This document shows positions 1-64,000 of a stretch of DNA of 64,000 nt, in pieces (the stretch's first letter is position 1; each line of letters starts with the position of its first letter). Source of the stretch: Saprospiraceae bacterium (lineage in GTDB: Bacteria; Bacteroidota; Bacteroidia; Chitinophagales; Saprospiraceae); NCBI GenBank assembly GCA_020629515.1, contig JAHDDE010000013.1, positions 22,072 to 86,071 on the forward strand. The letters run 5' to 3'. Below the pieces are notes generated by a model, which was not told the DNA's origin, searched no databases, and was given only the letters and a program-made list of their open reading frames with translations. Both the position numbers and the translations under genes were made by a program.

Positions 1-144
1 TAAGGCAGCCGCACCATACATCCTCATAAAAACTATCTCGTTAACAGAGGGATCATTCAATTCTGGCATCAATGTAGGCATCATAAAGAGTACCACTCCA
101 GCCAAAAGCTCAATAATTGCGGTAATTAGTATAAAGTTTTTCAT
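1..144 (-). CDS. Small membrane protein, truncated by the window edge
   Basis: The first 48 codons of a minus-strand gene, starting with ATG at 144 and running off the left end of the window. The visible part begins MKNFILITAIIELLAGVVLF, a strongly hydrophobic N-terminal helix, and continues MMPTLMPELND with the start of a second segment, so an inner-membrane protein is likely. It lies 12 bp downstream of pcsA on the same strand and is probably co-transcribed with it. I do not recognise the family from this fragment. It was absent from the ORF track because it is cut off. Confidence 0.55.
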   Translation of the reverse strand, partial: MKNFILITAIIELLAGVVLFMMPTLMPELNDPSVNEIVFMRMYGAAAL

Positions 145-156
145 AAAATTTTATTC

Positions 157-855
157 TTAAAGTTTCTTGAAAGTATCAAAAACAGCAAACAGCAAAAAGT
201 AGGCCCCTCCGATTATCACACTAAATTCTGCTAAATTCTGCCTTTGAGGGTAGAGATAAAGAACATATGCTGCGGATGTAAGACCAACGATAGACACAGT
301 AAAATGAATCCAGAAATATCTTTTACTCCTACTTGGATAAGCAAATTTGAGCGGCACAAAATGGAGTGCTCCAATGATGACCACAGAAATTAAGTTAAGA
401 ATCTTATTATTCTGTGTGATAAAGAATTGAAAGAAAACAACGAAGTTCCATAGCACAGGAAATCCTACAAAATATTGACCGTCGGCTACCATTTCTTTTT
501 TGCCATAGTACAAAGCAGAGCTTAACAACATTATGGTTAATGCATATGGCATATGTGCCTCACACACCATTTCTGCTTTATAAAAAAAGTAGCTTGGAAT
601 AATTGCGTAACTGGCAAAGTCAATGACATAATCGATGTACTTTCCATCCATATAGGGCAGTACTTGTTCTACTCTAAATTTCCTCGCAAGTGAACCGTCT
701 ATTGCATCAATGATAAAACAAATAAATAGCCACACAAAACAGCTTTTCCATAATAGTTGGTCAACAGCAATAAGTGCCATAAATGCTGCAAGTAATCCTG
801 AAGCGGTGAAAAGATGAACCCCCCACGCTTTTAATTTATCTAATTGATCAGTCAA
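157..855 (-). CDS. pcsA: Phosphatidylcholine synthase (CDP-alcohol phosphatidyltransferase)
   Basis: Predicted to condense choline with CDP-diacylglycerol to make phosphatidylcholine in the inner membrane. The CDP-alcohol phosphotransferase signature is present as DAIDGSLARKF, then a G, D and D series in MDGKYIDYVIDF. The flanking GVHLFTASG, SSALYYG and FPVLWN segments match rhizobial PcsA closely as I remember it, which separates it from PgsA and PssA. Several hydrophobic helices span the length. The ORF track runs to a TTG at 921, which overlaps the divergent transporter start; I prefer the TTG at 855 (MTDQLDKLKAW), which gives about 232 residues, removes the overlap and fits the PcsA N-terminus. 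The divergent choline-transporter-like gene supports the function. No SD sequence is seen, so the start is uncertain. Confidence 0.85.
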   Translation of the reverse strand: MTDQLDKLKAWGVHLFTASGLLAAFMALIAVDQLLWKSCFVWLFICFIIDAIDGSLARKFRVEQVLPYMDGKYIDYVIDFASYAIIPSYFFYKAEMVCEAHMPYALTIMLLSSALYYGKKEMVADGQYFVGFPVLWNFVVFFQFFITQNNKILNLISVVIIGALHFVPLKFAYPSRSKRYFWIHFTVSIVGLTSAAYVLYLYPQRQNLAEFSVIIGGAYFLLFAVFDTFKKL

Positions 856-904
856 GATGAAGTTTTGTTTACTTTTACCAAGGTAGCAAAAGCTATATAG
901 TTCA

Positions 905-2485
905 GTGTATAAACCTACCAAGACTCAGTTTGTATATTTTTTATTTATCCTTGTTATAGGGGGATTCATAAGTGTTTCAGCTTTATCTGATCAGATAGTT
1001 AGCTGGAAGGGGTTAGGAGTTGTTTTGCTTTTTTATGTGGCTATTTTTTTGACAGGTATATTTTCATCTAAAAAAAATTCTACGGACGATAAGTCATTTT
1101 TGTTAGCACAAAGAAAATTGCCTCTATGGATAGCGATGTTAACAATGGCGGCCACATGGCTCGGAGGTGGATATATTAATGGGACAGCTGAGGCTGCCTA
1201 TTCTTCAGGTATGTTGTGGGTACAAGCACCATGGGGTTATGGTATAAGTTTGATAATTGGTGGATTATTTTTTGCTCGAAAGATGAGGCGTTATCAATTT
1301 AGTACGATGTTAGATCCACTAAGTCAAAGATTTGGTGATCGATCCACTGGGCTATTTTTTATTCCAGCTGTACTTGGTGAGATATTTTGGATCGCGGCGA
1401 TCTTGACGGCTTTGGGTACCACATTTTCTGTGATTATCGGACTTGATACGACTACAGCTATTATTGGATCTGCACTTATAGCTATGTTATATACTTCTAT
1501 CGGAGGGCTTTGGTCTGTTGCTTACACCGATATTATTCAACTGATATTTTTGGTTTTAGGACTATTTGTTGCTTTGCCCTATGTCTTGTATTCTGTTGGC
1601 GGCATAGATGCATTATTACTGGAGTATCAAGAGACTTTTGAAGGCGCTGCTTCGGTAATACCTACACGAGAGACTTTAGGAGCATACTATTGGAATTGGT
1701 GGGATTATGCTTTGCTACTGATATTTGGGGGTATACCGTGGCAAGTATACTTCCAAAGAGTACTTTCCGCTAAAAATGAAAAAACGGCTATGTGGTTATC
1801 CATATTTGCAGGCATAATCTGTATTGTCGTTGCTGTACCAGCCGCCATAATTGGAATGGCAGGAGCAGCGTCTGATTGGGCACAATTAGGATTAGCTGGG
1901 CCAGATAATCCAGCAAGTGTATTGCCATATGTATTGCAGTATCTCACGCCAGAGATGATAGGGCTGGTAGGCTTAGGAGCTATAGCCGCCGCTGTTATGT
2001 CATCAATAGATTCTTCTATGCTTTCGGCAAGTAGTTTAGCCATTTGGAATGTGTATAGACCACTGATAAAAAAAAATAAGGAAGACTACAGTATCACTCA
2101 GAGTGTACGACGTATGATCATAATTATTGGGACAGCTGCCACCCTACTGGCCCTTAAAGTCGAGAGTGTTTATGAGCTCTGGTATCTGTGTAGTGATTTT
2201 GTTTATTGTTTACTATTTCCAGCATTGGTTACGGCGCTTTTTGATCCTCGAGCTAATAAAATAGGTGCTCTTTCTGGATTTGCTATAGCTGCTTTTTTAA
2301 GATTTGGTGGTGGGGATAATACTTTGGGATTACCTATTCTATTACCATATCCCATGATAGAGGATGGGGTGGTTTTGTTTCCTTTTAGAACTTTATCTAT
2401 GTTGGCTGGGCTATTAACCATTATCATAGTGTCTCGTTGTACACAACATTTATCTCCCCCTCGATCCTTAGTGCCTATGGGATAG
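905..2485 (+). CDS. Sodium:solute symporter resembling the high-affinity choline transporter
   Basis: A 526-residue SLC5/SSS-family symporter with about 13 hydrophobic helices. It is predicted to import its solute with sodium across the inner membrane. From TMAATWLGGGYINGTAEA through FIPAVLGEIFW, GGLWSVAYTDIIQL, GGIPWQVYFQRVLSA and AAVMSSIDSSMLSASS it follows the animal choline transporter CHT1 (SLC5A7) almost segment for segment, as I recall that sequence. It is much closer to CHT1 than to proline (PutP) or sugar symporters. The start is GTG at 905; no upstream in-frame start exists before a stop at 884. It is divergent from pcsA, which uses choline, so choline is the likely substrate. Substrate is inferred, not shown. 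Confidence 0.8.
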   Translation: MYKPTKTQFVYFLFILVIGGFISVSALSDQIVSWKGLGVVLLFYVAIFLTGIFSSKKNSTDDKSFLLAQRKLPLWIAMLTMAATWLGGGYINGTAEAAYSSGMLWVQAPWGYGISLIIGGLFFARKMRRYQFSTMLDPLSQRFGDRSTGLFFIPAVLGEIFWIAAILTALGTTFSVIIGLDTTTAIIGSALIAMLYTSIGGLWSVAYTDIIQLIFLVLGLFVALPYVLYSVGGIDALLLEYQETFEGAASVIPTRETLGAYYWNWWDYALLLIFGGIPWQVYFQRVLSAKNEKTAMWLSIFAGIICIVVAVPAAIIGMAGAASDWAQLGLAGPDNPASVLPYVLQYLTPEMIGLVGLGAIAAAVMSSIDSSMLSASSLAIWNVYRPLIKKNKEDYSITQSVRRMIIIIGTAATLLALKVESVYELWYLCSDFVYCLLFPALVTALFDPRANKIGALSGFAIAAFLRFGGGDNTLGLPILLPYPMIEDGVVLFPFRTLSMLAGLLTIIIVSRCTQHLSPPRSLVPMG

Positions 2486-2599
2486 AGTAATTATGAAACT
2501 ATTTAAAATTACTGCAGTAGAACTCTTGAAAGCAATAGCCATTATGAATATCTTTCTGAAAAACATGGTAGTCAAAACTATTGGGAGATGTGGGACTGA

Positions 2600-3079
2600 T
2601 TAGCTTTCTGTTTTAGGCCATATTATCATTTCTTCATCTTCTAAATCAACTTCTGGATAGATGGTTATAGATTCGATTATTTCATTTTCAATGGATATGG
2701 TTAATCCAAAATCATCTGAATAATAATCACGATTCTGAATGTCATGTGGACTGGATTCCAATTGGAGATCTAGGATTTCGGCCTCTTGGCAGAGAGTAGT
2801 TAGATCCTTCAGGTTCTTTCCTATAAATTGTACGCCATTTAATATCGAATTGGGATGATAGATAGAGATAGAGTTCAATCTAAAGTTCTGCTTGCTTGAA
2901 AAAGAAAGGAGCGCTCCGATACTTCGGTAATTAAGTACAACTTCATATGTGCTTTCTACTTCTTCTTCGTATATGTCTTCACATTCGTCCAATATCGAGT
3001 ACACTTCGGCTTGAGTCATGCCCAGAAATATGTCATTATACTTTATGAATGGAATAATTTCGTACGATTCTATTCTCAT
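2600..3079 (-). CDS. Hypothetical acidic protein
   Basis: I do not recognise this gene. The ORF can start at 3136, but the ATG at 3079 (MRIESYEIIPFIKYNDIFLG) looks a better start because the extra 19 residues do not resemble the rest. The product is about 159 residues, acidic, without signal peptide or membrane helix. Its beginning, with the pattern IFLGMTQAEVYSIL, resembles small cytoplasmic proteins that have a G-M/K-T-x-x-E-V element near the N-terminus. It is a single gene flanked by intergenic DNA on both sides, with no partner that suggests a role. Confidence 0.6.
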   Translation of the reverse strand: MRIESYEIIPFIKYNDIFLGMTQAEVYSILDECEDIYEEEVESTYEVVLNYRSIGALLSFSSKQNFRLNSISIYHPNSILNGVQFIGKNLKDLTTLCQEAEILDLQLESSPHDIQNRDYYSDDFGLTISIENEIIESITIYPEVDLEDEEMIIWPKTES

Positions 3080-3317
3080 GAAGAGTCTATTCTTAAAAGT
3101 TGAAACAAATGTACTCCTTTCGATTATTAGCTGCATTGGGGAATATGCTACAAATCATCTATGCACTATACGGTGCAAATCTTGAAGAGCCCCCTTAACA
3201 GAAATAGCTCTACCTAAAAGCACAAAGTAATATACTCCTCGAAGACTTGTAGAACCAAAGTACAGGTTTGATAAAATAAAGGCCTGGAGCTCAAGTGCTC
3301 ATTGCTGAGTGGTATAA

Positions 3318-4982
3318 TTAGAGCTTGAAATGCTTAAGAATCTGAGATCCTTTGGCAGTATTCAGTTTAATCATATATAGCCCCGGGGCCCATGAATCTG
3401 ATGAGAGGGAAATTTCATTTTTAAATGCACCTGTCGATATTGATCTACCATTGAGATCATATACATAATAGAGAATATTGTCAGTAAGCTCTGATCGGAT
3501 GGTAAAAGTGTGATTTGAGGGGTTAGGGTAGGTGTAACTGATATTAGTGTCTGTGATATTCTTATCACTAACTATGAGATCTCTTAAAGTAAAATCAGTT
3601 CCGATTGAATTAGGCTCATAATCTACACCTGGAATAAAGAAACTTATTTCATCATGAAAATCCTTGTATCTAAAGGCTGAATCTGTCAAAGTCAATTCAA
3701 TAGTTTCATTAGGAGCTATAGATCCTTCAAATAAATGAGAAAAAAAGCTATATGTAGGTCCAATCGGATTAAAATAGTCGGTGCTATAAAGGTTAAATGA
3801 ATGCACAGTATCGATTCCTAAATTACTTATCGAAAACTTCATTGTAATATTTGCATATGTCCCCTCTCTTTGACTGATTGCTTCGAAAGTTGCATTGTCG
3901 ATTGTAAGAAATTTATTATGATTTATCTGAATAGAATCTTCAATCTCTTTAGTAGTTGTAATGATACTTCGATTAAAAAAACTTCGATCATTTAATCCCA
4001 GTATATAAATATCATCACTTTTGGCGATTGAACTTATACTAAAACGATCAAGATTTGGAGGAGAAATATTAGAAATATTCCAAAGAGAATCCACTCTCCA
4101 TATCTCCTGTTTTCTCTGGGAAGACCCATAGTTATCAATCAACAAAATAATTTCATGATCATTTGTATGGTAGTTTTGGATATTGCGATTATCGAAAGGA
4201 AGATCTCTGGAATCATTTTTAATGCTAAAGCCTACTTTTGATGTGTCTAAGCTATAAATATCTAACTTGTTTTTTTTGAAATGCAATTGATATACATCTT
4301 TAAATAGGATTACGCTTTCTCGGTGATCAACAGTGAAAGTGTCTATTTTAATTACTCTTTCATTATTCCTATTAATCAAAAACAGTTCTTGATTATTATA
4401 TAAGAAAATGTTGCCCGATTGATCTGTAAGTAAATGATCATTGTATAATGACTTAATCAAATGTATTATATCTCTATTTGATTCAGATATTAGAGGATAA
4501 TCGCTGCCTTCAAATTCTGCTAAGCAGAAGAATAGGTCGGTACTAAAAGCACAATGACTAAAATCTGTTTTAAAGTCTAATGATTTTATATCTTCTGTGC
4601 TATACTCGGTTCCGTCATGGTTAAATTGAACCATATTAAATGCTGGAATGTCATAATCTATCATTCTGAAGAGAAATAAATCTAAGCTTCCACTACTATC
4701 TTTTCTATAAGATTGGTTTAGATGCCAAAATGGACTTTCATGCAGCTTTAAAGTATATCCTTCTGGTTCTATCCAATAGATTCCTGAACCACTATGAAAA
4801 TTTTCGTTTTGGGAGTAGATTAATCCGTTTTGATGGGGTATTAAAGTTGTGATTTGAGAATTGTAGTTCGAACTATTACAATAATCGTTTGATTTTAAAA
4901 ATGAAAGATTAGAATTATCCTGAGAAACAACATTATCCCAAATAAAGAAAACCAGGGAGATGATAAGATACTGAACTTTCAT
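3318..4982 (-). CDS. Secreted protein with type IX C-terminal sorting domain
   Basis: A 554-residue exported protein. It begins with a signal peptide (MKVQYLIISLVFFIWDNVVSQ) and ends with a type-A T9SS sorting domain: YPNPSNHTFTIRSE, then YYVYDLNGR, then APGLYMIKLN and a final KHFKL. The middle (residues 30-350) is rich in aromatic and beta-strand-like segments with no catalytic motif I recognise. Residues about 360-460 look like an immunoglobulin-type or CARDB-like fold (ISNLGIDTVHSFNLYS). It is expected to be cleaved and anchored to, or released from, the cell surface. It is downstream of the acidic lipoprotein and the Fec-type operon but separated by two terminator-like hairpins, so co-transcription is doubtful. 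Confidence 0.8.
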   Translation of the reverse strand: MKVQYLIISLVFFIWDNVVSQDNSNLSFLKSNDYCNSSNYNSQITTLIPHQNGLIYSQNENFHSGSGIYWIEPEGYTLKLHESPFWHLNQSYRKDSSGSLDLFLFRMIDYDIPAFNMVQFNHDGTEYSTEDIKSLDFKTDFSHCAFSTDLFFCLAEFEGSDYPLISESNRDIIHLIKSLYNDHLLTDQSGNIFLYNNQELFLINRNNERVIKIDTFTVDHRESVILFKDVYQLHFKKNKLDIYSLDTSKVGFSIKNDSRDLPFDNRNIQNYHTNDHEIILLIDNYGSSQRKQEIWRVDSLWNISNISPPNLDRFSISSIAKSDDIYILGLNDRSFFNRSIITTTKEIEDSIQINHNKFLTIDNATFEAISQREGTYANITMKFSISNLGIDTVHSFNLYSTDYFNPIGPTYSFFSHLFEGSIAPNETIELTLTDSAFRYKDFHDEISFFIPGVDYEPNSIGTDFTLRDLIVSDKNITDTNISYTYPNPSNHTFTIRSELTDNILYYVYDLNGRSISTGAFKNEISLSSDSWAPGLYMIKLNTAKGSQILKHFKL

Positions 4983-5032
4983 ATAGTCTTCAATTAGAAC
5001 AAGATTAACCTAATATAAACTATTAAAATATA

Positions 5033-5059
5033 TAAAAAGGGATGACTACAAGACATCCC
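5033..5059 (-). terminator. Second terminator-like hairpin after the acidic lipoprotein gene
   Basis: Read on the minus strand, GGGATG pairs with CATCCC across a 9-base loop and is followed by TTTTTATATATTT. It lies about 65 bp beyond a stronger hairpin and just upstream of the next minus-strand gene, so it probably backs up that terminator. Confidence 0.5.
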
Positions 5060-5118
5060 TAGAATATCGAAAGTACTAATATTAAGATTTTCATTGCATG
5101 AAGATTTATAGTGATTTA

Positions 5119-5146
5119 GAAAAAAGGAGGGAAAAGCTTCCCTCCT
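5119..5146 (-). terminator. Intrinsic terminator of the acidic lipoprotein gene
   Basis: On the minus strand AGGAGGGAA pairs with TTCCCTCCT around a 4-base loop, directly followed by a run of six T. It begins under 20 bp past the stop of the lipoprotein gene and is a strong intrinsic terminator. Confidence 0.8.
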
Positions 5147-5164
5147 ATACCAATTGATTATTGT

Positions 5165-6136
5165 TTAATCCATTTCAAATTCTCCACATATTTCTTCAAC
5201 GGCATCTTCGAGGTCATCTTCGTCCTCAGTGGTAATGGTTGAGCCGTCAGCGAGAAAGGTTATATCAATAGGGAATACCAATTCTACCTCCTGATCATAT
5301 TCTAATTCTTCTAATGCCATAAATAATTCGTCCAAGCTATTTATGGAAGTGGTCACAGAGTCATCGGTGATATATTCAATAGGGTATACAAAATCAAAAC
5401 AAGAGCCTAAGACATCTTCTTCATCAGTATAGCATGATATAAGCGCTTCTTCGAGGTCTTCATCGTTTTCGATTACTAATACTTCACCGCTGATGATATC
5501 AGTTAATTCAATTGGATAAATTATTTCTGCTGAATTTGGCTCTGATTCTCCGAGGTTATAGAGTTCTTCTATATTGTTGACAGTAACATTTGAAGAATCT
5601 ATGATCAATTCGATAGGAAAAGAAATATCAAAACAGTCATTAATATAATCTGCGATATCCTCTAATTCTTCTTCCTCATATTCTTCTTCATAATCTTCAT
5701 AATCCTCGTCATCACCATAGCATTCGTGCAAGATGTCGCATAGTTCCTCTTCAGAGTTAATCGAGCGAACAGATCCATCCGCCAAAGTGATGTCTATCGG
5801 AAATTGGAAAGTCGGAAATTCTTCGCTTTCTGGATTTTCTATCAACCATTGATCGATGTAGTCGTACAATTCTTGATCTCCTGATACTTCTTGAGAGGAG
5901 TTGTTGGGATTGATTAAAGTAATGGGATAAACGAAGGTATAGCATTCATCTTCGAGATCCGACTCATCTTCATCCGTTTCTGTAGAGTCACTTCTGGTGG
6001 CGATTATTGAAAATGAGGAATTCTCTGTGACATTAGTTGTAGGAATAATAGGATCATTTTCTCCTTCACTACAAGACATGATAAATCCTGATAGGGTTAA
6101 AATTGTGAATAGCTGGGCAAACCAATACTTGTGCAT
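5165..6136 (-). CDS. Very acidic lipoprotein built of six degenerate repeats
   Basis: A 323-residue predicted lipoprotein: hydrophobic leader and lipobox GFIMSC, cysteine at about residue 22. After a short linker the protein consists of six units of 30-50 residues, each opening with an aromatic-Y/F-P-I-x-I/L strand (FVYPITL, FQFPIDI, ISFPIEL, IIYPIEL, FVYPIEY, LVFPIDI), then an acidic turn, then an N/D-S-x-E/D-E-L helix start. Most units carry cysteines at the repeat junctions. A DEDYEDYEEEYEEEE stretch follows unit 2. It lies 150 bp downstream of the TonB receptor of a sigma/FecR operon, so it may be an accessory surface protein of that system. The acidity suggests cation binding, but no EF-hand is visible. 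Function is unknown. Confidence 0.75.
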   Translation of the reverse strand: MHKYWFAQLFTILTLSGFIMSCSEGENDPIIPTTNVTENSSFSIIATRSDSTETDEDESDLEDECYTFVYPITLINPNNSSQEVSGDQELYDYIDQWLIENPESEEFPTFQFPIDITLADGSVRSINSEEELCDILHECYGDDEDYEDYEEEYEEEELEDIADYINDCFDISFPIELIIDSSNVTVNNIEELYNLGESEPNSAEIIYPIELTDIISGEVLVIENDEDLEEALISCYTDEEDVLGSCFDFVYPIEYITDDSVTTSINSLDELFMALEELEYDQEVELVFPIDITFLADGSTITTEDEDDLEDAVEEICGEFEMD

Positions 6137-6286
6137 GATGTAATATTTTATTGTTTAATTAATGAGTCCAACCATCGTGATGGACCTTTTTAGAGATAGG
6201 TAGAAGTGATCCTTATATAGAATTATTTGCTGTTTTGCCTCTAAACAATCAAAAGAGAGATTTCCCCTATGCTTAAATGAAAAAAA

Positions 6287-8866
6287 TTAAAATTTTATAG
6301 AGTAGGAAAGACTTGGGATCATGGGGAGAGAAAAGTTGGGCTTTATAATTTCGTCTATTCCATCGGATTCTAAAGTGTAGTAGAGGGGTTGTTCAACACC
6401 ATATGTATTATACAAGTTGAACTTGATTAGATGCGAGAGTCGTTCTCCAGCTATAGTGTAAAGCAATGATAAATCGGTCCTGTGCTGTACAGGTGTCCGA
6501 GAACTATTTTTCTCTCCAATAAATTCTAGATCAATCGGTACTAATCCAAGTTCAGGATCGATAGTATTGGTGATTAGATAAGGGTGTCCAGTAGAGAGAC
6601 TCATATTGATACCTAGGTGCCATTGATTAGCTATCCTATAACTTGATATAATCTTTAATTCATGTCTCCGATCAAATTGACTTGGAAATGAGATGCCAAG
6701 GTTGAGTTGATCATAGTTTAAAGTCGTTTTACTCAATCCATAGGCTAAATTCAAGAATAAACGACTGTTATTTAGCTCGATACCTAACTCAAGTCCTGTT
6801 GAAAATAAAGAACCCTCGATGTGATAAAGTCCTAGAAGCTCCACACTATTCTCTAATGAATCTAATGAAGAATAAGTTACATTTTTAATTCTTTTGTGGT
6901 AGAGATCAGTAGTTAATGATATGCGTGGAGATAACTTAATGTTTTGGGAGAGGTTGAAGTGCCAACCGCTTTCTGGTATTAATTCTTCATTTGCAGGAAA
7001 CCATAAGTCTTGAGGTAAGAAGATATCAGAAGTAGATAGCAATTTATCATATTGTACAGTTTTACTTATTGATAAATGTATACTGTGATGATCAGAAAAA
7101 ATTCTACTAATATTAATCCTTGGAAGCATATCGAAGGTACTATAGATATCATATTGATAGAAATTATTCCTGATTCCTAGCACGATATGATTTTTTTGAT
7201 CTTCATAATTGAGTTCTCCATGAAGCGAGAACTTATTGGATATAAATGAATTGTCACTTTCAACAGATTCTATGGATTCTAATCCAGTGATATCCTCGGC
7301 ATCGATATCTTCTGAGTCAATTGTGAGGTAAGTATTTATAGGATTATAATCTTTATTAAGCCAGCTTAATCCAGTAATTGCTCTGAAGTGCGGAGAAATA
7401 TTTATATCAACCTTGTGTTCTAATTTTAAATCACGATTGGTCGACACAGTTTCATTGTAATAGACATATTCCTCCTCTTCATCTGTGAATTCCCACAGAT
7501 AAAGAGATCTGAAATCAGAATAAAATCGATTAAAACTGGCTCGAGTATTTGCAAAGATTTGTGGGCTTAATTGGGATAATAAATTGATAGTCGCTAATTC
7601 GTTACCCCAATTCAAAACTTGCTCGTTATTATAACCAAAATCAATATCTTCAAACTCCCCATCGATTAGGTCACGTCCCCGATAATAAGTCAAAAGCAAC
7701 TGATTATTTGTGTTGATTTTATTTTTCAATTTGACGGTTATATCATTGTATGTCGTCGTATTGTTGGCATTATTATCGGCATAAATGGCTTCTGTTACAA
7801 TATTGTTGAATGGGCCAGGGACAGAAGTAGTACGAGCTGAAAAAAACAATGAAGTATTATTTTTTACCAGAGGACCTTCTATTATGATCGCACCATCTTG
7901 TGTATTAATTTCAACTTGGCCACCTATTTTATTCATGCTGCCATCTTTTATTTGGATGTCTAATACGCCAGCACTTCTATCTTCATGATGAGCTCTGAAT
8001 CCCGATTTATACACTTTTAGGCTTTTAGTGTTTTCTGATGTGAAAATTGAGGTCAGTCCTAATGAGTGAAATGGATTATAGATGGATACTCCATCTAATA
8101 AGAAAAGATTTTGAGAATTGTTTCCGCCCCGTATGTAATATCCTCCGATACCGCCACTTCCTGATTTAATTCCCGCTATAGATTTGGTAGTATTTAGTAA
8201 GTCATTATTACCTCCGACGTTAGGGGTGGTCTGGGTTAATTTATTAAGTTTTTCAGCTCTGTACTCATATCTATTGCTTGAAGGGTTATTAATATTTTTT
8301 TGATTAATAATTACTTCTTGGAGTTCATTTTGAGTATTCAAAGAGATATTTACATTTTGATCTTGAGTGACATCGATCTGTACCGTAGTATCGCTATGTC
8401 CTAAATATGATATAGTCAGGTTTAATAGGCCTTCTTCAACCATCATGCTGAAATGACCGTTTTCGTTGCACGAGGTGTATATGGCTTTTTCGTAGCTGAT
8501 AATATGCGCATATGGTAGTGTTTGTTCGCCTATTCTCTCTTTGATGTACCCACTTACCCTAAAGAACTTTGGCTTCTTTTTCACAATTACTATCGTATTT
8601 TTTTTGATAGACAGTTCAAAATCCTCACTAACCAATGTGTTTTTTAGGAATTCTATTATCTCTTCGCCGTAAGTAGGTGGAGAAACTTGGATTTCTTTTA
8701 GTAAATCAGGATTGTATAAAATATTATAATCTATACGATCCATCCAATTTTCCAGCACAGTATTAAGACTAATCTTTTGATCATTCTTCAGACTATCTTG
8801 GCTGAATATCACATGCTCATTTATTGAGAGAACAAAGCAAAACAAACATAATAGTAGACGGTCCAT
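6287..8866 (-). CDS. TonB-dependent receptor with N-terminal STN signalling domain
   Basis: An 859-residue outer-membrane receptor. After the signal peptide (ending HVIFSQ) residues about 25-95 form a secretin/TonB short N-terminal (STN) domain of the type that talks to FecR. Residues about 98-185 form a carboxypeptidase regulatory-like domain, with YIKERIGEQTLPYAHI and YLGHSDTTVQI. A plug follows (GGIGGYYIRGGNNSQNLFLLDGVSIYNP), and then a beta-barrel ending in an aromatic residue (SLSYSIKF). The receptor is predicted to import a ligand, perhaps an iron chelate or a glycan, and to signal its presence. It starts 1 bp after the FecR-like gene, in the same operon. The substrate cannot be read from the sequence. 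Confidence 0.88.
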   Translation of the reverse strand: MDRLLLCLFCFVLSINEHVIFSQDSLKNDQKISLNTVLENWMDRIDYNILYNPDLLKEIQVSPPTYGEEIIEFLKNTLVSEDFELSIKKNTIVIVKKKPKFFRVSGYIKERIGEQTLPYAHIISYEKAIYTSCNENGHFSMMVEEGLLNLTISYLGHSDTTVQIDVTQDQNVNISLNTQNELQEVIINQKNINNPSSNRYEYRAEKLNKLTQTTPNVGGNNDLLNTTKSIAGIKSGSGGIGGYYIRGGNNSQNLFLLDGVSIYNPFHSLGLTSIFTSENTKSLKVYKSGFRAHHEDRSAGVLDIQIKDGSMNKIGGQVEINTQDGAIIIEGPLVKNNTSLFFSARTTSVPGPFNNIVTEAIYADNNANNTTTYNDITVKLKNKINTNNQLLLTYYRGRDLIDGEFEDIDFGYNNEQVLNWGNELATINLLSQLSPQIFANTRASFNRFYSDFRSLYLWEFTDEEEEYVYYNETVSTNRDLKLEHKVDINISPHFRAITGLSWLNKDYNPINTYLTIDSEDIDAEDITGLESIESVESDNSFISNKFSLHGELNYEDQKNHIVLGIRNNFYQYDIYSTFDMLPRINISRIFSDHHSIHLSISKTVQYDKLLSTSDIFLPQDLWFPANEELIPESGWHFNLSQNIKLSPRISLTTDLYHKRIKNVTYSSLDSLENSVELLGLYHIEGSLFSTGLELGIELNNSRLFLNLAYGLSKTTLNYDQLNLGISFPSQFDRRHELKIISSYRIANQWHLGINMSLSTGHPYLITNTIDPELGLVPIDLEFIGEKNSSRTPVQHRTDLSLLYTIAGERLSHLIKFNLYNTYGVEQPLYYTLESDGIDEIIKPNFSLPMIPSLSYSIKF

Positions 8867-8867
8867 T

Positions 8868-9830
8868 CTATTGACAACTGCCTTGAGTCAATGAATATTT
8901 ACCGTCTCTTATTAAAAGCTCAGCATTATATAATACCGCAATATTCTGCAATGCTTCATCTAAGGTCAACCGATTCATATTACCACTAAATACACATTCA
9001 TTTATGTAGCTTTCAATCTCTATTGATACTCCATGATAATTTTCTAAATCCTTGATCACCTCAGATAGCTTCGATGAATTGTAGATGAATTCTATAGGAT
9101 ACCACGATTGATTATTGAGAGACAGGCCATTAATTACCTTTTCTCCAGATGCTTGTAAGTTATATCGTTGGTTGGCTGTTAGGTTCGTCTGAGTTTGAGC
9201 TGCCTTATTATTTATATTGACCTTTCCTTCTATAAGTTGTACTTCGGCAGAATAGTCATCAGGGGCATCCGACATTATAAATTGCGTCCCAAGAACGGTT
9301 ACTTCTATACTAGCTCCGTCAATAACGAATGGATTGCCACTCATTTTAACTACATCTAAATATGCTGAACCTTTTAATTCCACTCTTCGATTTTTATGAA
9401 AAGAGTCCGTGTAAGTTAGTGTACTTCCTTTTTTGAGTGATATTTTAGACCCATCTGTCATTTGAACCATTTGATTGTCCTCATTTGCCTCAACTGTATA
9501 GACTTTTTCTTGAGTCAATAAAAACATGGACGCTAAAAGTATAGTTACACCAGCTGCAAGACCAACTAGCCAGCGAATGTTGAAAGATTTTTTATTCGCT
9601 ATTTTTTTATTAAGAATGTTCCACTCTTTATCATTGTCAATGGTCAGTGAAGAAGTATTAATATCATCAACTTCCCAGGCGGTTTTGATATCCTCATAGA
9701 AATTTTGGTTATCTTCTACGGACAACCATTTTTTCAGTTGATCTGCCTCTTCTTGGTTAAGAGTATTGTTGAGACTTTTCTGTATTAGCGGTATGTAATG
9801 ATCTTCATTCATATTTCTATGATTATACAT
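8868..9830 (-). CDS. FecR-family anti-sigma / signal relay protein
   Basis: A 320-residue inner-membrane protein. The N-terminal cytoplasmic part (about residues 1-85) resembles the anti-sigma region. One helix follows (WLVGLAAGVTILLASMFLL). The periplasmic FecR domain comes next, with VQMTDGSKISLKKGSTLTY, VELKGSAYLDV and VTVLGTQFIM, and the C-terminus is a DUF4974 region (SEVIKDLENYHGV). It should hold the neighbouring ECF sigma factor and release it when the TonB receptor binds ligand. The ATG at 9830 overlaps the end of the sigma gene by 8 bp; an ATG at 9812 is an alternative without overlap. Confidence 0.9.
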   Translation of the reverse strand: MYNHRNMNEDHYIPLIQKSLNNTLNQEEADQLKKWLSVEDNQNFYEDIKTAWEVDDINTSSLTIDNDKEWNILNKKIANKKSFNIRWLVGLAAGVTILLASMFLLTQEKVYTVEANEDNQMVQMTDGSKISLKKGSTLTYTDSFHKNRRVELKGSAYLDVVKMSGNPFVIDGASIEVTVLGTQFIMSDAPDDYSAEVQLIEGKVNINNKAAQTQTNLTANQRYNLQASGEKVINGLSLNNQSWYPIEFIYNSSKLSEVIKDLENYHGVSIEIESYINECVFSGNMNRLTLDEALQNIAVLYNAELLIRDGKYSLTQGSCQ

Positions 9831-10437
9831 ATAACAATTGAAATGTGAATATCCCCCATAAAATAACTAGGAGGACAAAAGATACTGTATGAGATTGATA
9901 GGTTCTTACAGCGGTTCTGAGTGTTTTTAGTGCTTTTGTAATTTGATTTTCAATTGTTTTAGTTGAAATGTCTAAAATCTCAGCCACTTCCTTATGAGTC
10001 ATACCATCTTGCTTGCATAGCATGTATATCTGTTTACATCTCTCTGGGAGCTGGTCAATCGTAGACTGAATCACATCTCTGAGTTCATTGAATTCACTTT
10101 GTTCATCAGGCTGGAGATTTTTTTCTTTTATTGTTGTTAATGGCGTCTGTCCGGCTCCAATATGGTGTGATCTGCTTTTTATGATGTTAAGTGATCTATT
10201 AATAGTTGACCTTCTTAGGTAGGGCTCTAATTTTATATTTTCTGGAAGTTTTGTTCTGTTTTTCCATAATGCCAAAAATACCTCTTGAACCGCATCTTTA
10301 GCTAGCTGTTCTTCACGTACTATCTGGTAGGATCTAATAACTAATGACTTAAAATATTGATCAAACACCTTTCTAAAGGCGCTATAGTCACTAATTTTTA
10401 TTTTGTCCAGTAAGTTGTCATCTATATGCTGTGTCAA
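9823..10437 (-). CDS. ECF RNA polymerase sigma factor (FecI-like)
   Basis: A 204-residue sigma-70-family ECF factor. Region 2 is visible at residues 15-85 (RSYQIVREEQLAKDAVQEVFLALWKNR). Region 4 is at about 120-180, with QLPERCKQIYMLCKQDGMT and the helix-turn-helix HKEVAEILDISTKTIENQ. The protein then ends in a hydrophobic helix of about 19 residues (SFVLLVILWGIFTFQLLYV), which could tether it to the membrane near its FecR partner. It is first in the sigma-FecR-receptor operon and probably activates it. Confidence 0.9.
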   Translation of the reverse strand: MTQHIDDNLLDKIKISDYSAFRKVFDQYFKSLVIRSYQIVREEQLAKDAVQEVFLALWKNRTKLPENIKLEPYLRRSTINRSLNIIKSRSHHIGAGQTPLTTIKEKNLQPDEQSEFNELRDVIQSTIDQLPERCKQIYMLCKQDGMTHKEVAEILDISTKTIENQITKALKTLRTAVRTYQSHTVSFVLLVILWGIFTFQLLYV

Positions 10438-10512
10438 TCAATAATGTATCAGTTGACAGTTAAAACATTGATTTCTTTAGATTCTGTATATCCTTGTCCC
10501 TTTTTATTATGA

Positions 10513-11541
10513 TTATTTCATGATCCTTTCTTTTGTCAGCCATCTGCGATAAGTATTCGCATTACGTTCATGCTGTGCATTCGTGACTGCGAATAGATGC
10601 TCCCCGTTGTATCCTGGTTTGGCGCAAAAGAATATGTAATCATGTTTTTCTGCGTTGAGTACCGCATCTAATGAGGATTTGGAAGGCATGCAAATAGGCC
10701 CTGGCGGTAGACCTTCATATAGGTATGTATTGTATGGAGAGTCATGCTTAAGATGCTTATGAAGGACTCTACGTATTGAGAAGTCTCCAACTCCATATAC
10801 CACTGTAGGATCCGCTTGTAATTTAATTCCTTTATTCATTCTGTTTAGGTAAACGCCAGCAATTGTAGGTCTTTCAGTTTTTGAATTTGTTTCCTTTTCG
10901 ACTATTGAAGCAAGAGTAGCAACTTCATATTGAGACATTCCTAATGATGAAAGTTTAGCTTGACGATTATCACTGTTCCAAAATCTATCATATTCTGACT
11001 TCATTTTAGATATAAATTTCTCAGGTGTCGTGTTCCAGTATAGTTCATATGTGTCAGGAATGAATAAGCTTATGACATTATCTTTATTGAAGCCCAAACT
11101 GTTTATAAAAGCACTATCCCTCAACAGTGATTCTAATTGAATAGAGTCGGGCTCGATATCATGAGACACTTTTGATATTATATCTTCAAGGTATCGCCCA
11201 TTGCTGATAGTGAGGTTGATTGGCGATTGCAATCCTGCTCGAAGTATGTTTAGAATATCACGATTAGATTGTCCGGGTTTTATGATATACTTTCCTGTCG
11301 GGATTTGATCTTTACCATATTTCATCAGCATGGCAACAGTCTCAAAGGATCTATGATTGGATAAGACTGAGTCCTGTTTTAATTGCTCTTGGAGCTCTGC
11401 GAAGGTAGTCTGTTGTGGAATGAATAATTCATAGTCATGAGAAAGGTTTGTATTTGAAGTGTATATCCATTGATATCCTAATGCACCAACTATACTTCCT
11501 ATAAGAAAAAGTATCAATCCAAATTTTATAATCCCTTTCAT
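10513..11541 (-). CDS. mltG: Endolytic peptidoglycan transglycosylase MltG
   Basis: A 342-residue YceG/MltG-family protein with one N-terminal membrane helix (FGLILFLIGSIVGALGYQW). It is predicted to cut nascent glycan strands in the periplasm and set their length. The family core is clear: LASIVEKETNSKTERPTIAGVYLNRM followed by KLQADPTVVYG, with the catalytic glutamate in EKET. Length fits the family. It is 14 bp downstream of panB on the same strand and probably co-transcribed. Confidence 0.92.
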   Translation of the reverse strand: MKGIIKFGLILFLIGSIVGALGYQWIYTSNTNLSHDYELFIPQQTTFAELQEQLKQDSVLSNHRSFETVAMLMKYGKDQIPTGKYIIKPGQSNRDILNILRAGLQSPINLTISNGRYLEDIISKVSHDIEPDSIQLESLLRDSAFINSLGFNKDNVISLFIPDTYELYWNTTPEKFISKMKSEYDRFWNSDNRQAKLSSLGMSQYEVATLASIVEKETNSKTERPTIAGVYLNRMNKGIKLQADPTVVYGVGDFSIRRVLHKHLKHDSPYNTYLYEGLPPGPICMPSKSSLDAVLNAEKHDYIFFCAKPGYNGEHLFAVTNAQHERNANTYRRWLTKERIMK

Positions 11542-11555
11542 GATAGATTTATTTT

Positions 11556-12374
11556 TTAGTATTGTTCTTTTTCATTTGGAAAATCCTGCCTTTTCACGTC
11601 CATCATATATTGTTGCGCGGCATCTTTCATTGTACTATACAGATCGAGGTATCGTCTGAGAAATCGAGGTTTGAAATCTTTTGTTATTCCGAATAGATCG
11701 TGACTTACTAATACTTGGCCATCAGTATGAGGTCCAGCACCTATGCCTATAGTAGGAATAGAAATTGTCTCGCTAACCTCTTTGCCTAATTTTGCTGGAA
11801 TTTTTTCGAGTACCAAACCAAAGCAACCGGTCTCATCAAGAAGTTTTGCATCTTCTATGAGCTTTTCGGCCTCATCCATTTCTTTGGCTCTTACAGTGTA
11901 GGTTCCAAATTTGTAAATAGACTGTGGTGTGAGGCCCAGATGTCCCATGACAGGTATGCCAGCTGATAATATCTTTTTTACTGATTCTACAATTTCTGCT
12001 CCACCTTCTAACTTTACAGCATGTGCACCAGACTCTTTCATGATTCTTATCGCTGAATCCAATGCTTTCATTTCATTGCCTTGATAAGACCCGAAGGGTA
12101 AATCTACTACTACAAATGATCTCTTAACTGCTCTAATAACGGATTGAGCATGATAGATCATTTGATCTAATGTAATTGGCAGAGTAGTTTCATGGCCAGC
12201 CATCACATTAGAGGCACTATCACCGACTAATAACACTTCAATCCCCGCTTCATCTAAGATTCGAGCCATAGAATAATCGTAAGCAGTTAGCATCGAAATC
12301 TTTTCGCCTTGAATTTTCATGTTTTTTAGTACATGAGTTGTAATACGTTTTACCTCCTTAGTAGCTGCTGACAT
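11556..12374 (-). CDS. panB: 3-methyl-2-oxobutanoate hydroxymethyltransferase
   Basis: Cytoplasmic enzyme that adds a hydroxymethyl group from methylene-tetrahydrofolate to ketoisovalerate, the first committed step of pantothenate synthesis. Diagnostic segments are [49 protein letters not shown] and [14 protein letters not shown]. The ORF track extends to 12467, but those 31 extra residues are unlike PanB; the ATG at 12374 ([13 protein letters not shown]) gives 272 residues, the usual length. No other pantothenate genes are in the window. Confidence 0.95.
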
Positions 12375-12482
12375 TGATTTATATTTTAGATGACAAATTA
12401 ACTTAAAAAATTGATCACTTATCAAACAAAATTTAACTGCCTTCGCTGACATATTTGTTAAAAACAAAGGTTGTTCTGACTA

Positions 12483-12526
12483 TTTGTCATATGGTTCAAA
12501 TTGTATATGTCAAAATATGTGACAAA
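12483..12526. promoter_or_regulatory. Imperfect inverted repeat in the panB-dnaK divergent region
   Basis: TTTGTC-ATAT at the left and ATAT-GT-GACAAA at the right form an interrupted dyad, with ATGTCA between them. It sits in the 245-bp region between panB and dnaK and could be an operator for heat-shock or divergent control. No exact TAnnTTTG promoter was found for dnaK. The call rests on symmetry only. Confidence 0.25.
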
Positions 12527-12619
12527 ATGTATCTATACTTAATGAAAGGCTCGCTTGGCACATCTATTGACCTAAGAGAAGTATTGTACACATTAATTAA
12601 AGAAAGAAAATCAAGATAA

Positions 12620-14539
12620 ATGGGTAAAATAATAGGAATTGACTTAGGTACAACCAACTCCTGTGTTGCCGTTATGGAGGGTAAAGAACCTGTGGTTATA
12701 CCTAATGAAGAGGGTAAAAGAACCACTCCTTCAGTAGTCGCATTTTTAGATAGCGGGGAGAGAAAAGTCGGAGATCCTGCTAAAAGGCAAGCCATAACTA
12801 ATCCTCAAAAGACTATTTCTTCGATCAAAAGATTTATGGGTCGAAGATTCAGTGAATTAGGAAACGACGCAAGTCGTACGGCGTATCCAGTTGTGAAAGG
12901 AGATAATGATACCGTAAGAGTCGAAATTGATGGAAAAAAATATAGCCCTCAAGAATTGAGTGCGATGGTCCTTCAAAAGATGAAAAAAACGGCAGAAGAT
13001 TTCTTAGGTCAAGAAGTTACTGAGGCCGTCATTACAGTACCTGCATATTTCAATGATTCGCAGCGGCAGGCTACTAAAGAAGCTGGTGAAATTGCCGGTT
13101 TAGATGTTAAAAGAATAATCAATGAGCCTACGGCGGCGGCATTAGCATATGGTTTGGATAAGAAGGATCAAGATGTAACTATAGCTGTATATGATTTAGG
13201 TGGAGGTACATTTGATATTTCTATATTAGAACTCGGAGATGGTGTATTTGAGGTAAAGTCAACTAATGGTGACACTCACCTTGGTGGAGATGATTTTGAT
13301 GAAGTGATCATTGACTTTTTAGCAGAGACTTTCCAAAGTCAAGAGTCTATGGATCTTAGAAAGGATCCAATGGCATTACAACGACTTAAGGATGCTGCCG
13401 AAAAAGCAAAAATCGAATTAAGTTCTTCTACAGAGACAGAAGTTAACTTGCCGTACATCACTGCTAAGGACGGTGTCCCTAAACACTTAGTTGTTAAGTT
13501 AAGCAGAGCAAAATTTGAGCAATTAGCTGACAACCTCGTGCAAAGGTCTCTTGATCCGTGTGCTGCGGCGTTAAAAGATGCTGGATTAAATAAGAGCGAG
13601 ATAGATGAAGTAATCCTCGTTGGAGGTTCAACAAGAATACCTAAAATACAAGAAGCTGTCGAAAAGTTCTTTGGAAAGAAACCTAATCGCTCAGTTAATC
13701 CGGATGAAGTTGTGGCAGTAGGTGCCTCTATTCAAGGTGGTGTATTGAGTGGTGATGTCCAGGATGTACTATTATTAGATGTGACTCCACTTTCATTGGG
13801 GATTGAAACAATGGGTGGTGTTTATGATGTGGTAATTGAGGCGAATTCAACTATTCCAACTAAGAAGTCAAAAGTATATTCTACAGCAGCTGATAATCAA
13901 CCAAGTGTTGAGATACATATATTGCAGGGAGAACGACCTATGGCTAATCAGAATAGATCAGTAGGTAGGTTTATTTTGGATGGTATTCCACCAGCTCCAC
14001 GTGGAGTTCCACAGGTCGAAGTTTCATTTGATATGGATGCTAATGGGATATTGAGCGTATCAGCAAAAGATAAAGGAACTGGCAAGGAGCAGAATATCAG
14101 AATTGAAGCTTCAACCGGCTTGTCTCAAGAAGAAATTGATAAAATGAAAGCTGAAGCTGAAGCAAATGCTGATGCTGATAAAGTAGCAAGAGAGAAAGTT
14201 GATAAATTGAATGCAGCAGATTCTTTAGTATTCCAAACGGAAAAGCAAATTACTGAATATGGTGATAAGATTCCTTCAGATAAAAAGGAGGCTATTGAGA
14301 AGGCTGTAGCTGATTTAAAAGAGGCACACAAGCTACAGGATATTGCTAAGATTGATAGTGCCACTGAGGTACTCAATACAGCTTGGCAAGCGGCAAGTCA
14401 AGATATCTACAATGCGCAGCAGGCGAGTGGAGGAGCTGAAGGAGCGAGCGAAAATTCGAGCGCTGATACTGCAGGTGCTGATGATAGTGCAGAAGATGTA
14501 ACAGATGTTGAGTTTGAAGAAGTAGATGATACTAAATAA
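12620..14539 (+). CDS. dnaK: Chaperone DnaK (Hsp70)
   Basis: A 639-residue ATP-dependent chaperone of the cytoplasm that works with DnaJ and GrpE. Every classical Hsp70 block is present: [16 protein letters not shown] (phosphate 1), [45 protein letters not shown] (phosphate 2), [15 protein letters not shown] (adenosine loop), the linker [14 protein letters not shown] and the substrate-binding domain. It ends with the acidic tail common in bacterial DnaK ([11 protein letters not shown]). The ATG start gives the standard [11 protein letters not shown]-terminus. It is monocistronic here: a terminator follows and neither dnaJ nor grpE is adjacent. Confidence 0.98.
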
Positions 14540-14562
14540 ACTAACGTCTTTTTAGATTTAAG

Positions 14563-14594
14563 AAAGCCATCTGTTCTTACAGTTGGCTTTTTTT
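14563..14594 (+). terminator. Intrinsic terminator of dnaK
   Basis: AAAGCCA-t-CTGT pairs with ACAG-t-TGGCTTT around a TTCT loop with one T-T mismatch, followed by a run of T. It lies 24 bp after the dnaK stop. Confidence 0.85.
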
Positions 14595-14730
14595 ATTCCT
14601 TGTAGGCAATATAAGTTATTATCCAATTTTATACATTCTTGAAATACTCTCTACCATGTATTATAATAGATGTGTTTAGAGTAAAGCTCTATGAGAGGAT
14701 ATCAATATAAGGAGCATAAAACAAAGGTGT

Positions 14731-14828
14731 AGAAATAAGAAAAGCCCTTTACTCGAGGGCCATTCTTAAGGATTTTTAATCCAACTTTAGTCTAAATCGT
14801 AAGTGAGGCTTTTATACCTCTTATTTCT
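14731..14828 (-). ncRNA. Candidate structured RNA, closed by a 10-bp stem
   Basis: AGAAATAAGA (14731-14740) and TCTTATTTCT (14819-14828) are perfect inverted arms. They enclose three further hairpins: GCCCT/AGGGC (14744-14760), GGATT/AATCC (14770-14782) and GAGG/CCTC (14805-14820, competing for 2 nt with the closing stem). Read on the minus strand, the last hairpin is followed by TTTTCTTATTTC, resembling a terminator. A TATATTTA box preceded by TTTT at 20 bp lies near the upstream end, close to the TAnnTTTG promoter form. This suggests a small RNA of about 110-130 nt. It is inferred from pairing only and matches no family I can name. Confidence 0.35.
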
Positions 14829-15032
14829 TTATCCAAGCTGTTTTACAACTTTGATGATGTAAATATACAATTCTTTACGATAGTTCTAAAAAAGATTAAA
14901 AAAAAATCATATTATTTTTTTTCCTATTTGTTTTAGTGAAAATTAGGGCGCTATTTCATTGCTTTTAAGGGTAATAATCAAATAGATATCTGTTTGCGAT
15001 TGGGGTTGTTATACTGAGTATATAAATAAAAA

Positions 15033-15056
15033 AAAGCGACGTTTTACCGTCGCTTT
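15033..15056 (-). terminator. Intrinsic terminator of the cohesin-like T9SS cargo gene
   Basis: On the minus strand AAAGCGACG pairs perfectly with CGTCGCTTT around a 6-base loop and is followed by a run of T (TTTTTTTTTATTTA). It is about 95 bp past the stop of the gene at 15152. Confidence 0.85.
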
Positions 15057-15151
15057 GAAAATGTATTTGGTCCTTTCTTGTCTATGACTTTTCTAAAAGG
15101 AGATCAGAACTATTTTCACTTGATCATATTATGCTGTTTTAATCAATTTGA

Positions 15152-16021
15152 TTAAGATCTTGTGAAAATTATTTTTTCGATTTGCTTTTCAGCATTATTT
15201 CCGTTTTGAACTTCTACTAAGTAAGTACCTGATGTGAAGTCATTTAAACTTACAATTGCTTGATTTTGTCCGCCTACAACTTGAGTTAACATTTTAACTC
15301 CATTTAAATTTCTTAGAGTAACCGTAGCTTCAGAGTCAAACTGTAAGTTTGAAGAGATTTTGATGAAATCTGCAGTAGGATTAGGTCCCACTTGGATATC
15401 AATAACTTCTGCAACATTACTCTTATTAGGAGTAGCGAATAAGTCTTCAAACCCTTCACCAGAAACAGTCTCTACTAATTGTGGTTGAACCCACTCAGAG
15501 ATTAAAGAATAAGCACTTGCGTATTGGTTAGTTTTATTTTCTCTTGCCCATGTAGCTACAACAGGGATTTCAGTATTTTCAATTGCGAAATCTACGCTTG
15601 CTACGGTAACCCATCCGTCTCTTGTATTTATAACTGCCCCACCAGTAACTAAATCGCTTAACTCGATGAATAAATTAACAAACCCCAAATTTGCATCGTA
15701 GTCAAGTGCACCGATCTCAGAAGCATTAAATCCTTCTATTGATTCGATTACTTCTACATCATAATACAATTCACCTGGTAAGAAAGATTCAGCACTAAAC
15801 TCATCAATCGTCATATTTTTTGAGTCGTAGTAAAATCTATAGTATTGGTCAGCTAAAACGAAATTATCTTCAGTAGCTTTTATTTGGATGTCAACAGTTA
15901 CTTTATCACTGTCGATGCTATAATCGTTTTCTATTAATCTGAATGCAACGCCATTTTGAGAGATAGCTATTGTTGCTAAGAGTTGAAATGTAAGTAAGAA
16001 GATTGTAGTCAATTTTCTCAT
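15152..16021 (-). CDS. Exported protein, cohesin-like domain plus T9SS sorting domain
   Basis: A 289-residue secreted protein. Signal peptide MRKLTTIFLLTFQLLATIAISQ, then residues about 25-185 with alternating strands of the sort seen in cohesin / dockerin-partner folds (VTVDIQIKATEDNFVLADQYYRFYYDSK, WVTVASVDFAIEN). The type-A T9SS sorting domain runs from about residue 205 to the end: IQVGPNPTADFIKISSN, VTLRNLNGVKM, TSGTYLVEVQNG. It is expected on the cell surface. It has its own consensus promoter upstream, with repeated TTGTCTACAT elements, and its own terminator, so it is a single-gene, apparently regulated unit. Ligand unknown. Confidence 0.82.
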   Translation of the reverse strand: MRKLTTIFLLTFQLLATIAISQNGVAFRLIENDYSIDSDKVTVDIQIKATEDNFVLADQYYRFYYDSKNMTIDEFSAESFLPGELYYDVEVIESIEGFNASEIGALDYDANLGFVNLFIELSDLVTGGAVINTRDGWVTVASVDFAIENTEIPVVATWARENKTNQYASAYSLISEWVQPQLVETVSGEGFEDLFATPNKSNVAEVIDIQVGPNPTADFIKISSNLQFDSEATVTLRNLNGVKMLTQVVGGQNQAIVSLNDFTSGTYLVEVQNGNNAEKQIEKIIFTRS

Positions 16022-16062
16022 GGTATTCGTTTTTCTTAATGGGGGTTAAAAGGTTATGATTA

Positions 16063-16093
16063 CAAATGTATACGATATGTAGGATGTAGACAA
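16063..16093 (-). promoter_or_regulatory. Bacteroidota-type promoter of the cohesin-like cargo gene
   Basis: On the minus strand TTG, a 20-bp spacer, then TACATTTG exactly match the TTG-N19-21-TAnnTTTG consensus. The -7 box ends about 40 bp before the ATG at 16021. Confidence 0.75.
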
Positions 16094-16110
16094 GTTGTAG
16101 ATGTAGACAA
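16084..16110 (-). repeat. Direct repeat TTGTCTACAT overlapping the -33 box
   Basis: Two exact copies of TTGTCTACAT (minus strand) start 17 bp apart; the nearer one supplies the -33 TTG of the promoter. Further CTACA units lie between and after them, and an inverted GTCTACAT / ATGTAGAT pair lies at 16318-16331. The arrangement suggests sites for an activator or repressor. Confidence 0.5.
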
Positions 16111-16487
16111 TCTGTAGTTATGACAAGTAGATGACACCAATATAATAGATATTATATTTTGTAATGTATAAGTCATTGATAAATAATATTATTATTGTGG
16201 TATAAAGAGAGATGTAGGCAGGTGTTTTTTTTAATATTCCACAAATAAGTAGTATTTGTGTAGAAGAAGAATAGAGCGAAAATAAGATTTGTAGGAGTGT
16301 AGATTGCTTTATTTGTAGTCTACATGTAGATATTTTAGTAGTTGTATGTCTCTACTGATTCTCATAATTACGCTTCTATTACAGTTTATGATTGTTTATA
16401 GTGTCATAAAAGCTTGCCAATGGATGCTCATTCATTTTATAGCGATAGAGTGGTTCACATAAATAGTCGGGATGAAATTAGTAGAAA

Positions 16488-16514
16488 TAAAAAAGGCCAC
16501 TTCATTAAGTGGCC
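16488..16514 (-). terminator. Strong minus-strand terminator hairpin
   Basis: On the minus strand GGCCACTT pairs perfectly with AAGTGGCC around a 4-base loop and runs into TTTTTTATTTC. The nearest minus-strand gene upstream (rarA) stops more than 300 bp away, so it may end either a long rarA 3-prime UTR or a separate small transcript. Confidence 0.75.
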
Positions 16515-16553
16515 AAAGTCGTATGAAAAACAAAACTATCTAACTCTAATTTG

Positions 16554-16589
16554 TATTACGAGAGCAATTTTTACTGCTCAATCGTAATT
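16554..16589 (-). other. Hairpin upstream of the 16.5-kb terminator
   Basis: On the minus strand ATTACGA-TT-GAGCA pairs with TGCTC-TCGTAAT, about 12 bp with a small internal asymmetry, just 40 bp before a strong terminator. With that terminator it could form a two-hairpin small RNA. No exact promoter box was found upstream. Confidence 0.3.
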
Positions 16590-16835
16590 ATGACCCAAAT
16601 ATGACACTATAGTAACAATAAAAGCAAAATATGATTTTAACAAATTGTTATGTTCAAGCATCTTTAGTATTTAAATTTTGATCTGCGCAAATAACATTAT
16701 GTATTGCATATTTTTAATTCATAGAATATTATTTCGCACAATGGGCTATTGTGTTTTGATTAATGTCGAAATAGAGAGGTTTTATAGATATCTTTATTAT
16801 TGATTTATCTACATATCATGCTAAATTCAATTCGA

Positions 16836-18047
16836 CTATTTTTTCTTCCAAAAAGATATTGACTTGATTTCTTCTGGAAGATAATGATACGAGCCGTCAG
16901 ATATTTTTTCGGTATGTGGATATTTGTATCCTTTACTGTAACCAAGATCCTTCATAAGTTGAGTAGGCGCATTCCTTAGATGCATTGGTATAGGAAGCGT
17001 ACCAGTTTCTCTTACCAATTGAAGTGCCTTATTAATTGCGTCATATGCGGTATTATCTTTTGGCGATTGTGCCAAGTATATGGCGCATTGAGCCATAGGT
17101 ATACGGCCTTCTGGAAAACCAATTTTTTGTACGACCTCAAAGCATGTATTGGCCATAAGGAGTGCATTGGGATTGGCTAAGCCTATGTCCTCAGACGCTA
17201 ATATGATCATCCGTCGACAGATGAATTTAGGGTCTTCACCTCCTTCTATCATACGAGCTAAATAGTAAATTGCCGCATTAGGATCACTTCCCCGGATAGA
17301 CTTTATAAAGGCTGAAATAGTATCGTAATGAGCCTCTCCACTTTTATCATACTGGAGAATTTCTCTATGTAATGTCTTTTCAACGAGCTCGTTGGTGACT
17401 ACTATCATCTTTTCTCCATTAAATTGAGACAAAATGATCTCTAAAACATTCAATAGTCTCCTTGCATCTCCTCCCGAATATTTAATTAGTGATTCATATT
17501 CACTGATTTGAATATCAAGTTTAGATAGCTCTATGTCTTTTGATATAGCTCTATCTATAATTTTCATAAGATCACTTACCTCAAGGGATTTAAGAATATA
17601 CACTTGGCATCTTGATAACAGCGCCGAAATCACCTCGAATGAGGGATTCTCGGTTGTAGCACCTATCAACGTGATCACACCTTTTTCGACCGCTCCTAAT
17701 AGCGAATCTTGCTGACTCTTACTAAATCTATGAATCTCATCGATGAAGAGTATAGGTGATTTTTGATTAAAAAATCCACGTCCCTCAGCTTTTTTAATAG
17801 TTTCCCTTACTTCTTTAACCCCGGAGTTGATAGCACTCAGAGCAAAGAAGGCTCGGTCTAATTTTATCGCTAAAAGATTAGCCAAGGTTGTTTTGCCAAC
17901 TCCCGGAGGTCCCCATAGTATCATCGAGGGAACCCTGTCATGGTCAATAACTTTTCTTAATATAGCATCTGGGCCAACAAGATGACTTTGTCCAATGTAT
18001 TCATCCAAATTCTTAGGACGCATTCTTTCTGCTAATGGGCTATTCAA
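16836..18047 (-). CDS. rarA: Replication-associated recombination protein RarA (MgsA)
   Basis: A 403-residue AAA+ ATPase of the RarA/WRNIP1 family, which acts at stalled replication forks in the cytoplasm. Visible motifs are RMRPKNLDEYIGQSHLVG at the N-terminus, Walker A GPPGVGKTT (about residue 47), Walker B ILFIDEIHRF, the family block IGATTENPSFEV, and the C-terminal SIRGSDPNAAIYYLARMIEGG and SEDIGLANP segments of the tetramerisation region. Length is typical for the family. It stands alone. Confidence 0.95.
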   Translation of the reverse strand: MNSPLAERMRPKNLDEYIGQSHLVGPDAILRKVIDHDRVPSMILWGPPGVGKTTLANLLAIKLDRAFFALSAINSGVKEVRETIKKAEGRGFFNQKSPILFIDEIHRFSKSQQDSLLGAVEKGVITLIGATTENPSFEVISALLSRCQVYILKSLEVSDLMKIIDRAISKDIELSKLDIQISEYESLIKYSGGDARRLLNVLEIILSQFNGEKMIVVTNELVEKTLHREILQYDKSGEAHYDTISAFIKSIRGSDPNAAIYYLARMIEGGEDPKFICRRMIILASEDIGLANPNALLMANTCFEVVQKIGFPEGRIPMAQCAIYLAQSPKDNTAYDAINKALQLVRETGTLPIPMHLRNAPTQLMKDLGYSKGYKYPHTEKISDGSYHYLPEEIKSISFWKKK

Positions 18048-18188
18048 AATTGATGGTTTTCTATACTCTTGATAGAGTTCACCGAAAATCTATGAACTTT
18101 TGATCACTTAAATATAAACTATGATTACAGAATTAATTCAACTCCACATATTTATTAAATGGTGTTAGAGCATATAATATAATTAGCT

Positions 18189-18848
18189 TTATCTAATTAA
18201 ATCGCTGCTCTCAAAGGATAGTATGTAATCTGTATCGATCGACCGATAAATAAGTTCAATGGTTCCTTTCAGCTTTATTATTGGAAAAAGTAAATCCTTG
18301 CTAATAGTTTCGTTGGGTTCCAGATGGTGGGTACCCATATTAGCAGTTTTAATATAATCTAATTCACCATCAATAGAATTGATATTTCTTTTTAAGAATT
18401 TTTCTTCATCCAGAACGTAAAGCGTATTTTCTGCAGTGAACAGGATATTCTCTGCCACTGAAAGTCCTGAAGTTGCTCCGAGAGCTGTTGAAACACCGGT
18501 TGATACAATTCCCCATATTAATCTATTCTTCTTTTCTTTTTTCAAGGTTTTCTTTTCTTCAAGGAGGACATGTGTGATTTCGTGATTGGCTAATGGTTTG
18601 TAGGACTCCTTTCGTTTGATGAGATTCATTTCAAAATCACTCCTTTCTAGAGTTATATGTTGGTCTGATTTGTTGTGAATTATTGTCTCTACTATATGAT
18701 AGTTAGGCGTGGCACCAATATATACCATCTCAATTCTAAGATTTTCATCTTCAACTAAATCGAAAACTTCTTCTTGTATGACTGGTTGATAGGTGGTTGC
18801 ACATGACTGCAAAACACACATAAATAAGAAGTAATAGCAAAATTTCAT
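18189..18848 (-). CDS. Hypothetical lipoprotein
   Basis: A 219-residue predicted lipoprotein with leader MKFCYYFLFMCVLQSCATTY (lipobox LQSC). Residues about 40-95 look like a beta-strand-rich domain (RIEMVYIGATPNYHIVETII). A Lys-rich stretch follows, then a small-residue hydrophobic segment (WGIVSTGVSTALGATSGLSV), which could be a membrane-contacting helix. I do not recognise the family. It stands alone, with more than 100 bp on each side. Confidence 0.65.
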   Translation of the reverse strand: MKFCYYFLFMCVLQSCATTYQPVIQEEVFDLVEDENLRIEMVYIGATPNYHIVETIIHNKSDQHITLERSDFEMNLIKRKESYKPLANHEITHVLLEEKKTLKKEKKNRLIWGIVSTGVSTALGATSGLSVAENILFTAENTLYVLDEEKFLKRNINSIDGELDYIKTANMGTHHLEPNETISKDLLFPIIKLKGTIELIYRSIDTDYILSFESSDLIR

Positions 18849-19105
18849 ATTTCATAATTAAAAGAAAAAAATGAAACCAGCATTTCTTTTAAACTGATCA
18901 TAAAGGACTTTAACAAAAAGCTAACAGAGTGTATATGATCTTTTCGATATTAATATCGTTTATATATTGACGAATTTAAGTAGAGTGTAGAATGATTGCA
19001 CGCTCACTCTTAAGTTTGATATTGAGAATGATCTTTTCGATGTTTTGAATTGAGTATAATAGAACCTAATTGAAGTTCATCATCGAAGTTTTAAGTTTCT
19101 TATTT

Positions 19106-19137
19106 AAAGGATGGCGTTGTGCCATCCTTTTTTATTC
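19106..19137. terminator. Hairpin terminator, possibly bidirectional
   Basis: AAAGGATGGC pairs perfectly with GCCATCCTTT around GTTGT. The T run is longer on the plus strand, but the only adjacent gene is the minus-strand double-DUF2911 gene, whose stop codon abuts the hairpin. On the minus strand it runs into TTTAAATAAG. Confidence 0.7.
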
Positions 19138-20229
19138 GCTAATGAACTCAAAGGTCGCTACCGCACGTGTCGTGTCCCATGCTATGATCATGTCAGCTTT
19201 ATTATAATCCTTTTCTTCAAAAACTATAGAAAGATATTCTACTACTTCCGCCTCCCTATAACTTGGTATCTTAACCTTAACTATGTCTTTCGAGTCATCT
19301 CGATTTTCAGGACCCCAAGAAGGAATATCTTTAGAGAATATTAGGGTCCACTCATTTTTATTCACCTCAGCGTATAATCCATAATTTCCTGGGTTAACTA
19401 TTTTGTCTCCAATTTTGGCTTTTTCATTTAGGAGTATTTCTGTTGACTCATTGGCTCCTAGCCTCCATATTTTTCCATAGGGTACAAGTGAGCCAAATAC
19501 AGCTCTATTTTTTTTGGCCGGACGATGATATGCTACGGTGATTTTTGCCTTTATTTCTCTGTCATCTCCTTTGAGATAGTTTGTATAAGCGCTATTAGCA
19601 GGATAATGTGCTATATCTAACTGACTTGCATCAAGTTGATTAAATTGTATTGGATTAAAACTGATGGGAACTCGCACTCTTGTCATTTCCCATTGTATAA
19701 TAAGCTCGATATTTTTATCATCTAACTCTTGAAAAGTCATACTTAGCGCTTCCGTGCTTTCTTGAATTTCTTCTACAGGTACTTTTATTGTGGCTACTGT
19801 TTGATCTTTATCTCGATTGGCAATACCCCATATTCCTAATTCTGTTGAGAAATTTATAGTCCATTGATCCTCATGGACGACAGCCCATAAAGTATAGTTG
19901 CCAGCCTGCAAGGTAGTGCCATTGATGCCTACTGGTTGATAAAAGCTGATAGTAGTGGCTTCATTAGCACCGAGTCGCCATTCAGAGCCGTATGCGACTA
20001 ATCCGCCAAAGATATCTCGATTATTTTTTTGAGGCCTGGAGTAAAGTAACTTCGCCTTTGGAGTCATCTGTCTTTCTTCTTCTTTAAGATAATTTCTCCA
20101 GGCTACTTCTTTGGGATAATAAATCACATCCATAGGACTGGCATCAATAACAGGCCATTTATCTTCACTTTGTCCTGAAATAGTAAGACCCAGTAGATTT
20201 AAAAATATTGTTCCAATTATTATTCTCAT
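19132..20229 (-). CDS. Exported protein with two tandem DUF2911 domains
   Basis: A 365-residue exported protein (signal peptide ending LTISG). Two copies of the DUF2911 domain follow, at about residues 28-185 and 200-362. Each copy repeats Y-S/H-R-P-x-K-K/N-N-R, IFGGLVAYGSEWRLGANEAT / VFGSLVPYGKIWRLGANEST, then a G-x-Y-x-L-W/Y-A strand and a W-x-I/L-x-F-S strand. DUF2911 proteins are periplasmic or secreted and of unknown function; most that I know have one domain. It is monocistronic with a terminator at its end. Confidence 0.85.
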   Translation of the reverse strand: MRIIIGTIFLNLLGLTISGQSEDKWPVIDASPMDVIYYPKEVAWRNYLKEEERQMTPKAKLLYSRPQKNNRDIFGGLVAYGSEWRLGANEATTISFYQPVGINGTTLQAGNYTLWAVVHEDQWTINFSTELGIWGIANRDKDQTVATIKVPVEEIQESTEALSMTFQELDDKNIELIIQWEMTRVRVPISFNPIQFNQLDASQLDIAHYPANSAYTNYLKGDDREIKAKITVAYHRPAKKNRAVFGSLVPYGKIWRLGANESTEILLNEKAKIGDKIVNPGNYGLYAEVNKNEWTLIFSKDIPSWGPENRDDSKDIVKVKIPSYREAEVVEYLSIVFEEKDYNKADMIIAWDTTRAVATFEFISE

Positions 20230-20398
20230 AATAGATTTGTTATATTAATATCTGGTCGATTTTCGTTGTTATTTATCAAACGAACATAGATAATTTAGGG
20301 TGGACTATGTAATAATGTGACTTATTATATAACTGCACACTAATTTTCATCCTTAATATTGATTGATCAAAGAGACGTGATTTTATCGATGTAGATAA

Positions 20399-21679
20399 AT
20401 GAAAAAGTTTATTCGGAATATAGGCCTTTCTAAAAATCTTGATTCAGAGGTTGTTATTAAGTTACGACTGGTTCGTATTGCATTAACTATTTCTTTAATG
20501 GCCATGTTCTTCAGTATATACGTCAACACGGCGGCAGGACAGAAAATGCCTATATATGTCTATATATTTCCAATCTCGGTTATAGTCATAGGTTTTATTT
20601 TGAACGTTTTTGGCAAATATGTCGAAAGCTCATTATCTGTGATATTAGGTTTCTGTGTTTATTTTCCTTTCCAGCATTATCTCTATGGAATGGAGTCAGG
20701 TTTAAGTCCACTATTCTTAGTGATGATGGTATTCGTTATCGTTATTCTCGAAGGACATCGACTCCCAATGATTATAGCTATAGTGAGTATATTTATTTCA
20801 TATCTCGCCTCGAGATTTGCAGTAGAAATGTATGATAATCAATTGGCACATCTTGTTTCTGATTATATGAAGGATGTTTACTTTATCAGTGCTTGTTTTG
20901 TTTGTCTACTGTTATTGATAAGTGTACTTAGACTTAAAGCGAATTATTTAAAAATGACCGAAGATTTGTTGCGAGATGTGAACTCAAAAAATGAAACGCT
21001 AAAATTACAAAATGAAGAATTAGAGAATTTTGCATTCGCTACTTCACATGATTTGAAGACTCCTCTAAGAAATATCAACAGTTTTGTGGGACTTATCGAA
21101 ATGGAGTTGAATAAAGAGGGTAATTCTAAGCTCAAAGAGTATATAAATATTGTTAAGACGGGCTCTATACAGATGAGCGATACTATCGATAACATCTTAT
21201 CATTATCCAGTATTAATAAGGAGCATGAATTTGAATTCTTTTCTTTACAAGGACTAATGGACTCATTAACAAACCATTACACTGAAGCAATTAATAACGG
21301 AAAAATTAGAATTAACTATTCAAACTTGCCTGTGATCTATGGCATTAAGCGTGAAATCTCTATTATGATGATGAATCTGATAGATAATGGGATAAAGTAC
21401 AATCAACAGGAGGTGGCAAATATCAACATCGAAACGACCCAAAAACCCAATCAGTCTTGTATCTCAGTACGCGATAATGGCATTGGGATTTCTGAAGAAT
21501 ATCATGAAACCATCTATAGACCGTTCAAAAGATTGCACAGTGATAGAAAGTATAAAGGTACGGGACTGGGTCTGGCGATAGTGAAAAAAGTTGTAGACAC
21601 GCATAAGGGAGTTATTGACATACAGTCAGGAAAATCTGGGACCTGCTTTACCATTACCTTGCCCACTCAGTTTAATTAA
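20399..21679 (+). CDS. Orphan sensor histidine kinase with multi-helix membrane sensor
   Basis: A 426-residue histidine kinase. Residues about 25-185 hold five to six hydrophobic helices with hardly any periplasmic domain. A short coiled coil follows (LRDVNSKNETLKLQNEELENF), then HisKA with the phospho-acceptor in FATSHDLKTPLRN, and the ATPase domain with MNLIDNGIKYN (N box), RDNGIGI (G1) and GTGLGLAI (G2). No response regulator is next to it. It lies 53 bp upstream of the MutS-like gene on the same strand. The signal is unknown; a membrane-state or small-molecule sensor is possible. Confidence 0.9.
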   Translation: MKKFIRNIGLSKNLDSEVVIKLRLVRIALTISLMAMFFSIYVNTAAGQKMPIYVYIFPISVIVIGFILNVFGKYVESSLSVILGFCVYFPFQHYLYGMESGLSPLFLVMMVFVIVILEGHRLPMIIAIVSIFISYLASRFAVEMYDNQLAHLVSDYMKDVYFISACFVCLLLLISVLRLKANYLKMTEDLLRDVNSKNETLKLQNEELENFAFATSHDLKTPLRNINSFVGLIEMELNKEGNSKLKEYINIVKTGSIQMSDTIDNILSLSSINKEHEFEFFSLQGLMDSLTNHYTEAINNGKIRINYSNLPVIYGIKREISIMMMNLIDNGIKYNQQEVANINIETTQKPNQSCISVRDNGIGISEEYHETIYRPFKRLHSDRKYKGTGLGLAIVKKVVDTHKGVIDIQSGKSGTCFTITLPTQFN

Positions 21680-21732
21680 AGCTAATCTCATTTTAATAGG
21701 AATTTATCATCTTGTGCCTTATTACCTAAAAT

Positions 21733-23559
21733 ATGGCTGATCCAGAATTGATTCAATTTTATAAAGGAAGAGTTGAGCATGCTCAAAAACTTATAGCGGC
21801 GCATGAGAGTAGAGGATTTCGTCTATCACTCTTAAGACTATTTATATTGATCGCAACATTCGTTGGCTTGTTTTTTCTTGAAGGACTTCCAGGATATATT
21901 TTCTTATCGTGGATTGTCTTCGGCATTATTCTCTTCTTGTATGTGGTATTAGTTCAAAAAAAATCAGATAAAATTGTAAATAGAGAAAAAAAGAGTGTTC
22001 AAATAAATGAAAATGAGATTAGCTGTCTAAGTAATTTTGAAAACTGTTATTACGATGGCAATTCATTTAGGCGAGGGGATCATTTTTATAGTGAAGATTT
22101 GGATGTATTTGGCCCTTATTCTTTGTTCGGATTAATCAATCGATGTAGTACTTATCAAGGTCATAAGTTGTTGAGCGAATGGTTGTCCACAACATCAGAA
22201 TTTTCTGAGATTGAATCAAGAACAAAAGCAGTAAAAGACTTAGAGCAAAGTGTTGATTGGCGGCATAATCTGGCTAACGCACTTTTAGAAGTAGAAGATC
22301 ACTCATTGGATCCATCGGAGGCGATTGATGATTTATTAGCACAGCCCTTAGATTTTGTTAAAAGCACCACTTTAGGTGTCTGGATTAGGCTGATTCCATT
22401 TTTATGGATATCGATACTTGTATATTATTTTATTGACAGTACTAAAGCTGAGTTTTGCGCCACTATTTTAGCTTCCATCAATCTATTGACTACATTTTAT
22501 TATGGTAAGAAAGTATCAGTAGTACAGAATTCCATTAGCTCAGCTTTTGCCTCACTTGGTCATTATGTCGCAAGCATTAGGCTCATTGTAAATCATGAAT
22601 TTACAGCTGAATATCTCAATGAAGAAATAATAAAGTTAAGGTCAAAAAAAACTAATGCATCTCATGTCGTTGAAAATCTGAGTCAGTTAAAGCGAATCAT
22701 CGATTTGTTGGATTATAGATTAAATATGTTTGTCGGTGTGTTACTCAATGTGCTTTTACTTTGGGACCTTCGCATAGTGCAGCGATTGGAAAATTGGCAA
22801 TCATCCAATAAAGAGGTGAGTAAAGAAATATTTCTGTTAATTGGTAAAGTAGAGGCCATTTCAAGTTTAGCTAACTGGTCATTTAATCATCAACAATATA
22901 ATTATGCTTCTATCCTAAGCGCAGATTTTCATTTTGAAGCAATTGGTATGAGTCATCCTTTATTGGAATTGCAAACCAATATCCCTAATGATTTTTCAAA
23001 ACATAATAATGATTTTATCACGATCATTACTGGCTCTAATATGTCAGGGAAGAGCACCTTTCTACGAACCATTGGATTAAATTTAATTTTAGCCTATGCT
23101 GGTACTCGAACATATGCCAGAGAATTGAGTGCATCTGTGTTTGAATTGATCACTTATATGAGAATTAAGGATGCGCTTGAAGAAAATGTGAGTACGTTTA
23201 AAGCGGAATTAAATAGAATCGAATTAATTCTAAAAGAACTTAATAAAGGAACCAATGCTCTATTATTAATCGATGAGATGCTACGAGGTACCAATTCAAG
23301 AGATAAGCTGAAAGGATCTATCGGTATCACTAAGAAATTACTTACACTTAAGGCATATGCTATAATTGCGACCCATGATATAAAGCTTGCTGAGCTAGGA
23401 GAAGAATATAAGGATGAGATAAAGAATTATTTTTTTGATATCAACTTCCATGATGGTGACTTAAGATTTGATTACAAGATCAAGAATGGAATTTGCCAAA
23501 ATTTTAATGCGTCTTACTTGATAAGTCAGTTAGGGATTAAAATGGACGACGACTTATAA
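21733..23559 (+). CDS. Membrane-anchored MutS-family ATPase
   Basis: A 608-residue protein. The C-terminal third is a MutS ATPase domain: Walker A TGSNMSGKSTFLRTIGLN, NVSTFKAELNRI, Walker B ALLLIDEMLRGTNS and IATHDIKLAEL. The middle resembles the MutS core/lever (residues about 110-400). The DNA mismatch-recognition domain of MutS1 and the Smr endonuclease of MutS2 are both missing. Instead there are hydrophobic helices near the N-terminus (LFILIATFVGLFFL, IFLSWIVFGIILFLYVVLV) and another pair near residues 220-260. This fits the MutS-like membrane proteins common in Bacteroidota, whose role is not established. Do not call it MutS1. Confidence 0.85.
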   Translation: MADPELIQFYKGRVEHAQKLIAAHESRGFRLSLLRLFILIATFVGLFFLEGLPGYIFLSWIVFGIILFLYVVLVQKKSDKIVNREKKSVQINENEISCLSNFENCYYDGNSFRRGDHFYSEDLDVFGPYSLFGLINRCSTYQGHKLLSEWLSTTSEFSEIESRTKAVKDLEQSVDWRHNLANALLEVEDHSLDPSEAIDDLLAQPLDFVKSTTLGVWIRLIPFLWISILVYYFIDSTKAEFCATILASINLLTTFYYGKKVSVVQNSISSAFASLGHYVASIRLIVNHEFTAEYLNEEIIKLRSKKTNASHVVENLSQLKRIIDLLDYRLNMFVGVLLNVLLLWDLRIVQRLENWQSSNKEVSKEIFLLIGKVEAISSLANWSFNHQQYNYASILSADFHFEAIGMSHPLLELQTNIPNDFSKHNNDFITIITGSNMSGKSTFLRTIGLNLILAYAGTRTYARELSASVFELITYMRIKDALEENVSTFKAELNRIELILKELNKGTNALLLIDEMLRGTNSRDKLKGSIGITKKLLTLKAYAIIATHDIKLAELGEEYKDEIKNYFFDINFHDGDLRFDYKIKNGICQNFNASYLISQLGIKMDDDL

Positions 23560-23708
23560 ATACCATTATACAATCCCGATATTTGATACAATAATTTTGG
23601 CTCTATTTATCAATTATTAAGTATTAGTAAACTATTTGATAAAAGTCTTGTTACACCTGCAAGTTTTACTATCATTTAGTAAAGTTGCCATATATTTGTA
23701 ATTCTATT

Positions 23709-24008
23709 ATGAAATTATACGTTACACTCATTTTTGCGTTATTGCTTTCAATCTGTGCAAAGGAAGTATCAGTAATGATGCATTGTGGCGGCGATAGCTT
23801 TCATTTAGATGTAATAGGAGATATTGAGGGCGAGCAAGAGAGTGAAAAAGAGTCGGAAGATATCAAAGAAAAAACAGAAAAAATCAACCAAGGAGTTCTT
23901 ACGACTTTATGGTTTGAAACCAAGAATAGAGAAAATAAATTATATGTTCTTTTAAAGAACAATATTGCACACAGGGAGATTGTCGATCCGCCTCCCGAGT
24001 TATCGTAG
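23709..24008 (+). CDS. Small exported or membrane-anchored hypothetical protein
   Basis: A 99-residue product if started at the ATG at 23709; the ORF-track TTG at 23685 overlaps a TATATTTG promoter-like box and adds eight poorly fitting residues. It opens with a hydrophobic leader (LYVTLIFALLLSIC), followed by MMHCGGDSFHLDV, a very charged Glu/Lys stretch (residues 40-60), and a proline-rich end (DPPPELS). I do not recognise the family. It lies about 100 bp upstream of the SulP gene on the same strand. Confidence 0.5.
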   Translation: MKLYVTLIFALLLSICAKEVSVMMHCGGDSFHLDVIGDIEGEQESEKESEDIKEKTEKINQGVLTTLWFETKNRENKLYVLLKNNIAHREIVDPPPELS

Positions 24009-24050
24009 CATAATCCTTTTCACACAAGTCATTTAGGACTATTCATCATT

Positions 24051-24070
24051 CAAGTACAAAACTGTACTTG
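24051..24070 (+). promoter_or_regulatory. Perfect inverted repeat upstream of the SulP gene
   Basis: CAAGTACA-AAAC-TGTACTTG is a perfect 8-bp dyad centred about 48 bp before the SulP start. No T run follows, so an operator or a 5-prime leader hairpin is more likely than a terminator. Confidence 0.5.
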
Positions 24071-24108
24071 TCGTTTCATTTATAAATGTTTTTAAACTTT
24101 TAAATCTT

Positions 24109-25731
24109 ATGAATTCATCAAATCCGAATTCAATATTTGGTAATCTAAAAAATGATTTACCTGCAAGTATTATAGTATTTTTGGTTGCCGTTCCGCTATG
24201 TTTAGGTATCGCCTTAGCCTCTGGAGCTCCTTTGTTTTCTGGTATAATCGCTGGTATTATTGGTGGTATAGTAGTAGGTGCTTTAAGTGGGTCTGCATTA
24301 GGGGTGAGTGGTCCTGCGGCTGGTTTGGCTGTAATTGTGTTGTCAGCCATTAATGAATTAGGTTCCTTTGAAATATTTTTATTGGCAGTCGTCATCGGTG
24401 GAGTCTTCCAACTTACATTAGGATTTCTCCAGGCTGGGATCATAGGGTATTATTTCCCTTCGTCCGTGATTAATGGTATGTTATCTGGTATCGGTATCAT
24501 CATCATCTTAAAGCAGATTCCGCATGCTTTTGGTTATGACAAAGATTATGAGGGCAGCTTGGCGTTCAATCAGCCTGATGGGCAAAATACTATCTCAGAA
24601 CTATTTAATCTGACCGAGTATATCACTCCAGGGGCAATTACAATAACCTTGGTTTCTATGGCTATATTATTACTATGGGAGACTTCATTCATGAAGAATA
24701 TAAAATTATTCAAACTTATCCAAGGTCCATTAGTCGTGGTAACTATAGGTGTTTTACTTAATTTGGCATTCTCAGGAACTTCCATGGCCTTAGCTGATGA
24801 CCAGATAGTATCTATCCCAGTTGCGGATAGTATATCGGGTTTCTTCAGCCAATTTACTTTCCCAGACTTTTCTCATTTGACTAATCCTCAGGTGTATATT
24901 ATTGGTATGACTATAGCAGTTGTAGCCAGTTTGGAGACATTGTTATGTCTTGAAGCTACCGATAAGTTGGATCCGGAAAAGAGAGTCTCACCTGCCAATC
25001 GAGAATTGAAAGCCCAAGGTGTGGGAAATATTGTTTCTGGATTGATAGGAGGATTACCGATAACCCAAGTAATAGTAAGGAGTTCAGTAAATATCCAGTC
25101 TGGAGGAAAAACGAAAATGTCAGCAATAGCTCATGGGGTAATATTGTTCTCTTGTGCTATGTTCATACCATTTGTATTAAACCTTATCCCTTTAGCAAGC
25201 TTAGCGGCCATATTATTTATGGTGGGCTACAAGTTAGCAAAGCCTGCAGTATTCAAAAAAATGTACAATCTGGGATGGAGCTCATTTGTCCCTTTTATTG
25301 CAACAATTTTAGGTATCGTATTTACTGATTTATTGATGGGTATAGGAATTGGTTTAGCTGTGGCGATCTACTATGTACTTTACAACAACTACCGAAAGCC
25401 ATTCTTATTTGAGCTAGAGGATCACATTGATGAAGGAGGTGAGATCAGAATAGAATTGGCAGAAGATGTAACCTTCTTAAATAAAGCCAACATTCAAAGA
25501 GCACTCATGCAGGTGCCAGAAAAAGCAAAAGTGGTTATAGATGCAACAAGATCTATAAATATAGACCCGGATGTGATTGAGATAATAGAGGAATTTGAAG
25601 TACAGGCTAAGGCTAAAGAAATAGAGCTGACCATATTAGAAAGAAAGAGAAAAGGAATGAATCATTCACCTAATAAGCTCTTTGAAAATGTAGTAGCTAA
25701 TCATAAGGATATTACGCTTAAGGCAAGTTAG
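24109..25731 (+). CDS. SulP-family inorganic anion transporter
   Basis: A 540-residue inner-membrane SulP/SLC26 transporter. It opens with NDLPASIIVFLVAVPLCLGIALASGAP, followed by SALGVSGPAAGLAVIV, the GGLPITQVIVRSSVNIQSGG block and about 12 hydrophobic segments. A short STAS-like domain occupies residues about 435-520 (RIELAEDVTFLNKANIQRAL, KVVIDATRSINID). SulP proteins carry sulfate, bicarbonate, chloride and similar anions. The next gene, 54 bp away on the same strand, is a beta-carbonic anhydrase, which makes bicarbonate (or carbonate) the likeliest substrate. That inference rests on context; the sequence does not fix the substrate. Confidence 0.9.
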   Translation: MNSSNPNSIFGNLKNDLPASIIVFLVAVPLCLGIALASGAPLFSGIIAGIIGGIVVGALSGSALGVSGPAAGLAVIVLSAINELGSFEIFLLAVVIGGVFQLTLGFLQAGIIGYYFPSSVINGMLSGIGIIIILKQIPHAFGYDKDYEGSLAFNQPDGQNTISELFNLTEYITPGAITITLVSMAILLLWETSFMKNIKLFKLIQGPLVVVTIGVLLNLAFSGTSMALADDQIVSIPVADSISGFFSQFTFPDFSHLTNPQVYIIGMTIAVVASLETLLCLEATDKLDPEKRVSPANRELKAQGVGNIVSGLIGGLPITQVIVRSSVNIQSGGKTKMSAIAHGVILFSCAMFIPFVLNLIPLASLAAILFMVGYKLAKPAVFKKMYNLGWSSFVPFIATILGIVFTDLLMGIGIGLAVAIYYVLYNNYRKPFLFELEDHIDEGGEIRIELAEDVTFLNKANIQRALMQVPEKAKVVIDATRSINIDPDVIEIIEEFEVQAKAKEIELTILERKRKGMNHSPNKLFENVVANHKDITLKAS

Positions 25732-25785
25732 AATCAATCAATCAAACAATACAATCATTAATAACAATATAAATAGAAAAATATC

Positions 25786-26424
25786 ATGGAACTATCAGTA
25801 GGAATGACTCAGAGTAAAGAATCTCAAAGTTTCATATCCCCAGAAATGGCTGTACAACTCCTTAAAGATGGTAATAAGAGATTTTTAGCAAAGTCTTCTG
25901 CCAATCGAGATTTAGGAGGGCAAGTAAAGGCAACCAGTACTGGTCAATATCCTTTTGCTTCTATAGTGAGCTGTATAGACTCAAGGATTCCAACAGAGAT
26001 CGTATTTGATCAAGGAATCGGAGATGTGTTTAATGCTCGTGTGGCGGGTAACTTTGTAAATGAAGATATATTGGGTAGTTTAGAATTCGCCTGCAAATTA
26101 GCGGGATCTAAAGTAATCGTAATTATGGGCCATACTTCTTGTGGAGCTGTCAAAGGTGCATGTGATCATGCTAAATTGGGAAACTTGACTCAAATGCTTG
26201 ATAAAATAATGCCAGCAGTAAATAACATCAAAACGTCACCAAATGAAGACAGGTCCTCTGCTAATCTTGATTTTGTCAACAAAGTGGCAGTTGAGAATGT
26301 CAAGCTCACAATAGCGAAATTAAAATCGGACAGCCCTGTTTTAAATGATATGTTGACGGCAGGAGAGATTGATGTAGTCGGAGCCATGTATGATGTTAAA
26401 ACTGGAGAAGTTACCTTTATATAA
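25786..26424 (+). CDS. Beta-class carbonic anhydrase
   Basis: A 212-residue zinc enzyme interconverting carbon dioxide and bicarbonate. The zinc ligands are visible: Cys and Asp in SCIDSRIPTE, then His and Cys in MGHTSCGAVKGA. NARVAGNFVNEDILGSLEFA matches the beta-CA core. There is no signal peptide, so it should be cytoplasmic. It is coupled with the SulP transporter and followed by a strong terminator, so the two genes form one unit. Confidence 0.95.
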   Translation: MELSVGMTQSKESQSFISPEMAVQLLKDGNKRFLAKSSANRDLGGQVKATSTGQYPFASIVSCIDSRIPTEIVFDQGIGDVFNARVAGNFVNEDILGSLEFACKLAGSKVIVIMGHTSCGAVKGACDHAKLGNLTQMLDKIMPAVNNIKTSPNEDRSSANLDFVNKVAVENVKLTIAKLKSDSPVLNDMLTAGEIDVVGAMYDVKTGEVTFI

Positions 26425-26463
26425 TAGCGATTAAGGTAGATAAGCTTAACCTTTAAAAATTAG

Positions 26464-26499
26464 AAAAGAGCATTCGAATTTTACGAATGCTCTTTTTTT
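26464..26499 (+). terminator. Intrinsic terminator of the SulP / carbonic anhydrase unit
   Basis: AAAAGAGCATTCG pairs with CGAATGCTCTTTT around a 7-base loop and is followed by further T. It lies 40 bp after the carbonic anhydrase stop. Confidence 0.88.
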
Positions 26500-26520
26500 A
26501 TTTTACATCGATTATGTAAC

Positions 26521-26555
26521 TTTTTGATATACCATCTTAGTCATTATTACATTTG
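26521..26555 (+). promoter_or_regulatory. Bacteroidota-type promoter of the GH113-like gene
   Basis: TTTTTG, a 21-bp spacer and TACATTTG match the -33/-7 consensus. The ATG is 43 bp after the -7 box. Confidence 0.7.
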
Positions 26556-26598
26556 ATTGAAAAGAAGGCCATTTTGACTGCTTTTTGAACCCAATAAT

Positions 26599-27669
26599 AT
26601 GCACCACTCTTTTTATAAGTTGATCTCGTTTTTGATTTTAGGGGGTATATTCTTATTCAGTTTTGTTAGTACGATTGACGAGCATGCTTATAACGAAGAA
26701 GGCTTCTTACTCAATAAACAAAAAGGTGCTCACATATTTGGCCCAATTGATTCTATAAGTATGTGTGAGTTCCATAATCTTAATATCGAATGGATTACTT
26801 TGGTTTCGTGGGGATTTCAAGAAAACGTAATGAGCGGCAATATAGTCCACCATCATGGAGATAGTGCTCAGATGTGGCAGCGTGATAGCCAGTGGGTCAA
26901 TCGAATCAATACTATTAGAGAGAATGGATTCAAAGTATTCTTGAAGCCACATATATGGATTGATGAGGTTAAAGAAGGGGAATGGCGCTCTGAGATTCAT
27001 CCGCATTCTGCTGATGGGTTAAAATTGTGGCAAGTGGGATATAGAGAGTTTATACTAAGATATGCTGCTATAGCAGCAAAGTCTCACGTTGATATGTTCT
27101 GTATAGGTACAGAATTTACTAAAATGACCAAACTTTATCCAGAATATTGGTCTGCATTGATAAAAGAAGTAAGAGCAGTATATAAAGGGCCATTGGTCTA
27201 TGCGGCTAACTGGTATAAAGAGTATGAGCAAGTGACTTTTTGGGATGAATTAGATTTTATAGGAGTACAAGCTTATTTTCCATTGGTGGACCATGATAAT
27301 CCAACTTCAGACCAACTAAGGAAAGGATGGAAGAAATATCGTAAATCTCTCAAGAAAATGAGCAACTCATTGGATAAGAGAATCATATTTACCGAGATGG
27401 GTTATAAAAGTACTTCTGATGGCGCCTCGAGACCATGGGAATGGATTGATTATTCAGTAGAAAATGAGGAGAACTATTCGCTGCTTACGCAGGCCAACTG
27501 TTATAGTGCATTTTTTGAAATGGTTTGGCCGCAAGAATGGTTCGCTGGAGTACATTTATGGCAGATGAGATCTGATGATAGAAGAGATGAAAGATGGAAT
27601 AAATATGACTTTACACCATTAAACAAACCAGCAGAAAGGATAATTCAAGAAGAATTTGGGAAGCCTTAG
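26599..27669 (+). CDS. Glycoside hydrolase, GH113-like (beta-mannanase type)
   Basis: A 356-residue TIM-barrel glycosidase. The N-terminal hydrophobic segment (LISFLILGGIFLFSFVS) is a signal peptide or anchor. The barrel shows IEWITLVSWGFQ, VFLKPHIWID, the acid/base candidate in MFCIGTEFTKM, the strand DFIGVQAYFPL and the nucleophile candidate in IIFTEMGYKST. The two catalytic glutamates (GTE and FTE) fit GH113 beta-mannanases. GH113-like proteins in Bacteroidota are often not proven mannanases, so the substrate is open. There is no PUL context (no SusC/D). Confidence 0.82.
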   Translation: MHHSFYKLISFLILGGIFLFSFVSTIDEHAYNEEGFLLNKQKGAHIFGPIDSISMCEFHNLNIEWITLVSWGFQENVMSGNIVHHHGDSAQMWQRDSQWVNRINTIRENGFKVFLKPHIWIDEVKEGEWRSEIHPHSADGLKLWQVGYREFILRYAAIAAKSHVDMFCIGTEFTKMTKLYPEYWSALIKEVRAVYKGPLVYAANWYKEYEQVTFWDELDFIGVQAYFPLVDHDNPTSDQLRKGWKKYRKSLKKMSNSLDKRIIFTEMGYKSTSDGASRPWEWIDYSVENEENYSLLTQANCYSAFFEMVWPQEWFAGVHLWQMRSDDRRDERWNKYDFTPLNKPAERIIQEEFGKP

Positions 27670-27725
27670 AAAAAGCGACTTTAGAGACTTCATAATTTTG
27701 TAATTTCCCAAACATTAAGATCTCC

Positions 27726-30317
27726 ATGCTGTATAGAGTAACATATTGGATTATTGCTACTTACTGTGTACTCATTAGTCCTTCTGTCTTATCCCAGACT
27801 TTTCCCTGTGACGGCAAGTTACTTTTTTTAACTAATCAAGGATTTGGTCCTTCTCAGGTTTATAGTGTTTTTTTTGGACCGTTTGGCACACAAAGTTATG
27901 GGCTGATGAGTATTTATAATGGACGTCAGTATGATGCTTTAGGGTTTAACCCGGTAGATAGTTATATATACGCTGTTGCTCAAAACACCAATGAAATATC
28001 TCGATTAAAATCGAATGGGACAGCTGAGGTGGTTGGACATGTAGACTTCGTGGATACTTTATATGTGACGGCTGGGGATTGTTCGTTTGATGGAAGGTAT
28101 TACTGTTTTGACAATCATATGGACCAGCTCCTAATTATGGATGTGTCAAATAGGTTTGAATTATTAGATAGGGTTGATCTTTATTGGGATCCCAACTCTG
28201 CCAATCAGGGAGCCTTTAAGACTCAAATTGATGACATTGTATTAGATCCAAACGATCCAACTATTGCCTATACTTTTCAAGGTGATTATGAGGATGAAGG
28301 GTTGGGGCCAGAGGCTACAAAGGGATTTATGCATAGTATAAATATTGATGCTACCAGTCCTAATTATGGTATGGTTACGCCTTTATTTAGAATTCCTGTC
28401 GATATGATTAGGCAAATCGGGAGTTTGATGTATACTTCCAACGGGCGACTATATGGATATGGTTCTGATCATATCAACTTCAGCACACTTCAGAATAAGT
28501 TGATAGAAATTGATTTAATCAATGGGGTGGCAAGACCAACAGAGGCCAGGGGACCATCAGCGGTGAATACGGACGGATGCTCTTGTCCTTATAACTTATC
28601 ATTTAGCAATAATATTGAGCCAAGGGATGCACTGTGTACGAAATCGGAGATAACTTTTCAATTGAGTATCACCAATAGGTTTTATCAAGGTATAGATCAA
28701 CTTAGAGTGAGAGATACTGTACCTGAAGGAATGATTATTAAGTCAATAGAAGGTAATCATCAGGGTCAGATAATGTCGGGTACAGGAGTCGGAGAAAAGT
28801 GGGTGGTGATAGAGCAAATTTATTTACCTCCAAAGGCGACTATTACTATAGATATCGTTGCAGAGATTAACGATATCGAAATTGATCTAATAGCTAATCA
28901 GGCTTTTTTAGAGAATCTGCCACAAAGACTTGGATCAGTTATGATGTCAGATGATCCTCAATCTATCGGCTTTGTAGGGGATCCATCTCAATTTTATGGA
29001 GTACCTCAGAAAATAGAAGAAGTGTTTATCGATGTCAATCATCCTACTGACTGTTTTACTCCTGATGGCAGCGCAATGGTTAGAATACCTGTACTTACTT
29101 CAGGCGAATCATATAGCGTGGATTTGCGAAATGAAGATTATGATATCATCAATTGGCAAGTTGAATTAGATGACAACAATACTTTTTTAATAGAGAACAT
29201 GGCGCCAGGAGAATATGAGTTGTATAAAATTCAGCCTAATGATATGAATTGTAGTTTTGCCATGCGAGATACTACGATCGATATTATTGCTCCTAATGAG
29301 ATTATAACAACACATATAGAAACTAATAGTCCTATATGCGAAAATGCTACATTGGAACTCTTAGCTTTTATGTCTCCGGAAGGAGATGTCACATGGAATG
29401 GCCCAACTTTGTCCAATCACATCTATCCTGATTTTATTTTTTTTGATTCTGATACTACGCTCAATGGGACGTATGAGATGATCGCACAATATGGGTTTTG
29501 CGAAAAAACGGAATATACCAATGTTATGGTTGCACCAGAAATTAATGCTACTATACAATCTGACCCAGAATATTGCTCCCGAGAAGCTATTCGGCTTAAG
29601 GCGGCTGGTAAAGGAATGCTATCATCTTTTATATGGAAAAATCCTAATGGAGATGTTGTATCTAAAGATTCTACTATCGATTTTCGAGCTATCAGTCTTG
29701 CCGATAGCGGTTTTTATCAATTGATAATAGATAATGGCTTATGTCAAGATACCACTAACAAAAAAATAGTGGTACATCCCACTCCGACCATTGCTTTAGA
29801 TTCTGTCATTAAGACTAACTTATGCGAACCATTAGTACTCAATCCTGTGATTGACTCTGAGAGACCAGTAGAATATTCTTGGTTATCTTCTTTGGACAAA
29901 CTGAGCTGTGTAGATTGCTTGGATCCTGAGCTTTTATTACCCATTGATTCTGGCTATCAACTCATTGTTACCAATGATTTAGGTTGTCGAGATAGTAATA
30001 TGGTCGAGGTGCAACTGCTGAAGGATAAATTACTATATATTCCTAATGCTTTTAGTCCTAACGGAGATTACAAAAATGATCAATTCGTCATAAGTGAAGG
30101 GTGTGGATTACTGCAGATTGATAATCTTGAAATATTTGATCGATTAGGCTCTAATGTCTATAAAGGAAGTGATCATAGCACCATCCTTGAGGAGCCATGG
30201 GATGGCATGTTTAATGGAGGTCGAGCAGAGATGGGAGTATACTATTGGAGGATGAATATGACGCTCGCTGATAGTTCACAACAAACTCTTATAGGAGATC
30301 TTCATTTAGTCCGTTAA
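27726..30317 (+). CDS. Large secreted protein with type-B T9SS (gliding-motility-type) C-terminus
   Basis: An 863-residue exported protein. After the signal peptide (ending PSVLSQ), residues about 25-290 form a repeat-rich region that may be a beta-propeller, with a Cys-containing end (TDGCSCPYNLSF). A DUF11-like domain follows at about 295-400 (VTFQL-type strand, RVRDTVPEGMIIKSIEG). Several Ig-like segments containing cysteines come next, with P-x-I/T spacing, through about residue 760. The C-terminal domain is the type-B T9SS signal: YIPNAFSPNGDYKNDQFVI, IFDRLGSNVYKG, PWDGMFNGG, GVYYWRM. It is an adhesin-like surface protein candidate. It follows the GH113-like gene by 56 bp, with an exact TAATTTTG box between. 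Confidence 0.85.
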   Translation: MLYRVTYWIIATYCVLISPSVLSQTFPCDGKLLFLTNQGFGPSQVYSVFFGPFGTQSYGLMSIYNGRQYDALGFNPVDSYIYAVAQNTNEISRLKSNGTAEVVGHVDFVDTLYVTAGDCSFDGRYYCFDNHMDQLLIMDVSNRFELLDRVDLYWDPNSANQGAFKTQIDDIVLDPNDPTIAYTFQGDYEDEGLGPEATKGFMHSINIDATSPNYGMVTPLFRIPVDMIRQIGSLMYTSNGRLYGYGSDHINFSTLQNKLIEIDLINGVARPTEARGPSAVNTDGCSCPYNLSFSNNIEPRDALCTKSEITFQLSITNRFYQGIDQLRVRDTVPEGMIIKSIEGNHQGQIMSGTGVGEKWVVIEQIYLPPKATITIDIVAEINDIEIDLIANQAFLENLPQRLGSVMMSDDPQSIGFVGDPSQFYGVPQKIEEVFIDVNHPTDCFTPDGSAMVRIPVLTSGESYSVDLRNEDYDIINWQVELDDNNTFLIENMAPGEYELYKIQPNDMNCSFAMRDTTIDIIAPNEIITTHIETNSPICENATLELLAFMSPEGDVTWNGPTLSNHIYPDFIFFDSDTTLNGTYEMIAQYGFCEKTEYTNVMVAPEINATIQSDPEYCSREAIRLKAAGKGMLSSFIWKNPNGDVVSKDSTIDFRAISLADSGFYQLIIDNGLCQDTTNKKIVVHPTPTIALDSVIKTNLCEPLVLNPVIDSERPVEYSWLSSLDKLSCVDCLDPELLLPIDSGYQLIVTNDLGCRDSNMVEVQLLKDKLLYIPNAFSPNGDYKNDQFVISEGCGLLQIDNLEIFDRLGSNVYKGSDHSTILEEPWDGMFNGGRAEMGVYYWRMNMTLADSSQQTLIGDLHLVR

Positions 30318-31780
30318 TTTGTTCTTAATTCATCGCTGTTCAATATGACACGTCTATAAAACCTGATACCATTTTGATACTCTTCAACTGATATTCTTTC
30401 ATCAATACCATGAAAACATTTCAGATTTTCAGGTGTGATATAATTAGGGGTGAAACGATAGACATGTTCACTTATGTCATGGAAGTATCTTGAGTCAGTC
30501 GCTGCAATGACCAAACTTGGAGATGTAAGAACATTAGGAAATATTTCTTTAATAGAGCGATCCACCAAGTCATAAATTTGTCCTTTTGGAGGAGAAATGG
30601 GAGATGGCTTGCTCTTGAATCCATGATATTCTACTTTGATTCGTTCATCATTTACCACCTTTTCAACATGATCTTTGACGGTTTGTGGAGTTTCTCCTGG
30701 GATAATTCTAAAGTTGATTAAAGCTCTCGCAGAAGTAGGAATTATGTTTTCTTTTATTCCAGATTCGAATATTGTTGGAGCCGTAGTAGTCCGAACGGAT
30801 GCATTAGTTCCTCCACTGCCATTAGCCAAAACTTTAAGAATGAGAGAACTGAATATATTTTTATTAGCAAATAGTATTTTAGATTTAAAATCCATTGCAG
30901 GACCTATTTTATCAATGAATCCCGATATTGCTGGGGTTAGATGAAGTGGAAGCGGATTTTGCTTTACTCTACTCACAGCCGAACTTAATACATCGATGGC
31001 GGTTTCCTTTGGTGGGGACGAAGAATGACCTCCATCCATATCAACCCTTAACTCCATAGTTGCATATCCTTTTTCTGCTATACCGATGAGGGCAATATCA
31101 TTTCTCATATTGGGTATCATACCATGAGTGATGGCTGATCCTTCATCTAATACAAGTTCTGCTTCAACATTATTTTCTTTTAGATAATTAACTATTTGAA
31201 GTGCTCCTTTTTTACCAGATACTTCTTCATCATGCCCAAATGCTAAATAGACGGTTCGATTTGGTTGAAATCCCTCATTCAAAAGTTGTTCTGTGGCTTC
31301 AAGGATACTAATCAAGCTGAATTTGTCATCCATTGCTCCTCTCCCATATATAGTGTCATTTTTTACCCCTTCTATAAAGGGATGAAAGCTCCATTTCCTT
31401 GGAGAAGCAATGGGGACCACGTCTAAATGTGCCATCAATATAAGTGGCTTTAATGAGGGATCAGATCCTTGCCACCTATATAAATGACTATAATGACTAA
31501 ATAGTTGATGTTCTAATTTCTCATTTACATTTGGGTAATTATTCTCTATAAACTCATTGAACATTTCAAACTGAGTAGAGTCAAAATCATATTCATTGGC
31601 AAATGAAACAGTACGAATTGCAATGGCTTGTACAAATCGATCCACTGCACCTGGAGGAGTATCAACTGCCTCAACAGTTTCGACTTTCAATTGTGACGAA
31701 CTAAACATAGCCGCTCTCGCTAAAATATAGAGTAGAAAAAGTAGGAGAATTATAAAGAATGAGAATATTATTTTTTTCAT
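30314..31780 (-). CDS. M20-family metallopeptidase, PM20D1-like
   Basis: A 488-residue zinc peptidase/amidase with one N-terminal membrane helix (IIFSFFIILLLFLLYILA). Metal- and catalysis-related blocks are LMAHLDVVPIAS, IYGRGAMDDK, AFGHDEEVSGKKGA and LVLDEGSAIT. A dimerisation domain lies in the middle (GGHSSSPP) and a late His is in the C-terminal part (CFHGIDE). PM20D1-type proteins join or split N-acyl amino acids; simple di-/tripeptidase activity is also possible. It overlaps the end of the convergent T9SS gene by 4 bp. It is 78 bp downstream of the MoxR operon and may belong to it. Confidence 0.88.
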   Translation of the reverse strand: MKKIIFSFFIILLLFLLYILARAAMFSSSQLKVETVEAVDTPPGAVDRFVQAIAIRTVSFANEYDFDSTQFEMFNEFIENNYPNVNEKLEHQLFSHYSHLYRWQGSDPSLKPLILMAHLDVVPIASPRKWSFHPFIEGVKNDTIYGRGAMDDKFSLISILEATEQLLNEGFQPNRTVYLAFGHDEEVSGKKGALQIVNYLKENNVEAELVLDEGSAITHGMIPNMRNDIALIGIAEKGYATMELRVDMDGGHSSSPPKETAIDVLSSAVSRVKQNPLPLHLTPAISGFIDKIGPAMDFKSKILFANKNIFSSLILKVLANGSGGTNASVRTTTAPTIFESGIKENIIPTSARALINFRIIPGETPQTVKDHVEKVVNDERIKVEYHGFKSKPSPISPPKGQIYDLVDRSIKEIFPNVLTSPSLVIAATDSRYFHDISEHVYRFTPNYITPENLKCFHGIDERISVEEYQNGIRFYRRVILNSDELRTN

Positions 31781-31857
31781 TATAACATTTATTCCGACTA
31801 ATATAAATTGATTACACGAGTGCGCTTATTGACTACATGATATAATTGGGTATTATG

Positions 31858-33501
31858 TCAGCTATAGATTCTTTCATCTAACCAAAGGAGAGCAAAACCA
31901 ACCATAGTTAATAATATCCAGTACAGTGGAGAGTATGGGACATATTGTGTTAATTGATTGGAGTCGTTATAGGAAGACTGACTTGCTGCTACGTTTATAC
32001 GTTTTTCTATTTCATTTAGTTTTATGAGGGGCCAGCTATCAGGAGAATGTACATAGAATGTGAAGTTTTGATCGAATTGATCAATATGAAGTGTGTGTGT
32101 CCCTTGTTGTGACTTATATTTTATATTGTAGTTGTAATCTAAAAAGGGCGCTTCTAATAATTCAACCGACACTGTGTCATCAATAGTAATTGATGAAGTT
32201 ATAGGTTGATGCGATAGTAAGTTAAAGTCATAAGTATAGTCATCCCACATCATATTTGGATATATCAATTGAGATTCTTGGTGATAATTTTTATAAGATT
32301 TACTCAGGATAATAGACCATAATTTTTGGTAGTAAGTCGTCGCTCCAGATAGGAGTAAAGGGTAGGAGTTTTGGATGGCAGTAATATATTGAATGCCCAC
32401 ACCAGAAGGGCGCCATTTTCCTAATACTACGCTATCGCTTTTATGATTGATCCATGTTTCACCAAAGCGATAAGTTTTTAATTCAGTTTTTTCATTAGGT
32501 AACTCTTGATTGTAGCTGTCTAAAATGGCAGGATGGTTTATGCCTGTTATAGATTGTCCTTGATCTGTCGGAATTAAAATAAGCGCCAACCCATTATCTC
32601 TATTAGCAGTTAGAACTGTTGCTCTTTCTTCTTTGCTTAAGCGATTCCAGCTGGGGATATCTATATAAAGGAAGTTAAATTTATTTAATAGAGATCTGCT
32701 TATATTGGTCAGATCTATCTTTGGATGATTGACAAAGTTGGTCTTGTACTTATCCGAAGAAATAAGGGTTCTCATTGCAAAAGATCGACCTTTATCTACC
32801 CAATAATTCTTAAGGTAATTGGCCTCAGGATTTGGATAAGATAATATCATTAATAATGCCCATTCAGGACTTTTGTGGACATTGATCGGAATCTTATTGA
32901 TGACTGTATCACCATCAATTATTTGTATAAGGTCATGAACGAAGAATCCAGGAGAATTTGATTTTGCCTTGAAGGCAAATTTACCTTGAGAAATAGCTAC
33001 CTCTTTACTCTCACCATTGTAGGTGCGCCAGCTAAGTCGGACATCTTCAGAATTGACTTCACCTGATAGCTGCCATGATTCGTTCTCATTGACCGATTTG
33101 GGCCAGTGAATCGAAGTAATTCCCTTTGGTGTTGTCTCAGCTAAATATTTTATCTTCTGCTCTTTGATAAGAGATAAGTCTGCAACGGCATCAAATGGTG
33201 CTTTAATAATGAGTGTATCTGTACTCTGAGCAATATCAGAAGTCAAGAATTCATGTATGTTTTTAAAAGTTCTTTGAGATGTTGAATTTGATGAAATATA
33301 AGATGGAGATGATTCTATGGATCTGGTGTAAGATGGTACATTGATCAAACAGAATAGGCCTAAATACCCTATGAGATTATAAAGAAGTCTTCTTTTTATA
33401 TTGTTTCTTCTTTTAATGATAAAGTAACTCGTCAATATCCATATGGACGATATTATTACTCCAGATACGATCACTAAATTTTGATCCAGATCAAACATCA
33501 T
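31858..33501 (-). CDS. Membrane protein of the MoxR/DUF58 operon
   Basis: A 547-residue protein with two N-terminal helices (VSGVIISSIWILTSYFII and LLYNLIGYLGLFCLINV) and one at the C-terminus (PLYWILLTMVGFALLWLDERI). Between them is a large extracytoplasmic or cytoplasmic region of about 440 residues, including a Rossmann-like segment (FNFLYIDIPSWNRL, GLALILIPTDQG) like the glutamine-amidotransferase-like domains of Bat/VWA-operon membrane proteins. It is last of five overlapping genes (4-bp overlap with the preceding one). I expect a structural partner of the MoxR / vWA complex in the membrane. The exact family is not recognised. Confidence 0.7.
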   Translation of the reverse strand: MMFDLDQNLVIVSGVIISSIWILTSYFIIKRRNNIKRRLLYNLIGYLGLFCLINVPSYTRSIESSPSYISSNSTSQRTFKNIHEFLTSDIAQSTDTLIIKAPFDAVADLSLIKEQKIKYLAETTPKGITSIHWPKSVNENESWQLSGEVNSEDVRLSWRTYNGESKEVAISQGKFAFKAKSNSPGFFVHDLIQIIDGDTVINKIPINVHKSPEWALLMILSYPNPEANYLKNYWVDKGRSFAMRTLISSDKYKTNFVNHPKIDLTNISRSLLNKFNFLYIDIPSWNRLSKEERATVLTANRDNGLALILIPTDQGQSITGINHPAILDSYNQELPNEKTELKTYRFGETWINHKSDSVVLGKWRPSGVGIQYITAIQNSYPLLLSGATTYYQKLWSIILSKSYKNYHQESQLIYPNMMWDDYTYDFNLLSHQPITSSITIDDTVSVELLEAPFLDYNYNIKYKSQQGTHTLHIDQFDQNFTFYVHSPDSWPLIKLNEIEKRINVAASQSSYNDSNQLTQYVPYSPLYWILLTMVGFALLWLDERIYS

Positions 33502-35720
33502 AGACTCCTTATTTCTTTGGCCACTCTTTTAGTGAGGTCTAAACTAAATACCCCGTTTTCAACTAATTCTTCATCTTTCTCTGGGATAATCCTGATAAGC
33601 ATTTTTCTAATTTCTTCAGCAGAATAATTCTGTGAAGAAGATTGAATTTGGGACAGAACTGGAAGGATCTCTGGGCGACTTAAAGCAAGTGTTGATAGGG
33701 ATTTAATTAATCTTTTATACTGTTGTTCATTGATTTTATCTTGCGTTGTGATTTGTTGTATTATTTCTTTAATGGGAAGATAGAGATCAGATTTTTCATA
33801 TGATAAATCACTTGATAAAGGATTAATTTCATCAAGGTCACCACTTAATCGTTTTTCATTTTCTTTGATTATTGGTGGGTCAAAACCAATTCTATGAACA
33901 TATATTCGGGCGTGATTTTTAATCTCTTGCAGTAATTTGAGACTATTATACTGATAGGGTAGAGAAGTGCCAGGATCATAAAGTCTTAGATGTAGTTCTG
34001 CATCCCACATTTCGCTCAGTGCCGCTCTCAATTTATTTTTAACAGACATACCATGAAAGGTGGCCTCTTCTGTATTATCATGATTGTGGGATAATTCTTT
34101 CACCCAACTTGGACTTGAGGGGTCCTCTTTTTCTGTTCCTTTAGTGGACATTAATAGCCCTTCCTCTTCTTCATGATCATGATCGTGCATATATCCTGAT
34201 AGTAAATCTCTTGCATTAGTAAGAATACTGTTTTTTTCTTGCTCCTGATGGTCATGGTCATGATCGTCGTGATCATGATGGTCATGTTCTTCTTGTGTAT
34301 TTACTTCATTTTCTATGGCAATTCCGCTCTCATTTTCTTCGCCTAAAAACTGTCCATATTTAAGTCGTAACATTTTTTGATCAAAACCCAACGCATTACT
34401 CGCTTTGTTAAAAGAATCAACTGATATGGTACTTTTTGAGGCTATCAACTCTTCGCTATCTATTATTATCTGACGTTGACTTCTAAAGAAGTCTGGCATC
34501 AGATCTACCTGCATAGAAGCATCATCGACATATTCATATTGAGTAGTATCCTCTATACTGACGAAATGAGTTATTGACTTTGTCCAGTTAGGCCTAAATG
34601 GGCAGATATCTTTTGCTAAAACATAAAAATATAGCTCGCTGCCTGGCTCCATATCAAGTTTTTCACTCGAAAAAGTGAAGCTCTTTTTATAATTCTTAGA
34701 ATTTGATTGGAATCCTACCAAAGGGTATTTTTTCTCTCTGAATTTCACGGATTCTCCACTTCCTTTTGCTACAGTTGCCACGATCATAGCCGAATCCAAA
34801 CCATAATCATCTTCTATTTCAATTTCAAAAGAAATATCGTGATTGGGTCCCCAAGGGAGCTTTAGATATTCTTTGATATTTTTTACAGCTATTTTAGGAG
34901 GCTGATCTTTTTTGATTTTGATAGAATAATATTCGGATATATAAGAGCTATCTAAGTCAGTATACCCAAATCGATAAAAGTCATCTGTATCTACGACTTT
35001 ATTAAAAGTGTAAGGGTAGGAGATAGCTAAAGTGTCATTGTCACTAAACATAAAATAAAATTGCTCTGCAGCTCTGTTAGTGTTAATGCTCCATCTGAGT
35101 ATGGAATGTTCTGGTACAGTAATCTCCTGATCTCCATAGTATTGAGCATTGATGCCAGTATAGACTGGAGGGGTAACTCGCAATAAAATCTTATTTATCT
35201 CGAATAATTCTGTTGTCTCTGTTTGATCGAGAGTTTCAATTACATCGTCTGAGTATGTCTTATTTATAGTCGAGTGCTTATCGACATGAGTTATTGACAT
35301 TCCAAAGAAATTAAAAAGCGTTACAATCCCAGCTATTATGCCATATTGAATTATACCATTGCTCAAAATCGGAATATCATAGTCATAAGCATAAAAATGA
35401 TCCTTAATCTTATCCTTTTGAAGTTGCTTTAGGCCTGTTGTCTCGTTTTCTTCGAGAAGGCTTGTGCTATACTCCAATTTGGGATTTTGTTTGTTGCAGG
35501 TATCTATAATCTGGTTGAGCGTTGGCCGATACTTATAGTAAAGTATGGTCCCAGATAAAATGAGGAGAGCGGTAGAAATTAATAAATGGTATAGTTGATC
35601 CTCACGATAGAAAGAGAAATAGAAACTAATACCCAAGGCCACGACACTAATAGCGGACAAAAGTATTAGTGTTCTATTGTCTATTTTGGTTTTCAGATTT
35701 GTTGGACTTAAGGCTCTCAC
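33498..35720 (-). CDS. Large DUF4175-like membrane protein with a His/Asp-rich loop
   Basis: The ORF track starts at 35786, but a GTG at 35720 overlaps the previous stop as GTGA, the usual translational-coupling arrangement. I therefore prefer 740 residues. The N-terminus has two helices (TLILLSAISVVALGISFYFSF, LLISTALLILSGTILYY) and a third follows near residue 125. A long extracytoplasmic beta-rich part is followed by an alpha-helical C-terminus. The architecture resembles DUF4175-type proteins found beside MoxR and BatA genes. Its striking feature is a low-complexity loop with HDHHDHDDHDHDH and later HDHDHEEEE, about 20 residues apart, likely to bind zinc, nickel or copper. Function is unknown. 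Confidence 0.72.
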   Translation of the reverse strand: MRALSPTNLKTKIDNRTLILLSAISVVALGISFYFSFYREDQLYHLLISTALLILSGTILYYKYRPTLNQIIDTCNKQNPKLEYSTSLLEENETTGLKQLQKDKIKDHFYAYDYDIPILSNGIIQYGIIAGIVTLFNFFGMSITHVDKHSTINKTYSDDVIETLDQTETTELFEINKILLRVTPPVYTGINAQYYGDQEITVPEHSILRWSINTNRAAEQFYFMFSDNDTLAISYPYTFNKVVDTDDFYRFGYTDLDSSYISEYYSIKIKKDQPPKIAVKNIKEYLKLPWGPNHDISFEIEIEDDYGLDSAMIVATVAKGSGESVKFREKKYPLVGFQSNSKNYKKSFTFSSEKLDMEPGSELYFYVLAKDICPFRPNWTKSITHFVSIEDTTQYEYVDDASMQVDLMPDFFRSQRQIIIDSEELIASKSTISVDSFNKASNALGFDQKMLRLKYGQFLGEENESGIAIENEVNTQEEHDHHDHDDHDHDHQEQEKNSILTNARDLLSGYMHDHDHEEEEGLLMSTKGTEKEDPSSPSWVKELSHNHDNTEEATFHGMSVKNKLRAALSEMWDAELHLRLYDPGTSLPYQYNSLKLLQEIKNHARIYVHRIGFDPPIIKENEKRLSGDLDEINPLSSDLSYEKSDLYLPIKEIIQQITTQDKINEQQYKRLIKSLSTLALSRPEILPVLSQIQSSSQNYSAEEIRKMLIRIIPEKDEELVENGVFSLDLTKRVAKEIRSL

Positions 35721-36844
35721 GATATCAAAGTTTTGTGAGCAATAAACCTTTCGATCATTAATATAGGTAGCAGTATCAACCACCAAAGTGGACTAATAGG
35801 TTGATTACTAATAGGGGTTGATGATTGAACTTCTTTTTTAATCTGGCCAAGATCGAACACTCTGTTGTCGTAGGTTTTAATTCCGATGTAGCTAAGATTA
35901 AATATCTCTGACATCAGAACGGGTAGATTACTTTTAAGTACGTTATCTCTTTTGACATCTCCGCTTAGGAGATATTCCTTATCGCTCAAGGATTGAAGGC
36001 TAAGTTCGTTTTGATCATTTTGATATCTGATCAAGCATATATTTTGATCTATGGTGTCGCTCATCGTAACTACCGCCCATTCTGCTTGGTTGATATCTTC
36101 AGTCCATGTGATAGGATATGGTAGTCTCCTAATGACCTCGTCAATTAATTTTATAATTCTTGTATTGTCGAGATCTGGTGATGCATAGAATCGCAACTTC
36201 CTTGATTCTTGTCCATCACCATTTTGTTCTGATAGTCTATATGTGAACCTGTCATAGGGCTTATCTTGAAGTGACCATTCTACTTTTTGCATAGATTTCT
36301 TAATCGTACCTTTTGACAAAGCATCATCCAACATATTAGGAAGCTCGATTAACTCTACATGAGATTGCAGAGTGACCGGACTACCTTTAAATTGATCGAA
36401 TTGATTTATAAATATGATTCCTGTAGAATCTTCTTGGTTATTCGCTGAGTGGATGAGTGTCCACATTGATTGAATTCTACCACTATCTAAAGTAAATGAA
36501 GAGTATTCATTTTTACCGATAATTTCTGCGACAATATTATCGTATTTCTCATTATTCAAAATCTTGTCTTGAATTAAGTACTTTTTAGTCTTATCGGTTT
36601 TTTCATTAAGGTATTTCGCTCCTAAAAAACATAGAGTCGTGAATAAAACACATCTAATACAGAAGAGAAAAAAATCAGAGAATTGAATGGACTTGGCCCT
36701 GTTAGAAGGCATATCTTCTAAAAATTGAATACTCCCAAATAGGATTTCAGTTCTTTTCTTTTTACTCAAGAAATGAATTATTAGCGGAAGCATCAATCCC
36801 ATTAAACCCCATAATGCTGAAGGATATAAAAACTGGTCTATCAA
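35717..36844 (-). CDS. BatA-like N-terminal-domain membrane protein
   Basis: A 375-residue protein. Its first 80 residues are the Aerotolerance/BatA N-terminal domain: PSALWGLMGLMLPLIIHFLSKKKRTEILFGS followed by SIQFLEDM and a second helix (CIRCVLFTTLCFLGAKYL). The central part is soluble with no vWA MIDAS motif that I can see. A C-terminal helix ends it (PLWWLILLPILMIERFIA). Its start overlaps the DUF58 gene by 4 bp. The family works with MoxR ATPases and DUF58 proteins, probably in envelope complex assembly; the exact role is unknown. Confidence 0.82.
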   Translation of the reverse strand: MIDQFLYPSALWGLMGLMLPLIIHFLSKKKRTEILFGSIQFLEDMPSNRAKSIQFSDFFLFCIRCVLFTTLCFLGAKYLNEKTDKTKKYLIQDKILNNEKYDNIVAEIIGKNEYSSFTLDSGRIQSMWTLIHSANNQEDSTGIIFINQFDQFKGSPVTLQSHVELIELPNMLDDALSKGTIKKSMQKVEWSLQDKPYDRFTYRLSEQNGDGQESRKLRFYASPDLDNTRIIKLIDEVIRRLPYPITWTEDINQAEWAVVTMSDTIDQNICLIRYQNDQNELSLQSLSDKEYLLSGDVKRDNVLKSNLPVLMSEIFNLSYIGIKTYDNRVFDLGQIKKEVQSSTPISNQPISPLWWLILLPILMIERFIAHKTLIS

Positions 36845-37704
36845 TTACTGTTATTAATTTGGATACTTAGTTTCTTTAGAACTCGCAACACATCATCTTG
36901 TAAGTAAACTTTGTTTATGAGTACATTTTTCTCATAACAGGTATCTCTAATTATCTTTTCATGACTTTGTAACCTGTCTTTGTATTGTTTCCTATATTGA
37001 TTGGAACTAAGCAGTATATGTTCATTACTTTCGAGATCGATAAATTTAGAATCTTTTGGAAAGGATAAATTTTCTTCATTTTTACCCATAAGATGAATTA
37101 CTACAAGCTCTCTATCCTTTGAAACAATCGAATTAATCTTCTTTTTAAATGATTCTACAGGCATATATAAATCTGTAAGCAGAAAATGAATGCCAGGATG
37201 TAAGAAATCATTATTATTTTGAAGTGAGCGCGATGATTCGAGATTATATAATTCAGATACACTATAATTCCAATGTTTTAATCCACTGCTCAGCTTTATT
37301 GTATTTGAAAGACTCGCCCAAGTAAAGGCGTCTCCCTGCTGAGTGGCAATATAGCTTAGACAGGATACTATGATTTTGGATAAGTGTAGTTTGGATAGGC
37401 CTTCCTCTTTATAATCCATAGACTGAGAATTATCGATATGAAAGGTGAAAGCAGTCTCAGTATCAATATCAGACTGCCTAATAAAGTATTTACCCGTTTT
37501 TCCATACATTTTCCAATCTAACGATCGAAAATCATCTCCCTGAACATAAGGTCGGTATTGTGCAAACTCAATCCCTTGATTCATTCTTTTTGATCTGTGC
37601 TTGCCGAATAATAGCCCTTTAGCGAGATATCTCGATAACAGCTGTAGACTGTTAGCAGAATCAATGAGCTCATGATTAATATACTTTTGACCTACTTGAC
37701 TCAA
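36841..37704 (-). CDS. DUF58 (vWA-like) protein
   Basis: A 287-residue soluble DUF58 protein. The hallmark GIEFAQYRPYVQGDDFRSLDWKMYGKTGKYFIRQ region is at about residues 45-80, followed by a vWA-type MIDAS candidate, HIDNSQSM (D-x-S-x-S type). It starts 1 bp after moxR. DUF58 proteins pair with MoxR AAA+ ATPases as the substrate-binding or regulatory partner. Confidence 0.92.
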   Translation of the reverse strand: MSQVGQKYINHELIDSANSLQLLSRYLAKGLLFGKHRSKRMNQGIEFAQYRPYVQGDDFRSLDWKMYGKTGKYFIRQSDIDTETAFTFHIDNSQSMDYKEEGLSKLHLSKIIVSCLSYIATQQGDAFTWASLSNTIKLSSGLKHWNYSVSELYNLESSRSLQNNNDFLHPGIHFLLTDLYMPVESFKKKINSIVSKDRELVVIHLMGKNEENLSFPKDSKFIDLESNEHILLSSNQYRKQYKDRLQSHEKIIRDTCYEKNVLINKVYLQDDVLRVLKKLSIQINNSN

Positions 37705-37705
37705 T

Positions 37706-38683
37706 TTATTTGATTTGTATATTACTCATAAGAGTGGTCAAAATATCTCTGATGTCTTTTCTTTCACTCAACGCCTTAAAATTTAAAATTACTCTATGGC
37801 GAAGAGTGGGTAGTATCATGCGTTTTACATCCTCAGGCGTCACGCTATATCTATTATTTAAGAGTGCATGTCCTTTGGCAGCTAATATCAAAGATTGTCC
37901 GGCTCTGGGACCTGCTCCCCAATCGACGTAATCTTTTATCGCTGATAATTGAGTCATCTGTGGCCGGGTAGATCTGATAAGTTGACCGATTGATTGAACT
38001 ATAGAAGACTCAATATGTACTTCTCTGCATAGCTTTTGCAATGATATGATATCTTCTCCTGTCAACACCGGCGCAATAGCATCTATGGGAGAAGATGTTG
38101 TGCGATTCAGAATTTCTATTTCCTCTTGTTCATTTGGGTAGTTTACAGTGATATGAAGAAGGAATCTATCTACCTGTGCTTCTGGAAGGGGAAATGTTCC
38201 AGATTGTTCTATTGGATTTTGTGTGGCCAAAAGGAAGAAAGGTATTGGCAATGCATAATTCTGACCTGCATAAGTAAGCTGATATTCTTGCATTAATTCT
38301 AATAGAGCAGATTGGGTTTTAGGAGGGGTTCGGTTAATTTCATCAGCTAAAAGTATATTAGTAAAAACTGGCCCCTTGGAAAATTTGAAGTATCGCCCAC
38401 CTTTATCATCTTCTTGAAGTATCTCTGTGCCCAATATATCTGAAGGCATAAGGTCAGGGGTGAACTGTATTCTATTAAATTTAAGATCCATAGCCTGAGA
38501 AAGACTTTTGATCATCAATGTTTTAGCCAATCCCGGAACTCCTTCTAATAATACATGGCCACCTGCGATAAGCCCAATGATAAGCTCATCAATTACACCT
38601 TGTTGACCTACTATAACTTGTTGAATAGCCGCTTTAAGTTGGGCTATTTTATGAGTGAGATGTGCTATACTTTCTTTATTCAT
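37706..38683 (-). CDS. MoxR-family AAA+ ATPase
   Basis: A 325-residue AAA+ chaperone-like ATPase. Walker A is LLEGVPGLAKTLMIKSL (about residues 40-56), Walker B NILLADEINRTPPKTQ, sensor 1 ATQNPIEQSGTFPLPEAQ, with DRFLLHI following. The lid domain is near the C-terminus (DVKRMILPTLRHR). It acts in the cytoplasm with the DUF58 / BatA-like partners encoded downstream. It sits 15 bp after the esterase gene and is first of the tightly packed five-gene part. Confidence 0.95.
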   Translation of the reverse strand: MNKESIAHLTHKIAQLKAAIQQVIVGQQGVIDELIIGLIAGGHVLLEGVPGLAKTLMIKSLSQAMDLKFNRIQFTPDLMPSDILGTEILQEDDKGGRYFKFSKGPVFTNILLADEINRTPPKTQSALLELMQEYQLTYAGQNYALPIPFFLLATQNPIEQSGTFPLPEAQVDRFLLHITVNYPNEQEEIEILNRTTSSPIDAIAPVLTGEDIISLQKLCREVHIESSIVQSIGQLIRSTRPQMTQLSAIKDYVDWGAGPRAGQSLILAAKGHALLNNRYSVTPEDVKRMILPTLRHRVILNFKALSERKDIRDILTTLMSNIQIK

Positions 38684-38698
38684 AAGATTGTTGATCCG

Positions 38699-39562
38699 TT
38701 AGTATTGATGAAAAGCTTGCGAGACAAAGTGTAATACCTCTGGCAATGATTCTCTCCAATAGGTCCAATTATGGGCTCCTTGACGTACTCTGTATTCATG
38801 GTTTACTTCTTTTTTCTTCATAGCAATATGGAGTAAACTATTTCCTTCGTATAGAAAGTCATCGTCACCGCAGTCTATATACCATCGGACACTATTCATT
38901 TGGTCTTTATCCATTGTTCTTACCAGTTCTACGGCATTGTGATTCGTATAGTAGTTTTTAATTGTTTCAGAATCATAGTTTTCTCCTTCAGAAGGGAGAT
39001 AATTCTTCATTTCTTCAATGGTTAAGGGTCCAACGTATGCACTCAAAGGACATGCAGAAGAAAAGAGATCAGGTCTATGTAAGGCATACATAAATGAGCC
39101 ACCACCACCCATAGAGAGCCCGGCTATAGCCCTATATCTTTTTTGACTTTTAATTCTATATTTTTCTTCTACAAATGGCATTAATTCCTGAAAGAAAAAA
39201 TCTTCATATCGCCACTCATTGTCGATGTCATTGAAGTAACCTCTTTTCCCTGTATTGGCATCTGGCATAACTATTACCATTGGAGTAGCTGTCCCATTAT
39301 GGATAGCTTGATCCGTGATATTCAGGACTTCGCCAAACTGAATCCATCCAGTCTGATCATCTCCTGCTCCATGGAGTAAATAAAGAACCGGATAACTCCT
39401 TTCACTAATTTCATAATCTGGGGGGAGATAGATGGCATATTTCCTGTCACTATCTAATATTTTACTTGACATAGAAAGGTTGTCATAGACTTTGCCACTC
39501 AGATTTTGGGAAATAGAGGGTTGACACCAATAGATTAAAACTAATACAACTAAATATTTCAT
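38699..39562 (-). CDS. Exported alpha/beta-hydrolase esterase (esterase D / feruloyl esterase type)
   Basis: A 287-residue protein with a signal peptide (VLVLIYWCQPSISQ). The esterase D-like fold is seen in YPVLYLLHGAGDDQTGW, IVMPDANTG, the nucleophile elbow GLSMGGGGSFMYAL, the acid-bearing strand near WYIDCGDDDFLY and the final His in GAHNWTYW. The predicted substrate is a carboxyl ester such as acetylated or feruloylated sugars, but nothing in the gene order fixes it. It lies between a DUF4159 gene and moxR in the same orientation with short gaps. Confidence 0.88.
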   Translation of the reverse strand: MKYLVVLVLIYWCQPSISQNLSGKVYDNLSMSSKILDSDRKYAIYLPPDYEISERSYPVLYLLHGAGDDQTGWIQFGEVLNITDQAIHNGTATPMVIVMPDANTGKRGYFNDIDNEWRYEDFFFQELMPFVEEKYRIKSQKRYRAIAGLSMGGGGSFMYALHRPDLFSSACPLSAYVGPLTIEEMKNYLPSEGENYDSETIKNYYTNHNAVELVRTMDKDQMNSVRWYIDCGDDDFLYEGNSLLHIAMKKKEVNHEYRVRQGAHNWTYWRESLPEVLHFVSQAFHQY

Positions 39563-39576
39563 ATGAGCTAAGAATT

Positions 39577-40212
39577 TTAACTTGTTACTGCATGAATGAT
39601 GATGTTAACACCAAAACGTGTGTTATCATTTTTGTACCAACGCTTATTTCTGAAGTCATAATCCCATTCGCAGCCATAATCTTTATTAGAGTAAAGTACG
39701 CCAATGCGATTATTTATTTCTATTGCTTTGAGATAATCATGCACTAAGTCATCACCCCAGCCATTGAGCTCTTGAGAAGTGGTAGGAGGTCCATCAAATT
39801 CAAAAAAGGAAGAGTATAATGGATGATCATTAGGGATTTTTTGAAGTGATTTAGGGCCAAATAACTCTGCCATCTGGGATTCAAAAGACTTAGCAAATAA
39901 TCCGTCAATATCGTGGTTGCAGTCATCGGCGAATATGAATCCACCTCTTTCTACATAATTCTTAAAATTGTCTCTTTCAGCCTTCGTAAACTGTACCAAT
40001 CGATGTCCAGCAATATAACAAAATGGTGATTCAAAAATTTCTTTGCTCGATAGTGGGATGATGCGCTCCTCAGTATTAATAGGAAGTGTAGTGTATTCTA
40101 CTAATGAATTCAACAAATTTGATGGCATGCGTTGATCAACATCCCAATCACCAGACTCGTACATAAGTCTGGTAAATACAAATGGGTTATTATTACTCAA
40201 TTCTATATTCAT
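39577..40212 (-). CDS. DUF4159-domain protein
   Basis: A 211-residue protein, apparently without a signal peptide. It shows the DUF4159 pattern: FVFTRLMYESGDWDVD near the start, FESPFCYIAGHRLVQFT, ERGGFIFADDCNHD, then HPLYSSFFEF and YSNKDYGCEWDYD. DUF4159 is related to the glutamine-amidotransferase-like fold and recurs near MoxR/DUF58/BatA genes. It starts just after a terminator, so it is probably the first gene of the downstream unit. Confidence 0.85.
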   Translation of the reverse strand: MNIELSNNNPFVFTRLMYESGDWDVDQRMPSNLLNSLVEYTTLPINTEERIIPLSSKEIFESPFCYIAGHRLVQFTKAERDNFKNYVERGGFIFADDCNHDIDGLFAKSFESQMAELFGPKSLQKIPNDHPLYSSFFEFDGPPTTSQELNGWGDDLVHDYLKAIEINNRIGVLYSNKDYGCEWDYDFRNKRWYKNDNTRFGVNIIIHAVTS

Positions 40213-40233
40213 CCTACATCAAGCGTCATGCTT

Positions 40234-40276
40234 AAAAAACAGAAAGGATTTAGAAGTTGTTTTCTAAATCCTTTCT
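40234..40276 (-). terminator. Intrinsic terminator of the tldD-tldE unit
   Basis: On the minus strand AGAAAGGATTTAGAA pairs perfectly with TTCTAAATCCTTTCT (15 bp) and is followed by six T. It lies about 20 bp after the tldE stop and separates tldDE from the DUF4159-moxR genes. Confidence 0.88.
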
Positions 40277-40295
40277 AATATAATTATCCTATTAC

Positions 40296-41612
40296 TTAAA
40301 CAGCATCTGATAGACTGGTAAAAGTAAAGTCTCTGATTTTCATATATGGTATTAGATTACCATTGATTCTAACCTGTTGACCCAAAGTCTCAAGATTATT
40401 GAGCATTATAATAGGACTCTCATTAAATCTAAAGTTTTTGATAGGGTGCTTAAGTTTGCCATTTTCGATATAAAATGTCCCATCACGTGTTAGGCCAGTA
40501 TAAAGTAAAGTCTGCGGATCAACAGTTCTGATATACCACATGCGAGTAACTAATATTCCTTTCTTAGTGTCTTTAATCAAGTCTTCCAGAGAGGCATCAC
40601 CTCCTGCCATGATACCATTGGCAGGAAAAGGGAGTGGAGCCACGCCTTTCTGATCAGCCCAATATCTTCCATAGGCTAAGTTTTTTACAACACCGTTTTC
40701 CAGCCATACTGTTTTCTTCCGAGGCTGACCATCACCTGTCCAAGTGGAAGCTGGGGCCAAGTCATTTAGCGGATCCGAATAAATAGTAATGCGTTCATCA
40801 ACTATCTTTTCTCCAATTTTGTTTCCTCCTCCTTCTTTGGACATAAAACTTCTACCTTCATCGGCACTACGAGCATTAAATGAGTAAAACATATTATTAA
40901 GCAGGCCTACAGATGCAGCCGGCTCCAATATAACCGTATACTTCCCAGGCTCTATTGCCTTTGCCTCTCGAGACATCAGCGCCTTATCTATTGCTATTTG
41001 TGATGCCATTTCAGCATCAAATCTCCCTACGTCGTTGTAATCTCTTGTGACCCATCCAGAACCAGATCCATCATTGGACCTCATCGTGACTGTAAAATCA
41101 AGACCAGTAGAACGCTCATATGCAAAAAGTCCATTGCTATTCATCATCGAAGAGAAATCACTATAGTCCTCGAAGAATCCTGCTGCTGTTACATCTTTGG
41201 CTTTGGCAGGTTCTATACTTGCCGCAGCAACCGCAGCTCGATAGTCTGGGCTAATAGAGGCAGTGCTCTCATGATACATTTTAGATTTGTCATATTCTTG
41301 TGGACCCAGTGGTGGCATGAATTCTTCTGACTCTGGGGAAAGCTGAGCTAATTCCTCTGCTCTTCTTACTACTTTCTCAAGAGATTTATCATCAAATTCT
41401 TCTATTGTAGCGGTTCCTACTTTTTTACCAAAGTTGGCCTGTACTACTAATTGTTGATTGGAGCGAGCACCTGCGGTAGAAACAGTGTTCCTGGCGTATC
41501 GAATATTTCCGCTATTATCACCAGAAAGATTGATTTCGCAATTATCCGCTTTCGAATATTCAAGTGCTTTTGACATGATAGCCTTAGCATCTTCTTTATT
41601 ATATATTGCCAT
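40296..41612 (-). CDS. TldE/PmbA-family protein
   Basis: A 438-residue homologue of TldE (PmbA), the non-catalytic-looking partner of the TldD protease. Visible are the N-terminal domain (NAC-type NTVSTAGARSNQQLVV) and the C-terminal beta-barrel region, with YTVILEPAASVGLLNN, TWTGDGQPRKKTVWLENG, GLTRDGTFYIENGKLKHPIKNFRFNES. It lacks the HExxxH zinc motif, as the family does. There is no signal peptide. It begins 20 bp after tldD. TldDE pairs degrade unfolded peptides or mature ribosomal peptides. Confidence 0.9.
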   Translation of the reverse strand: MAIYNKEDAKAIMSKALEYSKADNCEINLSGDNSGNIRYARNTVSTAGARSNQQLVVQANFGKKVGTATIEEFDDKSLEKVVRRAEELAQLSPESEEFMPPLGPQEYDKSKMYHESTASISPDYRAAVAAASIEPAKAKDVTAAGFFEDYSDFSSMMNSNGLFAYERSTGLDFTVTMRSNDGSGSGWVTRDYNDVGRFDAEMASQIAIDKALMSREAKAIEPGKYTVILEPAASVGLLNNMFYSFNARSADEGRSFMSKEGGGNKIGEKIVDERITIYSDPLNDLAPASTWTGDGQPRKKTVWLENGVVKNLAYGRYWADQKGVAPLPFPANGIMAGGDASLEDLIKDTKKGILVTRMWYIRTVDPQTLLYTGLTRDGTFYIENGKLKHPIKNFRFNESPIIMLNNLETLGQQVRINGNLIPYMKIRDFTFTSLSDAV

Positions 41613-41632
41613 TGTCTTTTTCTTTTGAGTTA

Positions 41633-43273
41633 TTAAATGTTTCGACCAGTATTAATGACATTAATACCATTGAATCGAGTCGTTGAGCAGCCATGTGATA
41701 CCGCACTTACTTGACTTGGCTGACCTTTTCCATCAAAGAAAGAACCAAACATACGGTAGTCTTTTTCGTCACATATCTTGGCACAACTATTCCAGAACTC
41801 TTGAGTATTTGATTGATACGCAGCATCATTGATCATACTTTTGATCTCACCATTTTCTATTTCATACATCAGTGTTCCACCGAATTGGAAATTATATCTC
41901 TGCTGATCGATACTGTATGATCCACGACCAACTATATAGATACCTTTTTCTACATCCTTGATCATGTCATCGATAGAGTATGGTTCTGTACCAGGCTCTA
42001 ATGATACATTAGGCATTCTTTGGAATTGTACATCATTCCAACTTTGAGAATAACAGCATCCATGAGACTCATTTTGATCAATCATATGTACTTGGTCCCT
42101 TATAGCTTGATAGTTGACTAAGATTCCATTTCTAACTAAATCCCACTTTTTACATTTTACTCCCTCATCATCATAACCTACGGCTCCCAATGATCCTACT
42201 TGTGTTTTGTCAGCTACGAGGTTTACCAACTCATTTCCATAGTTGAAATTTCCAGTTTCCCATTTGTCAAGTGTTGCAAAGCTCGTCCCAGCGTAGTTCG
42301 CCTCATAACCTAATACTCGATCTAATTCCAATGGGTGACCCACTGATTCATGTATGGTGAGGCCAAGATGATTAGGCTCTAATACAAGATCATATTTGCC
42401 AGGTTCTATTGAAGGTGCTGATAGCATTTCTTTAGCTTGCTGAGCACCCGCTACAGCATCTGATATTAGGTCATATCTATTTCTATATAAAGTAACTCCG
42501 GCTGCACCTTGTACTATCTCTGAGTTGTCGGGCATTAGATACTCATATCCTAAGCCCATAGGAGCACCAAGACCTTGTCTACTCTTGAATTTACCTGTAG
42601 ATTTATCTACAGCGGTTATTGTCATCGCTGGCCATATACGATGCACATCTTGGTCTATATATGAGCCTTCCGTTGAGGCAAAATACTTTTGCTCATTGAC
42701 AGAGAAAAGAATGTTGGATATATAGTCAGCACCATTTTGCATGGCTTTATTATTGGCTTCAAGGAGCATATCCACTTTTTCTGACACTGGGACTTCCATA
42801 GCATTTTTCACTATTGGTGTTTTCCAAGATACATCACCATGTCCTTTAGTGGGTGCAAGTACTACCTCCTCTGTTTGGATTTTAGAATTGGCTTTTGCTA
42901 TGGCTATCGCTAGCTCTGTGGCCTTCTTTATCCCATCTGGAGATACATCATTAGTTGAAGAGAAACCCCAAGTGCCGTTGCAGATAACTCTGATACCAAT
43001 ACCGAATGACTCAGTATTTACGGTGTTTTGCACTTTATTTTCACGAGTGAAAACATACTGGTTGAGATATCTGCCTATGCGAGCATCTGCATAGGTGGCG
43101 CCCATTCCTCTGGCGATATTTAATGCTACATTAGCTAATTCTTTTTTCTGTGCTACAGCCAGCCCAGGATTCAATAGTTCTTGACTATTGATGGAACGTC
43201 CGATAATAGGAATCGGAGATGCCAGCATTCCGGCTCCCGCTCCTGCCATATATATAAAATCTCTTCTTTTCAT
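41633..43273 (-). CDS. TldD-family zinc protease with a Tat-type leader
   Basis: A 546-residue protein if started at the ATG at 43273 (MKRRDFIYMAGAGAGMLASP); the longer ORF start at 43306 adds 11 residues. The N-terminus is a twin-arginine-like leader. The zinc protease motif is HESVGHPLE (HExxxH), followed by DDEGVKCKKWDLVRNG and a C-terminal segment ending GCSTTRFNGINVINTGRN. Predicted substrates are flexible peptides. TldD is normally cytoplasmic, so the leader is unusual in light of E. coli, though it is seen in Bacteroidota proteins of this family. Confidence 0.88.
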   Translation of the reverse strand: MKRRDFIYMAGAGAGMLASPIPIIGRSINSQELLNPGLAVAQKKELANVALNIARGMGATYADARIGRYLNQYVFTRENKVQNTVNTESFGIGIRVICNGTWGFSSTNDVSPDGIKKATELAIAIAKANSKIQTEEVVLAPTKGHGDVSWKTPIVKNAMEVPVSEKVDMLLEANNKAMQNGADYISNILFSVNEQKYFASTEGSYIDQDVHRIWPAMTITAVDKSTGKFKSRQGLGAPMGLGYEYLMPDNSEIVQGAAGVTLYRNRYDLISDAVAGAQQAKEMLSAPSIEPGKYDLVLEPNHLGLTIHESVGHPLELDRVLGYEANYAGTSFATLDKWETGNFNYGNELVNLVADKTQVGSLGAVGYDDEGVKCKKWDLVRNGILVNYQAIRDQVHMIDQNESHGCCYSQSWNDVQFQRMPNVSLEPGTEPYSIDDMIKDVEKGIYIVGRGSYSIDQQRYNFQFGGTLMYEIENGEIKSMINDAAYQSNTQEFWNSCAKICDEKDYRMFGSFFDGKGQPSQVSAVSHGCSTTRFNGINVINTGRNI

Positions 43274-43510
43274 AAATGTGATTTTAATTCTTTTTTCTGT
43301 GTTCAAAAGAGGATATGACTCCTCTAAGAGCCGTTTAATGTAGAATTTTATTCCTGAATCAAGATTAAATAAATCAAATTTTAGAAGAAATTTAAGATTT
43401 CATCGACTAACTGCCTTTCATATTGACAATCTTTCGAATAGATAAACTCACAGAAAGTAAGGGAAGAATGTATTAATTGGTGACATAATACATAGCACTT
43501 TGCATCAATT

Positions 43511-45535
43511 ATGAATAGATTCTGTAGCATATTTATATGTGTATACCTGCTTTATATAGGGGTGGCTAATTATACCTGTGCATATGCTTTTCCTCCTGAA
43601 TTACAAGCTCATATCAATCCGATTGAGACCGAAAATCAATTTTACGAATACAAATTATTTTACGAGAATCTTGACTCTACCAGTGCTAAAGAAGATCTAC
43701 CTCATTTATTAAAATTATTTGCGGCATCCAAAGCATTGGGCATTGATAGCTTGGCCTTTGGTTATGGGTATGATATCGGAGATATATATTATGGCTTGGA
43801 CTCTTTGACATTAGCATTTGAATATGCTCATGAGGCCTATTATTATGCCAAGAATGTAAAGGATAAAAATGAAGTAGGGCATTTGGTCAATTTCTTAGGA
43901 TTGATTAATTCTATCATGGGGGATTATGAGAGTGCTTTGGGATACTTTTTTGAGTCTGTAGATATTTTTAAAAAGAATGATGAGCGCATGATGGTATACG
44001 CATTAGGCAACATCAGTGAGGTCTACTATACGCTTAAGGATATTGATAAAGCATTAGAATATACAAAGGAAGCTACGGTATACTCAAAAATGTTAGAGGG
44101 TAATGATTATTACTATAATTATGGTTTTGATTGTATACGGTTAGCTGATTGGAACCTACAGAAAGGGCATATCGACTCTGCCAATCATTATTTGAGGTTC
44201 TCTATCGCTATGGCGGATAGTATAAAAGAGGATATAGATTATTATAAAGAATTCAAATTTTATGTGCATGAAAATGCTACAAAACACTATATAAAACTCG
44301 AGAATCTCAAAAAGGCTAAGGAACATCTCGAAATAGCTGAAACCAATAAGTTAGTCTTTTTGAAGGGTAATTACGCCTTATTAAAAGGTGAATACTTATT
44401 TGCAACTAATCAACAGAATGAGTTGAAGGCATTAATGAGCTCCGTAGATATTAATCAATTAGATTCTGACTTAATTGAAGATTGGTTAAGGCTAGAAATA
44501 AAATCCATCGAGAAGTCTGGCTATATGGATCAAGTGGGGCCGAAGTATAAACAATTAGAAAAGTTAATCGAAGAGAAATATTCAGAGCAAAGAAATCATT
44601 TCACCGTAATCGCCAATGCCAGATACGAAACGCTCAAAAAAGAGGAACAGATTACTCTATTGCAAAAACAAAATGAAGTAGATCGTGCACAAATTGGCAT
44701 ATATAGAGTACGCATGATTTCTATTGCATTGCTGTTTTTCTCGGTACTGATGATTTTAGGGTTTTTAAGCTTTTATTATCGCAAGAAGAAGCAATATTCT
44801 ATTTTACTGGAACAAGAAGTTTCCCGCAAGACCGAATTTTTAAATGAACTTAATGAAAGTCTCTCCAATAAAAATGAAGAACTGAAGCAGTTCAACTATA
44901 TAATAGCTCATGATTTGAAGGAGCCCGTGAGGTCTATTGTCAGTTTTTCTGAATTACTGAAGATTTTTAGGAGCGATGAAGAAAAAGTAGATGAGTATTG
45001 CAATATGATCATCAACTCCGGAAAGCAACTACATACTTTAGTAAATGACATTCAAGAATTTCAAACACTTGATATTGAAGAGTCGGCTATGGAGGAGTTT
45101 GAGGTAAATTCTTTAATTGAAGAAGTGCAAAATTCACTTTCTTCATTTTTAAAAGAAAAGAACGCTACTATTTCTTGTGGAGAATTACCCAAGATCAAGT
45201 CTTCTCGGGCTATGCTCTTTGTAGTATTCAAGAATTTAATTGAAAATGGACTTAAATACAACAGAAGCGACCAGCCTAAAGTCGAAATAAGCGCACAATA
45301 CGATACTAATAAATGGTTGTTTAATTTTAAAGACAATGGAATTGGAATTTCGAAACAATTCTATGATGAGGTTTTTGTGATGTTCAAAAGATTGCACAAT
45401 CGCTCCTCGTTCAAAGGTACTGGCATTGGCTTAGCCTTAAGCCAGAAGATAGCTAAGAGGTTAAACGGTGAAATCAGTATTGTACATTCTGAGGAAGGAG
45501 TTGGAACTCAATTTCAACTGTCAGTGAGATCATAA
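43511..45535 (+). CDS. TPR-containing orphan sensor histidine kinase
   Basis: A 674-residue kinase. The signal peptide is at residues 1-30. Tetratricopeptide-like helices run to about residue 370 (EVGHLVNFLGLINSIMGDYESALGYF, YALGNISEVYYTLKDIDKALEY), then one membrane helix (ISIALLFFSVLMILGFLSFYY), a coiled coil, HisKA (IIAHDLKEPVRSIVSF) and the ATPase domain with NLIENGLKYN, FKDNGIGIS and GTGIGLAL. The periplasmic TPR region may sense a protein or peptide. There is no response regulator next to it. Confidence 0.9.
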   Translation: MNRFCSIFICVYLLYIGVANYTCAYAFPPELQAHINPIETENQFYEYKLFYENLDSTSAKEDLPHLLKLFAASKALGIDSLAFGYGYDIGDIYYGLDSLTLAFEYAHEAYYYAKNVKDKNEVGHLVNFLGLINSIMGDYESALGYFFESVDIFKKNDERMMVYALGNISEVYYTLKDIDKALEYTKEATVYSKMLEGNDYYYNYGFDCIRLADWNLQKGHIDSANHYLRFSIAMADSIKEDIDYYKEFKFYVHENATKHYIKLENLKKAKEHLEIAETNKLVFLKGNYALLKGEYLFATNQQNELKALMSSVDINQLDSDLIEDWLRLEIKSIEKSGYMDQVGPKYKQLEKLIEEKYSEQRNHFTVIANARYETLKKEEQITLLQKQNEVDRAQIGIYRVRMISIALLFFSVLMILGFLSFYYRKKKQYSILLEQEVSRKTEFLNELNESLSNKNEELKQFNYIIAHDLKEPVRSIVSFSELLKIFRSDEEKVDEYCNMIINSGKQLHTLVNDIQEFQTLDIEESAMEEFEVNSLIEEVQNSLSSFLKEKNATISCGELPKIKSSRAMLFVVFKNLIENGLKYNRSDQPKVEISAQYDTNKWLFNFKDNGIGISKQFYDEVFVMFKRLHNRSSFKGTGIGLALSQKIAKRLNGEISIVHSEEGVGTQFQLSVRS

Positions 45536-45602
45536 GAGGACTAATTATACTTATATTTTATCAAAGATTAAACTCAATAGACCTCGCCTTGAGTTATTCC
45601 TC

Positions 45603-45610
45603 TACCTTTG
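45603..45610 (+). promoter_or_regulatory. TAnnTTTG -7 box before the pseudouridine synthase gene
   Basis: TACCTTTG matches TAnnTTTG exactly. It includes the TTG used as start in the ORF track, so translation must begin further downstream. No good -33 TTG lies at the right distance, so this is only a candidate. Confidence 0.4.
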
Positions 45611-45634
45611 CAACTCACATCGATAATAGTTCAA

Positions 45635-46501
45635 TTGAAAATTAAAGAAACTCATAAAGTCCCTCAACTCGGAGAAAAGATTCGCCTTTCAGATTATCTC
45701 CCTAATAAGTTTGCCACCATACCCTCTAAGAAAGGCATGAAGAAGGCTATCCAAAAGAAATTAGTAAAACTGAATGGGGTTGAGGCCCATACGGGTGATT
45801 ATCTCACTGGAGGTGAGGTAATTGATCTTCTATTTGACAATACCAAGCGCAAGCAAAAAGCTTTCAAAATCAATTTAGATGTGCTTTATGAAGATTCATA
45901 TCTGGCTATTGTCTATAAGCCTGCAGGAATAGTAGTAAGTGGTAATCAAAAGAATACTCTTGAAAATGCGCTTTCAAGTAATCTCGATGTCTCAGATGAA
46001 TTAGATGCACTCAATCAAATGGAAGCCATTCACCGTTTAGACTATCCAACAAGTGGGGCGCTCCTTATTGGCAAAACAAGAAACACAGTGGTTGCACTCA
46101 ATAAGATGTTTGAGAAAAGAGAAATCGTCAAAACCTATATTGCCATAACTCGTGGTAAAAGTGAACCCAAAGGATGTATCGAATCACCACTTAAGGGTAA
46201 ATCTGCTATCACTAACTATGAATTGATAGAGTCTAAACAATCGGACAAATATGGCCAGATTAATCTCGTTAAGTTGGAGCCAGTCACAGGCCGTCGGCAT
46301 CAATTGAGAATGCATATGGCGGAAATTGGGACACCGATCATGGGAGATCAAATGTATGGACCTAAAGGAAAAGTGGTAATAGGTAATGGACTATTCTTAC
46401 ATGCTCTATCGCTATCTTTTGATCATCCTACAACTGGAGAGAAGATAAATGTATCTGCGCCTCGCCCTAAAAAATTCATCAAATTTTTTGATCAAGATTG
46501 A
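45635..46501 (+). CDS. RluA-family RNA pseudouridine synthase
   Basis: Isomerises uridine to pseudouridine in rRNA or tRNA. The catalytic block AIHRLDYPTSGALLIGKT holds the conserved Asp. LEPVTGRRHQLRMHMAEIGTPIMGD is the second family signature. An S4-like RNA-binding start (KKLVKLNGVEAHTGDYLTGGEVIDLL) precedes the core. The ORF-track TTG at 45608 falls within a TAnnTTTG box, so I place the start at the TTG at 45635 (288 residues); this is uncertain. The target site cannot be assigned from the sequence. Confidence 0.9.
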   Translation: MKIKETHKVPQLGEKIRLSDYLPNKFATIPSKKGMKKAIQKKLVKLNGVEAHTGDYLTGGEVIDLLFDNTKRKQKAFKINLDVLYEDSYLAIVYKPAGIVVSGNQKNTLENALSSNLDVSDELDALNQMEAIHRLDYPTSGALLIGKTRNTVVALNKMFEKREIVKTYIAITRGKSEPKGCIESPLKGKSAITNYELIESKQSDKYGQINLVKLEPVTGRRHQLRMHMAEIGTPIMGDQMYGPKGKVVIGNGLFLHALSLSFDHPTTGEKINVSAPRPKKFIKFFDQD

Positions 46502-46582
46502 TACATCTTACTATTACGGTTTATGAGTTATAATACCGTATTGGATGGATGATACAGCATATGAGCACTTTATAAAAAAGTA

Positions 46583-47764
46583 TTACTCAATGGCGAGAAC
46601 CAGGCCTTTGAGATATTTGCCTTCAGGGTGGAAGATGCTTACAGGATGATCTGGGCCTTGTGACAAGTGGTGCAACACTCGACAAGATCTGCCTGTTTCT
46701 ATTGCTGCGGCGGTGATCGTGTCATAAAATAGTTTAGCGTCAATAACCTGTGAGCAAGAAAATGTGAAAATCAAACCACCAGATTTCACTTTTTTGATCG
46801 CTAACGAATTAATTCTTTTATACGCTTGTACTGCGTTATGTCTTTTTCTGACGCTTTTAGCGAATGCGGGCGGATCAACTACGATTATGTCGTATTCCTC
46901 ATTTTCAATTTCTTTGAGGTACTTATTGACGTCTTCTATGATAGCTACATGTCGATCCTCTTTCTTCGTCAGCGATACATTTTTTTCTAAAATTTCAATT
47001 GCTTTTTTCGAAGCATCAATGCTACATACTTTGTTAGCTCCGTGGTTAAGTGCGTAGATCGAAAATCCACCAGTGTAACAATATAAATTTAGGACGTTTT
47101 TATCTTTGGTATATTGGCTTAAAAGCTGACGATTGACCCGCTGATCCAAAAAGAATCCAGTTTTTTGACTTCCTATTAATTCAATCAGAAATTTTTGATT
47201 GTTCTCAACTATACCAATCTCTGAGTTAGATCCTAATAGGAATCCATCAGCGTTGTCTAAGGCATAATCACGAGGCAGGGTGTTTTGACTTTTGTTGTAA
47301 ACCACTTTAATAGTAGATCCTAATTCAGATAAAAGGGCATTCTTTATCATGTCTATCATCCGATGAACGCCAATAGTGTGACATTGGATTACTGCGCAAT
47401 CATAGTATATATCAATGACTAAACCAGGCACTCCGTCGCCTTCTCCATGAAATAGGCGGTAGGCATTAGTGCCTTTATTAGGCAGTCCTATTTTTTGCCT
47501 TATACTTATGGCACCAGCTATTCTCTCATCCCAAAATTTTTGGTTGATCTCTCTTTGCTCAAATGAAAGAATACGTACTAATATGCTACCATCTTGATAG
47601 TAGCCTGTAGCCAGGTATTCTCCTTTCTTACTTTCTATTTCGACGATGTCGCCGTCAGAGATGGGTTCATGAGGCAAAACACCTCTTGAGAATATCCAAG
47701 GATGTTTCCTTCGTATAGAGGAAATTCGATCATTCTTGACTTGTAGCGAAGGGTAGATATTCAT
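46583..47764 (-). CDS. Class I SAM-dependent rRNA methyltransferase, RlmI-type
   Basis: A 393-residue member of the RlmI/RlmK (COG1092) family, which methylates C5 of cytosine in 23S rRNA. An N-terminal PUA-like domain (RKHPWIFSRGVLPHEPISDGDIVEI) precedes a central RNA-contact domain. The methyltransferase fold follows, with NLYCYTGGFSIYALNHGA (SAM-binding), DIIVVDPPAFAKS (DPPxF motif) and IFTFSCSQ carrying a catalytic Cys. It stands between convergent and divergent genes, monocistronic. Confidence 0.93.
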   Translation of the reverse strand: MNIYPSLQVKNDRISSIRRKHPWIFSRGVLPHEPISDGDIVEIESKKGEYLATGYYQDGSILVRILSFEQREINQKFWDERIAGAISIRQKIGLPNKGTNAYRLFHGEGDGVPGLVIDIYYDCAVIQCHTIGVHRMIDMIKNALLSELGSTIKVVYNKSQNTLPRDYALDNADGFLLGSNSEIGIVENNQKFLIELIGSQKTGFFLDQRVNRQLLSQYTKDKNVLNLYCYTGGFSIYALNHGANKVCSIDASKKAIEILEKNVSLTKKEDRHVAIIEDVNKYLKEIENEEYDIIVVDPPAFAKSVRKRHNAVQAYKRINSLAIKKVKSGGLIFTFSCSQVIDAKLFYDTITAAAIETGRSCRVLHHLSQGPDHPVSIFHPEGKYLKGLVLAIE

Positions 47765-47923
47765 TTTATAGGCTTAGAGAGTACCACAAAGTTAGTTTTT
47801 AACTTATGAATGAGCGTGAAATGGGTTAAGAAAGTAATAACTCAGAATAAATATTATCGAATTTTTATAATTAATAATCAATTGTTTATACATTAGTAAA
47901 ATATTTAATATGATAGAACCTAA

Positions 47924-48466
47924 ATGGTAGGAAACTTTTTTCTACATCCAGCTATACTTATTGCTTCTGGTTTTGAGTGTCTCAACTCATCAGATGTACG
48001 TTTTCTTAATGCCAGCAGGAAACATTTTAATCCTCATCACGACAATTTTTCTCAGATATTATTGATCACTCCAACGGATTTTGAATTGGGAGGTATATTT
48101 AATCCTACAGATAGGATGCTGGAGCCTATTATTGCCTATAAGCAAGCTCAAGAAAGAATACCTGATTTTCCATATTTGACTAAATCCCAAATAGTAAAAT
48201 ATATATATCAAGAACGATTAGAAATTACTTTTCAAAAAGTAATCCATGAGTTGCTGCAGACGATCAAAGGAACATTGGGCTACAACGATACTAATATTTC
48301 GCGCCTTTTCGACTCTGGCAATACGAACGCAAGAGCAATGAAATTGCTTCAAAAAACAATCATATATAAACAGATTAATGCACTTCATAAATGTGGAGTG
48401 GGTAATCGCTTGTCTGATGCTTTTGCTTTTGTGTTTCACAAGTATAGAATGAATCATTTAGATTAA
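47924..48466 (+). CDS. Hypothetical protein coupled to a DEAD-box helicase gene
   Basis: A 180-residue protein that I do not recognise. It has no signal peptide or membrane helix; the first 20 residues are hydrophobic but fold-like (GNFFLHPAILIASGFECL). The C-terminal half is basic and alpha-helical. It ends 16 bp before the helicase start on the same strand, so the two are probably co-transcribed and may act together on RNA. Base composition does not differ from its neighbours. Confidence 0.6.
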   Translation: MVGNFFLHPAILIASGFECLNSSDVRFLNASRKHFNPHHDNFSQILLITPTDFELGGIFNPTDRMLEPIIAYKQAQERIPDFPYLTKSQIVKYIYQERLEITFQKVIHELLQTIKGTLGYNDTNISRLFDSGNTNARAMKLLQKTIIYKQINALHKCGVGNRLSDAFAFVFHKYRMNHLD

Positions 48467-48482
48467 AATCACATAAATACAT

Positions 48483-49619
48483 ATGTCCTTTCAATTACTC
48501 AATCTCTCTCCATCATTGATCGAGGGGCTTCAAGAGCAAAACTTTCTAGGGGCATACCCCATACAACAAGAGGTGATTCCTGCAGTTTTGTCTAATCATG
48601 ATATCATTGCCATAGCGCCAACGGGCAGTGGAAAGACTTTGAGCTATGTGCTACCCTTATTGATGCAGTTAGAGCATAATGTGAATTATAAAAATAGACA
48701 CGTCAGGAGTTTGATATTGGTGCCTACCAGAGAACTCTGTGTACAGGTCCATCAATGCATACAGTCGTTTGTCGTTCATATCGAGCGTCGATTAAAAAGT
48801 ATGGCGGTGTACGGTGGCGTGTCTATCAATCCTCAGATGAAAGGGTTACAGCATGTCGAAATTTTGGTCGCTACACCTGGCAGGTTGCTGGATCTTTTAG
48901 AAAAGAATGCGCTCTACTTGGATCAAGTCAAATTACTCGTGATGGATGAAGCGGACAAATTGCTTAACATGGGCTTTACAACTCAAGTTGAACAAATCAT
49001 TGATTTGTTACCAACGAAAAGACAAAATTTATTGTTTTCGGCTACACTTACACCTAAGTTAGATGGTTTAACAAAGTTGGCGCTCAGAGATCCTAAAGTT
49101 ATAAAAGTAGGTAGCGATGAGATAAATATTGACTTGATAAAGCAAGAAGCTTATGCTGTACCTGATGAGAAAAAAGGACCATTTCTCAGATATTTGATAA
49201 AGGCCAATTCGGACAAAAGGATATTGGTATTCACTTCATCAATACATAAAGCTGATAGGGTAGTTCATAAATTGGGCAAAAATGGTATTAAGGCAAAAGC
49301 AATACATAGCAAGATTAGTCAGGGCGGCAGAGGCAATGCATTACAGGCTTTTAAAACCAATAAGATTAAAGTATTAGTGGCTACAGATTTGATAGCAAGA
49401 GGGATTGATATAGACAAGCTTCCTATCGTTATCAATTATGAGTTGCCAAGGTCCCCTAAAGATTATATCCATCGTATAGGACGAACGGGTAGAGCGGAAT
49501 CAGAAGGAATAGCATTGGCATTGGTTAGCCCTGCAGAGGAGCACCATTTTAAAGTGATACAAAAGAAAATAGGGACATGGACTCCATTAGAATCTATAGA
49601 GCAGATTAATTTACTTTGA
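48483..49619 (+). CDS. DEAD-box RNA helicase
   Basis: A 378-residue ATP-dependent RNA helicase with all core motifs: Q motif (YPIQQEVIP), I (APTGSGKT), Ia (PTREL), GG, Ib (TPGRL), II (DEAD), III (SAT), IV/V (VLVATDLIARGIDID) and VI (YIHRIGRTGRAES). It lacks the long basic C-terminal tail of RhlE and DeaD, so it is a minimal core. It may work in ribosome biogenesis or cold-adapted RNA unfolding. Confidence 0.95.
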   Translation: MSFQLLNLSPSLIEGLQEQNFLGAYPIQQEVIPAVLSNHDIIAIAPTGSGKTLSYVLPLLMQLEHNVNYKNRHVRSLILVPTRELCVQVHQCIQSFVVHIERRLKSMAVYGGVSINPQMKGLQHVEILVATPGRLLDLLEKNALYLDQVKLLVMDEADKLLNMGFTTQVEQIIDLLPTKRQNLLFSATLTPKLDGLTKLALRDPKVIKVGSDEINIDLIKQEAYAVPDEKKGPFLRYLIKANSDKRILVFTSSIHKADRVVHKLGKNGIKAKAIHSKISQGGRGNALQAFKTNKIKVLVATDLIARGIDIDKLPIVINYELPRSPKDYIHRIGRTGRAESEGIALALVSPAEEHHFKVIQKKIGTWTPLESIEQINLL

Positions 49620-49646
49620 GTGATTTGAGATTGTAATTTCTCTTTA

Positions 49647-50528
49647 TTATTCGATTGTCTTCTCCATACTCGAGACGGCGGCTACATTAAAAAAGCCTAA
49701 TGCGCTGCTACCATCTGACTTTACGATATTGCTTCTGACATTGGCCAATGGCAAAGCAAATATTCCATTAGATCCATTGCTAATCTGATCTCGTGTTATT
49801 TCCATGAAATTAAATGCTGGTTCGGTAAGCGAATGAATCTCCACTCTGATCTCTTCTCCAGATTCCCAAGCAATAGGCAGTCCATCTCCATCAAGTTCAT
49901 TGGCTAAATCTCTAATAGGAGGTATAAAAATGATTCCATCCACCATAGACCCCGCATCAAATCCTGCATCAAAAGCTATATTAATCTCTGTGGCATCATT
50001 TAGGAATTCACCATTTTTATACGTTTTAATCCAATAGGCATCCCCTGTGCCACTAAAATCTCGTGCGAAAAATTCGGTGTATATACCATCATCCAGAAAA
50101 ACTTCATCATCGATAAATTCTTGAGTGATCGAATCAACGGAGGGGACCCGCATGATGGAAGTTTCTGCTGTGTATTCTTGCCCTTCGTAACTAATAAAGA
50201 GTTGTAGCACATCGCCAACCTCTCCTAATTGTTCAGTATTCTGTGGAGACCAAGAATAATAACTCGAATTAGACTCAAATTCAAAAGACTGCCCTTTGGT
50301 GATGTTATTGACAACTACTTCAGCACCTGCTGCAATGGATGGATTCGTATTGTCAAAATAACCTTGAGCAAGCGTCAAGTTGATTTGTTGAGTTTGATTT
50401 CGATTGTCGATCCATGCGTCGATTACTAAATCGCCAGAAGCCGATTCTACATCAATATCAATCACGTCTTCACAGGCGTACATCCCGATGATAGAGAGCA
50501 ACAATAGATATTTAAACACTTTTCTCAT
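49647..50528 (-). CDS. DUF4249-family outer-membrane lipoprotein
   Basis: A 293-residue predicted lipoprotein (MRKVFKYLLLLSIIGMYAC, lipobox MYAC at residue 19). The DUF4249 pattern is clear: EDVIDIDVESASGDLVIDAWIDN at the start, VVVNNI, LQLFISYEGQEYTAETSI, then PSVDSITQEF. It begins 3 bp after the TonB receptor stop. DUF4249 proteins form pairs with TonB receptors in Bacteroidota; they are thought to be surface ligand-binding partners. The ligand is unknown. Confidence 0.9.
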   Translation of the reverse strand: MRKVFKYLLLLSIIGMYACEDVIDIDVESASGDLVIDAWIDNRNQTQQINLTLAQGYFDNTNPSIAAGAEVVVNNITKGQSFEFESNSSYYSWSPQNTEQLGEVGDVLQLFISYEGQEYTAETSIMRVPSVDSITQEFIDDEVFLDDGIYTEFFARDFSGTGDAYWIKTYKNGEFLNDATEINIAFDAGFDAGSMVDGIIFIPPIRDLANELDGDGLPIAWESGEEIRVEIHSLTEPAFNFMEITRDQISNGSNGIFALPLANVRSNIVKSDGSSALGFFNVAAVSSMEKTIE

Positions 50529-50531
50529 GGA

Positions 50532-52886
50532 TTAAAATTTGAAATTATAGGAAACTGAAGGAATGAAGTTGCCAATAACCGAAAGTCTCACCGCTTCGGT
50601 TATCCCAGCATCTCCTTGACGAGTGAAGATTGAAAATGGATTACGTTTAGAATAGACATTGTATATAGAAAACACCCATTCGCCTTGCCATCTACGTTGA
50701 TTATTCTTCTTCCCTTGCAGGGTGGCTGATAGATCTAATCGGTGATACAAGGGTATCCTAACGTTGTTTCTATCTTCATTAACATTCACTGGGATGATAT
50801 AGCCCTGCTGCTGTATTCTTGTAGTAGGAAATGTAGTTGGGGTCCCAGAGATGGCCACAAAATTAGCACTAAAGGCCCATCTATCATTGAGGTCATAAAA
50901 TCCTGTGATACTTAAGTTGTGCGTTTGGTCAAAACGAGAAGGATACCACTCTCCTTTATTGATGCCGTCTACTTGTCTTTCACTTCGGGCAAGTGTATAG
51001 CTGATCCAACCATTTAACCTTCCTTCGTTTTTCTTTAGCATAAGTTCTAATCCATATGCTCTACCTCTTCCTTCTAATAGATCCCCTTCTAAAAATTCAT
51101 TCAGTAATAAGTCAGCCCCGTCAATATAATCTACCAGATGGTCGAGTTTTTTGTAATAAGTTTCTGCACTCAGCTCATACTTGTTGTCATTGAAGTTTTG
51201 AAAATACCCGAGTGCTACCTGGTCGGCAGTTTGAGGTTTTATATTATTAGTACTTGGCGTCCAGATGTCTACTGGAGTAGATGCGGCAGTATTGGATATC
51301 AGATGGATGTATTGGGTCATTCTGTTATAACTCAATTTGAATGATTTACTTTGATCCATTTGATATTTAAGTGAAAATCTTGGTTCAAGATTGACATACG
51401 TTTTGATGGATTCCCACTGATCATAAGATTGGGACGAAATCGCCCTTCTTCTTACTCCTGGGATGAAGTCATTTTCAAATTCGTACGCCGTGCCTTTGCC
51501 GGTATAGTTAAAATGGGATAACCGCAAGCCATAATTGATGCTGATTTTTTCATTTACATTTTGCTCATTTTCAACAAAAATGGCTGTTTCAATTCCGTAT
51601 TTCTCCGGTACCGTCAGATCGGTAATTTCTCCCTCACTGACACCTACAGCATTACCGGGTTCGAAGTTATAGATGATACTTTGACCGCCAAATCGTATTT
51701 GATTGTCGGGAGTGAGGAACCAAGTGAATTCTGGTTTGATGCTATAGTTTTTGATTCTGGCGTCCCAATTAAATCTATTATCTGCTTCACTTCCAAACTT
51801 AATTTGATAATCATAATCACTAAAGTACAAGGTGATATTGCTGAAGAGTTTATCGCTGAAGAGGTGATTCCATCTTAATGTGGTGGTAGCATTTCCCCAG
51901 TTGAATCCTGCATCATCGCCAAATCCGAAATTGTCACGCCCTAAATACCCTGACAAGAACAATTTATCTTTTTCTCCAAAGCCCCAATTCGTTTTGAGAG
52001 TAAGATCATAGAAGTTGAGTGCTGAACCTTCCAAGTCTTCATTGAGGAATGGTTGTGCTAATACGTCTATATAAGATCGCCTGCCAGCCACTATAAAAGA
52101 GGACTTGTCCTTTACTATGGGTGCTTCTACCGAAAACCTGCTGAATATGGCACCAATACCTCCATTGAGTTCCATTTTTTTGCTGTTACCCTCTTTCATC
52201 CTTACGTCAAGTATAGAGGATAGTCTACCTCCGTATCGAGAGGGGATTCCTCCTTTATAAAGTTTGACATCCTTGACAGCATCAGGATTGAAGACAGAGA
52301 AAAAACCAAATAAATGCGATGAATTGTAAACTGGCGCCTCATCTAAGAGTACCAAATTCTGATCTATACTTCCTCCCCTCACATTAAATCCTGAAGCACC
52401 TTCCCCCACAGAGCTTACTCCGGGAAGCAGCTGAATACTTCTCAACACTTCTACCTCGCCCAATAGTGTAGGCATCTTCTTGATCGTGCTGACATCCAGT
52501 TTGTTAACACTCATTTCGATATCGCTGACGTTGGCATTTTCTGCCTCTGATGAGATGACTACTTCCATCAATTCAGTGGACTCCATTCCTAATTCAACAT
52601 CTTTTTTGATATTCTCCTTTAGATCAATCTTTTGGGTCACGGTGACAAAACCCAAGTAAGAATATTGAATTGTATACTGTTCAGGTGGTAGTGTGATAGA
52701 ATAAAATCCATACTCATTGCTGGTGGTACCCGTTCCAAGTTCATTGATATAGACGTTAGCCCCAATAAGAGTTTCGCCACTCGCAGCATCCTTGATATAT
52801 CCGCTGATGGTCCGTATATCTTTCTGACCCAATAGCGTTGAAGCAATAAATAATAAAAAAAACAATAAAAAAGGGAATTTCCTCAT
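50532..52886 (-). CDS. TonB-dependent receptor paired with DUF4249
   Basis: A 784-residue outer-membrane receptor with signal peptide (FPFLLFFLLFIASTLLGQ). A carboxypeptidase regulatory-like domain follows (SGYIKDAASGETLIGANVYIN, residues about 27-105), then the plug (GASGFNVRGGSIDQNLVLLDEAPVYN), then the barrel ending PSVSYNFKF. There is no STN domain and no sigma/FecR pair nearby, so it is not a trans-envelope signalling receptor. It is paired with the DUF4249 lipoprotein and likely works with TonB-ExbBD encoded elsewhere. Confidence 0.92.
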   Translation of the reverse strand: MRKFPFLLFFLLFIASTLLGQKDIRTISGYIKDAASGETLIGANVYINELGTGTTSNEYGFYSITLPPEQYTIQYSYLGFVTVTQKIDLKENIKKDVELGMESTELMEVVISSEAENANVSDIEMSVNKLDVSTIKKMPTLLGEVEVLRSIQLLPGVSSVGEGASGFNVRGGSIDQNLVLLDEAPVYNSSHLFGFFSVFNPDAVKDVKLYKGGIPSRYGGRLSSILDVRMKEGNSKKMELNGGIGAIFSRFSVEAPIVKDKSSFIVAGRRSYIDVLAQPFLNEDLEGSALNFYDLTLKTNWGFGEKDKLFLSGYLGRDNFGFGDDAGFNWGNATTTLRWNHLFSDKLFSNITLYFSDYDYQIKFGSEADNRFNWDARIKNYSIKPEFTWFLTPDNQIRFGGQSIIYNFEPGNAVGVSEGEITDLTVPEKYGIETAIFVENEQNVNEKISINYGLRLSHFNYTGKGTAYEFENDFIPGVRRRAISSQSYDQWESIKTYVNLEPRFSLKYQMDQSKSFKLSYNRMTQYIHLISNTAASTPVDIWTPSTNNIKPQTADQVALGYFQNFNDNKYELSAETYYKKLDHLVDYIDGADLLLNEFLEGDLLEGRGRAYGLELMLKKNEGRLNGWISYTLARSERQVDGINKGEWYPSRFDQTHNLSITGFYDLNDRWAFSANFVAISGTPTTFPTTRIQQQGYIIPVNVNEDRNNVRIPLYHRLDLSATLQGKKNNQRRWQGEWVFSIYNVYSKRNPFSIFTRQGDAGITEAVRLSVIGNFIPSVSYNFKF

Positions 52887-52990
52887 AAGCGTTTTGTAAA
52901 GTCTAAGAACGATTGAGCCGAAGAATTGTTAACCAAACGACTCGATAATTCCCTCAACAATTAATTTTTATTGACCAACCTACAGATGTT

Positions 52991-53644
52991 TTAGACATAT
53001 TTAGTAGGGTATGGTCCAATGCTCCTTGATAAGTAAGCTTTGCCATCATGTATAGTTTGGGTAGCGTACTGGTTGGACTTTGATAATATATATTGAGCAT
53101 AAGCTTGTGTACCACCCATATCCATATTGTCAGCATAGATGATAGCTCTTTCACTTAACATAGGTTCGAGCTGTTTAAACAAGGGTAGATAGAGATTTTT
53201 CCATCCATCTAAGAATAAGAAATCTATGGATTTATCCAGCTTTTGCAACGTCTGCATGGCATCACCAATCCTTATTTCTACGTATTCAATTAGTCCTGCC
53301 TCTTGGATATTGGATAGTGCTTTCAGCGCTTTGCTTTCGATTAATTCTGTGCTAATAACTTGACCTCCTGTTTCTCTGGCGCCATCTGCCAAGTAGATTG
53401 TAGAAATACCAAAAGATGTCCCGAACTCAACAATGTTCTGGCACTTATTTTTGATGATTAACTCTTTGAGATCCTTCCCTTGCTGTTGAGAGATGGGTAA
53501 ATAGGCATCCTTAAAGTCAGAGGGCTGTAGAGGTCTGAAGATGGACTTTATGATCCCTCCGCCTATTTTTTTATAGTCATTTTGAGCATCATGGTGGAGC
53601 TCTTTTAATTTCTGTTGAACTAACTTTTCTTTTAAAATTTTCAT
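52991..53644 (-). CDS. Class I SAM-dependent O-methyltransferase
   Basis: A 217-residue O-methyltransferase family 3-like enzyme. The SAM-binding loop is VEFGTSFGISTIYLADG (about residues 70-87), the acidic ribose ligand is in ISTELIESKA, and DFLFLDGWKNLYLPLFKQL and YADNMDMGG carry the metal-site region. The N-terminus has no leader, so the enzyme should be cytoplasmic. It starts about 100 bp after the four-domain lipoprotein gene, with a hairpin between. The acceptor is unknown. Confidence 0.82.
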   Translation of the reverse strand: MKILKEKLVQQKLKELHHDAQNDYKKIGGGIIKSIFRPLQPSDFKDAYLPISQQQGKDLKELIIKNKCQNIVEFGTSFGISTIYLADGARETGGQVISTELIESKALKALSNIQEAGLIEYVEIRIGDAMQTLQKLDKSIDFLFLDGWKNLYLPLFKQLEPMLSERAIIYADNMDMGGTQAYAQYILSKSNQYATQTIHDGKAYLSRSIGPYPTKYV

Positions 53645-53684
53645 ATTGATTGATTTTTGATGTCTTTAAAATTAACTTGACAAT

Positions 53685-53714
53685 AAGAAAGGTTGTCAAC
53701 GTGACAACCCTTCT
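53685..53714 (-). terminator. Hairpin after the four-domain lipoprotein gene
   Basis: GGTTGTCA pairs with TGACAACC around ACG, extended by AAGAAA/TTCTTT with a bulge. On the minus strand the tail is TTTCTTATT, so termination is probably moderate. Confidence 0.6.
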
Positions 53715-53747
53715 TTACTAAACTTAATGCGCTAATTTTTGCTCGAT

Positions 53748-55241
53748 TTAGAATTTGCCATTTTGATTTTTCCATTCACTTTGTGGAGGGATAGTAGATA
53801 TAACATCCCAATGTTCTACGATTTTGCCATTTTCTAATCTAAAGAGATCATAAAAAGCAGAATGTTCACCTTTGCCAAATTTTCCTTCGCTCAATGCTAA
53901 TACGAAGTTGCCTTGTCCGAGTACTAAATGAAGTTTGTCGTATTCCATGACCAATCCATTCTCAGCAAAGTATTGCATGGCCGCCCCAAAACCCTCTAAT
54001 CCATCAGCCACTGCAGGGTTATGCTGGATATATTTGGTAGGATTGATGTACTGAGTTATTTTTTCATTTTGGTGATTGAGCAATACATCATTTATAAATC
54101 CCTTGATTGTTGCTTTATTAGCCTCTGTTTTATCTAAATCCACTATAGCGGTCTCTCCGTCAAATTGTGTTCTTCCACTTGGGTTAGGGTCTTGTACCTC
54201 GATGAGGTTGTCCCAGTGTTCTACGATTTGACCATTTTCAAATCTAAAAACATCAAATCCTGCTTTCGGTCCAAAAAAGTCATATTCTGTATGGGTAAAT
54301 ACATATTCTCCGTCTTCAAATGCTCTAACCACGTTGGCCGAGAACCCTTGTGGGGGAGCGTGTTGCATCACTTCACCAAATCCTGCCAGACCATCTCCTA
54401 CAGCCAGATTATGTTGAATGTATTTATTTGGATTAATGTAAGATATAGGTGTTTGATCTCCTGTGTTAAAACTGTTAAGTAATGCGACAACTTTGTCTTT
54501 CTTTGATAATTCCATGTTGTTATGTTTTAATGATTTAAGTGTTTGATATCTACTCATATTAATAGTAGATTGGTTCATAGTACCCATGAATTCTCCGGCT
54601 ATGGGTGCCGACATGAATGGTTCAAGAGAAGCGTCCGATAGCGCTTTATTTTTCCAATAAACTGCTACGACTTGCTTACCAGACTCATTGGTACCGGTTA
54701 GTCTTTGTAAGAATCCTTCTCGTTTGCTAGTGAATTCAGTTTCTACTCTTTTGTTGAGCGCATTAAATGATTGTAGATCAGTTCCAGGTTTCACATCAAA
54801 AGTCATCACTTCCACGAATTCGCTACCTACTGCATCAAATGCCTCATTCATTTCATATCTTGACATCTCCATCGAAGGCCCGTCAATCATCTGCGCATAA
54901 TCTGCGACAGAAGGGTCACTCATGAATTTTTGCATAGATGCATCTGCATCTTTTGCACTTTCCCAGAAAACGATTACAACATATTGACCATTTTCATCAA
55001 CTCCGCTTTGCCTTTTTATAAAGCCAGGTTGATGTTTTGTGAAATTCGCCTCTACTTTAGCATCACGTTCATTGAATTTTTTAGGTTCAATAGTGGACTG
55101 AATGTTGAAGGTGGTTACCTCCATGACTGTTTTTTGGCTTATAACTTTTGTCTTGTCATCGAGGATGGTACTTCCTTTTTGATTACAGCTAAAGATGATT
55201 AGACTGGTAAGGAGCATTAATGCGACTAATAAATTCTTCAT
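53748..55241 (-). CDS. Lipoprotein with two ABM/dimeric alpha-beta barrel and two SnoaL-like domains
   Basis: About 497 residues from the ATG at 55241 (MKNLLVALMLLTSLIIFSC); the ORF-track start at 55259 adds MIKLKQ. A lipobox (LIIFSC) predicts a lipoprotein. Residues about 30-125 and 130-230 look like two antibiotic-biosynthesis-monooxygenase-type ferredoxin-like domains (KHQPGFIKRQSGVDENGQYVVIVFW and KREGFLQRLTGTNESGKQVVAVYW). Residues about 245-365 and 370-497 are two SnoaL-like / NTF2-type domains, repeating KYIQHNLAVGDGLAGFGEVM / KYIQHNPAVADGLEGFGAAM, then E-H-W-D. Both halves are internal duplications. Catalytic activity is not clear; it may bind a small polyketide-like or quinone-like ligand. 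Confidence 0.72.
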   Translation of the reverse strand: MKNLLVALMLLTSLIIFSCNQKGSTILDDKTKVISQKTVMEVTTFNIQSTIEPKKFNERDAKVEANFTKHQPGFIKRQSGVDENGQYVVIVFWESAKDADASMQKFMSDPSVADYAQMIDGPSMEMSRYEMNEAFDAVGSEFVEVMTFDVKPGTDLQSFNALNKRVETEFTSKREGFLQRLTGTNESGKQVVAVYWKNKALSDASLEPFMSAPIAGEFMGTMNQSTINMSRYQTLKSLKHNNMELSKKDKVVALLNSFNTGDQTPISYINPNKYIQHNLAVGDGLAGFGEVMQHAPPQGFSANVVRAFEDGEYVFTHTEYDFFGPKAGFDVFRFENGQIVEHWDNLIEVQDPNPSGRTQFDGETAIVDLDKTEANKATIKGFINDVLLNHQNEKITQYINPTKYIQHNPAVADGLEGFGAAMQYFAENGLVMEYDKLHLVLGQGNFVLALSEGKFGKGEHSAFYDLFRLENGKIVEHWDVISTIPPQSEWKNQNGKF

Positions 55242-55346
55242 TTGTTTTAGTTTGATCACTGATTATTTAATTATGATCTAAAGCTAAGACTAGGTGAAGG
55301 CGAAATAATTATGAAAAAAGGTACGGTTAGTATAAAAATGGGAAAT

Positions 55347-56222
55347 TTAGCTATTCGAGTTCCTATATTCTTCAGGCGTTTGGCCTATTCTCTTCTTAAA
55401 GTAGTTATAAAAATTGGAGGTTTCGTTGAATCCAGAGCCGTAGGCTATCTCCTTAATAGACAGCTTTGAGCGAATTAATTTTCTCTTGATATGGTTGAGA
55501 CATATCTCATCGATGAATTCTTTAGCATTCTTATTAACTATACTACGAGTGATGCTATTCAATGTTTTTGTACTTACACCGATCATGCGAGCATAGTCCA
55601 TCACTTTTAAGGTATCTTTATATTTATCTTCTACCAGCTGATTCAATCTTATGAACTCTTTGAGGTATTTCTTATCGTGATTAAAAGAGTTAATATGCGC
55701 TTTGATTCTAAATATTTTGCTGATAAGTATCTGTAGTTCACTTCTGATTATGCCAGGAGACAATGAATCATTGACCTCTATATATTCTTGATGTAGTCTA
55801 TTTATGATTTGATCTATTTCTCGATATTGGTGATTTTTAAGCTTGAGTTTAGGGGATGCTAAAAATTCATTAAATATCAATAAAGACTTGAAGGCTTCAT
55901 TTTCTTCAAAGTAACTACCCAAAAATTCAAAAGTAAATAAGATCAGTTGGCCATCAAGGGTGTCATCGGCAAATTTGTGGAGTTGATCCTTTCTAAGGAT
56001 TATGAGTGAGCCTTTCTCACATTGATAGTCTTTAAAGTCCACTGAATGAATACCCTGACCTGAAGTGAAGCATAGGATGGCAAAAAAGTTCACTTGATGC
56101 AATTCAAAAGGAGAATGGTCAATAAAGGCTCTGTTTTTCAATTCACTTATGGATACCATGTCAAAATCCATTTTTGGATTGGTGGCATTCCTGAATTCGA
56201 TCTTTTTCACGGATTCCTTCAT
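55347..56222 (-). CDS. AraC-family transcriptional regulator
   Basis: A 291-residue regulator. The N-terminal cupin-like sensor runs to about residue 180 (FAILCFTSGQGIHSVDFKDYQCEKGSLIILRKDQLHKF), followed by two helix-turn-helix units: VMDYARMIGVSTKTLNSI and LSIKEIAYGSGFNETSNFYNYFKKRIGQTPEEYR. It is divergent from another AraC-type gene, sharing about 100 bp of intergenic DNA. Its target may be the four-domain lipoprotein gene 100 bp downstream on the same strand. Confidence 0.92.
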   Translation of the reverse strand: MKESVKKIEFRNATNPKMDFDMVSISELKNRAFIDHSPFELHQVNFFAILCFTSGQGIHSVDFKDYQCEKGSLIILRKDQLHKFADDTLDGQLILFTFEFLGSYFEENEAFKSLLIFNEFLASPKLKLKNHQYREIDQIINRLHQEYIEVNDSLSPGIIRSELQILISKIFRIKAHINSFNHDKKYLKEFIRLNQLVEDKYKDTLKVMDYARMIGVSTKTLNSITRSIVNKNAKEFIDEICLNHIKRKLIRSKLSIKEIAYGSGFNETSNFYNYFKKRIGQTPEEYRNSNS

Positions 56223-56329
56223 AAGGGTGTTATTTCAGATAGTTTTTTATTGGCTTGCATTTGCGAATATGTCTTTTTTGTTTTCTACAAGACTTTATCA
56301 AAAATATGTTTTTAGTAATCTTGTTGTAT

Positions 56330-57178
56330 ATGATGCACACCTATTCCAGTTTTAGAGATGATGATAGATTCATAGTAACTGACTTTTCTTGTAATCCATC
56401 ACAAGAACTTTTTGAGAAGGCTGGATTGTATAAAATTTTATGGAGTAAAGATCAATCTATAAGTGTTGTAGTAGATGGATATGAAGTGCAGCTTAATCCC
56501 AATGAGCTAATATTTTGTACTCCGATCAATGTGATGTCTGTACCGATGGATTCTCCCGGTCTTACTGCAATCCTATTCAATAAAGAGTTCTTTTGTATTC
56601 AGACGCATGATCAACAGGTCTCTTGTCAAGGTTTTCTTTTTTTTGGATCTGCGCAACCTCAGATTATCACAATCCCTGAAGATAAGGTAGGCTCTTTTGA
56701 TACTATGTATAAAGATTTATTGGATGATATCATAGAAAAAGACCATTTGCAAGGTGAAATGTTACGCAGTACGCTTAAGCGATTGTTAATTAGCGCTACC
56801 AGGCTTCTTCGCAGAGATCTTAGCGACGGAATGGTAGCTGATCATAATTTGAACTTAATCAGAGAATTCAATTTGTTAGTAGAAAAGCATTTTAAAGAAT
56901 ATCATCGGGTGATGGATTATGCCAATATGTTGCATAAATCTCCCAAAACCTTGTCTAATCTTTTTAATAAGTATATTGATAAATCGCCACTGGCTATCAT
57001 CAATGAGCGTATAGTATTGGAGGCTCGGAGACTACTATTGTATTCAGATAAGTCCAATGAAGAGATAGCAACAGATTTAGGCTATAAAGACGCAGGCCAT
57101 TTTGCCAAATTTTTTAAAAAGCATCAAAAATTCAGCCCCTCCGTATTTAGAAAGAATAAGATAAAAGTAGCCCAATAG
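56330..57178 (+). CDS. AraC-family transcriptional regulator
   Basis: An AraC-type regulator of about 282 residues if started at the ATG at 56330 (MMHTYSSFRDDDRF); the ORF-track TTG at 56255 would add a hydrophobic, unlikely N-terminus. The sensor half has a cupin-like strand pattern (ISVVVDGYEVQLNPNELIFCTP). The DNA-binding half has VMDYANMLHKSPKTLSNLF and NEEIATDLGYKDAGHFAKFFKKHQKFSPSVFR. It is related to the divergent regulator. A 21-bp-spaced direct repeat lies between it and the tandem cupredoxin gene downstream, suggesting that gene as its target. Confidence 0.9.
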   Translation: MMHTYSSFRDDDRFIVTDFSCNPSQELFEKAGLYKILWSKDQSISVVVDGYEVQLNPNELIFCTPINVMSVPMDSPGLTAILFNKEFFCIQTHDQQVSCQGFLFFGSAQPQIITIPEDKVGSFDTMYKDLLDDIIEKDHLQGEMLRSTLKRLLISATRLLRRDLSDGMVADHNLNLIREFNLLVEKHFKEYHRVMDYANMLHKSPKTLSNLFNKYIDKSPLAIINERIVLEARRLLLYSDKSNEEIATDLGYKDAGHFAKFFKKHQKFSPSVFRKNKIKVAQ

Positions 57179-57201
57179 TCAAGAGTACTTATGAAAGGAA
57201 T

Positions 57202-57232
57202 AATTGACCTTTTTTAAGGAAAAACTGACCTT
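57202..57232 (+). promoter_or_regulatory. Direct repeat spaced by 21 bp before the cupredoxin-like gene
   Basis: AATTGACCTT and AACTGACCTT start 21 bp apart, two turns of the helix. The second copy overlaps the putative -33 TTAG. This is the arrangement expected of an AraC-type activator site, and an AraC-type gene ends just upstream. Confidence 0.5.
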
Positions 57233-57261
57233 AGTACAGCCTTAAAAGTGATTCATATTTG
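57231..57261 (+). promoter_or_regulatory. Near-consensus promoter of the cupredoxin-like gene
   Basis: TTAG, a 19-bp spacer, then CATATTTG (one mismatch to TAnnTTTG). The ATG is 38 bp downstream. Weak boxes fit a promoter that needs an activator. Confidence 0.5.
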
Positions 57262-57298
57262 TGTGGTAAATAAAATTATAACACATAAATATTATATC

Positions 57299-57952
57299 AT
57301 GAACAAGTTATTTTTATCCATCGTATTTGCGGCTTTAGTTACTTCAATTTTTGCACAAGAGCGGGTCGAACTGCATCAAGTTGATGGCGCCTTCACTACC
57401 GAACAAGTTACTCTTAAGGAAGGGGCATATCAATTTGATATTTTTAATGATGATGTAGATCATGAAGTTGGTTTCGTGTTAGTACCTAAAGGGAAGTATG
57501 ATGCTGCTGATCATATTAAGTCCGCATATGTGACAGCACCAGTTGCTACTGGCAAAAACGTCACAACCAATGTGGTTAATTTAACATCTGGCGAATACGA
57601 ATACTTCTGCCCATTGAATCCTACGCCTAAATATTCGCTGACAGTGGTCAAGGAGATTGAAAAAGTAAAATTGGTACAGACTCCTGGAGACTTTATTCAA
57701 AAAGGTCTTACTCTTGATGCAGGCACCTATCAGTTTGATATAGTCAATGATGGAGTAGATCATGAAGTAGGCTTTGTATTGGTACCTAAAGGGAAATATG
57801 ATCCTGCTAATCATATCAAAACAGCTTATGTCAGTGCACCGGTAGCAGAAGGTACATCTTCAAAGACGGGAGTGGTCACTCTTTCCCCAGGATCTTATGA
57901 GTACTTCTGCCCATTAAATCCAACACCCAAGTATAGTTTGACTGTTAAGTAA
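57299..57952 (+). CDS. Exported protein of two tandem cupredoxin-like domains
   Basis: A 217-residue exported protein (signal peptide ending TSIFAQ), starting at the ATG at 57299; the ORF-track start at 57248 lies at the promoter. Two nearly identical domains, at about residues 22-115 and 120-217, share YQFDI, VDHEVGFVLVPKGKYD, HIK-AYV-APVA and YEYFCPLNPTPKYSLTV. The fold resembles plastocyanin/azurin-type cupredoxins. Of the four type-1 copper ligands, one His (DHE) and the Cys (FCP) are visible. The second His is replaced by Asn (C-P-L-N), and no Met follows. Copper binding is therefore doubtful. The near-identity of the halves points to recent duplication. Confidence 0.8.
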   Translation: MNKLFLSIVFAALVTSIFAQERVELHQVDGAFTTEQVTLKEGAYQFDIFNDDVDHEVGFVLVPKGKYDAADHIKSAYVTAPVATGKNVTTNVVNLTSGEYEYFCPLNPTPKYSLTVVKEIEKVKLVQTPGDFIQKGLTLDAGTYQFDIVNDGVDHEVGFVLVPKGKYDPANHIKTAYVSAPVAEGTSSKTGVVTLSPGSYEYFCPLNPTPKYSLTVK

Positions 57953-57973
57953 TCTTCAGACATTCAATATAGG

Positions 57974-58007
57974 ATAGACCAAAAGTTGCTTTTGGTCTAT
58001 TTTTTTT
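57974..58007 (+). terminator. Intrinsic terminator of the cupredoxin-like gene
   Basis: ATAGACCAAAAG pairs perfectly with CTTTTGGTCTAT around TTG and is followed by a run of T. It lies 21 bp after the stop. Confidence 0.9.
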
Positions 58008-58051
58008 GCTGTCAAATCTATCGAGGTCTCGGTTCATCTATCCTGCAGAAG

Positions 58052-58441
58052 TCAAGTAGATTTGCGATTAGGTGTGAATGCATATATGAGAAATCCACCG
58101 AACCCTAACGCCATAAAGCTACTAAGAGGGGTATATGGTCTGAAGTTATGGATCAAATAGGAGATGAGCTGTTGAAAGTGATTTTGGCCGATCACAATAA
58201 ATATGAGTACTGCAATGATAAATAGATAACCTAAGTACTTGATAATTATTGGATATCTCGATTCAGAGGATGATTTAATTAGTAGGATGCCTATAATGAG
58301 TCTGCCAAAGATAGCGCCATAATATAACCAGTTTTGTGATTCATTATCAGCTATCCAGTCCAATAGGCGATCAGGGTCGATCATAATAAGGATCCCGGCC
58401 AGCATGATTAATAGTCCTATGGTTTGGATTATTTTGCTCAT
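58052..58441 (-). CDS. Small four-helix membrane protein
   Basis: A 129-residue, very hydrophobic protein with about four membrane helices (IIQTIGLLIMLAGILIMI, WLYYGAIFGRLIIGILLI, YLGYLFIIAVLIFIVIG, FMALGFGGFLIYAF). I do not recognise the family. It stands alone between the cupredoxin terminator and the hydrolase gene on the other strand. Confidence 0.65.
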   Translation of the reverse strand: MSKIIQTIGLLIMLAGILIMIDPDRLLDWIADNESQNWLYYGAIFGRLIIGILLIKSSSESRYPIIIKYLGYLFIIAVLIFIVIGQNHFQQLISYLIHNFRPYTPLSSFMALGFGGFLIYAFTPNRKST

Positions 58442-58652
58442 GTAATTATAGGATTTAACTTAAGTAAAATACGATGAAAGTGCCGATAATTAAAGACTTT
58501 ATGATTATCAGGCGACTTTTTTTGATGATTGGCCTTTAGTATCTGGCAGAGAGCCAAAGAATTCTCAAATCTAATAGTATTAGTATAATTTTAGTTGCTT
58601 TTAGTCGATCCTGATCCAGTACAGGGAATGAGTTGATTAAGTTTGTCAAAAA

Positions 58653-59813
58653 TTGAATCGTTTGAAAACCCATTCTACTTTGCTTTCATTGTTGTTCACG
58701 ATACTATTAATCTGTAGCTGTGACAGACAGACGAGTGATGACCATCAGGAAGTATTTCAACAATTGATGAAAGAGCACCTAAATGGAGCCAGCTTTAATC
58801 TCGGGGTGAGCATGACCGTATTCGCTCCCAAAGTGGGGATCAACTGGACAGGGGTTTGTGGGTTCAATGATTTGAAGAAGAAAGAACCCTTGGAGATCAA
58901 TCGGCCCTTTCGAATTGCCAGTGTCACTAAGACATTTGTGGCAGCCACTATTTTGCGCATGGAGGAAGAGACTATGCTTCACCTCTCGGACCCAATTACT
59001 CAATATATCGATAGCTCTTATATCAACTTGTTGGTCAATGACGGTTATGAGCCCCACAAAATATCTATCTCCCATTGTCTTACGCACACAAGTGGCTTAT
59101 TCAATTATGCTCAAGGAGGCCGATCATATCTTGATAAAGTCGTTGATGATCCTCATCATAAGTGGGACCGTAGGCAGCAATTGGAGCATGCCATGGAGTT
59201 CGGTTCGGCGGTAGGTCAGCCTGGAGAAGTATTTCACTATTCTGATACAGGTTATATCCTTTTGGGGCATATTATTGAGCAGATCACTGGGCAACATTAT
59301 GGTGTAGCTATGCGTAAACTTTTGGCATTTGATCAATTGCAACTTGATCATACTTGGTTAGAATACTATGAGCAGCCCGGTGATAACATCCCAGAAGAGC
59401 TGTTCAGATATAATAGGGGAGAAGACTTCTCGCATTTTGATGCCAGCGTGGACCTATTTGGTGGAGGTGGGTTGATCTCAAGTACCTCAGATCTTGCAGT
59501 TTTCTTACAGGCTTTATTTAATGATGAAGTCTTTGATCGACCTGAGACATTGCAGCATATGCTCTCGGAGGTGAGCTATGGCGAAGATTATGATCCTGCA
59601 ACAGACAAAAAATTCTTGGACTATCGCAAGGGCTTGTATAGAATTTCATTATATGGCATGGATGGCTACATGCATAGCGGCTTCTGGGGTACTGTTATCC
59701 TGCATATTCCTGATCTCAAGGCCACCATAGCAATCGATACATTAAATGGGAGTACGGATCGCTTGATCAAAAAAGTAGTTTGGTATTTGAAAAATTTAAA
59801 ATCTGCCAACTGA
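58653..59813 (+). CDS. Serine hydrolase, class C beta-lactamase / DD-peptidase family, lipoprotein
   Basis: A 386-residue penicillin-binding-type serine hydrolase. A lipobox is likely (LLFTILLICSC). The S-x-x-K motif is in RIASVTKTFVAAT, the Y-x-N-equivalent in FHYSDTGYIL, and SHCLTHTSGL matches the family. The third motif may be the HSGFWG segment near the C-terminus. The start is TTG at 58653; no ATG precedes the leader. The stop overlaps the ABC ATPase start as TGATG, so the two are translationally coupled. Beta-lactamase activity is not implied; these proteins are often esterases or peptidases. Confidence 0.88.
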   Translation: MNRLKTHSTLLSLLFTILLICSCDRQTSDDHQEVFQQLMKEHLNGASFNLGVSMTVFAPKVGINWTGVCGFNDLKKKEPLEINRPFRIASVTKTFVAATILRMEEETMLHLSDPITQYIDSSYINLLVNDGYEPHKISISHCLTHTSGLFNYAQGGRSYLDKVVDDPHHKWDRRQQLEHAMEFGSAVGQPGEVFHYSDTGYILLGHIIEQITGQHYGVAMRKLLAFDQLQLDHTWLEYYEQPGDNIPEELFRYNRGEDFSHFDASVDLFGGGGLISSTSDLAVFLQALFNDEVFDRPETLQHMLSEVSYGEDYDPATDKKFLDYRKGLYRISLYGMDGYMHSGFWGTVILHIPDLKATIAIDTLNGSTDRLIKKVVWYLKNLKSAN

Positions 59814-60727
59814 TGCAGGAGATTCATGTAGACATAAAAGATTTAGTTTTTGGATATAAGAAAGGAGAGCCAGTGCTCGATAATCTCAATATGAGTATTC
59901 CTAAAGGCTCTATTTATGGATTTTTAGGCAAAAATGGCGCTGGCAAGACTACTACTATTAGAAATATGCTTGGGCTACTTGAGCCAAATGCAGGATCGAT
60001 TCATCTAGATGGCAAAGCGATCTCAAGACATGCACATCCACTACTTAGCAAGGTTGGGAGCCTTATAGAAAACCCCTCCCTGTATGAACATCTATCAGGT
60101 ATTGACAATCTCAGAATCGTCTGTGCTTATTACGCAATCTCTTCGCAGATCATACCCTCTATATTGGATAAAGTCGGTTTGGGATATGCTGGCCGACTTA
60201 AGGCTAAAAAGTATTCCACTGGTATGAAACAAAGATTGGGATTGGCTATGGCGTTAATTCATGATCCAGAATTGCTCATTTTGGACGAACCTATTAGGGG
60301 ATTGGATCCCGCTGGGATAAAAGAAATACGTCAGCTGATATTAGATATCAACGCACAAGGGACTACAATCATACTGTCCAGCCATATACTTAGCGAGATA
60401 GAACGGTTGGTGACCCATCTTGGTGTCATCGAAAATGGTTGTCTAAAGTATGAAGGGACTTATCAAAGCCTACTACAGCAGATTGATGCATCTACTCGAT
60501 TGCTTATCAGGACTGCAGATCCTAAGTCTCTATTGCAGTACTTAGGCAATGATAAAGAGGCACATATTGACGGCAGCTATGTCAGTATTCCATTCACATC
60601 AGACCCTGATACCGCCCGATTGATCCAAGAAATTTATAAAGGTGGCTACGACCTGTATGAAGTTAGAAAGGATAAGAATGAACTGGAAAACATATTCTTA
60701 GGGATTACTAATCAAAATAGCCAATAA
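59813..60727 (+). CDS. ABC transporter ATP-binding protein
   Basis: A 304-residue ATPase. The ORF track starts at 59780, but the ATG at 59813 (MQEIHVDIKDLVF) overlaps the upstream stop by one base and gives a normal N-terminus. Walker A is GKNGAGKTT, signature YSTGMKQRLGLAMAL, Walker B LLILDEPIRGLDPAG, H-loop LSSHILSEIE. The sequence is of the CcmA/BcrA (bacitracin or lantibiotic resistance) type. It partners with the permease encoded 1 bp downstream. Confidence 0.94.
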   Translation: MQEIHVDIKDLVFGYKKGEPVLDNLNMSIPKGSIYGFLGKNGAGKTTTIRNMLGLLEPNAGSIHLDGKAISRHAHPLLSKVGSLIENPSLYEHLSGIDNLRIVCAYYAISSQIIPSILDKVGLGYAGRLKAKKYSTGMKQRLGLAMALIHDPELLILDEPIRGLDPAGIKEIRQLILDINAQGTTIILSSHILSEIERLVTHLGVIENGCLKYEGTYQSLLQQIDASTRLLIRTADPKSLLQYLGNDKEAHIDGSYVSIPFTSDPDTARLIQEIYKGGYDLYEVRKDKNELENIFLGITNQNSQ

Positions 60728-60728
60728 G

Positions 60729-61517
60729 ATGATCAATGTATTGAAAGTAGAGTGGCTCAAAATTAAATCTACGCCCTTCTTGATTCTATTGTTTGTTTCG
60801 GCTTGTATGGTACCTTTTACCATATTGTTGCCTGTTTATTTCGACTCTTACAACATGGTTGACCTCAATAGAGACCCGTGGTCATTGCACTATTCTGGGG
60901 TGTTCGCCATCTTTTCTGTATTTATCATTACTCCTCTGATCATACTGATGACGACGACATGTGATTATGTAGATCACCATGCCAGAGCGGATAAGTTTAG
61001 GTATTGTACCCCGATATCGAGAAGGGAATTTTATTATGGGAAAGCCCTTTTCCTACTATTGATGATTATGGTCACTTTTGCGATACTTCCTTTGATGACA
61101 GCCTTATCGGGATACGTGGTAGATCTTTTTGTGCCTGAATATGAGTACAGCTATTATACTCCGAGATTGTCCTCAAGATATGCTGTCTTAAAACAAGTAT
61201 TTATAGCCTCTCTTGGTATTTTAGGAATACAGTACTTCCTGAGTAGCTATTTTAATCACTTCATTATCCCCTTGGGTATAGGCATCTTAGGATCTATTAT
61301 ATCTTTTATCTTGGCAGCGTTAAATTCTCCGATCTCCCTATGGATACCTTATGATTATCCATTGATCGTTGCCGACCTTAAGATGTTTAAAAATGATCAA
61401 AATGAAGCGATGATAGGGGAGCTCTTGACTAAGGTTGAAGTATACAGCTTACTGGTCTTCATCGTATTTAGCTTTTTGGGGTGGATGGTTGTAAGAAGTA
61501 GAAATATCAGTGACTAA
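60729..61517 (+). CDS. ABC-2-type transporter permease
   Basis: A 262-residue inner-membrane protein with six hydrophobic segments (FLILLFVSACMVPFTILL, FAIFSVFIITPLIILMTT, LFLLLMIMVTFAILPLMTAL and others). The TTTCDYVDHHARADKFRYCTPISRREFYYGKALF segment between helices 2 and 3 is typical of lantibiotic-immunity-type permeases. It is the third gene of the hydrolase-ABC unit. Substrate unknown. Confidence 0.85.
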   Translation: MINVLKVEWLKIKSTPFLILLFVSACMVPFTILLPVYFDSYNMVDLNRDPWSLHYSGVFAIFSVFIITPLIILMTTTCDYVDHHARADKFRYCTPISRREFYYGKALFLLLMIMVTFAILPLMTALSGYVVDLFVPEYEYSYYTPRLSSRYAVLKQVFIASLGILGIQYFLSSYFNHFIIPLGIGILGSIISFILAALNSPISLWIPYDYPLIVADLKMFKNDQNEAMIGELLTKVEVYSLLVFIVFSFLGWMVVRSRNISD

Positions 61518-61578
61518 GAAAGAATGCATCATATGAGGATACATCGATTTGGCGTGGTGCTTATAATTCGATAGTGCC

Positions 61579-62010
61579 CTACTTTGCCGAAAGGTTGACC
61601 TGCCAAGATATCCCATATTTATCTTGACACCACCCAAATTTTTTACCAAAACCATAATCTCCTTCTCCCTGATAGTTGTCCAGTGGCACCATCACTTGCC
61701 CCCCATCTACAGATAGCTTTTCGAACAAAGAATGTATTTCTTCCTCAGTATCACAGGAGACAAATAAGGATACGCCAGGCGTGAAAGACCAGGCATGATT
61801 ATAGTTGCTCTCGGAGATCATGTACTCCACGCCATTAAGCTCAAATAGCCCATATTTTATCAACTCTGGGGATCCTCCAGCCTCACCATCATCATATTTG
61901 GTTATACCTTTAATCTTAGAATTTGGGAATAGAGATATATAGAAGTTGATGGCTTCTTCCGCTTTTCCGCATTGCTGACCTACAAACGTGAGAAATGTGG
62001 TTGTTTTCAT
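61579..62010 (-). CDS. VOC-superfamily protein, PhnB / YdhR-like
   Basis: A 143-residue protein of the glyoxalase/VOC fold (PhnB-like). Typical segments are FVGQQCGKAEEAINFYISLFPNSKI, SLFVSCDTEEEIHSLFEKLSVDGGQVMVPL and KFGWCQDKYGISWQV. It is cytoplasmic, of unknown substrate. It is convergent with the ABC permease gene. Confidence 0.88.
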   Translation of the reverse strand: MKTTTFLTFVGQQCGKAEEAINFYISLFPNSKIKGITKYDDGEAGGSPELIKYGLFELNGVEYMISESNYNHAWSFTPGVSLFVSCDTEEEIHSLFEKLSVDGGQVMVPLDNYQGEGDYGFGKKFGWCQDKYGISWQVNLSAK

Positions 62011-62337
62011 TTTAAATAGATTTCTTGCAAGATAATCCTTTTGAGGGTCGCAATACCTTCTACTATTTATGATTTAATATCTCGATTTGGATGGATGTAG
62101 AATTGATAAGTTCAAATATATGGGGTAATTCCATCTGTGTTTTATAATTATCTCACCGATTTATTTTCGCACTCCTCCAAAGTATTTCTCTTCTCAATAT
62201 GTGGGGGACAATTGACATTCCATTCTTTCTGCTGGAACTTTAATAGTTGCTACCATGTCTTGTTAAGATCCTTTAAGATGGTCTCTCCATCAATCAATAT
62301 ATTGCCACTTGGATCAGTGCGGTGAGCCTCGTTTGAT
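62011..62337. other. Intergenic stretch without a recognised gene
   Basis: A 327-bp gap between the VOC gene and the third histidine kinase. The only ORF listed (62137-62325, plus) has a composition unlike its neighbours' proteins and no start signal. I see no terminator or repeat worth naming. Confidence 0.5.
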
Positions 62338-63666
62338 CTAAGTAGCTTCTAAGTGTATCGTAAAGGTGCTACCCTGATCCTTGACGGAGGATATCTCTAA
62401 TCGTCCTTTGAGTTTTTCAATCACACGCTTTGTAATGGTCAGTCCGAATCCTGTGCCTTCATATTCTTTGTTAGTATGTAGTCGCTGAAATGGCTCGAAT
62501 ATCTTTTCTTGATGCTCCAGATCGATACCAAGACCATTATCCTTTATATTGATAGCAACCTCTTGACCATGTGCAGTGGCAGAGATTTCTACCTTTGGCT
62601 GATCAGCACGGTTATACTTGAGGCCATTGTCTATGATATTTTGCAGTACCAGCTTCAAGAAACTCTCTGTACCCACAACCTTCGGTATATAGCCATGGAT
62701 CTGGATTGTTTCTCGTCTGTCAGTAGATTGTCTGCGCTCTACGATGATCTGTTGTAATAGGGTATGGACATCTACGGACTGCAACTTGATCTGGGCTTGA
62801 TTAGTAGATAGTTTAGTATAGACTAATAAGTCTTCTAAGGTCTCTTGCATATGCTTAGCGCTCTGGGAGGCATAGGAGAGGTACTCCTGTAGACTCGGAT
62901 CGTCATAGTCTTTTACCTTTTGTGCGATCAGTGTCTGAAAGCTGATCATCGATCTGAGAGGCGTCTTGAGATCATGAGAGACGACGTAGTTGAAATTTTT
63001 GAGGTCTTTATTAGCTTCTCGGAGTTCGAAATTGAGTTGATTGAGTCGGATGTTTTGGCGTTCGAGTTTCTTGTTGAGGTTTTTATTGAGTCGTAAGAAT
63101 CTTTTATTCGTATTGATGGTAATCCACGACAGGCAGGTGGACAGTATGAGGGCGACGAATATGTAGATATAGCTTTCGTGGTTTTCTACGTGCATGTTCT
63201 GTATAGGGCCCTGCCAGACTGTATAGATTGCTGGAGCGACGAGACAAAATATAATCCAATAGATGAGATAGGTCTTGTTAGCTCCGAGCTTATTATCAAA
63301 AAAAAGTAGGGCCAATATGGGTAAAAGGAGAATCTCTAATCCATTCACTCCGAGGCCATAGATCATCAAGGCAATACCGATGATGAGCGGGAATACTATG
63401 TAAAAAAGAACCCTCGCCACATCACTCCTCTTCTTATAGTTTAAATAGAGCAGAGTAAAAGAGATAGCCATGACGGTCGGATTGATGACGAAGTCATCCC
63501 AACTGAGTAGTCGTGGGAATAGGATCAAATCAAAAAAGGCTAATAGTCCTACAACTACTGCGATGATATTGATGGTTTTGATGATCAGTCGATCATCCAA
63601 TCTTGTCTCTTTAGTAAATCCAAGGTGTATCACACGCTGAATAGAATCCATAAATAAAGTCAGCAT
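62338..63666 (-). CDS. Orphan sensor histidine kinase with multi-helix sensor
   Basis: A 442-residue kinase with six to seven hydrophobic helices (residues about 30-190: IINIIAVVVGLLAFFDLILF, LLPILALLFF, YIYIFVALILSTCLSWI). A coiled coil follows (NKKLERQNIRLNQLNFELREANKDLKNF), then HisKA (YVVSHDLKTPLRSMISF) and the ATPase domain with QNIIDNGLKYN, IKDNGLGID and GTGFGLTI. It resembles the kinase at 20.4 kb in layout. The segment after its N box, DNGLKYNRADQPKVEISA, is almost identical to that of the kinase at 43.5 kb. No response regulator is adjacent. Confidence 0.9.
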   Translation of the reverse strand: MLTLFMDSIQRVIHLGFTKETRLDDRLIIKTINIIAVVVGLLAFFDLILFPRLLSWDDFVINPTVMAISFTLLYLNYKKRSDVARVLFYIVFPLIIGIALMIYGLGVNGLEILLLPILALLFFDNKLGANKTYLIYWIIFCLVAPAIYTVWQGPIQNMHVENHESYIYIFVALILSTCLSWITINTNKRFLRLNKNLNKKLERQNIRLNQLNFELREANKDLKNFNYVVSHDLKTPLRSMISFQTLIAQKVKDYDDPSLQEYLSYASQSAKHMQETLEDLLVYTKLSTNQAQIKLQSVDVHTLLQQIIVERRQSTDRRETIQIHGYIPKVVGTESFLKLVLQNIIDNGLKYNRADQPKVEISATAHGQEVAINIKDNGLGIDLEHQEKIFEPFQRLHTNKEYEGTGFGLTITKRVIEKLKGRLEISSVKDQGSTFTIHLEAT

Positions 63667-64000
63667 AAAAGCACAGTCACTTTTAATGAGTTAATAGTAT
63701 TGATTTGAATAGATTCTATAAAAACGGTGGGTATCTTGGGGCCAGCGAAATTAATATATAAGCCATTCACTATAGATGATAGTATGAGACTTTAACATTT
63801 TTTATGTGGCTACCATATGATGATAAGATCTCGGCGATGTAGGACATTAGGGATCACCCATGTGCCCGTCATAGATGATGGGATGGAGCCGTCATCTCGA
63901 TTACATGGCGTATTCTATTATTTGTGTGCCATTCCATTTGTAGTATTTCTCCTTTCAAATGCCCCTATCATCATGCAACTGACCAAACATTGAATAACCT
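63667..64000. other. Right-end stretch without a recognised gene
   Basis: No ORF of credible length on either strand and no gene start reaching the window edge that I can defend. A short region with GTCAT/ATGAC-like arms at 63868-63900 is the only structure seen. Confidence 0.5.

Follow-up and report, generated by a model that had tools for sequence, protein, structure and literature searches.

A Bacteroidota repeat lipoprotein family with a predicted ECF-type promoter motif in common with FecR-TonB receptor genes

Introduction

In Bacteroidota, TonB receptors and FecI-like sigma factors without known ligands are numerous. Surface lipoproteins are paired with TonB receptors in this phylum, as in SusC-SusD and RagA-RagB, and SusE and SusF are binders built of tandem domains. 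The closest described regulatory system is that for ferric citrate in E. coli, where the FecI sigma factor drives the receptor promoter and fecIR itself is under sigma-70 control (PMC9249621).

We analysed a 64,000-nucleotide stretch of Saprospiraceae DNA (the window) that encodes an ECF sigma factor, a FecR protein and a TonB receptor, as does FecI-FecR-FecA, together with a repeat lipoprotein, REP (Table 1). As in E. coli, the sigma factor is predicted to drive the receptor promoter, and the promoter motif described below is absent from the ECF genes at FecR-type loci, like the sigma-70-controlled fecIR; unlike E. coli, here FecR falls within the predicted regulon, to which the gene for a surface lipoprotein adds another dedicated target. 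REP resembles the Sus and Rag lipoproteins in being a probable Bacteroidota surface lipoprotein that accompanies a TonB receptor, and SusE and SusF in its tandem domains, but it matches none of SusD, SusE and SusF, its domains are smaller, Cys-bracketed and made of two halves, and its gene has a separate and often divergent promoter. What is new here is that REP and FecR-receptor genes have a predicted ECF-type promoter motif in common.

Table 1. Features of the REP locus, in window coordinates
Feature	Position	Strand	Remarks
Repeat lipoprotein (REP), 323 aa	5165..6136	(-)	Cys22 lipobox and signal peptide, ~40-aa disordered tether, three ~75-aa domains
REP domain 3, residues 246-317	5186..5401	(-)
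REP domain 2, residues 168-235	5432..5635	(-)
REP domain 1, residues 65-139	5720..5944	(-)	three strands - helix - two strands - helix, predicted, pLDDT 92.9
Signal peptide and lipobox Cys22, then acidic SEGEND	6071..6136	(-)	from sequence
Predicted ECF-type promoter of REP	6240..6269	(-)	TAGGGGAA-N13-TTGTTTAGA
TonB-dependent receptor, 859 aa	6287..8866	(-)	weak STN-like N-terminal domain, CarbopepD_reg_2, Plug
FecR-type anti-sigma/sigma regulator, 320 aa	8868..9830	(-)
ECF sigma factor, 204 aa as called	9823..10437	(-)	Sig70_bacteroi1 (TIGR02985)
Predicted ECF-type promoter of FecR-receptor	9831..9858	(-)	TGGGGGAT-N13-TTGTTAT; within 3' end of ECF gene

Results

The receptor operon

The window sigma factor scores 138 bits against TIGR02985 (cut-off 126.4) and is of the FecI-like Bacteroidota type; its neighbour is a FecR protein, matching PF04773 (E 3e-12) and FecR_C (E 1.8e-8); and the third gene encodes a TonB receptor with plug, having PF07715 and PF13715 above cut-off. 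The receptor N-terminus resembles STN weakly and below cut-off (E 0.0037); among 14 receptor N-termini, STN was detected in 3 (best 2.8e-9) and FecR_C in 12. All three genes lie on the REP strand, in agreement with the operon context proposed in an earlier, sequence-only reading of the window. REP is also adjoined by a gene for a 554-aa protein that ends in a T9SS sorting domain (3318-4982, minus strand), which is not a regular REP neighbour elsewhere.

Export signal and domain structure of REP

The lipobox of the window protein reads IMSC, with Cys22 as the lipid anchor, and the mature chain (pI 4.05) contains 94 Asp or Glu residues as against 2 Lys or Arg, so that its description as a hyperacidic lipoprotein stands. 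Lipoboxes are present in 118 of the 123 REP proteins examined, 65 of the 118 having Lys at +3, and positions +4 and +5 are acidic. At family level this matches C-X-K-(D/E)2-X, the signal for export of lipoproteins to the Bacteroidota surface (LES; PMC5080379). The window copy matches it in part, its post-Cys SEGEN being acidic without Lys at +3. The signal makes it likely that REP is exposed on the cell surface; the surface location suggested earlier is thus strengthened for the family and less so for the window copy itself.

The six repeats and the recurrent boundary cysteines noted in the sequence-only reading are both recognizable, the repeats as half-units. Six [FY]PI strands begin at residues 70, 112, 173, 207, 251 and 288, and the Cys pairs 65/139, 168/235 and 246/317 bracket three two-half units, Cys133 being extra; it is the pair that folds and evolves as a unit, which gives three domains. 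Aligned with relatives, the unit of ~75 aa reads C-x4-[FY]-P-[IV] ... W.x.NP ... [FY]-P-[IV] ... DG ... eEL ... C. Its two halves are homologous by hhalign profile comparison (probability 98.7%, E 3e-16), and L042, a distant relative, consists of consecutive half-repeats without Cys. Conservation is strongest at Pro and Cys, not in acidic clusters, the invariance of both in alignment A1 being partly built in by the search pattern; among 177 units of an HMM-based set, collected with a model trained on the same kind of units, 100% have a Cys at the start and 98% have one close to the end.

AlphaFold2, run on 121 unit sequences, predicts a confident small domain (pLDDT 92.9, pTM 0.75) of three short strands, a helix, two strands and a helix. 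In the model of the full mature window protein a disordered tether of ~40 residues follows the lipid anchor, and three folded domains are joined by linkers of pLDDT below 50 (pTM 0.35). The question of whether the units stack as a solenoid or hang as beads is thus answered by prediction in favour of separate beads, each domain probably braced by a disulphide between its paired cysteines.

Searches for relatives of the REP domain

No Pfam or NCBIfam model matched REP above its curated cut-off, SusD/RagB included, a PDB sequence search gave no significant match, and Foldseek searches of PDB and BFVD returned nothing at E<=0.001; neither kind of PDB search linked REP to SusD/RagB. The earlier remark that no named repeat family is known with this pattern is therefore supported, and the domain appears to be undescribed in Pfam, NCBIfam and PDB. 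A literature search found no description of the lipoprotein or of its regulon.

Several weak matches were judged to be chance: Pox_C7_F8A, pre_pil_HX9DG, Paratox, Imm53, and adiponectin and tyrosine-tRNA ligase chains. Rib, PB1 and Protein L B1 domains are like the REP unit small, strand-rich and of similar size, and matched 1-2 of 44 single units at E 0.001-0.05 in Pfam; the fold search gave no support and these matches too were put down to chance.

Distribution and neighbourhood of REP genes

Scanning genome contigs with a single REP protein gave no matches and a 44-unit alignment was too diverse; a two-unit alignment succeeded. REP is present in 75 of 120 Saprospiraceae genomes and, at phylum level, in 28 of 297, mostly from one second family, f5. 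The proteins have 2-5 units, and some carry DUF4382 or an additional domain at the C-terminus. The units lie behind DUF4382 in L153 (5190-6167; Pfam E 2.6e-16) and behind a DUF4382-like domain, identified by sequence resemblance only, in L192 (597-2204).

Conservation of the gene neighbourhood with signalling TonB receptors, which had been put forward as a check, proved strong, in counts that are not independent because the loci are related by descent. The association rates are likely to be underestimates, since ECF, FecR and receptor genes were labelled with models derived from a few neighbours, which probably miss some members. In f5, all 20 sampled REP genes adjoin an ECF-sigma system, 17 of them divergently from ECF-FecR-TonB receptor; the other 3 adjoin an ECF gene and one for a ~520-aa protein, in one case with a weak outer-membrane barrel match. 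In the Saprospiraceae set an ECF gene is adjacent to REP at 29 of 81 loci as against 2 of 246 control genes. The ECF gene sits mostly in the first upstream position, at offset -1 from REP in 24 of 73 loci, and almost never past offset 5. More than half of Saprospiraceae REP genes had no ECF gene detected within 4.5 kb, on contigs that are short, many of them ending near REP, and with conservative ECF calls.

Within the window-like subset, ECF, FecR or receptor genes lie within 4.5 kb of REP in 13 of 21 cases, and the order ECF-FecR-receptor-REP on one strand is found in L176, L178, L181, L182 and L188 of this acidic group. A common Saprospiraceae layout has REP divergent from an ECF gene followed by those for a ~155-aa HELGHC lipoprotein peptidase, FecR and the receptor. 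Of the four REP loci in the window's own genome, two adjoin a FecR gene, of which the genome has only seven, and another adjoins an ECF gene. Small lipoproteins unrelated to REP likewise stand at the end of other ECF-FecR-receptor operons in this genome (L148 4371-5027, L151 2284-3219).

The HELGHC lipoprotein, whose gene separates ECF from FecR in many Saprospiraceae, is present in 62 of the 120 genomes; its matches to metallopeptidase families are all sub-threshold. Alignment A5, with the example L007 14144-14608 (+), has an invariant HELGHC-x-L-x-x-x-H and a conserved Cys. In L138, L142 and L143 a ~480-aa vanadium-haloperoxidase/PAP2-like lipoprotein (Pfam on L142) is encoded downstream of REP.

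REP also adjoins a second type of ECF system, which has no TonB receptor, and the receptor is therefore not its sole context. At these loci (L008 1562-3494, L161, L168, L170, L190, L193, L194) the ECF gene stands beside one for a 460-560-aa protein whose C-terminus weakly matches an outer-membrane barrel (L008 and L161 tested), perhaps a single-protein trans-envelope anti-sigma factor.

Promoter motifs of REP and FecR genes

Regions upstream of REP genes contain ECF-type two-box motifs of fixed spacing: TAGGGGA[AT]-N13-[AT]TGT[CT] in the window group, TAGGGTAA-N12-YTGTYTTA in f5, and GAGTACA-N16-CTT[AT] in many other Saprospiraceae. With the second ECF class the motif is TGCAACC...ACCTAA, which also faces the ECF gene; the REP-ECF intergenic regions of L079, L084, L086 and L087 hold two inverted TGCAACCCCTG...ACCTAA-like promoter copies, one facing each gene, and that of L079 an additional tandem GGGGTCATTT-like array. 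The REP motif recurs upstream of the gene that follows ECF, be it FecR or, where present, the peptidase.

The window-group motif precedes 9 of 21 REP genes, 6 of 9 FecR genes and 1 of 110 other genes (shuffled rate 0.0003). TRGGGGA-N14-TTGTT has exactly two matches in the 3.9-Mb genome of the window, at REP and FecR (control 0); the pattern was derived from this locus and its relatives, and the informative part is therefore the absence of a third genomic site. The TAGGGGA pattern has a notable control rate in other Saprospiraceae genomes. As a genome-wide pattern in the window's genome, GAGTACA-N16-CTT gave 9 matches as against 10 in the control, and therefore none but the two at the REP/peptidase locus of C23 were taken as real.

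A motif scan of ten f5 genomes gave 17 matches (control 0), all intergenic and immediately ahead of genes, in most cases REP or FecR. The others precede a tRNA_anti-like/DUF5777/haem-binding-like/YceI cluster (two genomes), a Lipoprotein_15 protein (one genome) and a ~150-aa secreted protein (two). Genes for the tRNA_anti-like protein, DUF5777 barrel, haem-binding-like lipoprotein and YceI are found at L282 322-2563, L283 7067-9295 and L287 2747-5735, where they follow the same ECF motif or lie on the REP strand, downstream of it.

With matrices that had been trained on REP promoters alone, 15 of 17 FecR promoters, at -43 to -48, scored above the 99th percentile of the remaining upstream regions (p 1e-11), as did 12 of 15 peptidase promoters (p 9e-8). 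In G091, REP and an ECF-FecR-receptor operon are on different contigs and have the motif in common. On these sequence grounds it is highly probable that REP, FecR and the receptor belong to one regulon, driven by the neighbouring ECF factor.

Discussion

Because their promoters match, REP and the receptor operon are probably co-expressed and partners. We consider it an evenly balanced proposition that REP serves a cell-surface signalling receptor of the FecI/FecR/FecA-like kind as its surface-lipoprotein partner. By analogy with the FecIRA pathway, a ligand would engage the TonB receptor, whose N-terminal signalling domain would act through FecR on the ECF sigma factor. The latter would then transcribe fecR-receptor and rep as two units with the same type of promoter, a step to which the motifs lend good support. 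Lipid-anchored REP would, from its export signal and the structural model, reach the surface as three domains, probably braced by disulphides and strung on flexible linkers, and there capture or present ligand to the receptor. This last step is the least certain: co-regulation with a single receptor and the tethered, multi-domain layout suggest it, yet we put it at slightly under an even chance, and co-regulation fits other jobs too, such as adhesion, masking or service as a peptidase substrate.

One such job would be restraint of the receptor, REP being an ECF-controlled output that covers it or acts as a decoy against phage, bacteriocins or excess ligand, in a feedback loop. A common regulon, the surface lipoprotein signal and the variable unit number would all suit this role, but no sequence or fold relation of REP to known proteins was found and REP also lies beside ECF systems that have no TonB receptor; we think it improbable.

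A cation-binding surface protein, which would collect divalent metal for or around the receptor by means of its acidic helices and of linkers rich in acidic residues or His, appears comparably improbable. The extreme acidity of the window subfamily, the His-rich linkers seen in some relatives and the presence in two f5 genomes of the same promoter before the DUF5777/haem-binding-like/YceI cluster speak for it. Against it, the positions most conserved are not acidic clusters, and acidity is not a family trait: pI is below 4.5 in 21 of 21 proteins of the window-like subfamily and 16 of 20 from f5, but the wider Saprospiraceae set has a median of 4.66 and a maximum of 8.0. Hyperacidity thus mainly marks the window-like subfamily and f5, and the capture of cations proposed in the sequence-only reading is not supported in that form, because many REP relatives are not strongly acidic.

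That REP is an adhesin or structural lipoprotein of the envelope, merely timed by the ECF system, accords with its beads-on-a-string layout and with the joining of its domains to a C-terminal domain or DUF4382; it too seems unlikely, since the rep and fecR-receptor promoters are tightly paired, with few other targets per genome, which suggests a dedicated function. It is very unlikely that REP is a substrate or signal of the system, with the HELGHC peptidase cutting REP or a ligand on it: peptidase genes bear the REP promoter motif and 54 of the 62 peptidase-bearing genomes also have REP, but the window and f5 loci lack the peptidase and copies of it occur away from REP.

More tentatively, REP may represent a new family of surface binding modules, possibly of a new fold, that replace SusD-like partners. 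It would form a TonB-receptor/lipoprotein pair with its own ECF sigma factor in at least two Bacteroidota families, sometimes accompanied by a lipoprotein metallopeptidase, in Saprospiraceae, or by a DUF5777/haem-binding-like/YceI cluster, in f5. A lipoprotein family that is widespread and has its promoter in common with one type of receptor offers a handle on an orphan receptor class, and with a small regulon predicted to the base, rep expression can be followed to seek the ligand.
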